Positions 1 through 64,000 of a DNA stretch of 64,000 nucleotides are shown here, in pieces. The notes under the pieces were generated by a model that was not told the origin of the DNA, searched no databases, and saw nothing but the letters and a program-made list of their open reading frames with translations. The DNA is from Albula goreensis (lineage: Eukaryota > Chordata > Actinopteri > Albuliformes > Albulidae): NCBI GenBank assembly GCA_022829145.1, contig CM040744.1:682001-746000 (forward strand). The letters run 5' to 3'. The position numbers and the translations under genes are program-made. The number at the start of each line of letters is the position of its first letter. Positions within the stretch are counted from its first letter, which is position 1.

Positions 1-180
1 GATACAGGAGACATGTCTGGGTGGGGTGTTGGACAAGTTTTCATTGAACGTGGATGGCAGAGATTCTCTTGAGAACGTTGTATTTGCGCCCGTGTTAGAA
101 ATCGCGGGTCACTGTCTCTGTAGAAATTCTGCTAGCTAATCGGCGTCCTTCCGCCTCTGTTTAACCCCACCCCGCACCAG
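1..180 (+). other. zfand5: zfand5 last intron, 3' part
   Basis: This is intronic sequence that ends in a good 3' splice site: a pyrimidine-rich stretch from about 146 and a CAG at 178-180, directly before the last coding exon. The upstream exons (A20 finger, linker and first half of the AN1 finger) lie outside the window. Confidence 0.85.
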
Positions 181-329
181 GTTTTGACTGTCGCTGTGGC
201 AACCTGTTCTGTGGACTCCACCGGTACTCAGACAAGCACAACTGCCCTTACGACTACAAAGCCGAGGCCGCAGCTAAGATCAGGAAGGAGAACCCCGTCG
301 TTGTCGCCGACAAGATCCAGAGAATATAA
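181..329 (+). CDS. zfand5: AN1-type zinc finger protein 5 (Zfand5), last coding exon (partial gene)
   Basis: This exon codes for the last 48 residues of Zfand5 (ZNF216), a cytoplasmic protein with an N-terminal A20 finger and a C-terminal AN1 finger. The family binds ubiquitin chains and the proteasome and is known for roles in muscle atrophy and proteasome activation. The exon opens with two bases that complete a codon, then reads [20 protein letters not shown], the second half of the AN1 finger with its C-x-C, FC, H and HxC zinc ligands. It ends in [17 protein letters not shown] and a TAA stop at 327-329. This tail is nearly identical to mammalian ZFAND5, and its usual end is IQRI. Zfand6 and zfand3 differ in this tail, so the paralog call is good. 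The earlier exons are off the left edge. The gene runs toward gda (convergent). Confidence 0.95.
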
Positions 330-2924
330 AGGACTCTCGCACACGACCGTTGACCTGAACACTGGCACGAGGGGCTAAAAGAACTTGTTTTTTGTTCTTT
401 TTTTTTTTTGTTTTGTTTTTAATTACAATCTTGGAAAAAAATCCTATCCAGAGCTGATGCATGAATGATCACGTTTTTTTTTTTTTGTTTTTTTTTTTCT
501 GTACTATCTGTGGTGTGTCTATTTTATTTAAAGAACTAAAAACATTTTAAAAACTACAAAAATAATAGTACTAGCATACAGGTCCGGGCATCTTTTCAGG
601 AAATCTCAATAATAACCTCCCTAGATTTACCCCCCAACATAACCTCCTCAGTCACTTGATTGGTTTTATGTTTGTGCCAAAATGAGGGAGGTAAAAGAAT
701 TCTGGGAATGTTTTTTTTTTTTTTTTTTTTTTTTTGGGAACGCAGAGAAGGACCGTTTGAAACGGAATGTGATTATTGTCTTTTTACGCTATGCTTCAGT
801 TCAGAACAAATGACTAGAAAAGGCAAGAGCTGTGAAACGGCACGACCGTGGGCCGTCTTATTTTTATTTTTTTTTCTATTTTGTTTCATTGCTTTTCGGA
901 GGCAGTGGCTTGAGCTGGTTCCTGATTGGCTGGTACGGTGGAAGCAGTAATCCAGGGGAGGAGTTGTGGTCCTTGTAGAGCTGCGATTGGGTGGTATATT
1001 TCAAAATGGGGTAGAAATTGAATTCCCTGGTAGCTCATATAAATGCTGAATTTATGACTGTACCTCAGTCTCCCTGCCACCACTCAAGGAACGTTATCTG
1101 ACCATTTTACCCCGATAGTACCATCTCTCGTAGGGTGACTTTCACATCTATATTGGCCTCTGTGTGAGATAATTAACTTTGAACAGAGACAGTAAGGACT
1201 TATCAGAGGTGAATAATGGCAACCTTTGCTTTGTCCTCCACACAGGGGCATTTCTAGGTCTTTAGAATCTTAATATCTGAATTTAATGTAGTTTAGATTT
1301 TGAAGATGTTTTCTGTTTGTGGGGTAGTGGGGACATACCGGACACATTCTGTAAGTAGGGTGTTTTGTTGTGCATCACATTGTGGAGGGCAGGTGAGACA
1401 GTGTTGTCAAGTTGCAGTCCGTTCCCACAAGTGGCTGCTGGGAAGGAAGTGTTATGTGTAACTACAATTTTTAAAAAAAAAAGAAAAAAATGATTTGACA
1501 TTTTGTTTAGGCTGTGTTTGTCTTTATCGGAAAGCTTGTAGGTGGAGCATGACCTTAAACTTTTTTTTAAGGTAGCATGTTGACACGTCAGATGATCTTG
1601 GAGATGATACCGTTTTTTTTTTTTTTTTTTTTTTGGAAATCCATTATGGCCGTTATACCATGTGACCCGTGAGCACACAGCCCATTGGCTCCACCAGTGC
1701 TTTCAACCCGAAGAGAGAGGGGCCCCTGCATCGCACCAATGTCCAACCCTCTATTTTAAGGTCTAACTACGTTTATCTCTTTGTTGTGCGTTTGTTCCCT
1801 GTTGCTGGATTGAGCCTGAGAGGAGAGAAGTGTTTTTTTGTTTGTTTGTTTGTTTTTTTTTTATTGCATCCGTGGTAAATGTGAACCCTCCATATCTCCG
1901 TTACTCACACACCTGGACATTGCAGAAAAATGGACGTTGGCAAAGTGAAAGGTTGCCGCGATGGTCTGTAACTTCTGTGTGCGTTTTTTTCCCAAAGGGC
2001 CTTGCTGCAGGTGAGCCCATATCACAGATTTATACCGCAAGTTGCATTCGTCTTTGTGATTGGACCGAACAGACTTTTCGAACGCACTTCATCAATGGGC
2101 CATCCAATGGGTCTGTGTTTCTGTGTTTCTTGCTTCCAACTTCCTGTGCTGCAGTACGTTTCACTTTAGTTTCTAGGAAAAGGAGGAAAAAAGCTTAATT
2201 TGTGCCATATATGTGACATTTTTTGTTTTCTTTTTTTGGTGGTGATATATTCCAGAATATTTCTTGCCGGTTGAGGATGTCTGAGGATTTAGGTTTTTTA
2301 AAATATGATGACTTAACGGACAAAAAAAAGAGCTATCGTGTGTTATTTTTGATAGTACTGGTCCCCCATTTTGTAGTCTGAGCGATGGGAAACTTCACTA
2401 AATGAAGCCAGCTGTGCACGTTTTGCAGTTTGCTTGGTCACGTGATGGTGGTTTGAGGCCTGAAACAATGCCCATTTTTGCCTGCCCTGTTCTTGTTTTT
2501 TTTTTTTTTGTTTATGTTTTTCTTTTTTATTTTATTCTCTTCTTTGGTATAGGAGTATAGTATTATTGGGTGTATTGCATGGGTTGAGTGTCTACAAACA
2601 ATGTAAAATATCTGAATTGTAGAAATTTGGCAATATACTTCACTAATGCTTGGTCAATATTTTCACTGATGAATGATTTTTTTTTTGTTATTTTTTTGTA
2701 ATGTCTAGAGATATTTGCTGATATTTACATATGATATAATCTGTGTATGTGTAGCGAATGTGTGTGTGAGATACGGTCACAAACCTGTGTATGTGCAAGG
2801 GAGGGTCCATCCAGCCCTCATCATCCCCTGCCAACCAATCAGCTGGCCGCTGTCTGTCCACCGTCTGCTTTTGAACTTGTAAGAAGCTCTTCTATTGGGT
2901 GATGCTATGGTTCATTAGATGGCC

Positions 2925-3035
2925 TGTTTGTTCGGAACTCTGTTGGGACCGAGACAGTTTATGACATCATCATCACAGGCTTGTTTATTTAGAACTCTTT
3001 GAACTGGACTCTTTGTGACATCATCGCCACTGTGG
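2925..3035 (+). repeat. Imperfect tandem duplication (~60 bp) with TGACATCA core
   Basis: Two adjacent copies share GAACTCT, a GGAC/ACC block and TGACATCATC, at about 2,933-2,975 and 2,988-3,030. TGACATCA is close to a CRE/ATF site. The duplication lies within the presumed zfand5 3' UTR. Confidence 0.5.
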
Positions 3036-3845
3036 GAATGGACTGACAGATTTCCCGTCAACCTTACACAGAGAGGAGAGGTGGGGCGTATCGGTGAATC
3101 TGGAAATCGGACCTAGGAGTAACTCTTGATGTAATTTTGCCATGTACACTTTTTCTAATGACACTACTATCCAGTGTCATTACATGAAGTAATAACTACC
3201 AAAAGAAAAAAAAGCAATTACCTCCATGTTATCAAGTACAAGCATGTAGTACAGTTTCATTCTTGCTAATGAACTACATGTCTCTTCAGTTAAGAAGAAG
3301 CAGATTGAGAATTAAAACCAGATTAGGAGAGAATGGGCCATAAACACTTCTCTTATATTGACAGGTTCTTTAAATGCATGTGGTAAAATTAACAAGAAGT
3401 TCCATTTCCTAGATCCACTTGTGACCCATTTTGCCTCCATATTGCAGAAATACCGGCATAGCAATTTTCAAGTAGTGCAACCTGCCCTTTTTCCCCGTTG
3501 CACTATTGGGCAAAAAACTCTCTCTGTCTCCACCCTCACCCCCTGTCAACAAAAATCCCATGTTTGTTTGTCCATTGATGTCTAGCTGTTTGAATTCTTC
3601 CCTTCCTTCTCTCCAAAACCCGTTGCTTGTTTACAAAACCTAAGCAACGTATGGAAGTGAATTTAGGGGCTGGGGGTGGAGTCAGATTTGTGTTTTCTGT
3701 CTGATTTCCTCTTAAATAGATTTACCCGTTGCTTGCTTGGACAGTTCGCTTGTGGTATGTTGGCATCTGAGTGTATGTGTGTGTGAGTGAAGGTGTGCGT
3801 GTGTCCGTACCTGTAGAGTCTAATCTAGCGGTGTGGAGAAAGACC

Positions 3846-3853
3846 TGTATATA
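3846..3853 (+). promoter_or_regulatory. Pumilio-type element UGUAUAUA in presumed 3' UTR
   Basis: This is an exact match to UGUANAUA, the known PUF-protein site, near the distal end of the presumed zfand5 3' UTR. A second match lies at 4,096. A function is inferred only. Confidence 0.35.
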
Positions 3854-4095
3854 GATTTTTCCCCCTAACATTGTCATGGCTTGGTCAGCGCTTTTTTTTT
3901 TTTTTTTCATTTTAATTTTTATTTTTGTTTTTTTTTTTTCTTTCTTTGTAGGGGTGTGAGTGTCTGCTTTAAAATTGTATGTATCCATTCAAGTTTTAAT
4001 TTTAACTTTTTAGTTATGCAAATTTGTACAAACTGTGTTCATATTTATGTATTACATATAATCTTGTTATCATGCATTAATGCAAAATTGTATCA

Positions 4096-4104
4096 TGTAA
4101 ATAA
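4096..4104 (+). terminator. zfand5: Polyadenylation signal AATAAA overlapping a Pumilio element
   Basis: AATAAA is at 4,099-4,104 and shares bases with TGTAAATA at 4,096-4,103, which matches UGUANAUA. Downstream GU-rich sequence is weak, so this is the likely but unproved distal poly(A) site of zfand5. Confidence 0.5.
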
Positions 4105-4120
4105 AAAATGATGTACAGAG

Positions 4121-7100
4121 AGACATTATACAGCTTTATCACATGACTTTTTCCTTTTTTAACCTTTTACGTGGATGTTTCAGGTGAGCAATAGCAATTA
4201 GCTCAGTGGCTACTTTCCCAATTTAACAAAAAATATATATGTTGCCATTCATCGATGAAAATGTCATTTACTTAGGAGGGAGTAAGTTAAGACTAAGTTT
4301 GTGAGTATTAACTCTCCTTGAAATTAGATATTGACGTGTTAATTCGCTAAAAATGAACACAATATCCAGATCGATGTTAGGGCTGACAGGCCGGCAGCCA
4401 TGCGGGGAGATTCATAGCTTGTGGGGAGGAAAACATTTTGATTGGTCCAAATTGTCAATAATTGACACCTGAGTGCAGCCCCACCCATATTGGTGTTCAT
4501 GAAATCTTATTTCAACCATCACATGGTTTGATGGTGGTGTTTGCCTTCGATCTCTTGAAGAGATTGAGGGTTCCAGTATTGAGCTTGAATATTGGGCATT
4601 AGATATTGAGAGGGAAACTGTAAAACCATAAAACAGAGTAGATTTAAAGTCAAGACCAAGGAAGAGCCAAATGAATCGTGAGAGTAAACCTGTTCACTTT
4701 TATCCCAGACCCATCCTAAAATTATATTGTCACCCCATTAGTCCAAAATATGTACAAGACCGTCCAGAGAGAGAATGAAGGCCATTCACTCCACTAAAAA
4801 GTTAAAATTAGATCCCAAATTAGTGTTTTTTTTCCTCTCTCTGTGTTAATAATCCCTGAGAAGGTCTGCTGACAGAATGCCAGACAGTTTGTTTCCAGAA
4901 CTTTCGGTTTAAGTCCATAAAAAAGCTGTTTCTGTAATCTGTTCTGGTTTTTTTCCCTTTTTTTGGGGGGTGGGGGGCTGCTGCCCTCTGGTTCCCTATG
5001 GCCTGTTCTGGGGTCATGGTAATGGGGTTTGGCATCTGTTACATCCCTGTGTCCATTGTTTTGGGCTTTCTCTTGAGGCCAAGTTGATACGACCGGTCTG
5101 TCTGCTGAGTCAATCTGTCTGCCCCAGCTGCGTCCGTAGTGCAGAGCTCCAGAACCTGCTGATACAACTGGGCAGCATTTTTAGCACGTTAAAACGGCAA
5201 AGAACTACATATCCCATGACTGAATTGATTAAGGTACTGAAGGTGCTGAAACCTTTTGCGAATGTGTCCCTGAGAGGCGACAGTTTGTTCCCATCATGCC
5301 TCGGTACTGGCACTTGCCGTTTGCCGCCGTAGACTACGAGTTCTCAGCTGTTGCGTAATCTGTTTGCTTGCCCTGAAGGTGTCGTTCGCGGCTACGTATG
5401 AAACTCGCACTTTCACATCGGTCTCCTACCTCTTTTTTGCAAGCCTGGCTTCTCGCACGCCTCGAATCCGGGAGACTTCAGTCCTGGTTGGTTTCAGCAT
5501 CTACATGTTTTTTAGGGTGTGTTTTCCTTTCAGTTATCGACCACTTCAGGCCTTAGAAACAAGTTATGTGGACTTTTTGGCCAATCAATATTTGAAATTA
5601 ATTACATAAATGCTGAAAGGCACAAACGGACACTGTAGTTTAGAACACAGTCTGACTTCTGCTCTAGTCAAACAAGGCATCCAGTAGTTCTTCCCAGTCC
5701 CAATCCTGAGCGAACAAGAAAGAGGACACTATGTGGCAATAGCTCAGCTCCAAAAGGAGGCCCCAGGTCTTTGCTGTCCACCTGCTGAATTGTGCACCCC
5801 TAGTGTGCTAGGGAGCGTGACTGTTTTAACAGGTGCTGTGGCTAATGCGTGAGACATGAATGCCTCGCTCCTGTGATCTCATTCGGCAGAGAGAGCTGCT
5901 CCTGTCATCTGTGTGTGTGTGTGTGGGGTTTGTCTGAGTGACTCAGTGTATGTGTGTGTGTGCTGAGAGGGCGAGACCGACTCTCTCTGCCCAGTGCCAT
6001 ACCAATATCATTATGATCAGTAGATGTAAAAAGACAGTCATTGCAAGCACTCAGTGACTGTCTTTTTTTTTGTTGTCCTTTTTTCCATCACTGAACTCAG
6101 ACAAAGAAGATTACAGTTCAACAAAAGGCCATGGTTAAACTAGTCCCACTCGTTCCACGAAAGCCTTTGTACGTACTTCACCCTGTTTAGATTTCCTCAG
6201 TTCAGAGAATTAGTTACACAAATACATGAATAATGTGTCAATCTCACATTTCTAAGCAGAGGAAGAGAAATCAGTCAGCACAGTGACAGCGAGCACACGT
6301 GTATAGCTGCCACTCCAACGGGGGGGGCAGTTGGGGGGCTCAGCTGTCTCTGTCTTGTACAGGACGCTTGTCCCCAAAACCGAGTGGAAAACATCTGCAA
6401 ATCCCACCTCCCCCCCTTTCTGTTCATCTGTGTTTAGGGAGCTTACAAAGATGACATCACTACAGATGCCCGGTGGCAGATGTTCCCATGGCGATGAATG
6501 AGGCTCAGTTCTGTCACTCTGAAGGTCAGACAGAGGTCACTGTACAACCCGACCCAGGCAGTTTAAGCCAAAGTCCTTGCTGCCCCCCCCTCCCCCCCCG
6601 ACAAACCTTCTGTCTGTTCGTCTGTGCAGCCCTTCATTTTTATGTTCTCCCCCTTATATTAGCCATTCAGCAGAAACTCATCTGTATTTACTGAACTTCA
6701 GTTTGTATTGCGTTTGGATTAGATCCTTTTTGTTTTATGTCCCCCAGTCTACTTTGTTATTACTGGTGGTGTGGTGTATTTAGCTAAAATTCTGTTTACT
6801 TCAGGATAATTTGTGTGGGTTTGTAGTTTTGTGCTGCAGATTGTAACTTTGGTGGTGGGTGAATGCGCAGGCAGCTTCAGAACAAGGTGAACACAAACAA
6901 ACCCCATGTGGCTGTACGGGGTTTAGCTATACCAGCACTCTGTACTTGTCATTCAGAACAGGGGCCCTCTGATGTTCTGTCTGTGTTGTGGATGGAGGTC
7001 CTTTGACTGGGTGGGGGGAAGGGGTAAAAATCTTGAGTGTAGGCAGCCATTTTGTTGTAGGTATGTGTGTGGAAGCATGATTTGTGATGACTGTGTGTGT

Positions 7101-7140
7101 GTGTGTGTGTGTGTCACACCCTGCATCTTGGGCAATGGTA
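4121..7140. other. Intergenic region, no gene recognised
   Basis: Only short ORFs without family resemblance are present. It holds one copy of a dispersed repeat (4,431-4,525), a short (GT)n tract near 5,910-5,962, and a ZNF143-like motif (ACTACATATCCCATGA) near 5,204-5,219. Confidence 0.6.
4431..4525 (+). repeat. Dispersed repeat copy 1 (TTGATTGGT...CCACCCAT...GGTGT)
   Basis: It shares an ordered set of blocks with the copies at 24,240-24,415 and 26,420-26,595: TTTTGATTGGT, then TGACA, then GC(T/C)CC(A/G)CCCAT, then TGGTGT/TGGTATCA. The family is not identified. It is probably a short nonautonomous element. Confidence 0.5.
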
Positions 7141-7144
7141 ACGC

Positions 7145-7190
7145 AGGCCTCTAGGAGGTAACTAGAGGCCTACGTTACGTAGGTACCTCC
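7145..7190. repeat. Nested perfect palindromes
   Basis: AGGCCTCTAG (7,145-7,154) is followed after 7 bases by its exact reverse complement (7,162-7,171). CCTACG-TTA-CGTAGG follows at 7,169-7,183, and GGAGGTA (7,154-7,160) pairs with TACCTCC (7,184-7,190). The stretch could form a cruciform or hairpin. Confidence 0.75.
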
Positions 7191-7281
7191 TACGTTCCTA
7201 AAAGATGGCAATTCCACAGCGCAAGAGCGTTCTGTCACAGTGTGTGTGAGAGAGAGCGAGGTAGTGCACATGCATGTTTGT

Positions 7282-8630
7282 GGGTGCGTTCCAGTACTCA
7301 AATTTAGTCTCCACCTCTTCTCCACTACCATCTCATCTCCTCCGTGCCCCGGAAACTGATCTATGTGTCCTCCCTCCCTCCACTGTTCCAAAATCGTAAG
7401 AGAGGAAGAGCGCGTTCCAATACTCAAATTTAGTCTCCACCTCTCCTCCACTACCACCTTGTTTCCTCCATGCCCTGGAAACGTATCTATGTGCCCTCCC
7501 TCCCGCCACTGTTCCAAAAGGGTAGGAGACGAGATTGCATCCTTCACTCGCCTGAATCCTCTGAATAGTTGAAGAATTACTTCCTATGTGTGTTTCTAAC
7601 CACTTTTCCTTGACCTCGATGGAAAATGTCAAGAGATCAAGGAAAGCTGTGAAGGAGAATTCATAAGGGCTTAGGAACAGACAACCATGGTGCTAAGAGA
7701 ATCTGACTACACTTATACTAGGCTACGTAATTATGCGACTGCAGATGTTATTGACATGAGTCTGCCGTGGTGAAACTACAGTGTTCCGAAGGTGGACTAC
7801 TAAAAGGGCATCTTAGGTACTTTTTCCTGAGCGTTCTTACCGTGTTGTTTCATGCAGGCTACATAAACATGGACAACCCAGTGAAGAATATTACTTCATG
7901 ACCAAGGTTTGAATTGAGATTAAAAAAGAGGAATGTAGGCTACCAGTCATAAAAAGGAAACAAAATGGCTGTCACATTGAGAATGGTTGCTCACGCTCAC
8001 CCTCCTGTCCATTCATATTTATCGACATGAACCCAAATTAGAATAGTTGAATGAAAATAATTGTTACATTTATACAAAATAGGCATAACATGTTAGGCCT
8101 ACAAATCTACAACTGTACATATCATCATTCTTAAGTTTCAAACATGCTCAATTAAAAATATCATCTGGCTAAGAACATCTGAAATCCCTTTTTCTTGAAA
8201 GACAAGTTCCTGCGTTACGGTTAATATGTTGATTATGACCTGATCATAACCCTATGCATCTACGGTCTGCGTCCCTTGTCAGTCATGTTGATCGTTTTTG
8301 CTAAGCTTTATAACGGCATTACCTCCTTTCCTTTCGTAGAGGATGGTCCAGTGTACCCTATGATAAAGGAGATGAAGAAGCACTGAAGCACCTTTCCTTA
8401 GCGTTTAAAGAATTTGACCAGCTCTTATCATAAATGTCATTTCATTCAGTTGGGAACCTACCGACGTCAAAAAGACTATTCGACCACAGCCTTCGTTTTG
8501 TCTCCTCGTTCCCTCGTCTTCTCCAATCATTTTCTCCCCTCCTTTCCACCGCATACTTACGGGATAGGAGACGAGGGCAGGAGATGAGTGGAGGAGATGA
8601 GGAGACGAGAAAAAGTATTGGAACGCACCC
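7282..8630. mobile_element. Nonautonomous inverted-repeat DNA element (GGGTGCGTTCCARTACT family)
   Basis: The left end GGGTGCGTTCCAGTACT (7,282) is matched by the inverted right end AGTATTGGAACGCACCC (to 8,630). It is flanked on both sides by TGT, a possible 3-bp target duplication. The left terminal block is repeated inside at about 7,410 (GCGTTCCAATACTCAAATTT). No transposase ORF is seen in 1.35 kb. The inner ends are rich in TCTCCTCC / GGAGGAGA. A sister copy lies at 27,967-28,452. A 3-bp target site would fit PIF/Harbinger-like elements, but the superfamily is not certain. Confidence 0.65.
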
Positions 8631-8631
8631 T

Positions 8632-9038
8632 GTGTGTGTGCATGTGTGTGTGTGTGTGTGCGCGTGTGTGTGCATGCATGTGTGCGTGCGTGTGTGCATG
8701 TGTGTGTGCGTGTGCATGCGTGTGTGTGTGTGCATGCTTGTGTGTATGCGTGTATGTGGCCGTGCGTGCGTGTGTGTGTACATGCGTGTGTGTGTGCAGT
8801 GTGTGTGTTCCTGCCTCCTCCAATCATTTCCTCCCCTCCTTTGTGTATGCATGCATGTGTGTGTGTGTGTGTGTGCATGTGTGTGCATGCGTGTGTGTAT
8901 GCGTGTATGTGGCTGTGCGTGCGTGTGTGTGTACATGCGTGTGTGTGTGCGAGTGTGTTCCTGTGTGTATGCATGCATGTGTGTGTGTGTGTGTGTGCAT
9001 GTGTGTGTGTGTGTGTGTGTGCATGCGTGTGTGAGCAT
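8632..9038. repeat. Compound (GT)n/(GTGC)n/(ATGC)n microsatellite with higher-order duplication
   Basis: This is a long alternating purine-pyrimidine tract. A block of about 65 bases containing GTGTATGTGGCCGTGCGTGC and a TACATGCG core occurs at about 8,731 and again at about 8,892, so the array has duplicated as a larger unit of about 160 bp. Long open frames on both strands here are artefacts of the repeat. Confidence 0.9.
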
Positions 9039-9159
9039 GTCTGCATGCCCTTGTGCTCGTGTTGCTCAGGCTTGTGAAAGCAGCGTCTTGCACAGCCTTG
9101 ATCTTGCAGGAGAAAAGGCAAGGCCAATGACACACGCACACATCAGTCAGGGCCGTTAC

Positions 9160-9275
9160 CATATTTAACCACACTAAAAGGGACGGGCCTGCCTTATTTA
9201 GCTGCGCTTAAAGGGACAGGTCAGCTGTATTTAGCAGGACTTTAAGGAGCAGGTCTCCTGCATTTAGCCAGCGAT
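9160..9275. repeat. Short tandem array, ~35-bp unit, 3-4 imperfect copies
   Basis: The repeated pattern is TATTTAGC-N(5)-CTTAAAGG(G)A(C/G)(C)AGGTC, starting near 9,160, 9,195, 9,227 and (partial) 9,259. Confidence 0.6.
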
Positions 9276-11600
9276 GAGGAGCCAGTGGGTTCACATGGGG
9301 TGGTAGACACAGTTCATGGCTGCTTATCACCTGGACCAGTGTTTGTCCTTCAGGATTTGTCCTATTCAAGTCAATCAGCATTAATGAAGTCAATCACTTT
9401 AGTAACAGAAAACTGTACATATTCCTAATTGCATGAAAAGTAGTTGAAAATCATGACTATTGTTTAAAAAGAAAACCGAAAGAGCCACACCTCTATAGCA
9501 AACCTTGTTTTTTTCTGTAAGAAGGAAGCTTTGTAAAATCAGATAAACCTAACAGGATATGTGCTGATAAGGGTTAGTTGGTGCGACAGCTGAGATAGTG
9601 CTTGTGCATGTTTTTGGAGTTTTTTCATGAATGGTTTGATGGAGCAGAATAACCTGCAGGGTTTTTAAGGTGCTGCTGGATTACGGAGGATTTGAAAAGC
9701 TCTTTATGCACCGGGTTTATACCGAGGCTCCGCCCCTGCCCCTGCCCTCCCAGCCAAGACCGATACCACTGCCTTTGAGTCAACTATACAACTAACTATA
9801 AAACTAATATACTACGAAATGTCTACATATAATTTTTAGTTTTGATAAAATGTTCAATCATGTTTAATGAACCCAGATAAATGTTACAAAACAGGCTTAT
9901 TTAAACGCTGGTTCCAACAACACCACCACCTCAAGAAATGAGCGAAAAGCTAAATAAAATAACGATAGCATGTGGTTCTAGTCAGCGCTCTTGAATCACT
10001 TGAGCACTCTATGTATTCTGCAAGGCGTTCGTTAGCCCTCATGCTGTTAGCCATAGTGTTGTTAGCCGTCGTGCTGTTACCCGCCCTTGCTTTAGCTGCA
10101 GTGCAACACGAGGGATTTCTGTTTGCAATTAACTAATTGGTTTAAGTCAGAGAAGAGAAACCCCCGAGGAGATGCTCCCTGAGGTGAATTTAAAGAACTG
10201 TCGTTCTGAGAAAGAGAGGAATGCAGTGTGACCCTAAGAGAAACCCTTGTGTTTTTTTTTTTTTTTTGTTTTTTTTTTTTTTTTTTTGTATTTGACAGCT
10301 TGGCTAATCTTTATGGGTGGTGTTCCTGTCTAAAAGGGACACTCCAATATTTAAAACCCTTTTATCTCGTGCTCTACCAAGATTAGAGGAACCTATTTTA
10401 ATTTAGGTTTGTGTATTCTGGAGGTAGCTCTGAAACCAATGCACTGGAAAGTGATTAGTGATAGCACCATGACGGAAAGTATATGGGACCTTCAAAAATT
10501 AGATCTAACTCCGGTAGAAAATTCTCTCTGTATATGAGAACCGCTGGTACAGATATAGTTTTGGAGCAAAAGTATAAAACAAGTCTGTAACATCATGCCT
10601 TATGAGAAGATAGTGTGTCCTAACAGAAATAAGAATGGAAGCTTCTAACAACAGACTGTAGATGTGGATAGCACAGGTTACATGCACATTCAAGGGTGTA
10701 ATTTTCACATGAAAACATTCATAAATTCATAAATAAATACATCCATATAATTCAGATTATGAGACTTGATGTGGGTAACCATGGATTCCGCTCCAGATGA
10801 AGGAGGAGGAATTGCTAGTTGGACACAAAGGGGAAGATTGCATCTGCCCAGAAAGGCATGTCGAAATAAAATGAGATTGATGTTCTGGCAATCCACCTTT
10901 CCGCCCAATGACCCAAAACGAACATATCCGACGTTTCCCTGCAATCTCAAACAATACCGCGATGATTGGACAAGAAGCGAGGATAAACTAGCGCCTCTAT
11001 GTAATGACAACACACACCAAGTGGATGGGATTCTGATCGCGACAGTCAAAAGAGGGAACGTGGTATTTTCTCTGACCTTATTTAACCAAGTAAATTAACA
11101 GAGCACATTAAACTCAGTCCTGTCAGCCCAGAAATGTCATCACCTAGGCACACATCCCTGTGTGTAATGCATGTGTATGTCTTAAAAATCAGTGAAATGT
11201 AAGAGCTAAATCAATGTTTCTATGGAGCAAGTTAACACTAATCTTGTAAGTCATTATCTTGCGACAAAGGAGCATTGCGATTTACAGTGTCGCTTTTACA
11301 GAAGGTGTAGATATTGTTATCTGTGTTCTTTATAGTTTACATACCTGCATTGCTCTTATATACATATCAGATGCTATAGCTACAGCTTTGCTATAATATT
11401 GTATGTTGACATGTTTCTGTACGTCCGTCCCGCTCTCTACATGTTATGGATTTTCCACCAGCTGCATTCACATAAACATGGAACCATAAAACGGTGCAGC
11501 CACTTGGGATCTTGTACATTAAAACCAAATTATTTTTTAATGCTTGATGCTACATTCAGAACTGGAGAACAGTTTTTTTAATCTTGTTTTTCCTCCCCCT

Positions 11601-11692
<92 letters not shown>

Positions 11693-12460
11693 CAGTGGTT
11701 CAGTAGCTTGTCGCTGTAATGTCGTTAAAGACTCAAATTTCCCAGTGGGTTCCAGAAAAAAATACCGCTGTTAAGGTGACCAGCGGTTGAACTTTAGGCC
11801 TGGTCTCACTGGAGTCATCAGTCCACGTGGATGCTCAGAGTGCGGTATCGTGTGAAGGGTCTGCAACGTGTTTCTTTTCTCTACACTGTCTTTGAATTGC
11901 CATTGAAATTCACACCGGCCAAATTTAGCACCGCAGTAGCTAGCATACAAAACAGCTGAATTTATTTAGTGGATAGTGAACTGGAAAAGATCTAAAACCG
12001 CGAAGTGTGTTGTATTAGACAATAGTTTTGAGTGAAATGCAGGATGCAGGGTTATTTTATAACCAGGGAGGGGTGGGGTTTGTTAGAATCCATCTTTGAT
12101 TGAGCCCAGCATCTATGGGATTTTGGTGCGTTTCAGCAATTGATACATTTTAATCGTTTAAGTCATTAAAAAGCCAACACATGTTGTTACTAAGGACTAC
12201 AGTAGCTGTTGCTTGAAAGGAAACTGTAAAAATCTGATGATGCTGTGGCCCCACTGTAACTAGAGCAGTGGTAGCATTATTATTAATTTTTTTTTTCTTC
12301 TCTACTGACCACGGCTGTACACGGTCTTGGGAGTGTGGAGTTAGTCAGTGACGTCACGAACATTGTTTCTGTAGAGTAGAGGAGGAGGACTTACGGGTCT
12401 GTAGGGTCATGTACTCTGTGCTGTAGCAGAGGAGTGTGTGCTTAGCATGCATGGTTATGG
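9276..12460. other. Intergenic region, no gene recognised
   Basis: There is no credible coding region. It includes interrupted poly(T) at 10,252-10,288 and the (CA)n tract listed separately. The ORFs near 10,705-11,098 on both strands show no recognisable domain. Confidence 0.6.
11602..11689. repeat. (CA)n microsatellite, ~44 units
   Basis: This is an uninterrupted dinucleotide run. Confidence 0.98.
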
Positions 12461-12461
12461 T

Positions 12462-12600
12462 ACATTGCATTTTAGGCATTTAGCAGGCGCTCTTATCCAG
12501 GGCGATTTACAACACAAAGTGCATTTCTTTTGGGACAAGGGTGTTAAAGTGCTGCAGGGGGTAAGAGCCTCAAGTGCCAGAAGATTTAGCATGGACTAAA
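12462..12600 (-). mobile_element. L2-type retroposon 3' tail fragment
   Basis: TTTAGCAGGCGCTCTTATCC and CAGGGCGATTTACAA are the reverse complement of the conserved fish L2/SINE tail (TTGTAAATCGCCCTGGATAA...GCTAAA). The sequence AAGTGCATTTCTTTTGGGAC follows, which is also seen next to the tail fragment at 40,860-40,955. Confidence 0.65.
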
Positions 12601-12939
12601 CCCTGTGGATGACCTGAAGCAATGCACTTGTCGGTTTGTTTGGTGATTGTAGGTACATGTTTGGTTAGTGGTTGTAGGTACATGTTTGGCTGGTGGTTGT
12701 AGGTACATGTGCGACCATGCTGCTGGTGGAGGGGTCTGTTGGGTGGTGTGTGTGTGTTTTGCGGTATCGGGAGGGCACCATGGGATTAGCCCGCAGGTGT
12801 TGCGTGTGTGTTGTTTTGTGCTGTGGAGCAGGAGTATGGGATTAGTCTCTTGGCTGCAGCAGCGGGCAGACGGTGTTAAGCGCCTCTGTTCTGCGTCACG
12901 GTGCTGTGTGGCTGCTGTCCTCTGCGTGGTTTGGCCATG

Positions 12940-13494
12940 GTTTTTCCTCTCTCTCTTTCCCTCCCTCTCTCTCTGAGAGAAACATTAATCCTCCTCAGTC
13001 CGTCTTACTCAGCACTTATTTGCCTCAGAGGGTGACACATGACTCCGCCCCTGTCCAGTCCCCCCACTGTAGCTCCGCCCCCTCTCTCTCGAGGCCACCT
13101 CCCACTCACATGGTCCAGACTCATCCCTCTCTCTTTCCCTCGCTGTTTCTCTCGCTCTTCCTCTCCCCCCTCTTCTCGCTCCCTCCCCGAGACTCTCCGT
13201 CACACTCTACCGTGGACTTCTGCTCCCACTCGCTGTCTCCCGGTCCTCTCACAGAATTTTTTCCTCTGAGCTTCAGGCACGATCTCTCTCTCTCTCTCCT
13301 TCTCTTTCTCCCTCTATCTTTTCTCCCTCTCTCTCTCTTTGTGTCTGGTCGCCCTCATACACAAACGCACTCACACACAGAGCCTGTGTTGTTCGCATAC
13401 TGGCGTTTCTCTCTCTCTCTGTCTCTCTCTCTCACTCGTTATTGCCTCTTTGTCTAATTAGCTCCCGCTCTCCCTTCTCTTTCTCTCTCCGTTG

Positions 13495-13510
<16 letters not shown>
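12940..13510. repeat. Pyrimidine-rich (CT)n/(CCT)n tract
   Basis: About 570 bases are strongly C+T biased on the plus strand, with pure (CT)n runs at 13,280-13,342 and 13,410-13,433. It ends in a (CA)n run at 13,505-13,530. The strand asymmetry makes it a candidate for triplex (H-DNA) structure. Confidence 0.85.
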
Positions 13511-13529
<19 letters not shown>

Positions 13530-13609
13530 AAAGAAGCAGAAGTGGCACAGACGAGAATAACGTTGCGTGAGAAGGATAAGGCTACATCTTCCGGGCGCAG
13601 TCGAGAGCT

Positions 13610-14065
13610 GCTTTTGTGAATATGTGCATGGTGCAAGTGTGGGTGGGTGTGTGCACTGGAGGCGTGTGTGTGTGTTTGTGTTTGTGACAGTGCATACATG
13701 TGGTAAGGTGTTTGTGTAGATGGATGGATGTATGTGCATATGCTTACTGTGTGTATATATGTGAGAGAATATGATTGTGTTTGTGTGTGTGTATGTGCAT
13801 GTGTGTGTTTCTGTGAAAATGTGTGTGTATATGCATGTGCCCATGTGTGTTTAAGTGTGTATGCTTCTGTGTTTCTGTAAGTGTGTATACATGCATGTAT
13901 GTTTATTTATGAGTGCACACATTTATGTGTTGTGAATGTATGCGTGCGTATATATATGTGTGTATGTGTGTCTGTGGATGTGCACACGTGTTTCTGTGTG
14001 TGTGCACATGTGTGTATGTGAATGTGCACATTTGTGTGCATGCGTGTGCACGTGTGTGTGTTTGC
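13610..14065. repeat. Degenerate GT/GTAT-rich repeat tract
   Basis: TGTG, TATGTG and TGCATG motifs repeat for about 450 bases without a clean unit. The open frames in it are repeat shadows. Confidence 0.8.
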
Positions 14066-16760
14066 ACAACTGTTCATCCAGATTTATCTAGCATCAGGAT
14101 CAGTATAAGTTCAGCTGGGTATAATGAAGCGTTTATGTTTCCATATGTTTGGCACTGAAAGAATGCTGCATAATCATACTCCCTGTTTGCTCAAGTGCCG
14201 TTGTTTGCTTTCTTTGTGTCTGTGTATGCCAGAAGGCCTTGCAGTGTTGAGTCATTAAAATGACCAGCGTGGTGAACTGGGCTCCCCCACTCTCCTCCTT
14301 CTCTGTTGTGATTTGAGTCGTCTACTTGGCTTGACGCTACTCTGCTTGTATCGGTTTGTGCACATTTGTTTGTGTATGTGTGTGTAGGAGAGAGAGAGAG
14401 CGAGAGTGCAAGATAGTATGTGGTACTGCTATATACACACATTTAGGGCTGGTCTGAGTCACTGTCCTATGACCTGACAGTGTCATAGTGTTGGAGTAAC
14501 AGTCACTTACACCTCACACATCTTCTACATCTGCGGCAACGGGTCACTCACATTACTGTTATCGTGATATTTTTTTCTTTGGTTATTACTTTATTTTGGT
14601 CCTGTCTCTGGGCATGGCAGATTAATGGAAGATTTGATGAGAGTGATGAAATCGGCAGCAAAACCGTGAAACAACCAGCCGGTGGACTTAATCTGTGTGT
14701 CTATCTCTTCTGTTGATTTGTTTGTTTATCACTGATAATACGGCAGTTGCCGGGGCAGTTTGCGTCACACTTACCTCACACACACACACATACACACACA
14801 CACATCTATCACATTTCTTAATATTTCTTCTCAACCTCGTGTTGACAGCGTTGCCATGGACTCGACAGCGCCGATACGGCTGAGAGTGCGCGCTGCGGTG
14901 TACTGTAATTACAGCACGTCTGCAGTCTGAGAGAAGCGCTCGTCACCCGTGTCACGGCTCGGATTCGCAGCGCGGCCGAGGCGGGTTACAATGCACAATT
15001 GTTCAACGCTGTGAAAGATGCGACGAAAAAAAAAGGTCAGGGTTATACAAGAACTGATGAGTAAGACGACTGATTCAAATTATCCTTTTTTTTCAGACAA
15101 CCCAACCATGTTGGCGGGAGACCAGCACTGGAGTGTGTGTATGTGTATGTGTGTGATTGTGTGGTCTACTGTGACTACTGTTTAGGGAATATATGACGTG
15201 ATTAATTTTCACTCCGGAAGAAATGTGATACTGGCATATGTATATTGCCAGCTATATATAACTGATGGGAAATTCCTGTTTTTTTGTATACATAGGTGTT
15301 CAAGGCTATGTAGTTCACATGGAATATAGGCCAATATATGTATGAAACACCCAGGCTGTTTCGTTACTTTTTCACTCAGTAGTTTCTGTTGAAGCACCAG
15401 TTCCCTGGAGTAGGCTATTGCTTTACTAAATAGGAGTAAGACGCAGGCAGGAATGAAGAGCACATGCGCCCCCTTGTGGCTATATTTTGTTATCTTGTAC
15501 TTTTCTCCATTTTACATTTGGTAACTTACATTTCATTCACATTCAACTGTTGAGTTACAATCGACATAAAGTGAAGTTAGAACAGACATAATTTTAAACA
15601 GAACTGTCAAATAATAATAGCCTGGGCTGGTCTATTTACAATTTCAAAACTCAGGCAAAACAAGGGTACTTAATATGTGCAAAACTGTTTTTCTGGTGCA
15701 AAAAGTCTCACAGAGCATGTGATTTATTAAGGTAGTGAGTTTGCTTCAAGCATAAATCATGTCATTGAAATTGTATGTGCAAAAATTTTAACATGTTAAA
15801 GTTTTGATAAATCTGACCCCAACCCTTCAATAGAAGTCATATGTTTTGCAAGTTAATTCAGTGTGTTTGGACTTTTTCATAATATTTGATGTTTATCATG
15901 ATATTTGCACTTTTATTTACCCACAACAAACATTATTTTGATAATATCAAATAATACATTTTATGAACTATATTATATGAACATGAAAAAGTGTTTTTTT
16001 TTTTCACAAACCTACAGTTTGAAAGTGTCAGCACCACTAAGTGTTTGGGTTTCAGAAAGTGTGTTAACTGTTTTCCTGGAGGACACAAAAGACTGCGACG
16101 GTCGCATAGTGCAGGAGCTCTGCAGGCGGCTGTTAGTGACAGCTGTCAGCTGGAAATGGCAGACAGGGCCTCTGGGGAAAGCTCTCCAACACTAGCGGGC
16201 CCGAGGAGCAGATCGATAATCCAGAACTCACCTGCTGAGCCATGTTATGGTTTGATATTAGATTATTAATATATATTGTTAGGATATTCTTGCAGGACAA
16301 TGAAGAACTCGCTGACTGTTGATTTATTACAGTGCGTAAGGGAGAGATATCCTCAGAACATTCGGGCTGCCTGTGCCGAGAGAACCTCTGACGACTGGAG
16401 TGTGTGTTGTGTGTTGACATACAGTCCATGGTCATACACATCAAAGGCTTGGGAAAGCTGGTTGCTGGATACAACTGGCCTTGGCCCTCAATGGGAGCCA
16501 CAAACAGGCCATTAGCAGGGGTGTGCTGTGGTTACAGGATAACCTACATAAATGCAAATGATTGGTTGATGGCTGGAGCTGGCCAGGCCAAAGGTCACAA
16601 AGTATGAAAACAGAGTAAACAAAGTTCTGTCACCTACTGGAAGCCTTAAATAATAAAACAAAAACCTTGAACCTATCAGTCCCTCATTTTGTATTTGGTA
16701 ATAGGGTACAAATTATCCTATCTACCACAACCTAGTTGATTATTAATTAATCCTCATTTA
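14066..16760. other. Intergenic region, no gene recognised
   Basis: It holds a GC-rich patch at about 14,880-15,000 with a perfect 12-bp palindrome CTGTAATTACAG (14,903-14,914), which contains a homeodomain core TAATTA. I find nothing coding. Confidence 0.5.
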
Positions 16761-16769
16761 GTTCAGGCC

Positions 16770-16910
16770 AGTGAGCAAGCACAAGCCAACAGTGGCAAGG
16801 AAAAACTCGCTGGAATAAAGGGTAGAAACCTTGGGAGGAACCAAGGCTAGGCAGGGAGAACCCATCCTCCTCTGGTTAGCTTGGGTAGTAAAATGAGTAC
16901 TGAGTTTGAG
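16770..16910. repeat. Interspersed repeat common in fish (GGCAAGGAAAAACTC...GGGAGGAACCAAGGCT)
   Basis: The string AGTGGCAAGGAAAAACTC, a GAAACCTTGGGAGGAACC block and GAGAACCCATCCTCCTCTGG follow each other at 16,791-16,875. I recall this block from many fish genomes as a dispersed repeat. The element class is not known to me. Confidence 0.45.
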
Positions 16911-17404
16911 ACAATCTTCCGCCCCTTTGAAAGATGGCTCCACCTGATTGGACCTGTGATACTGTTGTTACAAGACACCTCCCACTCCAGCCAGTCATGG
17001 CAGCACAGGTTTATACCCTGATACTTATGAAAATGCAAGCTTTCCTCTGCTGAAACAGAGAAAGCCGTAACTGATCATTTATATATTGGGTTCTATTGGG
17101 ACCTTAAGGAACAAAAGTGCATGCTAAGTATGTTGTAGGTATCTTACTTGTACACACAGCCTATTACTGTTTACAGGCACCTGAGCGTACAGAGTAAAAT
17201 GAGATGCCATTAATTAACATACACAGCAAAGGCATACATGTGGCCATACATGCATACATACATGGAAAATCAGGACACAATAAACACATACATGAAGTAT
17301 AACGGATGGATTATTTCATTTTCCGGAGAGATTTTTGCTGTGATGAATCCGGATTCCTCATGGTATGACTGGTATGCATCCTCCTTGTGTGAAAGGACGA
17401 TTTT

Positions 17405-17560
17405 CAGTGTCTGAATGGGGAGAGGTTTCAAGCTCATCACCCACATAACCACGACCTCAGCTCAGGTTATTTCCTGTTCATTTTCTTCAAGCGGATGTCT
17501 AAAATGGGGAGAGGTTGCTAGTACATCACCCATGTAGCCCCGACTTCATTCTGGAGTTCC
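17405..17560. repeat. Local tandem duplication (~85 bp, two diverged copies)
   Basis: GTCTGAATGGGGAGAGGTT...CATCACCCACATAACC...CGACC (17,408) is repeated as GTCTAAAATGGGGAGAGGTT...CATCACCCATGTAGCC...CGACT (17,495). Confidence 0.6.
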
Positions 17561-19018
17561 CTATTCCCTCCATGTCATCGTTGCAAGAGGGGAAGTCGTC
17601 CATACTTCCCCTCCCTGGTTGAAGGTCCACTTAAAAGGGCGTCCTAGTTGAATTCTTCATCCGGGGCTTTGTTGGCAGGGTTGGTGGATGTCTGGGTGTG
17701 GGTGACTGTCACCCTCCTGTCATCCAGGAGTGAAAATGACTCCAGCTCCTGCTTTGATGGCAATCTGATGATTCCCTAGCTATAGCGTGATTTCTGCAGA
17801 ACTGAGGCCTTCATATTAATAGTCTTTATTTTATTCATTCATTCAATTTATATACTATTTATTTTATATACTACCCCTCTATTTTTATCTGGGTTCCTGA
17901 AGAGAAAACAGGAAACCCAGAGAAGACCATTCAAGAGTGGTTACTAATAGCTATATTATATGTTGCCTATAATAATTGCCCCAGTGTTTGGGATATCTGA
18001 ATTATTATGTACTAATTGAAATGGGGGATATTAGTTGTGACTGTTTAACCTTGGTTAACTCTAAACATGGCTGCATTTCTAAGCTAGCATCCTACTTGAT
18101 TGGGATGGTTGCTACTGTGTCCCACCACATCTTGTTAGAGTACAACCTGTTATCTCACAAAATGACTGCAGAGTTTTCTTTGCTCCCCATCTCTCAACCA
18201 ATGACTTCAGCAAAGCAGCCAAAAGGTCACCACTTAACAGTGTCAATTCACCTTGAGTGTCTTTTTGTTTGCTTTGTCTTCACACAAACACTCCCCACAC
18301 ACACTCGCACATACACAGGAACAGATGGAGAAATAGGCTATGTTTAAATTATTTTATTTGTTTATCTTAAGTTTAAATAATTTCTTACTAAGAGATCAAT
18401 TGGGATCTGTGTGTCCATACAGAGTAACCCTTCAGATATATGCAGAGTAGACATTATAAAGTGTTTCACAGCTAGTACAAAATAGACTATCCTACTTAAG
18501 ATGCCTGTCAGTGGCTATGTCCCCATGTATAAGATGGTTGGTACATGGAAGGAACATATGTGCTCTTGTATTTGACATCACAGGGGTCGATCTTGTGTGT
18601 GTTATCTTATTTATTTATTTTTGTTACGCCCTTGTCTTGGGCTCCTCCACTATAACTCCCTTCTTTCATTTAGCTTTATACAAGAATCTCACTCAGCTAA
18701 ACAAGATGTTAATTTCTGGAGATGGCAGTGGCAATATGATTTATGGCTGTCTCATGGGTCAGAATAATCGGCTGGTGTTTGTGTTTTGAAAAACCAAAGA
18801 GGGAGAGCAGAACTCCGCTTACTTTTTTAGACTAGAAAGACAACAGTCTAAAAACAACACCGTGCAGCAGTTGTCTGCAAGGTGTGTTACAGAATCAGTT
18901 AGTAATAGCTACCCTTACACTTACCTAACTTGCGCAGCTGAGCTGCAAACTAGTCGTCATGTTGAGGCTGTGTCCACCCCATGCATAATTAATAAACGTT
19001 AAGCTAACTGGCATAAAT
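17561..19018. other. Intergenic region, no gene recognised
   Basis: AT-rich sequence with only unrecognised ORFs. The last part (from about 18,840) may be the 5' part of the LINE fragment that follows. Confidence 0.4.
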
Positions 19019-19300
19019 GTGGACAACCTTATTATTGTTAAAACCTACCATACGATGGCTACTGCCTGCAAAAAAACACTCCTTAAATTGGACTACTTAA
19101 TATTACATCTCTTGCTCCTAAAGCAGCTCTTGTTACCAATCTTATTCTTAGATCATAGCCTTAATGTTTTGTGTCTGATGGAAACTTGGCTAAAACCTGA
19201 TGAGTACGTTGCACTAAATGAGGCGTCTCCTGTGGGTATTTTCGGTGCTCAGGTGTCACACGTCCATCAGGTAGGGGAGGTGATGTTGCAGCTATTCATC
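19019..19300 (+). mobile_element. Non-LTR retrotransposon fragment, endonuclease N-terminal part
   Basis: The plus-strand translation contains LNVLCLMETWLKPDEYVALN followed by EASPVG. This resembles the ETWL...NEA(S/T)PPG region of the APE-type endonuclease of CR1/L2/Rex-type LINEs. Only about 90 residues remain. The fragment stops where the minus-strand L2 copy begins, as if interrupted by that insertion. I do not find its continuation beyond 20,870. Confidence 0.6.
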
Positions 19301-20870
19301 AATACATTACATTACATTAAAGGACATTTGTTAGACACTCTTATCCAGAGTGACTTACAAGGCAAAGTGCATAAGAATGGTACAAAAAGTGCAAAGATAA
19401 TCCTAAAGAGGGGTGAAGCCCAAGTGCCAAAGGTGATGGAATAGATAAGGACTCCTCTACCAACTATCTAAAGAGAAAGTAAACAACAGCCTAGGTTAAA
19501 AACAAATCAGTTTCACAACAGCAAATAAGGGCAGAGACATTACAAAGAGCAAGGGAGGGGAAGGGAGAAGTGCAGCCTGAAGAGGTGAGTCTTCAGTCTG
19601 CGGTTGAAGGTGGCCAGTGCCTCTGCTGTTCTGACCTCCACGGGAAGGTCATTCCACCACCGGGGGGCCAAGACAGACAGGAGACATGACCTTGAAGTGC
19701 AGGAGCGGAGAGGGGGTGGCATCAGGCGACCAGAGGTGGCAGAGCAGAGGGGTCTGGCAGGGGTGTAGGGTCTGATGATCTTCTGGAGGTAAGCTGGAGC
19801 TGTCCCCTTAACAGCCTGGTATGCTCGCACTAAAGTTTTAAATTTGATGCGAGCAATAACAGGCAGCCAGTGGAGGGCAGTGAGCAAGGGAGTGACATGA
19901 GAGTGTCTAGGGAGGCTGTAGATCAGACGAGCTGCAGCATTCTGGATGAGCTGCAGGTGTAAAAGTAAAAGGCAGCAAGTAGGACAGTGGGACAGCAGGA
20001 GCTAGGAGACGTCAGTAACAGAGAGGGGAGAGAAAGTAGAGAAACGGGGAGAGGGGAGCAAGGAAGAGTGGAGGTGGTAGTGAAGGAACTACGGATGTCA
20101 GTGATCTTCTCATCAAAGAAAACTGCAAAGTCGTCCGCAGAGAAGGAGGACTGTGGTGGGGGAGGAGGGGTGCTGAGGAGAGAAGAGAAAATAGAGAACA
20201 GTTGATGAGGGTTAGAAGTAGAATTCTGAATTTTAGCTTGATAGAAACTGGCTTTGGCAGAGGAAACTGAGGAAGAAAACGCTGCCAGGAGAGACTGGTA
20301 GGTGGACAGGTCAGATGGGGCACTGGATTTCTTCCACTTCCTCTCAGCTGTCCGTAGTCTGGCCCTGTTGGCAAGGAGGACCTCAGACATCCACGGACTG
20401 GGAGGACAAACAAAAGGACAGCAAGTATCAAGTGCTGAAGAGAGAGAGGACAGCAGAGTAGAAGATGCAGAGTCAGTGGGAAGATTGGAGAAGGAGTCGA
20501 GGGGCTGAAGGGAAGCAGTGACTCCGGAAGCGAGAGAAGACGATGAAACAGAGCGGATGTTATGGCGGACCGTAACACAAGGGGAGGGTGGAGGGGAGGC
20601 AGGATGGGGAGTAAGAGGGAGGGAGAAGGAAATGAAGTGGTGGTCGGACTGATGTAGAGGGGTCACCATGAGGTCCGAGGATGAGCAGTTCCTCAGGATG
20701 ACGAGGTCGAGAACATTGCCACACTTGTGGGTCGGAGGAGAGTGCAGGAGGGAGAGGTCGAAAGAGTGGAGAAAGGGTAGGAAGGCGGCAGACTGGGAGG
20801 CTTCCAGGTGAATGTTGAAGTCTCCCAAAATGATCAGCAGGGTGCCGTTTTCAGGCAGGGGGCTGAGCAG
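19301..20870 (-). mobile_element. L2-clade LINE, 5'-truncated and internally deleted
   Basis: Read on the minus strand, it opens with PENGTLLIILGDFNIHLE, the catalytic GDFN block of the APE endonuclease, then the C-terminal endonuclease and linker region (NVLDLVILRN, QSDHHFISF, DDFAVFFDEKI). Most of the reverse transcriptase is missing. The sequence resumes with its C-terminal end (TALHWLPVIARIKFKTLV, LSVLAPRWWNDLPVEVR, FNRRLKTHLF; 19,540-19,960). The junction lies near 19,960-20,000. The 3' end is the conserved tail (TCTGGATAAGAGTGTCTAAC, reverse complement near 19,325) followed by (TGTAA)n at 19,301-19,320. Such copies cannot move by themselves. Confidence 0.85.
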
Positions 20871-21390
20871 TCTAAAATTATTTGGATTAGAGCTATAAGA
20901 TTCTGCAAGGTCCCATAAATTTAATGCAACTTTTTACGCTTTTTTTTTCTGGAAAATCCATGACATGAACTGGGGGTCCTAGATGAGTTGGCATTGAATG
21001 ACCCATAAGTTAATATGGACACTGCAAATGTTATATGGGGAGGGAGGGGGAAGACAGCAGAACAAGAAAGCAGCTGTTTCAGACATTGAACATTAACTGT
21101 CTAGTACATCTAGTTCTGTATGACCAATGTATACATAGCGAGAAAATATTTAGCTCCAGAAACATGGTTAAATATTGACGTGCAAAACAAAAATATCATG
21201 GGGTTTGCCAGTCTTGCAAAACGTCACTAATTTTGGTAGGTACAGCTTTGGGACACAGTCTATATTTGATCAACCTAAGCAGCAGGGTTCGCATCAGACT
21301 GATCTTTGGATGGGAACACACACAGATAACTGTATACTTTTATTATAACCAGTTACCATGAGTGTATTCAGGTCACAGACCTAAAGGGAA

Positions 21391-21605
21391 AGGGGCAGCC
21401 TATAGCCTAGTGGCTAAGGTACATGACTGGTACCCCAGAGGTTGGCAGTTCAAGTCCCAGTCCAGCCACAGCAAGAACACCATTGCTGTTGGGCCCTTGA
21501 GCAAGGCTCTTAACCCCACATTGCTCCCAGGGGGGATTGGCCCTTGGTTAGTTCAATCAACTGTAAGTCACTTTGAATAAAGGCAAAAATAAAAAAAAAT
21601 ATATA
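21391..21605 (+). mobile_element. tRNA-headed SINE with L2-type tail, copy 1
   Basis: The head GCAGCCTATAGCCTAGTGGC looks like an A box, and AGTTCAAGTCC (about 21,447) like a B box of RNA polymerase III. A central domain (TTGGGCCCTTGAGCAAGGC, TTAACCCCACATTGCTCCCA) and a tail resembling GTAAGTCRCTTTGGATAAA follow, ending in an A-rich stretch. Two further copies are at 40,535 and 41,218. Confidence 0.85.
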
Positions 21606-21904
21606 TGACAACAGATCTCTTGAGTTTTCATCAGTAAGCATGCAAACATAAATAAATATAAAATAAACACACACAAAGTACTCATATGTATTTTATTTCA
21701 ATTCCATAAGTGTAATTTCCCTTTATGTAACAGTATTTTTTGGTGAAATTTGATTATGACATTAGTTGCATCTCAACTTATACTGTACTGCCAGGATTAA
21801 AAGTTATATTTACATAAACATTGATTAAAACTATAATATAGCTAGCTTTATGTATAGGTAATACAATATCAAATTCTGAAAGAAATAATCATTAGTAAAC
21901 ATTT
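21606..21904. other. AT-rich intergenic sequence between convergent genes
   Basis: Nothing recognised. It lies between the SINE and the possible gda poly(A) site. Confidence 0.5.
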
Positions 21905-21910
21905 TTTATT
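21905..21910 (-). terminator. gda: Possible gda polyadenylation signal
   Basis: AATAAA reads on the minus strand about 500 bases after the gda stop codon. Other AT-rich hexamers are nearby, so the site is only a candidate. Confidence 0.35.
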
Positions 21911-22413
21911 TTCTTCAGAAAGCAAGTTAGAAAAGGACTACAAAAGGTCTACAAAAACAATGAATGTGGATATAGTATATATATATATATTTCCTTTTTT
22001 TGTTCATTTTTCACAGCTGAGGGAAACAAGCTCTGCTGCCTCATCTTAAAAGATTACATGATTCTGAAGGGTGACAGGAAAACCAGACCAAACAAAAATA
22101 GGAGCAGTTAGAAAGTATAATTTATACAAACCTTGGTTCACTGAAAGTGTGAAAACAAATACTGAACTCATCTAATATTGCACTCGAAATTAACTGAAAA
22201 CATGAGTCTTTAAAAACGTATTTCAAAAAACATTGCCTCCGTCAAAGAAAAGTGCTAATTCTCATTAACTACGCATGATACATTTTAAATATATAGACAC
22301 GTATATTATGCATATATGAGTAAGTTCTAAAACGTTTCTTGGAGTACATCGATGAAGACCATATCAGGTTAATGAAATGAGCGAAAATGTGTTCTTGCAT
22401 CTGATTCTGGCAG

Positions 22414-22484
22414 TTAAACCGACTCCTGAAATGGGATCGCTTTCCTTCCGGCGACATACACCTCCATGATGTTCCTGTCATCAC
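22414..22484 (-). CDS. gda: gda exon 14 (terminal coding exon)
   Basis: It codes for GDDRNIMEVYVAGRKAIPF then QESV and a TAA stop at 22,414-22,416 (residues 429-451). The matching human end is GDDRNIEEVYVGGKQVVPF. Confidence 0.95.
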
Positions 22485-25028
22485 CTACAGAATCAAGGGG
22501 AGCAGCGAAAAAATGTAATTATATAAAGCGTACTTTGATCGCGTTGCATCTTCTTAAATTCTTTCACGAGACTAAGTGCATTTGAGAAGATCTAGAGAGT
22601 TTGTAAGTTCCTACACTCTAATGAGAGGTATTGACTGTTCTGTTATTACAACGGTCAATTATTACACTTACCCAAATTCAAGAACTTCTCCAGAATGACC
22701 TGAATGTAAAATGAAAACCCCATTAAAAGACCACAGAGAAGAGGCACAAAACTCGCTTTAAACATATGACGTTTGGGTAATACAAACACACACACAAATA
22801 CACACACATGCATAAATGCAGCACAAAACACATATAGATAGACAAACACACACATGCGCTCAAACACACGTTCACATACAAGCACACTCATGAAAATGCA
22901 AGCACACATACACAAATGCACTCACGCAAACATTACAAGACATTAGGGTTGAATGTGTAAAAAGTGTCAGAAGACTCACTTTGGTGTTCTCATATGGGAA
23001 CATGTCAATCGGACCATCTGCGGCAAACGGGTCGACCAGAATGGCGTCAAAGTCCTTCCCCACCTCAAAGTTTCCGGTTCGGTCATCGAGGGAGAGAGCT
23101 GAGGAAACCAGCCACCAGTAACCCAATCAGGACAGGTTTCTAAGTGTGAAATAAGCTTCCTCACAAGCCTTATTCATACTTGTGGTAAAGTGTCGCTCAA
23201 CTTCAACTGTTTTCTTTGCTAACAAACTGAAAAAGTTGAGACTGGTGGTGGGGTCACTCTCAAGAATGTGTTTGAATGTAGGACAAATCTGCTGAATTGC
23301 AGTTTTTTAGAAAAAACCCATGAATCTTTGGTGAAAATCAGTAAAAACTGAACACGATAAGTCGATCGTGTAGGTAATAGTCTGACGCTAAGCTAAAGTG
23401 TTGTTTTTTTCTTGAGGTAGCCTGCATTTATTTGCGTTTCCGCTCTCTGTTGACTGTTACCTTGGCTCCCGCCCAGTGTTGCCAGTCTGAAGACCTCCTC
23501 AAAGGTAAGAGTTTTGTATTCGGGGTCCTGGATTTTCAGAGCCTTGGAGGTGTCCAGCGCGCGTCTAATGGCATCCAGCATAGAGGGGGAATAGCCACCA
23601 GCCACATCTGAGAGGAAAAGGGAAGCAGAATTTTTGGGGGCAAATGCTAATGTGTGTGTGTGTTTGTGTGTGTGTATATACACACACCGAATATATACAT
23701 AAACACACACTTTTTGCAATGATCCTTCAAATGTGGTTTAACGATAAACTTTATTATCTCAAATGATTCTGACATCAGCGCACTGAACAGTAAACTTCAC
23801 TTATTATAAATAACTATAAATAAAAAAACACAAACAGAAGAAAATATATATAACTTGAATTAAGGAAAGAAACATAAAATGCTGGCTATATAACTTTAAA
23901 AAATAAAAAAAATAAAAACAAGGCAACTGTGTAGGGCAACTACTGCCAATCCAACAGGGGCAGGTTTATGCAGGAAGAACAGCTTTTCTGCATTGTAAAC
24001 ATCGTAAAAAAAAATAAATAATAACAAATAACAATAAAATAAACTTTAACTGCAAAGAATATAAATCACCACCTCATTTTCTGAATTATATGTTCTGTAA
24101 AAAAGTTTTCATTTCGGCACATATCTGAAAACATATATGCCGATCCTGATCCTGATATATATATATTGGTCAGGCTATAGTCTCAGAGTACGTGCACTAA
24201 ACCCAGGTCACAGTGTTTCTGTAGAGTATTTGGAGTAATGATGGTCAAATGAAACACCTTTTGAACCCCATAATGGGTGGGTGGAGCAACAATGAGCCGT
24301 CCAGCCCTTACTTCTTTGAACCAATCAAAATTTTCCTCTGTTCAGCAAAACACAATGGTCAACCCGGTCAGTTACTGGTGTCATTTGGTAGCTCCGCCCA
24401 TTTGCGGTGTCATGAATCGCCATTCTCCCACTGCAGTCGGCTGATTGGCTACATGCTTACCTGTGCCCAGGCCCAACTTCACGTTATGCTTCAGGACCCT
24501 GCGGACGTCCAGCATGCCGCTGCAAAGCCTGGGCATACAAAAATGCACACCCATCAGCTATGCGGGTCTATTCTCTCTTTTTCAAAATAACACACTCCTT
24601 TGTACATGTCGCTATAAGATGGCCTCACTCTTTCCTGCACACTTCACTTCCTTTGTAAACCACGTTTGGCAGAGTAGAAGCTAAGCAGAGGAGCTTGGCA
24701 TGCAGGACAGTAACTAAGGGGAGGGGCCTGGCAGTAGAGTAGCTAAGGAGAGGGGCTTGTAAGCAAGGCAGTAACTAAGGGGAGGGGCCAGGCAGGCATG
24801 TTGGTAGCCAAGGGGAGGGGCATGGTTGGCAGGGGAAGCCTAGCTCTGACAGGTGGCAGTGGTGCTGTCCGTCCTGGAGGGGAACGAGAGCTGTGAAGAG
24901 TGGGGCTGTCTGTACTCACGAGATGTTGGAGTTTGGGCAGTGAGAGATGGAGGCTCCGGTGTCCCTGAAGAGCTTCAGCTCCGAATCGGTGAGGTGGCAG
25001 GCGTGGGCCATGACCGTCTGTCAATCAC

Positions 25029-25066
<38 letters not shown>

Positions 25067-28000
25067 CTATCACTATCATCATTACAGTCATCGCCACCGC
25101 CATGTTCTTATGTCACATTTCAACATTTTAATCATTAGCAACAACATCACTTCAAAACAATAATTTCTAATATTTTCCGCAAAAGCCTGCCTCTTCTTGG
25201 ATAAGATTAGACACCACTGTTTTTATTAATCTGATTTGTTTTTTTACGAGCAGAGCTCCAATGAGTGCTTCGAACCAATACACATTTTTCCTCTTGAGAT
25301 TTTTTTCCAAACAGTACAGACGTTTGTTTAACTTCCATTTCTCTCAAAGAGAGGCTGAGATTATTACAGTGCAGTCGGTGTGAAACCACTCCAGATTAAC
25401 TGTAGTAATTAAACACTTTTAGCCTACATAGTTGTGTCTTGATGTCACAGGCACATAGGACAGGCTGTGTTGATACATGTGAGAGAAGTGAGGTTCGCCA
25501 CATTCTGTTTCCTAACCTGTTTCAACACTCTGCCCTTAGGGCAGGTTTGCCGTAGGGGTGAGGGTTCCAAACACGCATGGCAGGCCCGTAATCGCAGTCA
25601 TTAGAGCTTACAAACACAGGAATCCTGCATGCATATAAACCACAACTGGGCTACTGTGTTTAGAGCAGGAGCAGTGCATTGCCTCACAACAGAAAGAAAT
25701 GCACTGTAGTCTGCAACAAACCTGCTCCATTGTCCATCCAACACATTCACCAGATTCAGTCTTTCGATGGATCCTACTTGTGGCGTATCACATTAGCCCC
25801 ATTCACTGCAGTTCTACCCAACCAATAAAAACAAACCACAGACTACCATGCATGTGTGTGTGCTCGTATGCTGCTTTTCTATGTGTATAAGCTCTTTGGT
25901 ACATGAGCAGCCACACTCAACACCACCAGGCAGTACATGTATGATAATAACATGAGCCAGAGGCGTTGGTGACATAAGCTCACTGTGGACTTTACCTCAG
26001 CTGGGCCGACTCCACAAACCCTGAGATCGCGCAGTTACGTAAAAACGAAAACCTGAATGTCCGTGTTTAGCACGTGTCACACACAGAACAGTTTGAGAAT
26101 GTTCTGACTGAAAGTGTTGAAATGGCAGACTGGTTTAGGGATGTTGAAACATGTAATGATGTTTGTAACTTCACATGAATGACAGTCCACAACTTTTCTG
26201 CTTCCATGCTTGAAGGGCACGATGCATTCATTGAGACAAGCAAGCCCTTTCCAAACATGTGATGTCAGCTGACCTTCTGTTTCATGCTGCATACAAATTG
26301 AGCTTTGACAGGCATGAGTTGGAGGAAGAAACTTCTGTCTGCAGACTGCAGGCACCCAACTGAGCAGCAGGAGCTTCTGGTTATCTTAAAGACCGACATG
26401 CAAGCTGGTCCCTACCGTTTCATGTCACCAAAAATTACTGGAACTACCAGGTGCTTGTATCTTGAATTTTACCAATCATTGTGCTTTGTGGTAAAGAGAA
26501 AAAACCTTTTGATTGGTTGAAACAAATCAATGACTGACAGCTGATTGTAGCTCCACCCATTTTTGGTATCACAACACCTTATTTGCCCACCACTGGCCTA
26601 CAGCACACAAGTAGTGTAGGTTGGCATATGTAGGAGGCATGGGTGTGGCACAGGGCGTTGCCAGTGAGGAGGTTGTGTCTAAGGTGAGGCCCAGGGCACT
26701 TACCTTGTTGGTGAGGAGGTTGTGTTTGAGGTAGACGTCGGTGTAGGATTTGTAGTCGGGGAACAACTCGTGGACCAGGTTGACCTCAGCTTTGGTTTCA
26801 CTGATGTGACTCTTGGGTGAGGGAAACGGAAAACAGGATTCACTATTTGTAAATCAAAGTCCATTAGCCAACTGCTACACAGTCAAAAGCTCCTTCATGC
26901 TCCTTCAAGTACATATTCTTTGCAGAAGTGGGGTCACGCTCCAGTCCAGGAGAGCTCTGAAGCTGAAGTGTCGTAAGCTGGTTTTCTGTTTTGACTCAAC
27001 TCTTAAGTGATGAATTTGAGTAGAATAGAACAGCTTTATTTTTCCCTGGGAAACCTTCAGGTGAAGTCATTTGCATAAATTACATAAAGAAATTAAATTG
27101 CAGAAATTGCGTTTAGATATTTCATTGAGAGATTGCATTTCTATTAAGACTATTACAAATTATGCATATATAATTCTGTTTGAGGAGATTATGAGGAGAT
27201 CTTGAAGAAAACTTGAATTACATTTATCACAAATATATTTAGGACTAGGTAATCTGGAAATTAAATTAAATGTTAAAATCAAGCGTCGCTGTGTCGCAAT
27301 TGTTTATTGAGGAGATAAACAATTAAGTTAATTTATGTTACGTATTGGCTAATAATCTGATCTGGCTGCACACGGTGCAGCTCAATGCGGACTGGAGTTT
27401 GACACCGATGCGCACGGATGTGAAAGTGACAGCGCACAGGTGAGCTTACCTGGATGTGCAGATCATTGTTCTTGGCGATCTCTCCGAGGTGGTCGAGCAG
27501 CTTAGTGGTGCAGGAGAGGGCGAACCGGGGGGTCACCACCGGCTTCACCAGGGCGTACTGAAAAACAGTTACCCATAATGCACCTCTGCTTCCCCCAAAA
27601 AGCCACAGCTGTCAGCTGTTACCGCCAAATGTACTGAATGTGCTTGAAAATCTCTTAACTGTACTTCAGAGAACAAACTGACAGGTAAGCAGATGAATGC
27701 ATGGGTGTGGATTACATATGAAGTACATTAGAGAACATTAGAAACCAGGGATATGATGGGACTAGCCGTAACTTTAAATACTGAGAGGAATGTGTGAGAC
27801 ATCTGCTGAACACACATGTAGCGCTCCCCTGTAAATCACTAGTCTCTGAACTAATTCCAGTTCTGGATACCAAACACAGCGGTAACAGTGACCTAAAGCG
27901 TCAATCACTTCACCATCAGTTTCCGTACTTCCATCTGTCTTCTATTCCCAATCTCTCTCTCTCTATGGCTGCGTTCCAATACTTTTTTTTCATGTCTCCT

Positions 28001-31000
28001 CCTTTCCTCCCCTCATTTCCTACCCCGGAAATATGCCGGAAATATGTGGAGGAAACGAGTGGAGGAAAGGAGGAAAGGAGGAGATGAATCAAAAATTGGA
28101 ACAGCTAATCCGATTCGCCCGTCATCAAAGTCGATGTCGGCTATTGATGAAGTAATAATTTCGACTGACTCTGAAGATACCACAGCCAATCAAAATATTC
28201 TGTGGGATGGTCTTTTAACCTGACTGGTCGTGAGCACAATGATGTCACCCAGAAATGTGAAAAGACTTCCGCGGTAGGATACATCGATGTATCCTCCGTT
28301 TGGAGGAAACGAGAAAGGAGGAAAGGAGGAGGCGAGATTGCGTTTGGAACAGTGGAGGAAAGGAGGACATATAATCAGTTTCCGGGGCACGGAGGAGAGG
28401 AGGGGAGGAAAGGAGGAAAGGAGGAGACGAATTTGAGTATTGGAACGCAGCCTATCTCTCTTTACCACTCTCAAAATTGAGCTTCCTCGTTCCGGTTCCC
28501 TGGGATTTCTTGCCAACTTACCTTTCTTTTCAAAAGCTCGCCAATGAACCTGTCAGGCACAAAAACAAAATCATTTTACAGGATGGTAGATGCAGCAGTT
28601 AAGAAAAGATAGTAACACTTTCAACTCTCTTTAATGTATATTTAAAGAAAGATACTGACATTTTCTAACACAGAGGTGTCAAACTTCACTCCTGGAGGGC
28701 AAAAGCAACCATAGGGTTTTGTTTTGTAGCTTCTTTTCAGTCAGTGGCCAATTTAGGCCTTGGAAAAACTGGGACTCTACTACTAAAACCGAGCAAAAAA
28801 AACCCATCAGGCACTGCAGTCTTAAAGGGCTGGGGTTTCAAACCCCTGTTTTCTGAAAGCCATCTTGTTTAGAGGTCCCTGATCCTGGTCCTGGAAAACC
28901 ACATAGTCAAGTGGTTTTCATGGTAATTAGCTTTTAACTGATCAGTCGAGGCTGTTGATTACACAGTTAACACACCCTCGTGTGCTGTCTTGTGTCTACA
29001 TTAGAGTCTGAACTTTAAAATTTGCAATGAGCATAGCTTGAGTTTAAGCTTCGGGTTGAAACCATTAGACCTCAGAGCTGCATTGGAACTGGAACATCTA
29101 CTCCTGCTCTGTGGCGTTCTGAGTACCTACTCCAGTTGCATTGCACTTCCGTTGTCTTGAGATGTAAATCTGAAACCCCAGCCATGTACATTGCCATTGA
29201 CCCTGTGGTTTTCCATGACCAGGGCTAGGAAGCCGTACCCTACATTAAAGAAGCACGTGCGTGGCTTGTGAAGACCAAGGCTCACCGATTGGTTTCGTCC
29301 GTGGAAAGGTCAGCAGTCTCCTTGTAACAATCCACAGCCTTGTTCACATCCATACACACTTTTCCCACAAGGGCACGCTGTCCATATTTATCTGCAGAGA
29401 AAACCAAGCTAGGGAGTCAACTCTGTTTAAATGAACTTCCCTTTTTTTGTTCCCAGTAAAGCGTTTGATTGGCTGATTTATTTCTATGGTGGTTTTATGG
29501 TGCAGCAATAACATATATGCATGCACATTCATATATGTGCATACATATGCACACATATACAGACATGCATGCATAAATACATGCATGCATACATACTTAC
29601 ACATGCACATATCCAGAAATATAATCATTCATAAATACATTCATGCATGCATGCATACATACAGATCTACATAGCCCACCTGCCTGTCTTCCATACTGTA
29701 CTCAGTGCAAAGTACCAAGGGAGGAAGACGTTTTGAGTTTTGCTTCAGCATTATTCTCCGTAGAGTAGATATACATGTGGGAAAGGGGTAAGTGCCTAGC
29801 TAGAGGCCCCTCTTTAAAAGAGACAAAACGCCGCTGTGCTCAGGGTCATTAATCAGCAGGTAGTGGGGTCAAAGTCTGCCCCTCTTCCACGTTCTTTCGC
29901 CGCAGCGCTCAACGTGGCCGTCTCCCTGGGAGACCAGATCCCCGCCGCCTCCGCGCCACGTTACGTAACTCCGGCGCATGCAGGGGTCACCAGCCTTGCG
30001 GGGAACCGGCCAGCCCGACACCACGCGCTCCGCCAATCGGATCGGCCTCCGCGTGAGGTGGGAGGGGGGCGTGTCGGAGGGGCCTCCCTATCTCTGAGCC
30101 TGTCTTCAAGCACGCGGTGCTGGGGATGTCGGCAGGTTCACAGCCCAGCCCCCTGCTCGTACACACCCCCTAACCAAACCCCAAAACTCCTCCACTACAC
30201 TCCCGCCACCATCGCCCAAAAACTCCAACACCCCTGCCCACACCCTACGCTGCGTCAGTGCTCCCTTACAGACCTCCCAGAAGACCCCCTCATCTCCAAA
30301 ATATCAAGGGGGCACCGTCTTTGTTTTTATGACGGGTACAGAATGTGCAATGATCTTCTGGTGTAATATGAAAACCTCCAGTCAGACATTAACAAGGCCA
30401 AAGTTTGCTAATTACTACTGAATTGTATCCTCAGTTTCCCCTAGCACGTAATACGGCTCTTACGGTTTAATTTAAACTCTTTAAAAGTTCTAATGAGAAA
30501 AATGTATTACCTACCAGCGATTTCTCCCAGCAATAGGGTGGAGTCAGTGTAAATGGTAGCGAAGTAGCAGGCCGTGGTTGTTCCATTTTTCAGAGTTCGT
30601 TTCTGAAAGATGAAAACAGCACGGTCATGTGTTTTCACTGGAGAAGCCTCTCCAGACGTGTTAATTATCTACCTGAATATCTACATATTGTTAGAAGACA
30701 CCTGCCTGCATGGTCACAACGACCTCTTCTGCTGCGTCGTACTTTAATTTCAAGGCAGATTTTCATCCAGTTTGAAAACAAAAGACATAATACCTAGAAA
30801 TTGTTTAGCCCGTTGAGTCATTTCACACAGACACAATACCAAATTCCTAGTCTGCATCAAATTTCATGCTAATTACAGGTTTCTTGACACGTTTTATGCG
30901 CATGTGGAAGGACCAATAGAAATGTTATGGAAGGCATTTGTTTTTTCACAAGGCCATTTTTATTAGGCAGGAGAACAGCTAGCATCGATTACTTCATTTG

Positions 31001-34000
31001 TCATGTTTCTTGCAATCAGAGAATTTCAAGCTTTTTCGAGGTACACTAGCCTGAATCCCAGTTGGTTTAGCATGAACATGCCACTTCTGGTGAAGAAGGC
31101 CCTCCTGGAACACTGATTGGTCAGACCTGATAGACCATGTGAAAACTCAGAGCCAATCAAGTTTGATCAGGAGCCCTCCACTTTAAAGTCAAGTCTCCAG
31201 TTTTAGATTGCCTTTCAAATCAAGAATAGTTAAAAGTTTACCTGATTTTTCAGTGATTCGGGGAGAACTGAAGTAAAAATTATTGTTATTAATGCTATTA
31301 TTATGGTGCTTTCTCAAATATACATGCCAGTGAATATTCAAGCCCTATATGTATTTTATATCCAGAAACCAAAAGCAAGGACAGAAGCATGGGGAAGGTG
31401 GTTGGGGGGGTCTCAGTTAAAGGTTAACAGCAACCGCAAGACCAGTGCCAGACAAACGGAACACAAAGCTTCTTGCGAATAATAAATCTCTGCTTTACAG
31501 GCAAAAACAGATAAGTCCTCTGTCCTGTCTCCTTAAGGACCAGACTAGGGGAAAGGTGTTCACCACCCTAAAAAGGGTGTAACGTTCATGGTGTTAGGTA
31601 ACAGTCTATCTTTGGTCTTTGCCATAGCGGGAGTTTGGTTGTAGATTAACTACTGAATTGGCCTCAGTTGCTTTATTCCAAGACTGGAATTTAAGGTAGG
31701 AGTCCTCCCCACTGGTGCCTCGACGTAAAACTTCATATTTTACCCTGAAATGATTTTGGATATGCTAAAGAATAGAGATTATAAGCGTGCTAATTTTCAT
31801 TTGAGTCAATGCAGACCATTAACTGTCAGCTATTGTATCCAGGTGTTATTTCCTAACATATGTTATCTTTGGTATCCTCCAAACATGGTTTCCATGTGTG
31901 CAAAAAATTTACGTGACACGGAAGATGGTACGCTGGGATTTGCAGGTCTGTAACGAAGCATGAAAATATGATCCAGTCCGGACTCGCTGCTCTGTGCGGA
32001 GGCTTAATGACAGACATGCACATCCCATATATCTCATGAAACACATTTCAAACGACAACATCCATAAATATAAAGAGGAGCTCTCTCGTTCCTGAGGTAA
32101 GCACGCAAACAAAATGGCAGAAAGGTGCAGAATGTGTCGCCTGGTGACACCTACGCTCTTATTGCTACCTGGCTGCACGCCTTGTGGCTATACACTTTGA
32201 TGTCACTGACAACCACTTAGGAGTATATAACGAGACTGTTGAATTATGCAGATTCAGCCACCGCCTTTTTTAAACAATCCAGCAATCATATTCAGCTTGT
32301 TTATATAGCCCATGACTGTAGATCTGGCAACCCGTATTATCAAAACTTTGACATAGATGTCATATGAGAAGTCCAGGTAGTTTCACTGTCAATTTAGCTA
32401 TAGCTGCATTGATAAATTGCGCAATGGCTCAATCTGGCAACCCCGACTCACCACGACTTTGGTGTAGACATCCTGGGAAAAGTCAAGGTCCTTGTACTTG
32501 GCCTCTACGGGGAAGGTGTAGGTGTTGAGCCACTGCAGAAGGGGCATGTCCAGGGCAGTGCCCGTGTAGCTGTACTGGGAGGCGTGGATGTGGGTGTCGA
32601 CCAGTCCCGGCATGAAGAACTGGCTGCAAAAACAAGGGCATGACGAATCATGTTCATACAAAATCCCCCTCTTTATGGCACTGTAACCCGAGTCAGGAAA
32701 TCGCGGTGGGCTCAAGCCCCTCTTCTACACTATTTATCAGGGGTTGTGGGGGAAGGCCCACCGCCATGGGGTCAAAGGTCAACATCTTGAAATCAGCAAG
32801 GGGTGACAGCTCCGGTGCAGTGTAGATATTTGGGATTTGTAAGATACAATCGTACTGTGTTGAAGTTGGCTAGTTTCATTTGTCACAGGAAAAAAGCCTT
32901 TTGTATTTGAGTCCAACTGGAGTGCACTACAAGGACATGTGACTTTTCTCTGATGGCTGAGATAGATTTTGTGTGTATGTGTGTGTGTGTGTGTGTGTGA
33001 GCGAGAAAACGAAAGAGAAAGTGAAGGTGCAGAGAGATTTACAGAGAAAGATACAGAGAGACTGAGGGAAAGAGAAGAGGAGCTGGAGCAAGAGGGAGAG
33101 AGAGATGGAGGGAGGGTGACAGATAGAGGAATAGAGAGTGTGAGATAACAAAAGTGGTTAATGAACAGTTCATGATTTGGGCTCTGCTCTGTTGTTAGCT
33201 CTCAATCCATAACTGACAGGAACAGTTAAATATTTTACAGGGCTGATCTACGATCAGCTTTCCTCTGCGTTTATCACACAAGTATTCATTATGAACTAAA
33301 AAGCAAAGCAAATCAAGATCAGTGCTCAAAATCTGAGATGCTTCAAGAACTTGGAATCCTATCTGATATTTTACATTGTGTAATATTCATTTAAATCAAT
33401 AATGCATATGTTTCATAATAGTTAATGTGAAAGAAAATAACAAAAGTATAGCCAGCCAGCCTCACATCAGATAATCTGTAACATTAACTGGAAAATAAGA
33501 AACCAACGTATATCAGTGTGCGACTCCTTAACTCTCATACTGACATATATGTAGCATAATATAATTCCAGAAATTCAGTTATGGCTTTTTGTTTTGGTGT
33601 GCCAACCCAAGATTTTCAAGCCACCCTTATTAAAAATGTATGGGGGCGACGCAGCATTTGTAGAAATGCCCAATGGATGCAAACGGATCATGCACAAATC
33701 CCAAAAATGCTCGATTCGTTCGTGAAAGTTCGAGATTTCACTTTCATATGTACATAACTCGTTAATAAGTTATCATTAAGAAAAGAAGTAATCCAAACAA
33801 AGGCAACGAGGAGCAGGATGCGGAGGAGAATTCAGACATAGGATTTTGGTCCCCACCCTGTCTCTACGGTCAGCAAAGTACTTACTGGGCTCCCAGGTGC
33901 TTCACGTCCGATATCCGGAATCCCCATGCCTGTGAGAGCTTGCCAACTTCCTCCGCTCTCCCGATGAAAGCAATCTGCGTGAAGAGCGCCACACGTCAAA

Positions 34001-36769
34001 TTCAAAATATCCATCTTTATGTATTATAGCGCCGTGGACAAACAGGATGTCAATCAGCGTTCTGCAAAAAGGACGTTTCATCACGGAATAATCGTTTTGG
34101 CTGACAAGTGATATGAATTCAAGTGAAAAAGCCATAATGTGGCGTAAAGTAGGTCATCAGATAGGGACTATATACAGTTCAAAATAATTCCATATATTCA
34201 AATTATGTATATTGATATCAATATGCTACATAGACGTTGACAAGCGCAAACAAATAAAGACGAGGATTGTTGAGCCAAGCCGTTCGGTTGTTGGAATCGG
34301 CGATGTGTGTACTAAGCAGCGTTTTGTAGCGCCCAAATAACTTTAGGGGTCTATTCAGACTTGCCCGTTTGGGGTGGAGATTCATAGAAATTGTGGCGTT
34401 TCTAATTAAAATACCCTCTAAGCGAATTCAGACATTGACTTCAGCGAATTTTCAGGGTGCGTGTCCTACGCGCATAACAACCCTGTATTAAGACGTGCAC
34501 TCCTATCGATCAGACTTTGATAAAACCTTTTTTTTTTCCAGTGTTGCCGTATTGCATGAATTTGGGTAACTGTACAAATCATTTAATTATTTCTGGATAA
34601 CAGGCGCACGTAAAAGTATTACTCTTACCATCGCCAACAATTGAGTTGAATTTGAAATGCATGGCTGCATTTTGGCCCGTGTTCCTCAGTCCCCACGTCT
34701 CAAATAAATAAAAACTAACGCTTTTGGAGTGTTGTGCTTTATTAACTCTATGAACCCACGGGTAATAACTCAGGTCTTACATCTTATCATATGCCAAAAC
34801 AGATGTAATCATCAGGTCTAGTAAAAAAAAATTATTTACCATAGATACTCAGTACATTAAAATATGATATCAAGCAATGTTTATCGTTCAACGATAAACC
34901 ACGCTGTGAAAATTGTTTGACAGTAAACCTCAGGGATTTTATTTACTTCATTAACCTAAAATCGAATGAAACAGTATCCAAACCTAAAGTAAGAAGCTGA
35001 GATTGCAGTTTAATCAAGGAAGGTGACACAAACAGAAATGCAACGGGTTTACGTAAGTTGTACAGTTAAAACACCAGCGACTTTGCAGTGTAAATACTCG
35101 TGGTTTCCTTGTATTATAGCAGTAGGCGTTCAGTATAATAAACATGTTGTTTACCGTGTAATTTATCAAATTACAAGACAGGTAGTTTATTAAACATGAA
35201 AACCTAACCGTGCTCTTTCCGCCTAGACCAATTTTAATGGCTGTCGGGAGATGTGGTTGTTATTCGTGTTTTACCTCATCCAAGTTCCTCACTGCCGCAC
35301 TCTGATTCACCAAACAAAATGATCCAGGTGTTATCGGCAGGACAGAGTGCATACACGAGACTTGTACCTGGTTCGACTCAAATGAATAAATATACTCTTT
35401 CAGCACGACTAACTGTTTATTGGACATTGGGATAGACTGACGGACACACCGAGAGGCTGATTATAGCTAAGTATGAAAAATTCAAAACATGAGCGGGTAC
35501 TGTGTTGTCCTTACGTTGATATCCAGCATTGCAATTCCTGACAAAATGTATACGTTGTTGCTACTGCTACTTCACAAAAGTGCATATTAACATTTTAAGT
35601 TTATTGCCCATAAGTAGTACAACTAGTATCTGATCTTGACACATCATTTCTCAGTAGGCTATATTTTAACCAGATCTACCGGCTACGAATGAAATCAATT
35701 TGATTTAAATATATTAAAAACCATTAACTACGCTTAACCGAACTACTCGGCTCTTACATGTAGATTGCGCTGCATGATTTTTTTCGAATACAATTGCTGT
35801 ATCTGATAACATACATTGAAGCCACTTACAGGGCCATCAAGTTTTCGTGGGGGCATATCATTTTCCTGGCTGAATTAGCATTATTCAACATCCTATATAC
35901 TATATCCTAAAGGGTCCTCCTACTTTTCTGCCCTCCCCGGGCCGGGCGTGGCCACATAGGCCAGATCAAAATACAAATAAGAATTTTCTGCGTATCTATT
36001 ACCGCGGAAAAAACGCTGAGCGCCCTCAAGTCAGAATTCCCTGCTTAGTTGCCCCCAGACATAAGAAAGCAAATGCATTTCAAAGAAACAAAACGCTATG
36101 TTGTTTTATGAGCACACTTTCACTATCCTGGTGGGCATTTTAGTGGGTGGAAGAAAATGTTTGTACATGCAGTTACAACTGCAAAGCAAAAAACAAAACA
36201 AAAAAAAAATATCCATAACATCTTTTTATATATAGGCTAAATATAGATTGGTATGTGTGATAATCCACACAACACAAAATATGTTTTATTTTCCTTTTCT
36301 GTCAATGATTAACTGACAGAAAACTTAAAACGATTGCTCAGAAGAAGTTTACTGCACAGACACGGTTGGTACAGTTAAGACTAGAATTAAGTGCTGGAGA
36401 TTTCATTCAATTCTTGAATAATATGCATAATATCCTATTGTAATTTAAAAAACGGATCGATTTTCCTGTAAGATTTGCTAATTTCACATCAGAAAAATAA
36501 AACAATCTGAGTAATAATACAACGGCATTTTTCAGCTCTTTTCTTTTTCACTGTACAGTGAATACCGTGTATAAGATAATTATATAATACACTGTCGGGT
36601 AAGCATCTCTTACTGATATTTACTTATGGAATATATATCTTACCCTTCCCTCCGTATCAATACCCAGAATCCTATCTTCTAGAACTTCCACCGGTGCATT
36701 TTCGTTTGAGTGCACAAATGTTCCCCTGAAGACTCTTGCAATGTCTACTAGAGCGTCGTTTGAGCTCAT
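22414..36769 (-). CDS. gda: Guanine deaminase (guanase), complete gene, 14 coding exons
   Basis: Gda hydrolyses guanine to xanthine and ammonia in cytosolic purine breakdown; in mammals (cypin) it also binds PSD-95 and tubulin. The 14 exons join in frame to 451 residues (human 454) on the minus strand: 36,644-36,769; 33,886-33,974; 32,452-32,623; 30,515-30,602; 29,286-29,391; 28,522-28,549; 27,450-27,557; 26,704-26,811; 24,920-25,017; 24,461-24,528; 23,461-23,607; 22,980-23,098; 22,672-22,699; 22,414-22,484. All introns are GT-AG. The amidohydrolase zinc ligands are present: H83 and H85 (PGLVDTHIHAS), H241 (SHISE), H280 (VMAHAC) and D331 (GTDVAGG). E244 in SHISE is the expected proton shuttle. 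Each sits one residue later than in human. The start is the only ATG in frame at the head of exon 1, next to a TATA box. The C terminus lacks the strict human SSSV end (it is QESV) but keeps a PDZ-type S-V terminus. I see no lesion. Confidence 0.96.
22672..22699 (-). CDS. gda: gda exon 13 (28-nt microexon)
   Basis: VILEKFLNL plus the first base of G429. It is bounded by a TTCAG acceptor and a GTAAGT donor. Human has VIQKFLYLG at this place. Confidence 0.93.
22775..22930. repeat. CA-rich degenerate repeat in gda intron 12
   Basis: ACACAC and ACATACA motifs repeat through most of the 280-bp intron between exons 12 and 13. Confidence 0.75.
22980..23098 (-). CDS. gda: gda exon 12
   Basis: Residues 380-419. 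It contains GNFEVGKDFDAILVDPFAAD, the C-terminal metal-dependent hydrolase segment that closes the small beta domain. The acceptor is TCCTCAG and the donor GTGAGT. Confidence 0.96.
23461..23607 (-). CDS. gda: gda exon 11
   Basis: It begins by completing D331, the aspartate that activates the zinc-bound water (DVAGGYSPSMLDAIRRALD), and continues to EEVFRLATLGGSQ. Residues 331-379. Confidence 0.96.
23608..24460 (-). other. gda: gda intron 10
   Basis: AT-rich. It holds a short GT/TATA/CA palindromic microsatellite at 23,650-23,690 and the dispersed repeat copy at 24,240-24,415. No other gene seen. Confidence 0.7.
24240..24415. repeat. Dispersed repeat copy 2, partly palindromic
   Basis: It has the TAGCTCCGCCCATTTGCGG then TGTCATGAA block in plus orientation and also an inverted version of the same parts (ATGGGTGGGTGGAGC and TTGAACCAATCAAAATTTT) on its left side. 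This suggests an inverted-repeat element. Confidence 0.5.
24461..24528 (-). CDS. gda: gda exon 10
   Basis: Residues 309-330 (LCSGMLDVRRVLKHNVKLGL then GT) plus the first base of D331. I chose the acceptor CCCAG at 24,529-24,530 because it keeps the human spacing (NLSLSSGFLNV). A second in-frame AG lies 9 bases inside the exon and would drop three residues. Confidence 0.9.
24672..24836. repeat. GGGGAGGGGC minisatellite in gda intron 9
   Basis: Five imperfect units of about 30-35 bases carry the core TAACTAAGGGGAGGGGCCWG. They fill nearly half of the 391-base intron. The plus strand is G-rich, so G-quadruplex formation is conceivable. Confidence 0.75.
24920..25017 (-). CDS. gda: gda exon 9
   Basis: Residues 276-307 (TVMAHACHLTDSELKLFRDT, then GASISHCPNSNI). 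H280 is the zinc ligand. Its 3' splice site is preceded by a (GAT)n microsatellite and not by a pyrimidine tract. Confidence 0.95.
25023..25083. repeat. (ATC)n microsatellite at the gda intron 8 acceptor
   Basis: On the minus strand this is (GAT)n ending GGTGATTGACAG at the splice site. On the plus strand it is CATCATC repeated about 15 times with a few CACTAT interruptions. Confidence 0.95.
25084..26703 (-). other. gda: gda intron 8, remaining part
   Basis: No other gene seen. It contains dispersed repeat copy 3 (26,420-26,595). Confidence 0.7.
26420..26595 (+). repeat. Dispersed repeat copy 3
   Basis: The blocks TTTTGATTGGTTGAA, TGACAGCTGATTGTAGCTCC and ACCCATTTTTGGTATCA occur in the same order as in the copy at 4,431-4,525. 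A second TTTACCAATCAT block in inverted sense lies at about 26,467. Confidence 0.5.
26704..26811 (-). CDS. gda: gda exon 8
   Basis: Residues 240-275, opening with SHISETKAEVNLVHELFPDY. H241 is a zinc ligand and E244 the likely proton shuttle. It ends KHNLLTNK, like human. The acceptor is CCAAG, a less common AAG type. Confidence 0.95.
26812..27449 (-). other. gda: gda intron 7
   Basis: AT-rich. Nothing else recognised. Confidence 0.7.
27450..27557 (-). CDS. gda: gda exon 7
   Basis: Residues 204-239: YALVKPVVTPRFALSCTTKL, then LDHLGEIAKNNDLHIQ. The VTPRF(A/S)LSC block is a hallmark of guanine deaminases and contributes to guanine binding. Confidence 0.96.
27967..28452. mobile_element. Nonautonomous inverted-repeat DNA element (GGCTGCGTTCCAATACT), gda intron 6
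   Basis: The left end GGCTGCGTTCCAATACT is mirrored exactly by the right end AGTATTGGAACGCAGCC. TAT flanks both sides (27,964-27,966 and 28,453-28,455). It is 486 bp without an ORF of its own, and the inner arms are rich in CTCCTTTCCTCC / GGAGGAAAGGAG. It is the shorter relative of the element at 7,282-8,630. The 3-bp target duplication suggests a PIF/Harbinger-like or similar transposase in trans. Confidence 0.8.
28522..28549 (-). CDS. gda: gda exon 6 (28-nt microexon)
   Basis: It completes R194 and codes for FIGELLKRK (residues 195-203), equivalent to human RFVSEMLQKN. The acceptor is TGACAG and the donor GTAAGT. Confidence 0.93.
28873..29242. mobile_element. Short inverted-repeat element in gda intron 5
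   Basis: The left end CCTGGTCCTGGAAAACCACA is mirrored by TGTGGTTTTCCATGACCAGG near the right end (29,205-29,223). The inside has TTGATTACACAGTTAACACACC. This looks like the CCTGATCCTGGA...-type repeat common in fish genomes. Confidence 0.55.
29286..29391 (-). CDS. gda: gda exon 5
   Basis: Residues 159-193: DKYGQRALVGKVCMDVNKAV, then DCYKETADLSTDETN. Human has DKFGQRAFVGKVCMDLND at this place. Confidence 0.96.
29505..29670. repeat. (CATA)n/(CATG)n microsatellite in gda intron 4
   Basis: Degenerate ATGCATGC and CATACATA units repeat over about 165 bases. Confidence 0.85.
29820..30340. other. GC/CpG-rich island inside gda intron 4
   Basis: This 500-base patch is much richer in G+C and CpG than its surroundings (CCGCCGCCTCCGCGCC, GGGAACCGGCCAGCCCGAC). 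It contains a plus-strand open frame of 176 codons (29,836-30,366). The protein shows no family I recognise. Other readings are an alternative promoter or enhancer of gda, a captured gene piece, or chance openness caused by high GC. I see no evidence that it is translated. Confidence 0.45.
30515..30602 (-). CDS. gda: gda exon 4
   Basis: Residues 130-158: KRTLKNGTTTACYFATIYTD, then STLLLGEIA. It is almost identical to human (RRTLKNGTTTACYFATIHTD). Confidence 0.97.
30603..32451 (-). other. gda: gda intron 3
   Basis: No other gene or clear repeat recognised in 1.85 kb. Confidence 0.65.
32452..32623 (-). CDS. gda: gda exon 3
   Basis: It completes H72 and runs to V129. It contains QFFMPGLVDTHIHASQYSYT with zinc ligands H83 and H85. 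The run LPxLQWLNTYTFPVE matches the guanase-specific segment that contributes to substrate binding. Confidence 0.97.
32624..33885 (-). other. gda: gda intron 2
   Basis: It holds a (GT)n plus purine-rich (GA) stretch at 32,970-33,145. No gene otherwise. Confidence 0.7.
33886..33974 (-). CDS. gda: gda exon 2
   Basis: Residues 43-71: IAFIGRAEEVGKLSQAWGFR, then ISDVKHLGA. This aligns with human IVFLEEASQQEKLAKEWCFK. It ends with two bases of H72. Confidence 0.94.
33975..36643 (-). other. gda: gda intron 1
   Basis: The largest gda intron, 2.7 kb and AT-rich. No repeat family or other gene recognised. Confidence 0.7.
36644..36769 (-). CDS. gda: gda exon 1 (start codon)
   Basis: Residues 1-42: MSSNDALVDIARVFRGTFVH, SNENAPVEVLEDRILGIDTE, GR. 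Human has HIFRGTFVHSTWTCPMEVLR at this place. The donor is AGG|GTAAGA. Confidence 0.95.
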
Positions 36770-36812
36770 CGTGCAGGCTGTGAAGCGGCACAGAGCGCAT
36801 TGCGGTCGCACG

Positions 36813-36820
36813 CATATATA
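36813..36820 (-). promoter_or_regulatory. gda: TATA box of gda
   Basis: TATATATG reads on the minus strand about 45 bases upstream of the start codon, in a locally GC-rich stretch with CCCACTCCC just upstream. The distance implies a 5' UTR of only about 15-25 bases if this TATA is used. Confidence 0.6.
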
Positions 36821-36849
36821 GGGAGTGGGAGCGGTCACACACGCCTGTT

Positions 36850-37480
36850 GCGCCAGCCTCCCCCCCAACCCCTTTGGTGGGAGGCATCCAAGCGTGTGCG
36901 CGCTCAGTCCAAGGTTGCGCACAGGCTCCACCTGCGCTTGTTGGGAACTTTCCAGTTACACCGAATGGCGCTGGAGTGTGTGCAAAAGCAGTGTACAGTA
37001 GTAGTAATAGCAGTAGTGGGATGGCAGAAACTGTAAACGCAGACACAATGGTTATGTACAACATTTTTCATATTTTACAATTCAAGTGTACATTTGTTGT
37101 AATTTTGACACTGAATATAATATATCGATTTTACCCTTTAAACACAAGGAGGGGTAAACGATCTCAAACATATCAAGAGAAATGACAAAAACAGTAATAA
37201 ACAAACAAACAAACAAATAAACAGTATTCTGGCCATCTGGCCTGCAATGTTTCTCAAAGTGAAAACAAACCTTTACTTTCTGAACTTTTTTTTCTTCCAA
37301 CTTTTTATCTTATTCAACTAAACGATATCAATCATTTATTAAATATGTGTATTGTGTATTCAGTGAGTGTACAAATACACCGCGTTACATTCCACTCACT
37401 CCACAGAGTCCAATCTGAAAAAGTATCACAGTAAAAGGTTTATGTCAGAAGTCTGAGAAAGTACATTCTACACTGACAGA
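36850..37480. other. gda upstream intergenic sequence
   Basis: GC-rich up to about 36,960, then AT-rich. No gene seen. Confidence 0.5.
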
Positions 37481-37483
37481 TTT

Positions 37484-37886
37484 GGTATGGAAGCGCACTG
37501 CATTCACAAAAGAAAAAAAAACATTAGACACGTTATCTCGTAATTATGAGAAAGATCTCATAATTTGGACCGGGCCCAGATCACTTCGGACAAGAAGTAT
37601 GTCTGCTTTCATTGATACACTGTGTGTAATATGCGGCCCAAATTATTTCGCGCTATTAAACCTGTCCTGAATCGGTCTGTACAATTGCGAACAAGCAGGC
37701 ACAAATAAGAAACCGTTTAAGAAATTGGAAGGTGGATCGGGACTTACAAATAAGATGCGAATAAGAAACCAACTTCAGCCTCGTAGACTAACTTAACTTT
37801 CCTCATTACGAGATGTTTTCTCATAATTACGACGTAAGGTGTCTAATTTTTATTTCTCTTTTGTGAATGCAACGCACTTCCGTAAC
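37484..37886. mobile_element. Palindromic inverted-repeat element (~400 bp)
   Basis: The left arm GCACTGCATTCACAAAAG...ATTAGACACGTTATCTCG then TAATTATGAGAAA (37,494-37,560) is mirrored by the right arm TTTTCTCATAATTACG...TGTCTAATTTTT...CTTTTGTGAATGCAACGC (37,812-37,876). The arms are about 80 bp. No ORF of its own is recognised. Confidence 0.75.
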
Positions 37887-38290
37887 TTTGAGCCGTATTG
37901 TCCTCTGCAAACTACAGTTTATTTAATACAAAACCTTTCACTACAGTGGGCATTCAGTGGATTCTCTAGAGCAGCAGAAACTGGACACAAATAGAATGAC
38001 ACACTGTGCAGTGATTGTGTGTTAGTCTGTTTGGGAAAAACTTATACACAAGGGAGCTAAATGATGCAACTGGATCTACAGACATCAGCTGACTGCTTTT
38101 TCTTGAGATATAGTAATCACACAGAGATTGCAGCAGGTAACCAAGTAATTAGTCTCACATGCCAGAATCGTGTGTCTTTAGAGCAATTAACCTGCTTCTT
38201 TTCATTGCAAGAAATATCTTCTTTTCAACTGTATAAACTCAGCAGAGGCAGGTCCAAGAGGACAGTAACAATCCAGACTAACTCACCTAG

Positions 38291-39413
38291 GGTGCGTTTC
38301 CCAAAACCGTCGTAGTCTTACTGTGGTTGCACTACCTTTGTGAGAACTGTAGTTAGCTGTTTTGGTGCCCGACGAACATTCGCAACCACCGTTGGAAAGT
38401 TGCGTAGTTGGAACGACAACCTTGGAGCTGTAGTCAGAGGCGTAGTTCGTTGTTAGCTCCTCTCCACCGAGTCAAACCAACACGACACAGGCAAGTTTCT
38501 CAGCGGTCGTTAGTAAAGCTGAATTAAATAAGACTATTTTTGTCAGCCAATCTGTAAGTTTTAACAAGATCTTGCTGATGAAGTAGATTTGTGTTTACAG
38601 GTTTTCGCATTTACAAAGTTCGTAGTGTCCTTTTAAGCTACGTGAATATTGTATTCCAATATGGTTCGTCTTGGCAATAACTAACCAATTTGTCCAAACA
38701 AATTAAAATCAATAGACCAGGTGATGCAAAATTCCTAACTAAAGCTCAGAGAAGATACAGTACAAGATGCACACGGGAGGGGAAGGGAATACTCCTGATT
38801 AAATTTGCATAATTATTTTTATTTGCGAAAAATAATAATAATGATAATACATTTTACCTATAGACCACTTTTCTTTATACACAAAGAGACTTTGCCGAAA
38901 AAAGGTCTTACTTCCTCTTTTGCTCTGGTAAAAAAAATAATAAAGTAAATAAATACATTTTCCTCCCGGGTGCATGTTGGACATATACCTGTCCTACCAA
39001 AGTAATTTCAGGTGTGGATGGATAGAGGGATTGATAGATAAAAATGAACTGCGTTTATAAAACGGTTTTTTTCTGGTTTTCAGACAGTGAGCCATACATC
39101 TACCCTGAATTAACATGCATAAATTGGTTGCTTCAAATGTGATATGCTTCAAACGTTCAGTAATCATCTTTGTTCATGACACTACCTGAGTTTTGGAACG
39201 GGTCGCAGTATTTTAAGAAAGTGAAAGACTCCGAACGCTGATTCGTGTCAGTTACAACTACGAACTACTGTGGTTCATACAACCGTTGTTCCCATTTGCG
39301 ACGTACTTACTATGGTTTTGGGGAACAGTCGTAACTAGGAAATTAGTTTCTCTAACGACCCATCTTACTAACGTTGTCATTCGTGACTACCGTTGTTGCT
39401 TGGGAAACTCACC
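38291..39413. mobile_element. Nonautonomous inverted-repeat DNA element (GGTGCGTTTCCCAA)
   Basis: The left end GGTGCGTTTCCCAA is mirrored by TTGGGAAACTCACC at the right end. CTAG flanks both sides (38,287-38,290 and 39,414-39,417). The outer 150-200 bases on each side are full of short direct and inverted units (CGTAGTT, AACTACG, CAACCGTTG, AACGACAAC). No transposase is seen in 1.12 kb. A 2-bp TA target duplication is an equally good reading of the ends. Confidence 0.7.
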
Positions 39414-39429
39414 CTAGGGTGTCTCAAGA

Positions 39430-40530
39430 GCTCTCCAGGCATGACCATCTGCGTCATGTGACCACCAAGCGTCATGCTTGCTTCTGGAGAATGCACACAA
39501 GAATACCCACATCAGGTTACATTCCCGTTTTATTTCTGAGCTCTATCCTCTCAAGAACTGATTCCCAAATGAAAATTCCTCATGCCAGCAGGTTTGATTG
39601 ATCTGAAGGATACGCATGCAAAAAAAAAAAAATAGACTTGTGAACAAGACCAAGCACGAGCAGCAATGACATGCTCGCTCATTAGCCGTCTCAAAGCCCC
39701 CCAGTCGGCTCCTGGTCTTGGAAGCACTCTCGATTTTACGGACGAGCACCACGCTGACACGCTGTGAAATGCGGTCAGCATTAGCGTCAGCATATTGTGT
39801 GGAGCTGCACCATCTAAGCAGAACTGGTTTCTGGCCGGTTTGTCTCAGAGATATGTGGGGTTTCTCTTTTGAGAATTTAGGGATTATGTAACATAATCGC
39901 TTTTTTTCTTCTTTTTTCTTACAGTTTATCTTGACCGCTAAGATGCCTTTCTTGAAATAGTTCTCTGTTTCCCAAAGCTCTTGACAAAATTGCAAAACTA
40001 CACACTCATCTCCACAAACATCAACCTTCCATGTCAAAACCATATAATCTTACATCTAAACCAAACTTTGCCTTCAGACATCACACCAGTGAGATGAATT
40101 CAAAACACTTCTGTAAAAACTGTTTCTGCAATGAATAATGCGACTCTACATGATGAGCACAATATAATACACAAAATATGAATACATTGTCAAAGGTTTT
40201 AATCCCTCGATGTACTGTGTGTAGTACACTAAACTTTTGAGTTGTGTGTTGCTCTGGATAACAGTGTATACAGAATGCCTGTAATGTAATGCAACGTAAA
40301 CTGACATTGAGTGACGAAATAAAACATGCAACTAATAAAGAACATAGAGAACAGTAAAATAATTTCCACATCTACAAATAAAAACTAATAAAAAAAAAAA
40401 AAAAACAAAACAGTTTGTTCATCATGACATCACATCTATTCTGCCTTAGCACCCTGTCTCTGGTCTGAGATTCTCATCAACATCACAGGCAATGTTATCC
40501 TTAGCCAGGCAGCAGGGGAAAAAAACTCTT
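39430..40530. other. Intergenic region, no gene recognised
   Basis: Only unrecognised ORFs on the minus strand at 39,543-40,371. They match nothing I know and have no neighbouring exons. Confidence 0.5.
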
Positions 40531-40534
40531 GTAT

Positions 40535-40740
40535 GCAGCATGTAGTCTAGTGGCTAAGGTAAATGACTGGTACCCCAGAGGTTGGTGGTTCAAGCCCCAG
40601 TCCAGGCAAGAGCACCATTGCTGTTGGGCCCTTGCGCAAGGCCCTTAACCCCACATTGCTCCCAGGAGGAATTGGCCCCTGGCCCCTAATCAACTGTAAG
40701 TCGCTTTGGATAAAAGCGTCAGCTAAATGATAATGATAAC
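40535..40740 (+). mobile_element. tRNA-headed SINE with L2-type tail, copy 2
   Basis: The head is GCAGCATGTAGTCTAGTGGC, with a B-box-like GGTTCAAGCCCCAG and the central TTGGGCCCTTGCGCAAGGCC. The tail GTCGCTTTGGATAAAAGCGT then CAGCTAAATGA is intact, followed by TAATGATAA. Confidence 0.9.
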
Positions 40741-40859
40741 GCCTTATCCATCCCTGGCAAGCCTCAACCATGATATCTAAACAAGTCCCCAATATGGCCT
40801 GAAGGAGGTAAACATGGATGTATGGGTCTCGTTCATAGGACTCTTACATTAAACTTAAC

Positions 40860-40955
40860 ATTATAGGCTTTCAGCAGAAGCTCTTATCCAGAGCGACTTA
40901 CACTTACACACTAAGTGCATTTCTTTCGGGACAAGGGTGTTGAAGGAGAACATGA
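40860..40955 (-). mobile_element. L2-type retroposon 3' tail fragment
   Basis: CTTATCCAGAGCGACTTACA is the reverse complement of the L2/SINE tail. AAGTGCATTTCTTTCGGGAC follows, as in the fragment at 12,462. Confidence 0.65.
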
Positions 40956-41217
40956 AGGGAGAAGGATGTTGCTGAAACTCAGGCTGTTACTCAACCAGTC
41001 ACGAACCAGAGCAGCCCGGTGGAAACTGACATTGTCCCAAATGACAACATAGAATGGCTGTTCTGGTTGTGCTGATTCCCTGTGGTCTAGTCAACATACA
41101 TGATCTCACAAACCACTGAAGTTCCGGATTATAGAAGCTACTGGGAAGATGTAATTCACCCAGTGTTGGCTTTGATAGGGTGACAGGGTAAAAGGCACAT
41201 CTCAACATTATCCTCAT

Positions 41218-41400
41218 TAAGCTGACACTTTTTATCCAAAGCAACTTACAGCCAGTTCCCCCTGGGAGCAATGTGGGGTTAAGGGCCTTGCTCAGGGGCC
41301 CAACAGGAATGGTGTTCTTGCTGTGGCTGGACTGGGGCTTGAACCACCAGCCTCTAGGGTCACAGTCATTTACCTTAGCCACTAGACTACAGGCTGCCCC
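41218..41400 (-). mobile_element. tRNA-headed SINE with L2-type tail, copy 3 (inverted)
   Basis: This is a reverse-oriented copy. The tail TTTTATCCAAAGCAACTTAC is at 41,228, the centre TTAAGGGCCTTGCTCAGGGG at 41,279, and the head TTAGCCACTAGACTACAGGC at 41,375. Confidence 0.9.
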
Positions 41401-41404
41401 AACT

Positions 41405-44400
41405 GAGCTCAAGTTGGCCTGAGCTCAACATGGCCACCACCTGTGTAAATATTTCATTGGGGTAGCAGACTTTTCACATTCCTCTTCCTGGAAGTGATTA
41501 TTTCCCTTCTTAAAGAAACATGTTTTGCCGCAAGGACATGATATATGAGATTATCGGACATTGGTTTCACTTAGGTCATTTTTGAAAGATGGAAGTAATC
41601 AGGTGAATATAATCCAATATATTAGCTGTGAATAATTTGAACCTTCCTTTTGTTGTCTTGTATCGCTTCTCAGACACCTTAGACATGTTAATTATGATCG
41701 AAGATGTCCTCAAAATACAATATGGTACCAAAGTCTGCCATGTCTGCTCAAAACAAATTTATATTTAATTTGCACTGTCTCGCTCTTACCCGTTCAGTAA
41801 TTTCTCTAGCATATTTCTTCATGCAAAATATTGCTTGATTTACACAGACACTCTAACTCAACTTTAAGATACATGTTGTGGATGTGTCTAGACACAGTCG
41901 TCACAGTGGTATATTTTTAAAACAGAATTTCAAAATGAATTCAGAGCTGTGTATGACACATTGTAAGCACATGGTTACCACGGAGGCAGCATCATGTTAC
42001 CAAGGAGAGGGGAAGCTATTATGATGTCAGATGGTGGAGACAACCCAGAGGCTGTTGCTTGGAGAAGCTCATAGCCATTCTCCTAGTGCACCAGTACAGC
42101 TACTTGGTTGAGGGTGACATCTTAAGATAACTAACGGGAACAGTTGCTGAGGTTTTAAACTTTTCTTGGGCTTTGAGTTCATTGTTATCTGCAGTCCCTA
42201 ACTGGTATGTTATCAAATGTGTTATACCTAGTTGTACAATACCCTATGTTCTAGGTCTGCTCTACCCTGTTTGCTATCATGTGCTATACTATATCCTATC
42301 TGCTAACAGTGTCGTACTGAATTTGATAAGTGTGGCACACCAAATTTGCAAAGTGCGCTATACCCAATTTGTTGAGTGTACTTGACCCTATCTACTAAGC
42401 GTGTTTAACATATGCTAAGTTCATCGGCATGATTGTCCACTATACTCCATGCGTTATAGTGATTCCACAAACCCTGCCCATAGTTTTTAACTTTCTTAGC
42501 ATTAGCATCTTATTCTATGAGTAGACAGGTGCATTTTAAAACTGGAAGATAAAAACCGATCCTGCAGAAATGTGATCATAATACATTTATCGCCATGAAA
42601 AGTATTTCACTTTATTTGATACATAATAATTGATTACAATGTTTAACAAGCTAGGCAACCTCTCTTCAGAGTTGAAATTTAATGAAAACCAATGCAAATT
42701 CTGTTTCCTTGGAGATGCCTGCAGTTCCACCTCCAATTCAATCTCCAGAGACGTAACAGGAATTTACGATGCATTGTCAATTCAATTCATGAATGGTCCC
42801 AACGCCGCCGCACACCACGCGCTCAAAATACAGACTCCGTTTTCTTTCTGCATCACGCCTAAAAAAATACATCGGTATCTAGACATCAGATGTAATGTTC
42901 CAGTGTTTCATCTTGCCATCATCCCGCTCAATTTCACACATATACGCAACGATTATAATGCGTTATTTATCCAATGAAACTTTTACTCTGTGGCTTAAGA
43001 CTGAAGTTCTTTAATCGGTCACTTTCATTTTTATATTGCACAAATACCAAATAGCGTGAAACATGTCAATGGAAGAGAAAATAACATACTAAAACTATTC
43101 AGTAATTACAATACAACGAATGGGATATTTGTCAGTTAAATTAGCATATATGTGGACCATGACAGTCTTACTTTTTGTGACGAAAACAACTTCTTCTTTG
43201 AACTTGAGCCTACTAATTTTCATTCAATAATCATTTTTTAAAAGTTCCCTAATAATCACGAGAATGTGTATTCCCTTTCATGCCGTGGTTCCCAGAAATA
43301 GCATAATGAGCTCAGCCTGTTCAAGCCCAGTGTCACACTGGTCTGATTCACCTTCCAGTCCTCTGCGCATGACGGGCTCTTGTGTGTTGGAAAAGCGGGG
43401 AAACGAACGAGAGGGTGAAATCTAAGGCGCTTGCAGGTTCAAGTCGGCCGCTGCAACATAAGAGAGATATATGGTTAAATATTTGGCTATCAAATGTAGT
43501 TCTGAAATGGATGTTATAGCTCATCAGATAAATTAGTTAAGCAATGTAGGCAGTCATCATTAGGGAATGAATTGTGTCTTAGAAATTAAGTACGTCTAGA
43601 GAACTTGGTGCGCATGTCAGTCAAATACATTATGTAATTGTGAGAGGCTGTCTCATACCCTCCCATAACTGTTAAATCTCCGGTAAACCCTCTCAAATAT
43701 CCACATCGAATATAATTAAATTTACGCGTCTTTGGAGGGTGTCACAATTTCATAATCTAGTCTGTCATTCCACATGCACGTGAAAGGGGACCAGTTAATG
43801 TTCTCTGAAAGGCCACGAGGACAGCACGGGGGAAGCTTCACAGCTAAACTAATGAGCAGTAGGTACTACGGCACTAAACCAATCCATGCCATGCAAATAG
43901 CATGGTTGTATTTGCATACAATTTAGGTCAGTATATTTTTTCTATACTGGACAGTCAGTCTGTGGACCTATGAAAGATCAGCGTGCGTAATCGTTTAGGG
44001 AACGTTCTTCACTTGGCTTTCTTCAGATAATTATAATGTCACAAACATTTGTCATGGTCAGCCAACAAACTTCAATGGAGACTGCATAAAGTGCATACAC
44101 ACAGCTTATGACAAGTGATTAGTTTCTTGTTATCTTGTTTGATACGAGATGTGGCTGTTAAATAATAAGACTAATAAGACTAATGTTCAGACGGGCGGAT
44201 TGAAACGGTCAAGGGGTTTACGCTTGCCCATTGGTCAATGTATACCACGTGGTTCACGCATGCGCTCTGTGGTTTGATTTACATAAACCTAGTCTCCTAA
44301 TTTGTAGCCACACCTCCTACATTCAAGTTTTGGTTATGAGTGCTAAAACCCGGCGATGACAAGTGAAAATTATAATTGACCGTAAATTATTTAACTGCAA

Positions 44401-45680
44401 CATTTAAGTTTACATAGACCTATGCGTGCCTGCATCATAGAAGGCCTTCGCAGAGCGTCAGCACATGCATAAGTAGTGAGGCAGCGACTCTGCAAATTTC
44501 GAGAGTGAAACGTTTGCAGGGGTCACATTGATAAAGAACTGGCGCCAATCGGTCATCAACGGTCTGTTGACAAACACCTCTCCTCTTTCACTGTGCCATG
44601 CGCCATGTTATTACAATTTAAGGAATTAAAAACCATTCATAAAAAATAACTCAGTTTTTCACGTGACAAGCAACAAGACATCAAATCAATCTGGTGACTG
44701 ACAGCATGATCACATGGCCACATACATGGCTGCAGTTCCTTACATGGCAACAGTTCCTGAGTGTTTGTTCACTGATGGCTGGAAGAGAGCCACCCAGTAA
44801 TGTGAAGTCCTAAATTCACATTGGAAGCTTTCGAAGAGCCATAATCGATGTGCTCGCCAGCTTAGTTATTTTACTACAGTGAAATCAACTGTCAAGGAGA
44901 CACACATGTATTTTTATGAATTAAATGAATACAAAGAAACCATTCTGGTGTTGTGGAACCAGCCATTTACTACTACGGATCTCACATTAAGATTGCATTT
45001 CATGCATTGCATTTCATATCCATGTAGTTTTAGTGTAGTTTCACAAGTCTACAAATTTCCCATTCATCAGTACATAAAAAGGGCATGAGGATAAAATAAA
45101 CTTCCTTTGACAATGGAAGCCTGTGCACCTTAGTTCATTCATCAAAAAAAGGAGGGGTCAAAGTCAAACCAGTCACAGGGTTAAATCTGGGGTTGCCAGA
45201 TTTTCAGAGCTCATACATGGACAGGGTGACCAAGCTTGGTCCTGGTGACCTAGAGGTTGTGATTCAAACACAAGAGGCCAGACAAGATGAGACACACTCT
45301 GTAGCTCTCCAGCACCAGTGCCGCCCCTGATATAGGGGCGTATGGAGGATCACGTCACTGGCTCCTCACGATTGGGTGCAGTAACCACATGGGGCGGATA
45401 CAAGTGACAACCAGTCTACACCGCTTTGAGATAGAGGCCAGGATTGAATCAACATGTGTCCTTAACTTTTACTTACAATTAAATGAGAGCATTATGGTTT
45501 CTCTCTACAAAAACGGTTCGGTGAGTTATTTTCGTGATCTCTGAACTTGCACACTGCGTTGGTGAATTTTTCTGAGTTCAGGAAAAATGTTTGACTGACA
45601 ACAAGCCAGTGTGTTTTCATTATTAAGTGTTTCTAGAGTCAACAGAGGGGGACAGAGTACCAATTAAATCCATTCAATTT
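41405..45680. other. Intergenic region, no gene recognised
   Basis: I see no credible coding exon or repeat family. The stretch 45,180-45,440 has weak A/B-box-like pieces (GTGACCTAGAGG, GGTTGTGATTCAAAC) and could be a very old SINE. Confidence 0.5.
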
Positions 45681-45689
45681 CAGGTATTC

Positions 45690-46540
45690 AATGGACATTC
45701 TTATCCTCAGTGACTTTTGCATTTTAGATTCAAAACATTTTACTGAAGCAACTGTGGAAGAGTGCCCTGATCAATGTAATGTGTAATGGCAGTGTGTCCT
45801 TAGGGATTTGAACATTTTTCCTCTAACCTAGAAGCCCAGTTCTGTAATTGTAACACTGCAGTTCAACTGCCAGGTACACATGACAAAGGTGTGTAGGTAT
45901 TTCAAGAACAAACAGAGACAAATTGAGTGTCCCATTTGCCAAGCCGTTGGTATAAAACGGGGTTAAACAATGGTCCACTAGCCAAGCAGCCCTGGGGTTT
46001 AAGGCTAAATGAACATACACTGGTTAAAGGTATTTTAAACCGTTTTTACTGGTTATTTTAAACTGGTCAAAGGTTGCAAGTTAAAGGTATAGAGAATGAT
46101 TGCTGCAGATTTCTAAAGGCGCTTTTGAAACAGAGGAATTTTTCATAGTAAATATCAATTATTTAAAATTGACATTAAGTTTACATGTCTTTAGCTTTTA
46201 TCCAAAGCGACGTACAAGGAATACATACAATTGTTACAACTCAAATGCAGCAACAAAAAAGTATAATTTATGCTGAAGCAGTAAAAACCATAGAGGTCTA
46301 AAACAGTCAAACAGGCATATTACAAAGCTGTTTTTTTTTTTTTTTGTGGAGAAGGTTTTGTGTGTTCAGTTTTTGAAAGCTTCCATTTGAATCGGCACTA
46401 AGGACAGGAAATATTGGCAGCAGCGCTGAAGGTTTTGATGAATGAAGGTTTATTCTACATCTACATTTATTTATTTAGAAGGCGCTTTTATCCAAAGCGA
46501 CGTAATATGACTAAGGTAGAGGTCAGAAAAAGGCACACAT
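45690..46540 (-). repeat. Cluster of degraded L2/SINE tail fragments
   Basis: TTCTTATCCTCAGTGACTTT (about 45,698), TTTATCCAAAGCGACGTACA (about 46,197) and CTTTTATCCAAAGCGACGTA (46,486) are three reverse-oriented copies of the conserved tail within 0.8 kb, without recognisable heads. Confidence 0.6.
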
Positions 46541-49218
46541 AACATGAGACAAGAAGTTAACAAATGACGATGAGGCTGCCGGATGAGGTTTAGGTGAAAA
46601 ATGCTAATTGATAACAAATTAACAACCGCTGCAAACATGCAGGTGAAACTCTACAATTAGCAATAAACAAATTGACAGTTAATTGACTACAGACACAAAC
46701 TGTATCAAACAAAAAATGCAATAAACTTTCTCACCACAAGAGATCGGACTGAAGCCTGAATTAACCTGGATTAAGCAGGTAGCCTTACTCTGCTTCAGTC
46801 TCAGGGATACAGAATCTTATTAAAATCTGTTGTCTGAAAGACATTTGAAACAGGTAACTTAGGCAACTAATGAATAAAGGGAGACGTGCCATGGGGGGGG
46901 TCAGTCCTTTGGTCATTGTGGTTGATCCATGGTCAGGGTTTGAGACACAAACCCACAGAAAACACCCTGTGACTACAAAGAGGAACCTATGCCAGACGGT
47001 CTATTTCTTGTTCTGAGTTAGAAATAGCAAGGATGAATACTCCATCCGTCATATTCCCTCAGGGAATCCCCTCGGTGATGATGCGATCCAGGGGAAGTGT
47101 CGGACAAGGACGGCTGGTGACTGAAACCGCAGTAACACTTTGATGACAAGGACTCCGCTTCATGAACCTTCCACGGCAATTGGAAGGATTTCACTGGGGG
47201 TAAAAAAACATTTCTACTTCTAATGGTCCTTCATTGTGGTCAATGGTGTCTTAAGCACACAATCGCCCGCCCCCCCCACCCCCCACCCCCCTGGTGATGT
47301 GTTGCCATGCAACCATCTCTCCTCTACGCTATTGCTTAACTTTGTGCTACTTCTGTCGTGTCACTTCCTGATTTCTGACCAACCGGGGCTGAGCTGCATC
47401 ATGAGGCCTTGTGGAGTGACCAACGGAACTGTCTGTAAAATTTTTAAGTGTACGGATCACAGTACAGGTCGATCGGTTCATCAAGGATCGACATTCACAT
47501 GCAGTCTAGAGCAGAAGGTGGTCAACCCCGGTCCGGGGGGAGCCAGACCCTGCTGGGTTTGTTTTCACCCTAAAATCAGTGACCAGTTGAGGTCCAAGAA
47601 ATGACAGGTGTGTCCCAATACCCAGAAAATGTACACTCCCTTCCTCCACTACCACCTTATCTCCTCCTTCCCTCCAGTACTGGGACATTTTGATACACCC
47701 TAGTGTTATGAGTTATTTGTGTAATCAGCTGCTTTCATCGAGCAATTCAGTGCTGAGTAGCAAGACAAACCAGCATGCACTGCAGCCCCTGCAATCAGGG
47801 TTAGCCTCTAGAAATAGTCCCGCAAGGCATCAAGCATGGACTATAACATCTGATGGAGTATCTCCCTTTGCTATATGAGCTGGTAAGTTGTTCTATGTAC
47901 AGACAACCCTCTGTGAAAAAATATTCCAGTTAGCAGTTTTTATTTCCACCTTAACCCGTTTGTTATGCTGCCTGACGGAATTTCCTCCCAAAAAAAATGT
48001 TTTGCTCTTTTATGGATTTAACATAAAATGATTTAAATTCTGGTGCGTAGTCACAATGATACATCTTGTGACTAACACAGATTAACTTTTTATAGAGGTT
48101 TAAATTTTGTTTTTGCTCAAAGATCAAATTTCTCTTGCATGGGCATCCAAATAAATTCACTTTCCAGTTATTTGAAGTGAATGTTCAAATCGTTTTAATC
48201 TGTTTAAATTTGTTGTGACCCCCGACCGAGTTTTCTGTTGAGAGAAAATAACAGTAATACTCCACAAATGTTCTTTCAAGTCAAGCAGTTTTTTAAAATA
48301 GAACAACTACTGAGGTTATTAACTCTGACAACACTTTATTAAAATGAGGATTTAAAAGGCTGGTCTTGACCTTACGATAAGTTCGCCACCTACTGGTGAA
48401 ACAGAAACATCGCAGAGAACTGTTGGCAAGATCTCGCAGGGAAACCCACAATTACCGTGAACGGTGGTGACGGCTCCAAGAATTGGAGGAAACCAGTGTA
48501 AACGGGTTTTATTTGTATTCTTATGTTTACTCACCGTTTTAATTACCAACCAATGCAATATTCACCGTAATTCACAAACTCTTTCCTTCGCCAATGGGGA
48601 GGCAAAGATTTCCCTCATCTTTTGAGTCAATTTGACTGACTAAAAATTTGTACCTTCCGCTTAAAAAATGGGTAAGCTAACGATATGTTATACATTCTCG
48701 ACGCTCCCAGGTATTTATTCTGCATATTCCTAGATTTGAATGTGTGTTGCAACACACAATAAAAATGCATTTCAGATGGGAGTAGCAGCTACAAATGTTG
48801 TGTTTTGGAATTACATATCTGTCACGCTGGAGCCCTTTCACCTACACAGCGTCTTCCCCGTGTCTGAGTCCCATGTTCTGAATGATGCACAATGCACATG
48901 AGGTTAAACGTTAAATCCAGCTATAAAAAGAGGAACTCTTTTTCGCAAATTGGCTGATGTTGAGTCACACCGTGATGCCAATTTTAGCATCAAAACCTCA
49001 CGGCCATGTAGTTGTTTAAAATGACACATTGCTCTCAAAGTTTTGACTGGAAGTAAAGGGGGTTTTCCACAGAAATAGGAGTCATCGTTGGCTAATTGCA
49101 TAAGCAGGGCTCAACGGCTGTGGCCTAGCAATTGCGGCTTCAGGGCTAACCCCGTTCAATTTTGCATGCATTTTTAATGACATTTTAAGGATAAGTGTAC
49201 AATTTCCAAAAATCACTG
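46541..49218. other. Intergenic region, no gene recognised
   Basis: It holds a poly-C/ACCCC stretch at 47,268-47,292 and the small inverted-repeat fragment at 47,606. No coding exon recognised. Confidence 0.5.
47606..47701. mobile_element. Tiny inverted-repeat fragment related to the GCGTTCCAATAC family
   Basis: AGGTGTGTCCCAATAC at the left and GTACTGGGACATTTTGATAC then ACCCT at the right form imperfect inverted ends. CTTCCTCCACTACCACCTTA between them matches the inner arm of the element at 7,282 (about 7,440-7,470). Confidence 0.5.
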
Positions 49219-49224
49219 TTTATT
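49219..49224 (-). terminator. Possible polyadenylation signal of the C9orf85 homolog
   Basis: AATAAA reads on the minus strand about 400 bases after the stop codon. Confidence 0.4.
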
Positions 49225-49620
49225 TTACTGTTGGTAAAATTACCAAGACATGTTCAAACACCTTCCATTACCTTCCAGGATGAAAGTATTTTCAAGGAGT
49301 TAGACAGACCACTGACCAATGCCCAGGTCTTTCCGTGCCTAATTCAGCCCAATGTTTTAGAGACAGCTTACTATGAATATCCATCAGGCTGAATATTCAT
49401 TAGATTAATGATCTGGTCCTGTTGTAATCAACACTGATTTCAGTTGAATCCACAATGGAAAATACCTTCCGGGCTGTCCTTCGTCATGAATATGGATTAA
49501 CAGGCACTGGTAATTTTGTAATGCTTGTCCTCACAGCATAACATAAGCAGAGGTCTTTGAGGGAACTCTTCATTGGAGACAGGAAGTTGTGCAGAAAAAA
49601 GGGTCTCGTTTGGAAAAAAA

Positions 49621-49882
49621 CTATCTCGAATTGCTGCTGTCCTGTATCTTCAAAGCAGCAACGTCAAGCTTGGGGTCCTTTCTCTGTGCACCATGAGGCC
49701 CCGGGTCGCTGTCAGAGCTGTCCGGATCGCTGCCAGAGCCAAAGTCGTCATCATCGTCAAAGTCGTCGTCGTCGTCAAAGTCGTCGCTGTGTTTGGCTCC
49801 GGCCCTCCTGCTCTGCCCTCTCTTTTTCTCGCAACTGTTACCTTCCTCCTCCTCCTCCTCTTCCTCTTTACCAGTGTGGATA
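49621..49882 (-). CDS. C9orf85 homolog exon 4 (acidic tail and stop)
   Basis: It completes P108, then IHTGK, Glu x8, a basic patch (CEKKRGQSRRAGAKH), an Asp-rich part (141-154) and a C-terminal ALKIQDSSNSR before the TAG at 49,621. The Asp runs are coded by a (GAC)n-type microsatellite (GTCGTC on the plus strand, about 49,743-49,790) and the Glu run by (GAG)n. The human tail is acidic too but of different sequence. Confidence 0.88.
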
Positions 49883-52800
49883 CTGAGGGGCACATACAAA
49901 AGACATAACAGAAGAAATTACATTTCACTCAGTCACTAAAGCCATTCAGAGCTTTCTGTGGACCTATCAAAGTTCCACTTAATCTCAGCTTTACGTCTTC
50001 CAGAGGAATCGTAACAGTTAACTAACTACACATCCCAGACTTTCCAATTTTTCTTGACTTTGACTTTTCAGAACTCTCCGCCCACTGTGGTACTTCGCAG
50101 TTAATTTCCAATGAGATTTCTAATGAGATTTCCGAATGGAAAATGTTTTCAAAATCATACAAGTACATAAAACGTTCATTTTAAAAGTATAATTCAGCTT
50201 TGAAAAGAGTACCCTGCCCTGGATTCCATTCAATAAAAGTGCCGTTAAGGTTTACTTGCATAAAAAACACTGGCGTAAAGGTTACCTTGACTACAGAATC
50301 TTTAAGTGCTGCACTGCGAGAGAGGAGGCGGAAGGGTCGATTATTTAATTTCCTTCAGGTTTCTCACCATTACTTTTTAATAGTGGTTTCAGCCATTATG
50401 AATGAGTGTAGACACAGCAACACTTTCTAAGACTTCATAACCTATTCAAAGAAAGCCTTCAACATCATAAACAAGTTTTTGAAGTGCTGCCAGTATGCAT
50501 TTATATATATATATATATATATATATATGTTCAAAACTAATGGTACTTTTTTTCTCTTCCCGGCCTGATGTCTTGTGTAGAGTTACTGGGATCGTTCTTT
50601 TCACTTCAATTAAAAACGTTACGGGTAATCTCAACAAAATTATTTCCAGTGAACAGGAAGAGAAATGTCATTTCTTGCTGAACGATTCAACTCAGTTGTA
50701 ATTTCAGCTCAGTTCATGAAACCATAATTGCCCCAACGCTCTTTAATTGTACACAGTAAAAAGATATGTAAAAAGATTGACCGTCCAAAGTTCAAACAAT
50801 AAAACACGACATATCTCTCCAGGTGACCTGAACAAAACACCAACAAATAAATACATCAGAAAACGAGAAGCCAAATTCTACAGTGTCTTTCTATAAATCT
50901 GAGGTCTGTTTTGTGAGCAGCCGTGCAAAATTAGTTTTAAATAATCAGTCAAATTAAATTCGTGAAAATCTGAGCTGTAGGCAACATCAGATTCAGAACC
51001 AGCAACTGACTGACACTCCACATGTTCTCCCCTCGCCTTCCTTTTGAAGACACTGCTTTATCGATATTCTTTTTTCTTCAATAAGACAGCGTCGCCATGG
51101 TTAGGATTCAATTGCCTGCATTCTGCTCTCTGTCCACCAGGGGGTTCCGATACAAGGAGCCGAGCTGAAACTGCTGAAAGAAGCAGCTTGCTGTGTTTTG
51201 CACCCATTATGCTGCGAAACAGCTGCTTTCCTGAGCTGAATCTATGCTTCTGCAAAAGGCGGCAGCCGAGCCATGCATGCCACACAAAAAATTGCAGAAA
51301 GATTTACGTTTTAATCTCTCTCTGTGCTTAAAACCATCTGAATGTGAGCATCAAAGTACCTTTTTCTTTCTTTTTTGTAAATGCCAACGTATGTTTTTAT
51401 GAAGGAAAGCATCAAGTAAAGGCCTATAGTTTTCTGGACTGAATCTATGCAATATAGCGGTAAGCAGTTTCATCTGGAATGTTCTCTGTCCAAAGACCAG
51501 CACATTCTGAAATCCTCCCATGGTTCACAATTAAAAAATATTGCTCTGGGTTTATATGATAAGTGTTATCGTTCTTCCTGACCGGTTACGACTGCAGAAT
51601 CTCAAAATTGTCTTTATATGACTGTGACAGTGCTGGCAAGGACATCATATCAGATGCAGTGTGATTGTGGGCGTTCAGCTGGATCATGGGAATTGTAGTT
51701 TAGAGGGACTTAATACAGCAGGAGAATTCACATGCCTCCGTGTTTTACTCCCTTCAGGTGGGTAAAGATCCAGCAGAGATATTTCATTAAATTCTGATAA
51801 AAATACAGATTTGACAAAGAGGAATTGTACTTGGCTAAACTTCCACAGTATAGCAACAAGAGAGTGAGGTCATTTGGACAGTTATTCCGATGAAGTGTCT
51901 ACACCCAGAAAACTACAAAAAGCTACAGCTGGGACTGTAAACTCAATCAGTGTATTCTTAACAATCAGGAGAGGTGAGTGAGAGATTAAGCAAAACAGTT
52001 CCCTGAACCATAAGCTAAAATACATAACTGCAGTCGCATATACACAAACCTACATACATATTCAGTAATTAGTGAGTGTATGCAATACTATCATCCATAT
52101 GACTTGTGACTGGGTGCTGATTGGACAGGGAGAGTCTGGGACTAGCTGCTGATTGGACAGGAAGAGTCTGGGCCTGGGGACCGATTAGACAGAAAGAGAC
52201 TGTTATTGGCTGTGGGCTATATGGGGCGGTGCTGGGAACGGAAGGTGATTGGACAGGGAGGGACACTCACGGGATGACGATGTCCTCCTTCTTGCCGCAC
52301 TTGGCGCACAGCTCCAGCTGCAGGGCGCAGGGTTTGCAGATGATGTGGTACGCATCCTTCACGCTCTTCTGCAGACACTTCACACTGAGCGGAGATAGCA
52401 CAGACACACACAGTAAAGAGAGAGAGGATAACACAAGGTAATTGACACCAACTTCTGCCAACCATTTACAGACACACACACAAACAGAAAGTCAAATGGA
52501 GGGGTTTAATTAAAGTCAATGAAGGCCAGCGATTGAACCCTGAGAAAGTGCTCAGTTGGCCGTGCCCAGTGGTTGGCCACCCTCTCCACAGGACAGCAGG
52601 AACTCTCAGTGCATACAAATGAAACACTTTCCCTGGGTTTTCATTTGCATGGACAGACTGGAGTTTGGTGGTGTTCACTGTAAGCTGGAGAGAGTGAGAG
52701 ACAGCGAAAGAACAGTTTGAGCGTCCAAATTGAATTTGAAGCATCTCAAAAACAGAAAGAGGGAACACAGCACAGCAGCAGTTGTGCCGCTTCAACTCTT

Positions 52801-53294
52801 TCAAACAATCACAGTGTGCACGCTTGCAAAAAAATCATCTCTGCAATTCAAAATGTAGGGACTACAGAACTACATTTCCATTCACTCCCCAGCTTAACTA
52901 TAGTGAAAATCTAGGTGGTGCAAGGCACCAAACCACAGCCGTAGCTTCTGCTAAGGTAACCGCACACGGTACAGCAGAAATACACAAAAAGCAATAATGG
53001 CACAGGGAGTGAAGGCTGTGTAGAGAATGGGGGAACAATGGCACTGTGTGAGAGAACCCAGGAAACACGTCAGCAGAAGCAAGGCCAGAGGGAGAGAGAG
53101 ACAGACAGACTGATAGGGAGGGAGGGAGAGCGGACAAACAAACCAGTGCACTGTACTGCCATTCACACAAACACACACAGTACCACCATTCTCTCTCACT
53201 CTCACACACACACACACACACTGTACCACCATTCTCTCTCACTCTCACACACACACACACACACACACTGTACCACCATTCTTTCTCACTCCCA

Positions 53295-53333
<39 letters not shown>

Positions 53334-53400
53334 CCACCATTCTCTCTCACTCTCACACACACACACACACACACACACACTGTACCACCATTCTCTTTCA

Positions 53401-53493
<93 letters not shown>

Positions 53494-54272
53494 CCACCAT
53501 TCCCTCTTTCACACAAACCTGCAGTGTATCGCCATTCACACACATACACACGACAGGGTAGCATTTAAAAGGGATAATTTCATTTGAAATACATGCATTT
53601 TTGCCTCTGAGTAGAGTGGGTGAGATGAGGAAATCCACAGCACTGCAGCTGTGTTTTTTAGACCAGACTCACTAGGTTCCCCCCTCTGTTTGGCTTCTTC
53701 TAACATATTAAGGCAACATATGCTACGGTAAATGCTAACTGTGCCTTCATTTGACTGGGGTAGCATTTTGCCTGGTAGCTGACGTTCTCACAGCTAAACC
53801 TGAAGGAGCTTTTTTGGCATATCATTCACATTTACAGAAAAGTCGTCTTTTTAGCACTGTATTTCCTGTGTGGAGGATGTAAGGAAACTTTAATAATGCA
53901 GCTACGCAATTTGGAAAATGGACACTGTAGAAAAGTAGAAAAGTCAGCTGGGTGCTTTTCCCCAATCTGAAACACTAAGGGTGGTGATGGGGCAAGCAGA
54001 CAAGAAATGTATATTGATGTTGTTGCGTTACACAAACACAAATCGTGCAGGATGTGAAAAGCAGACTGATGTGAAAATGTGTGCGGGATGGCAAAAGATG
54101 TGAAGTTATTATCCCGGTACAAGAGAAGGTTTTTTTTTTTTAACTTAGATTTTTCAAAATTGAAGCTCTAGAGTGTGGCATTATTGGGAAAATAGAAAAA
54201 AAAAAAAAAAAAAAACACTGTCTGGACAGAGAAAGAACATTATCTCTCTAGTGTTATACTCACTGTATCCAA

Positions 54273-54364
<92 letters not shown>

Positions 54365-57300
54365 CTCGCTATTCAAACACATACACTCAATCACTCACAC
54401 GCACATTCTCTCACACACACTAACATCGTGGGCCAGTCCTTGACCCGGATAAAACCCCACTTCCCTTTGGAGATTTAAGCCAGCTCTGTGCATGGCTACC
54501 ATCCAGGCAATGGGCTCGGGTAGGGGGGGCTGGGGGGGTGCGGGGTGCAGATGAGGGCCACAGGGTCCAAAGCTTTCTTCCCCCCCGCTAATGGAATTCC
54601 TCATTGACTGAACCTTTTCAGCGATCTGAAATGTTAACAGCTTTCTCCTAACACCTCTTTAGAATTAGCAGCTCTGCTCCTGTCTAGATATACAGTGACC
54701 ACCTGCATACAGTGACACTGTGTAACAAAGTATAAAAGAAAAGAACTCAGCGATAACTAAACCAAAAGTACGTGTTCCGAATTTGAAAGATTCCTTATTT
54801 TAGGATGAGAACCAACGGTTCTACCAGCCTCACAGAGTATCTCTCACAAACTCTGGTAGAACAGGCCATACACACTGGATTCCTCTGAGACATGCGATGA
54901 CTGAGTCCTTGCTTCTTTCCACACTGCAGGTGTTTACACCAATTACAGACTCCCTATTCTACATGAGGAACATGAAATCTTCACATGATCGGTTTGTGAC
55001 TGTTGCAGGTGGCTGACCAGCCAGGAGAGGCCGCTAGAGAGCAAAGAGACTGAGGATTTTAACATTGCTTTCCTAGTAATCAAACTCCCAGCTGACAAAA
55101 GATTCCTTTCTGCTCAAAAGTATGCCACAGACGTAGCAGTAACCATGGTACCCCAGAAAAACCTTTCAGCCTACCCCATAATTATTTCCCCTGGTGGGAA
55201 ATCAAGAGCGAGGCTTGTTGCCGCAGCGACCAGGTATGTACTGGACGTTGTTGACGGGTGAGACAAATGACCAGCGGCTGTGAGCAGCTTTGAGAAATCC
55301 ACTTGCATCTCATCAAGCAAACAAAGGACAATTCTTCAGATTCACAAAAGTGCTTTGTTTTTTTATTTTAATTTATTTATTTTTTGTTCTCAACAAAGAC
55401 AAAGGCTTGGGCTGACTGCCGAAACGTGTCTTTATTCCCCTTCCTTGCAACAAGCATGAGAGTAAAAAACAAAAAAAAAAAAAAAGCACTTGCTCTCAGA
55501 CGCGGATGCAGTGAACTCCCATGTCTAATACGAAATGGTAGAGAACAAAAGATTAATCCGGTCCAATTCCGGTTTGAAGCCTGAGCCAAAACATCTGGCT
55601 GAAAGAGTCATGAATCACGCGTTTCTGCAAATCTCTTCAAAAGGAGTCAGACTGCCAGGGCCACTGGGAAAATCTGAAAAGGGCGTAAGAGAATTCCGTG
55701 CCTCGTCTGGACAGCGACTGACGTGAGACGCCAGAGACCAGCACAGAATGCATGACTTTGGCCTGCAGGCCTGCATTTTCTGCTAAGCTATAGCAGAGTT
55801 TTCAAAAGGAGAGGTGTCCTTACCATTTTCGTGGCTGTGTGAGGGGCTTGTACTTGCTGTATTTCACCTTCCACTCCAGAACTTCTTTGCAGTGCTTGCA
55901 AACGCCATCGTGGACCTTTGCGTTGGCTTTCTAAACACAGCATACCAAAAAATAAAAACATAAATCAGTTAATTTGACAAATTCATGTTACACAATCTAA
56001 AATTATCACATTATAATTTCAGAAAAATTATGTTTTCAAGGAGGGGTTACATGACAAGCTGTTAAGATGTCCAGCAAGAAACCTCTTGATGTTTGTGATG
56101 ATAATTGTTGACCAACTACATTTCATAAGCAGTCCTCTCTCTAGAAGTTGCTATTACATTTCAGATTATGAGTGACGTCAGCTTTTATGACCTTAATTAT
56201 TACTTATTCTTCTAAACGCCAAAACCAATTTCACCGGCACTGAATTTCTACAACAATATACTGTTGAATTTCAGAATAAAAGCCTTTAAAATATAGTATA
56301 CATTAAAACAAGATGTTCTATTCAGAATACCATTAAAAGGAGACTGTCAGTTCCAATCGCTAATTCCACTTCTGACACATTTTTGAGGGCCCCAGGTAAC
56401 TGTACAGAAGGTTCCACTGTGGAATTTCAGAATAAAGGCCCTTTGAAAATATTATGCACTAAAACAAGATGTTCTATTCAAAAAAAAAAATATTAAAAGG
56501 AAACTGTTTGCTTCCAATCACTATTTCAAATTCAGATGCATTCTAGAGGACCCCAGGTACCTGCACAAAAAGATCCAGAACGTTCCAGTGTGGACTTACG
56601 CTGCATTTTGTAACAACTCTCTAAAATGTAAAATATTTTAGTTTATTATGTAATAATCCTGCATTTTGTAAGAATGTAATGCTTTTTATAATAAACAGCT
56701 TGAATGCAATATGTTGTTCATTTTTCTGCATTTTGTAACAAATTATTACATATGGTGGTGATTATTACAAAATGCAGGTGTTTTTTTTTTAATGAAAATG
56801 TAATAGCACTACACATTTTGTAATAGCTTACCAAAATGCATTTCTTAAAAGTATATAAACCTATAATTTTAATAATTATAGCAAAGCTGCTTAGTAGACA
56901 CGTATTGTGTTTCTGCCTTTTCTTATTATCACGTCTAAACGTGTTCTTCTGCTATTGAAGTCCATGGCAGCCCCTAGAACCGTAAGGTAAAATGTTTTGG
57001 CACACTGATTGGGGTCAGTCCCCTGATTCTTATCACTAAGTTTCATGTCTGCACCTCAAGTACTCTTGCATCACTAATGGGACAAATTTGGAGGTGCATT
57101 TACGCATACTGGATTTTCTGCCATATTGGATTGTCATAGGCCACAAATTTAGTCATATCTTCCCCAAAATTGGCCAGATGATCTTCAGACCAAGACTCAC
57201 AAAAGTTATGAGATGGATTTTTGATTTTTGAAACCGTTTGTCTGTTACAGCCAATCAAAATCAGTGGTGAAGCCGCCAAACAGGAAGTGAGGTTATATCT

Positions 57301-58560
57301 CAGCAACTGTTTGATGCACTGACACCAAACACCACACCACATTACCAACACCACATTACCATGTGGACTCTTAACCCATATTTTAGGATGTCCAAAAAAT
57401 GTTGTGTCATTTGACCACCGGGGGGTGCTGCAATAGGCAAAAACGTATTTGGGATAATAACTGTTGATGTGTTTGCCTTAAAAATTCCTGTGTCTCATGA
57501 TATCTTAAGAGATTCCAAGGCTGAGACATGGCAACTTGTCATGTCAACCTAATTGATGTAGCCACCATATTGGGTCTAATCGAAAGATGTAAAACATTTT
57601 TCACAAGACACAAAGTTTGTCCAAATTTAGTAAGTGGAAACAGTTCGTTTCCCTAAGTAATTTTTTACGAGAACATCTTGTTTTCATGCTTAATATTTTC
57701 AAAGGGCCTTTATTCTGAAATTACACACACTAAAATGTTCTGGAACTTTCTGCAGCTCTCTGGGGTCCTCTACAATGTGTCTGACGTGGAATTAGTGATT
57801 GGAAACAGACGATTTCATTTCCATAACATGCTGACTACGATAACTTGTCAACCTGTATGAGAGACGTCAGTGCTCCGTAGAATCAAATTCCACAGTGAAT
57901 TCCCCCGAGCCCCTGGTAAGCCAGTGAAATTGTTTTGACTTTACATAATGTATTTTTCATTTAACTTTTGAATCAAACCCTAATATTATTAATCGACTGT
58001 AAAGTAAATGAAAGCGACGGATTATTCAGTTCTTGCAGTGGCGGCTGGCTTGACCGCAGTGAAACATCAACGCGTGTCACCTGGTATCTACAATTTCTAC
58101 TATGTTAGCGTGGAAATACTATAATACAACAGTAAATAGGAAGAACATTGTTACAAATATGAACCGTTTAACAAAGGCTGATAGCCATTATCATACGAAG
58201 TTAGGTAGCTGATTAAGATTAACTTTATGTGCCATGTTTTCAATCTTCTGTCGGCAAAACGAGGCTAGTTAGTAAAGTTAGCTAGCTACTTCTTGAACAC
58301 ATCGGTAGTGTGTAATACCGGCAATTAATACAGCTAGCTATAGTGACGATATGTGACAGTTGAGAGTTAGATATGTCTAAATGAAGAATATAACTGCCGA
58401 TCTGTGTGTGGTGATGAAGACTAAATATTAGCAAAATAACACCAACAACTTCACTCACCTTTACTTGAACACTAGCGCCGTACTTATTATTTTTGAAAGC
58501 AGATGTGTTTTGGTACTTCTGTCGTCGCGAACGAGAAACGTTCCCCTTTTGAGAACTCAT
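49621..58560 (-). CDS. C9orf85 homolog (DUF2039 family), complete gene, 4 coding exons
   Basis: The four exons join in frame to 194 residues: 58,459-58,560; 55,824-55,930; 52,271-52,384; 49,621-49,882. The protein starts MSSQKGNVSRSRRQKYQNTS, like human C9orf85, and keeps the block EVLEWKVKYSKYKPL. It has four CxxC pairs: C45/C48, C70/C73, C86/C89 and C96/C99, probably binding zinc. It then has CGKKEDIVIP and an acidic, low-complexity tail. The function of the family is not known. The N terminus is basic, and the tail has eight consecutive Glu (114-121) and two runs of five Asp. All introns are GT-AG. The exon boundaries keep the reading frame with split codons C70 and P108. It lies downstream of a divergent region and upstream of gda on the same strand, as in human. 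The start ATG is the one conserved with human. Confidence 0.93.
49883..52270 (-). other. C9orf85 homolog intron 3
   Basis: It holds (AT)n at 50,502-50,528, two ZNF143-like motifs (near 50,024 and 51,686) and a tandem repeat at 52,110-52,262. No other gene. Confidence 0.7.
52110..52262. repeat. GATTGGACAGGGAGAGTCTGG tandem repeat
   Basis: Units near 52,119, 52,151 and 52,183 share (T)GATTGGACAGGRAGAGTCTG, and a fourth partial unit is at 52,247. The last copy ends a few bases from the exon 3 donor site. Confidence 0.7.
52271..52384 (-). CDS. C9orf85 homolog exon 3
   Basis: It completes C70 and codes for VKCLQKSVKDAYHIICKPCA, then LQLELCAKCGKKEDIVI. This holds three of the four CxxC pairs and is very close to human VKCLQKTVKDSYHIMCRPCA. 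Confidence 0.96.
53160..53500. repeat. Higher-order (CA)n array with GTACCACCATTCTCTCTCAC units
   Basis: A unit made of (CA)n plus TGTACCACCATTCTCTCTCA and CTCTCACAC repeats about six times, with the (CA)n part growing from about 8 to about 40 dinucleotides from left to right. Confidence 0.92.
54270..54362. repeat. (CT)n-(CA)n compound microsatellite
   Basis: CTCTCT followed by about 28 CA units. A poly(A) run at 54,196-54,215 lies nearby. Confidence 0.95.
55824..55930 (-). CDS. C9orf85 homolog exon 2
   Basis: Residues 35-69: KANAKVHDGVCKHCKEVLEW, then KVKYSKYKPLTQPRK, plus two bases of C70. It holds the first CxxC pair. Confidence 0.96.
55931..58458 (-). other. C9orf85 homolog intron 1
   Basis: It is mostly occupied by the inverted/tandem repeat structure at 56,265-57,840. 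No other gene. Confidence 0.7.
56265..57840. mobile_element. Foldback-like element with tandem ~150-bp subterminal units
   Basis: Two direct copies of a unit (TTTCAGAATAAARGCC...AAAACAAGATGTTCTATTC...TTCCAATC...GAGGRCCCCAGGTA) lie at 56,270-56,415 and 56,420-56,592. An inverted copy lies at about 57,670-57,835. Between them is AT-rich sequence with CTGCATTTTGTAA at 56,601, 56,650 and 56,726 and its inverse TTACAAAATGCAG at 56,765. The part 57,000-57,360 (CCAATCAAAATCAGTGGTGA, ACAGGAAGTGAGGTTATATC) looks like dispersed fish repeat sequence. No transposase is seen. Confidence 0.65.
58459..58560 (-). CDS. C9orf85 homolog exon 1 (start codon)
   Basis: Residues 1-34: MSSQKGNVSRSRRQKYQNTS, then AFKNNKYGASVQVK. 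Human has MSSQKGNVARSRPQKHQNTF. The donor is AAG|GTGAGT. Confidence 0.95.
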
Positions 58561-58740
58561 ATTGTGCTGATATTCGACTGTATAAATATAAATATATATA
58601 TTGGCTTGCGGCTTATTAATCTTTCAATTGAGATCAACTCAAAACCACGTTGCTGTACTTATTTTCCGACCGGAGCAGCAGCAATAAGAAAAGTGCTTCC
58701 GGGTCGTGGTTGTCATAATAGTAGTACTCTACAAAAATGA
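58561..58740 (-). promoter_or_regulatory. Probable promoter of the C9orf85 homolog
   Basis: A TATA-like AT-rich run (TATAAATATAAATATATATA, 58,578-58,600) and an ETS-type site (CCCGGAAGCAC on the minus strand, about 58,691-58,701) lie within 140 bases of the start codon. CCGGAAG sites are usual for housekeeping genes. Confidence 0.45.
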
Positions 58741-58744
58741 AGAA

Positions 58745-61163
58745 ATTGCTGCTGGAATTTGGCTGGAACCATGTATTCACAGTGAATGCACCTCATTTTA
58801 TGGCACATTTATTATGGACTGTAAACACAAAAAAACTGTAATACATGTCTCAATGAAAATGGGGTCCAGGTTACTCAGGAACATGTCTAGTATCCAAAAC
58901 AAATGAGTTTTTAAGTGGTCTGAAATATATCACAAATGAACATAAAGCACAATGAGCCATAGTATACAATGAGTTCCGACGTCTACCGTAAACTGGTGCT
59001 AACACGGACATTAACTGAACTACGATAATTAACACTTGACTGAATTCAAATGCTCATAATGTATAAAGCACAAGAAAGAGAATTCTGTGACGAAATCAAC
59101 CAGAAACGGACAAAGAGGCCATGTACAGATCCGCAATCTGTCGAGACCTGGGAAAGGAAGGCGAAAAGTGCAAAAATATTTGCATAGGTCTTTTCAAATG
59201 CAGATTAAAAGATGTTCTTTGAATGGTAAGACAAATATGCACGAATCACAGATAGCTAATATAGAAAAACTTCCTGTGGAAAAACTTTCCTCCATTGGAA
59301 AAACTATATGTAAATTCTGAAGTAAAAGCTGAGACTGCTGGCTCAGCTCTTCTCTACTGTCTTTGTTACATCTCAAGGCTATGCAGAGTGTGTTTAAAAA
59401 CCTGAACCGACAGTCCATAACAAGGTGTACTTCCTCTGCAAATGGCCTTGCCATTTTATTACAGTCCGCACTTCATAGTCCTGGGTGTATATTCCAGCAT
59501 ACTAAGTTACGGAATGTTCTGGTTGAGATAAAACAAATGATAACATCTTTGTCATTGGATCAGCACAATGATCCACATGATTGGATTTACCCAGTTTTGT
59601 CCTGGTTTAATATTTTGGGCATTAAAACTATGGTTAGTGTGATACACATGGATAGCTGTCAGACATGTGAAATCAGCAGCACATACAATGAGCAAGACGT
59701 TTTTTTTTTTTCAGGTTCCTCTTACAATTTCACAAGAATCACTTGATATTCTTTTCCATCAGATTATACCAAAGGGCGAAGCTACAAGTAGACGTGACAC
59801 ATGTAACAAAGTACTAATTTGACAAACCGTTTGGACCAGCAATCCAGATAATACTGTCATTTTTGCATCCCTTGTTAGTTCCAACGGCTTGTCAGTTATT
59901 CGAAATCTTGTTCCACCATCACCATTAAATAATCTTCCACTTGCTGGCAACGATACACAGAAATATAGGTTAAGCTCTGTAATATGTCACTCAGGGAAAT
60001 CAGTCAGAAGAGGCCATTACTGGTCAGCGCTTGTGTAAGATTCGAGCTGATGACGTGAACGTCTATAATGATTCAAAAAGCGATGAAAGCACAGCAGGAG
60101 TAATATGTTTGTATGAAATACAAGCAAAGGAAACCCAGGACGCATCGAACCAAAATAACAAAGTAGAACTGTCAGACTCAGATTCTAATGCGCTCTGGAT
60201 AAGAGCGTCTAACAAATGCCCGTAATGTAATGTAATGTAATGTAATGCTGTTTTAGTATCACCATGTCACTACCTCCCCAAACAGCCAGACGATAATTTT
60301 CACCCATCTTGATATTCATGAGTCAGACGTTGGCTTTTTCGAAGTACGTTATAAAAGCTGTATGAAAAAGGCTGGAGTGCAAAAAAACTGAATTTTGATT
60401 TAAGAGAAATAGTTCATGTGAGCTCTGGCAAATGTATAGACATTTAGATATATGATTCCTAAGACAATCAATAACCTTCCGCCCCCACTAAATGATGAAG
60501 ATTATGATATAATAAGTAATGACAAATGGTTGAATGACAATAATTGGTGTGTACCATGAACATTTCAAATATTGCTTGAAAGACCAGACTATATTTACCA
60601 TTTATGCTTCTTTTGCAATTGCAAAATGTCTGTTGTCAAAATATAGATGTTTTATCACATGTATCAAAGGCTGTGAGGAACTGGTGGCAGTTTGAGAAAG
60701 TAATAATACTGGTCAACATTAAATTGCACTGGGCAGTCATGTCCATTGATGTGTAAAATGAAGTTAGGGCAACATTGTCACATTATGTTTTCAAATTATG
60801 GATATATTGTCAATATGTGAAAGGGAATTAAAGGAGACTCTTGTCCGACTAAAATATCTAACACTTCAGAACTTGATAATTTACGGGACCGTAATAGACA
60901 TTAGTATTCATTATGAATTTCGCCACTGCTGCCCATATTTCAAAAAACAGTCAGAAGGAAGTAGCTGTGGTATCTTTGTCTGTTCATTTTCCAAAGCAGT
61001 TTTATTTAGTTATAACATAAATCCATTTTGTCACAGTGACATGAGAGAATGCCTTCCCAGCCCCACTTTCATTGAGACATAAATTTTAGTTTTTTGCAAA
61101 CAGTCTAAAATAAATGTGCCATAAAATCAGGTGAATTTATGGTGCCAGGCAAATGCCAGCAGC
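58745..61163 (+). mobile_element. Old TIR-bounded element with USP-like and Ulp1-like peptidase remains
   Basis: The two ends are inverted copies of each other over more than 130 bases. The left end has GCTGCTGGAATTTGGCTGG, CATTTTATGGCACATTTATT and CATGTCTCAATGAAAATGGG. The right end has CCCACTTTCATTGAGACATA, AATAAATGTGCCATAAAATC and GCAAATGCCAGCAGC. The plus strand between them carries parts of two cysteine peptidase domains. A ubiquitin-specific-protease-like part spans about 59,380-60,120, with the His-box region KYRLSSVICHSG...GHYWSA and the end DDVNV...AGVICLYE. An Ulp1/SENP (C48)-like part spans about 60,480-61,080, with SNDKWLND, VNIKLHWAVMSID and GSSCGIFVC. It is clearly old and broken, with several disruptions. 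An L2 tail with (TGTAA)n was later inserted at 60,188-60,246. No transposase is recognised. The superfamily is unknown to me. Confidence 0.65.
60188..60246 (+). mobile_element. L2-type tail with (TGTAA)n inside the peptidase element
   Basis: GCTCTGGATAAGAGCGTCTA then ACAAATGCC is followed by five TGTAA-type units. This is a typical end of a 5'-truncated L2 or SINE insertion. Confidence 0.8.
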
Positions 61164-61185
61164 AGTCCATAAGACATCACACCAT

Positions 61186-61300
61186 TGTCAAACTCACTTG
61201 TTTTGGATACTAGACATGTTCTTGAGTACTCTCAATCCCACTTTTTTCTGTACAGTCAGTCCATAATAAATGTGTCTAATGTATTTTTCCCCTATGGTGC
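61186..61300. repeat. Extra partial copy of the peptidase element's subterminal repeat
   Basis: ACTTGTTTTGGATACTAGAC then ATGTTCTTGAGTA and CAGTCCATAATAAATGTG repeat, in inverted sense, parts of 58,800-58,910 (CAGGAACATGTCTAGTATCC). This lies just outside the right end of the element, so a second copy or a duplication is likely. Confidence 0.6.
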
Positions 61301-62320
61301 TGAGTATATGTCGCAAGCAGTCGGCAAGAGTCTAAAATCGCCACGTCTCATTTGGACTCGATTTAGGATCTTTATTAATGTTTTCTTTTACGGTCTAAAA
61401 TACTTACAGTCATGGTCCACGTGTTTTTGTGTCTTAAATCTGTTTTGCAGCAGCTGATGCGAGATGATAAGACAATAGAGTCCCTTTTGACATGTGTTGA
61501 ACAAACAAAATTGGGGTGATGAACAAGACTTCACACATATGATAGCAATCTGGAATTATAATAAGGCAACATAAAACAATTACCATTTTAATTAATTCAA
61601 GTGTTAATGTTTACATTCCAGGTCATGTCCATGTTCGTATCATTTTAAAATCTGGTGTTGAATTTAGACAGGAAAACTAATACTAATCTATTACCCACTG
61701 TTACCCACCTTTATGTTTTTTGTTTAGTAATGTTGTACAATATCAAGTATGTTAAACACTCGTAATTAATGCAAAGAATTCAATGAACTCATTCAGCACC
61801 TCAACACACCAAGAAAACGCTATTATTGTAAACATTATTATTATAGTTACAGTTATACCCTTAATTACATTTGTCGACGTACTGGTAATAATATGCAACC
61901 TTTTGGATAGTTCAATAGTGAAAATAACCGCGTTTTAGAGGTAACAATTCACATAATAAAAATATTGAAGTTCATCGGGGCTTTTATTTTGACGTATTTC
62001 ACGGGCTTATTGCCTCTAAGTACAACTAGCTGCGAAAGCAGTTCTGTGTAAGAGAGCGTCCATTACGTTAACCGGAACAGAACTGCTACATTCATGTCGT
62101 CATTCCATCTGGCAACGTTTAAACATTTTTCTTTTTTATTATTTGCTCTCTGGTGGTTTAGCTACATATAATTTGTGGACAAATTACACTTGTGTTTTTC
62201 TGTAGACACACCTGACTCCTTTTCTTTTTCAATGATACTGATGAAAAGTCTGAAAGTAAAAGCATTACGTCATTCAGCAAAGAAGCGCCACACCTTGTAC
62301 AAACAGATTGTGCCAGAATT
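61300..62320. other. Intergenic region, no gene recognised
   Basis: AT-rich, with only unrecognised ORFs. Nothing else seen. Confidence 0.5.
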
Positions 62321-62460
62321 GTAGTTTCTGATTGGCTTTTATAGGTGCCATTCAAACTTCTTTTTCCATCACTCTGCGGTTTGACAACGCCCGCCTTATT
62401 CTTCCCTAAACTCGGTCTCCATTGGTGTTCGGTCACATCTGTCAATTCTTATTGGTTGAA
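62310..62460 (+). promoter_or_regulatory. CCAAT-rich candidate promoter of the next plus-strand gene
   Basis: Three inverted CCAAT boxes (ATTGG at 62,331, 62,421 and 62,451) lie within 125 bases. A CAGAATTGTAGTTT motif directly before the first one resembles a half ZNF143 site. By synteny the next gene to the right should be abhd17b in plus orientation. Its coding sequence is not in the window. Confidence 0.4.
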
Positions 62461-62469
62461 GAGGCTTTA

Positions 62470-64000
62470 ATCTTCCTGATTTGTTCCTATACGGTTTCTC
62501 CTATGAAAACAGAAGGCAGCTATCTTGGTAGAAAACCGATAGCGAGGTGGTCATTGTTTGCGGTGGGATCGAAATACAGACGAAACACGGGCTGGAGGGG
62601 ATAAAGATTTCACCGAACGCAATTTTAGGTACTATCATCGCATTCAACCTTTCTATGAAGTCTATAGCTTGCTAACTGGACCACATGTTTACAAGATTAA
62701 TTGAAAACAGAAAGTCGGAGCCTGGTTTGGGTCGATTCTGCAAGCGGTTGGCAATTTCCTCCACACAGCTAGCAAAAGAACGAACTGTGGTTTGTGGCTC
62801 CTACAGAAGAGATACGACTCAACATCCAACGGTAATTAAACGATTGGATAGAATCATCTTGCCCGGTGAGCCCCATCAAGCTATACTAGTGTGGACTGCT
62901 GCTCCGAACGCTCTATCATCCTGATCTGGTACTGCGGGACTTTTGAGGTTTGTGTTGAACTGATGTTGCTACACATATACTATGCAGATTGCTAACCAAC
63001 GCTTCACTATTATTTCAACACTGACATGTAATGTAAGGTAACAGTTTTATTAGCTAGCGAGCAAATGATATAATACACATTATCTGCCGATCCAGCTTGC
63101 CGGTTAATACACGGACAATGGCTATCTAGCTAGCTGGCAGTCGTGTATATACAACGTTATGTTTTTCTAAGCAGCTTTTTTCTGTTCACCGGTTTGGATC
63201 GCTGTTTCTGTTAGCTTTTGTGGCTAAGTAAGTGAGCTAGCCGATACATCAAGCCTGTCCGGCAGCAAGCCAATTAACTGTGCCGAATTGTACGCTGTGT
63301 ATTTGCCTCTCATTGTATGACGTTGGCAGGCCTTTTAACTACTGATATTCCAGATTCCTATTGTTGACAAGACGGTGGGAAGACTATACCGAAGCCCCAG
63401 CTGGGCGAAGAATTCTCAAACGCCAGCTATGCATCCATTTGCCCGGCTGCTGTGACCACCTGTCATCCAGCCCGTATCAATGTCAAATACACTACTTGAT
63501 GCTGAACAGTAGTAAACGTCAGCTAGCATGTATGATCAGCAGCTTGCTACAAAACGTTCTCTAGTTAGTCACATGGCCATGATTTACTCGATAGCTGTGT
63601 TGATAGGAAGGGTTACGCAGAAAGTAACCGGTGGTACGATCAGACCCAATGCTGGGTACTAGCTATTTATCTAGAACTTCCTGCCAAGCATGCAAATGTG
63701 TGTGTTTTTTTTCTGACTGTCAGAATCCCCCTCCTCCCCCACCCCGAGAAGTGGTGACTGCTCCCCTCCTCCAAGTGAGCGAGTTGTTACGGCAAAAGAC
63801 GGTTTACTATCCGTAACAGTAGAGGGCAGAAATGGTCACAATGACTGGAATGTGTGCGTACTCTAACTTTAACTACCTGTCATATGTGTAAATAACAGTT
63901 TAAACACACCTAGCAACAACTTACATGAGTTGCGTACAAGTCTTCATGTTTAGGACATTGATCATTTTGTCAGCATGAAGTAAACTAATGTAGTCTTTTT
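62470..64000 (+). other. Possible 5' noncoding exon and first intron of abhd17b (synteny inference)
   Basis: There is no recognisable coding exon. In human the neighbour of C9orf85 away from GDA is ABHD17B, in divergent orientation and with a noncoding first exon. The ORFs at 62,685-62,924 and 63,361-63,564 show no known domain and start within this presumed UTR/intron, so I do not call them genes. Confidence 0.3.

Follow-up and report, generated by a model that had tools for sequence, protein, structure and literature searches.

Remnants of USP- and Ulp1-type peptidases in a probable foldback-like transposon of the fish Albula goreensis

The window analysed here, a stretch of 64,000 nucleotides from Albula goreensis (C4:682001-746000), contains a repeated element which, judging from its alignment to other copies, spans about positions 58657 to 62045 (about 3.4 kb). 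Its parts follow each other in the order left end, plus-strand unit, USP part, Ulp1 part, minus-strand units and right-end segment (Table 1). Elsewhere in the window a fragment resembling a LINE endonuclease-reverse transcriptase was found on the minus strand at 19926-20933 (E 8.7e-5, below cut-off), together with two exon-like frames, also on the minus strand, at 23396-23737 and 36623-36955, which resemble guanine deaminase exons; the first gave Amidohydro_1 with E 0.063, below cut-off, and the second no match.

Table 1. Parts of the element and their positions in the window
Feature	Position	Strand	Basis or remark
Left-end segment (LE, "T"), shortened in the window	58657..58749	+	family terminus ACCTGTGTTCCGCCAGCA...
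Subterminal ~180-bp unit, left arm (initially annotated as left inverted repeat)	58747..58923	+	repeat alignment, genome matches
Segment C, inverted copy of 61584-61647 (within the right-end segment)	58989..59052	+	score 43, null maximum 29
USP-type (C19) ubiquitin peptidase coding remnant	59282..60190	+	stops and frame changes
Short insertion like a retroposon tail with (GTAAT)n, between both domains	60191..60244	+	absent from copy L020, flanks contiguous there
Ulp1/SENP-type (C48) SUMO peptidase coding remnant	60482..61079	+	last codons within right arm
Right arm, first unit (partial), inverted	61061..61164	-	repeat alignment
Right arm, second unit, inverted	61177..61331	-	61177-61274 found by tool; extension to ~61331 taken from the alignment
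Right-end segment (RE)	61332..62045	+	last ~24 bp by eye, a diverged terminal inverted repeat

The initial annotation described a USP-like part followed by an Ulp1/SENP-like part, and the peptidase motifs on which it relied are present, spread over several frames. The USP part appears to be the remnant of a C19 ubiquitin peptidase of predicted activity, with a near-complete domain and both the Cys box (DCWLSSSL at 59333) and the His box (GHYWSA at 60012) but no intact enzyme. Its unbroken frame at 59823-60035 matches the Pfam family UCH with E 2.5e-6 (27.8 bits, cut-off 23.9) and USP35 as the best match in PDB (E 0.00095), and joining by eye of the frames of the whole part gave a UCH match with E 1.2e-9 covering positions 9-239 of the 254 in the profile. 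One CxxC pair is found in the window and the second has lost its first Cys, this second CxxC being kept in the copy L018. In the independent copy L017 the Cys box reads NCWLNSSLQSLL, and a match with E 6.2e-4, below the Pfam cut-off, was obtained there without any joining.

The Ulp1/SENP-like part is decayed and its assignment weaker than that of the USP part, the Pfam scores lying below cut-off, and it is the order of its boxes (WLND at 60527, HWAV at 60727 and GSSCGIFVC at 60957) together with PDB lists headed by SENP proteins that argues for it. The ordered triple WLND - HW - GxxCG, with patterns written after the sequence was seen, was found a single time in the window and never in 60 random 64-kb sequences. 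The unbroken frame at 60768-61079 gave Peptidase_C48 in Pfam with E 0.15 (profile positions 163-198 of 217), below cut-off, and no match in the PDB search, while the joined reading gave E 0.036 in Pfam, still below cut-off, and SENP2 in PDB with E 0.0039. When a profile was built from eight rows of the family, including the joined window reading, SENP/Ulp1 chains made up the first 12 of the 23 PDB matches and 15 of them overall; SENP7 was the best (E 0.0025), and the alignments to SENP1 and SENP2 cover nearly the whole profile. Other copies of the Ulp1 part speak against the assignment: Pfam matched none of four short pieces taken from them, and the longest of the four, an unbroken stretch of 91 residues in copy L038, gave a weak PDB list headed by beta-klotho, with SENP7 reaching E 0.98. 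The USP and Ulp1 frames were joined by eye in the window reading, and L038 shows WLN..IIDVYHDHLKYCLKDQT within one frame, which supports one of these joins.

The notion of two consecutive peptidase domains, USP then Ulp1, is likewise borne out, and the two probably once shared one reading frame, because in copy L020, which lacks the insertion between them, the frame continues past the C-terminal end of the USP and on into the linker. From its repeat type this insertion is presumably a retroposon tail, and the same kind of repeat, CTCTGGATAAGAGCGTCT...(GTAAT)n, was also seen in the window at 12461-12512, 19300-19350, 40251-40299 and 40844-40895.

Long inverted ends had been proposed around the coding region. 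The inverted repeats themselves are real and far above shuffled controls: positions 58747-58864 align to 61164-61061 with 74.6% identity over 118 columns and a score of 96 (shuffle maximum 26, and 38 for a longer stretch), and 58856-58923 to 61244-61177 with 81% over 68 and a score of 71 (shuffle maximum 29). They do not form one simple TIR on each side, since on the right A' comes first and then B'A'', giving one and a half tandem units. A search of the source genome with the unit as query listed at least 103 matches, the window included, with the best 40 of 214 candidates scored; many of these are tandem at a spacing of about 186 bp and many lie in inverted pairs. Judging from these alignments the inverted repeats are tandem subterminal units of ~180 bp belonging to an old dispersed foldback-like family and not the ends of the element.

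The further claim that the inverted repeats bound the element is not supported, as the boundaries of related copies do not coincide with them, an outcome which the initial annotation itself had named as refuting, and the copies continue outside, into the LE segment at 58676-58749 and the RE segment at 61332-62021; the peptidase claim is left standing by this. The LE is about 260 bp in the family (best 40 of 161 candidates scored in the genome) and about 90 bp in the window, where 58676-58749 matches the LE of L018 with 81% identity (E 4.6e-15) and the outermost ~19 bp were placed by eye from 25 aligned ends. The RE is about 690 bp with at least 54 matches in the genome, and of the 53 non-self matches listed, 18 end at 62020-62021. 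Its reverse complement resembles the LE with a GTTCCGCCAGCA core, a modest similarity that scores 34 where the null maximum is 30, and the termini in the family are ACCTGTGTTCC or TGTTCCGCC. No target-site duplication of at least 5 bp was found at the revised ends in the window (random grids average 1.2). At two other two-ended copies, which are old, none was found on C10 and one 5-mer, at chance level, on C5, and the originally proposed ends showed short matches only, at or below background. At L057 (C5:2469150-2469330) the right end of one family member and the left end of a second were seen by eye to lie ~11 bp apart, head to tail.

Just outside the left end a minus-strand frame at 58282-58623 presumably represents a first exon like that of C9orf85, although in Pfam the frame gave a TAS2R match alone (E 0.0021, below cut-off). 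Its ATG at 58560 is about 97 bp from the left end of the element, which may therefore sit in or near a promoter.

When searching the source genome (932 Mb; all counts are lower bounds, since only the best candidates were scored), fragments of the USP were found at four other loci, three with arm units, and fragments of the Ulp1 part or linker at seven, five of them with LE or units in the examined flanks. A single locus, C9:3.64 Mb, is common to both lists and carries USP and linker only, giving ten other loci in total, seven of which lie beside family end sequences; the three without family ends in the examined sequence are C2:8.7 Mb, C25 and C1:48 Mb. Both catalytic domains together were seen in the window copy only (one of 11 loci). 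L020 has the order USP, linker, minus-strand unit and start of the RE (first 88 bp), and in L018 the USP lies between inverted arms, about 1 kb from the left one, with an inverted LE at the far end. Inverted LE segments with no peptidase match were found at L021, L027 and L030. As a control, none of 19 window pieces of 3 kb matches any family segment. In the comparison of segment order among copies and in the divergence set 18 loci overlapping or repeating others were dropped, and the control and divergence counts leave aside matches above 99.5% identity and those in which less than 80 bases could be compared; overlapping loci are still counted more than once in the 3-kb control comparison.

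The family is heavily rearranged among its copies. Relative to the query copy (the window, or L018 for the LE) they differ by 0.09-0.34 substitutions per site with segment medians of 0.16-0.23, covering the matches strong enough to be listed. For nine copies, with frames assigned by the author, the differences at the three codon positions are 182/1012, 153/993 and 178/998 (0.18, 0.15 and 0.18), so nearly flat that the copies look neutrally decayed; L019, the C2 copy that has no family ends, shows a less even spread (45/142, 33/140 and 53/142). At all the other loci the peptidase regions are fragmentary or interrupted by stops; the family is old and, within what was seen of it in this genome, dead. 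Near foldback units at another locus (L028:3527-4075, minus strand) there is an open frame of 183 residues with a Bin3 methyltransferase domain (E 5.3e-19).

In line with the initial annotation, which saw no transposase, Pfam scans of the ORFs in the window (9, then 20) gave no transposase match over cut-off, and the few tests possible found none linked to the copies. In the genome there was no match for a MULE transposase (control found in 3 of 14) or for a KDZ transposase of the KDZ/Zisupton type (control in 0 of 14), and one for a P-type (THAP9/P-like) transposase at C12:5687669 (control in 0 of 14), with none of the listed copies within 200 kb of it. The scanned ORFs of the element, which may itself have arisen by deletion, held no integrase match. 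Searching the window with Rfam (gathering threshold) and for tRNAs gave nothing. A hAT partner was considered, as a hAT C-terminal domain (E 3.5e-6) adjoins units and RE in L004, and rejected: among five other hAT loci listed, the three flanks examined all continue past that point without units, and the hAT domain is for this reason most likely a chance neighbour. Viral relatives were rejected as well, since none of 42 pattern matches in viral contigs was related by tblastn.

Taken together, the element is likely a dead, non-autonomous DNA transposon of the foldback type, with a USP-Ulp1 middle domain and arms of ~180-bp units inside short true termini. The anatomy, the repetition, the co-occurrence and the decay are direct observations; inverted arms with tandem internal repeats lie inside an external flanking domain and there are dispersed repeated copies with shared ends. 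The earlier view of a mobile element is supported. A nonautonomous member was one of three origins initially proposed and is the one favoured here.

The second, a deletion form, can be entertained as a tentative alternative; the parent would have been an autonomous element encoding its transposase together with the two peptidases or next to them, much as Ginger1 joins Ulp1 or OTU to its transposase. It has precedents in Ginger1, Mutator and Crypton (PMC2836005, PMC3212892) and agrees with the deletions carried by the copies seen and with the 1 kb between left arm and USP in L018, but within this copy positions 4440-4880 have no second match in the genome, three of the six ORFs of at least 55 residues at 4412-5640 were scanned without a Pfam match over cut-off, and the KDZ, MULE and P-type searches described above gave just the one P-type match, far from the listed copies. 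That the peptidase pair came from a different element, inserted into or recombined with foldback units, would fit the much rearranged family and the three of ten peptidase loci without ends, but seems improbable considering that the other seven have ends or units, that L018, L020 and the window show a compatible order and that the Ulp1 stop codon falls inside the right unit. The third origin, one-time capture of a host gene pair or a retrogene, is very improbable: USP and Ulp1 are host folds and no intron was seen in the USP part, but fragments of the peptidase region recur at ten other loci and the genome searches with USP and Ulp1 proteins listed only such fragments. No intact USP or Ulp1 gene was among the matches of these searches at E 0.001; because the matching worked on single exons, a host relative at greater distance may exist, a one-off capture being disfavoured.

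For the non-autonomous foldback transposon the following mode of life may be proposed. A transposase supplied in trans, or since lost, would have moved the element by binding its ends and repeated units; the repeats of Galileo and Tetris have been proposed to act as such binding sites (PMC4079207). The peptidases, when intact and perhaps made as a single polyprotein, could have stripped ubiquitin or SUMO from proteins of transposition, repair or silencing and thereby helped the family to move, a role in keeping with what has been suggested for Ginger (PMC2836005). It is an unlikely, more specific possibility that a lineage of fish transposons had a USP-Ulp1 double deconjugase dedicated to its own life cycle, one that took both ubiquitin and SUMO off silencing or transposition proteins, along with an as yet unrecognised transposase.

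An enzyme pair for stripping ubiquitin and SUMO appears unusual for a mobile element, and among the open-licence papers listed none was found that describes USP and Ulp1 in the same element; the portions available of PMC10175614, PMC12062965, PMC6431247 and PMC7599744 added no such element and a term search in PMC12730594 gave no occurrence. Ginger1 resembles the present element in being a DNA transposon with Ulp1 or OTU peptidases, placed at the C-terminus of its transposase, and has a TIR of about 40-270 bp (PMC2836005). It differs in that its transposase is of the integrase type, its termini are TGTNR and its duplications are of the CCGG type, none found here (the family termini examined show neither TGTNR nor a CCGG/CCGT duplication), and in the portion of that paper drawn upon no USP is reported for it. 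The same source describes Ulp1 in Mutator elements and a Trichomonas protein of transposase_11 and Peptidase C19, in which a USP-type peptidase is tied to a transposase as well, but in a protist, with the transposase present and, in that portion, no mention of Ulp1. Ulp1 is further found in Cryptons (PMC3212892), in Utopia/NeSL (PMC4640811) and in the KIU/VANC Mutator-like elements (PMC13317346), where it lies in an extra gene and silencing is escaped; these are plant, non-TIR MULEs, and the text available mentions no USP. One ubiquitin- or SUMO-type peptidase at a time (Ulp1, OTU and, in one case, C19) is carried again and again by transposons that are not related to each other, a hint that removing such tags benefits mobile elements, and a family with both types side by side would make this idea directly testable in vertebrates.

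In architecture the family compares with Tetris of Drosophila virilis (PMC4079207). Both have an external flanking domain and tandem units in long inverted arms, the Tetris units being ~220 bp, and Tetris too is described as non-autonomous with no transposase found. Tetris has target duplications of 8-10 bp, in contrast to the present family, for which none was found, and its variable middle domain is described as being without apparent coding capacity, whereas that of the window element appears once to have encoded both USP and Ulp1.
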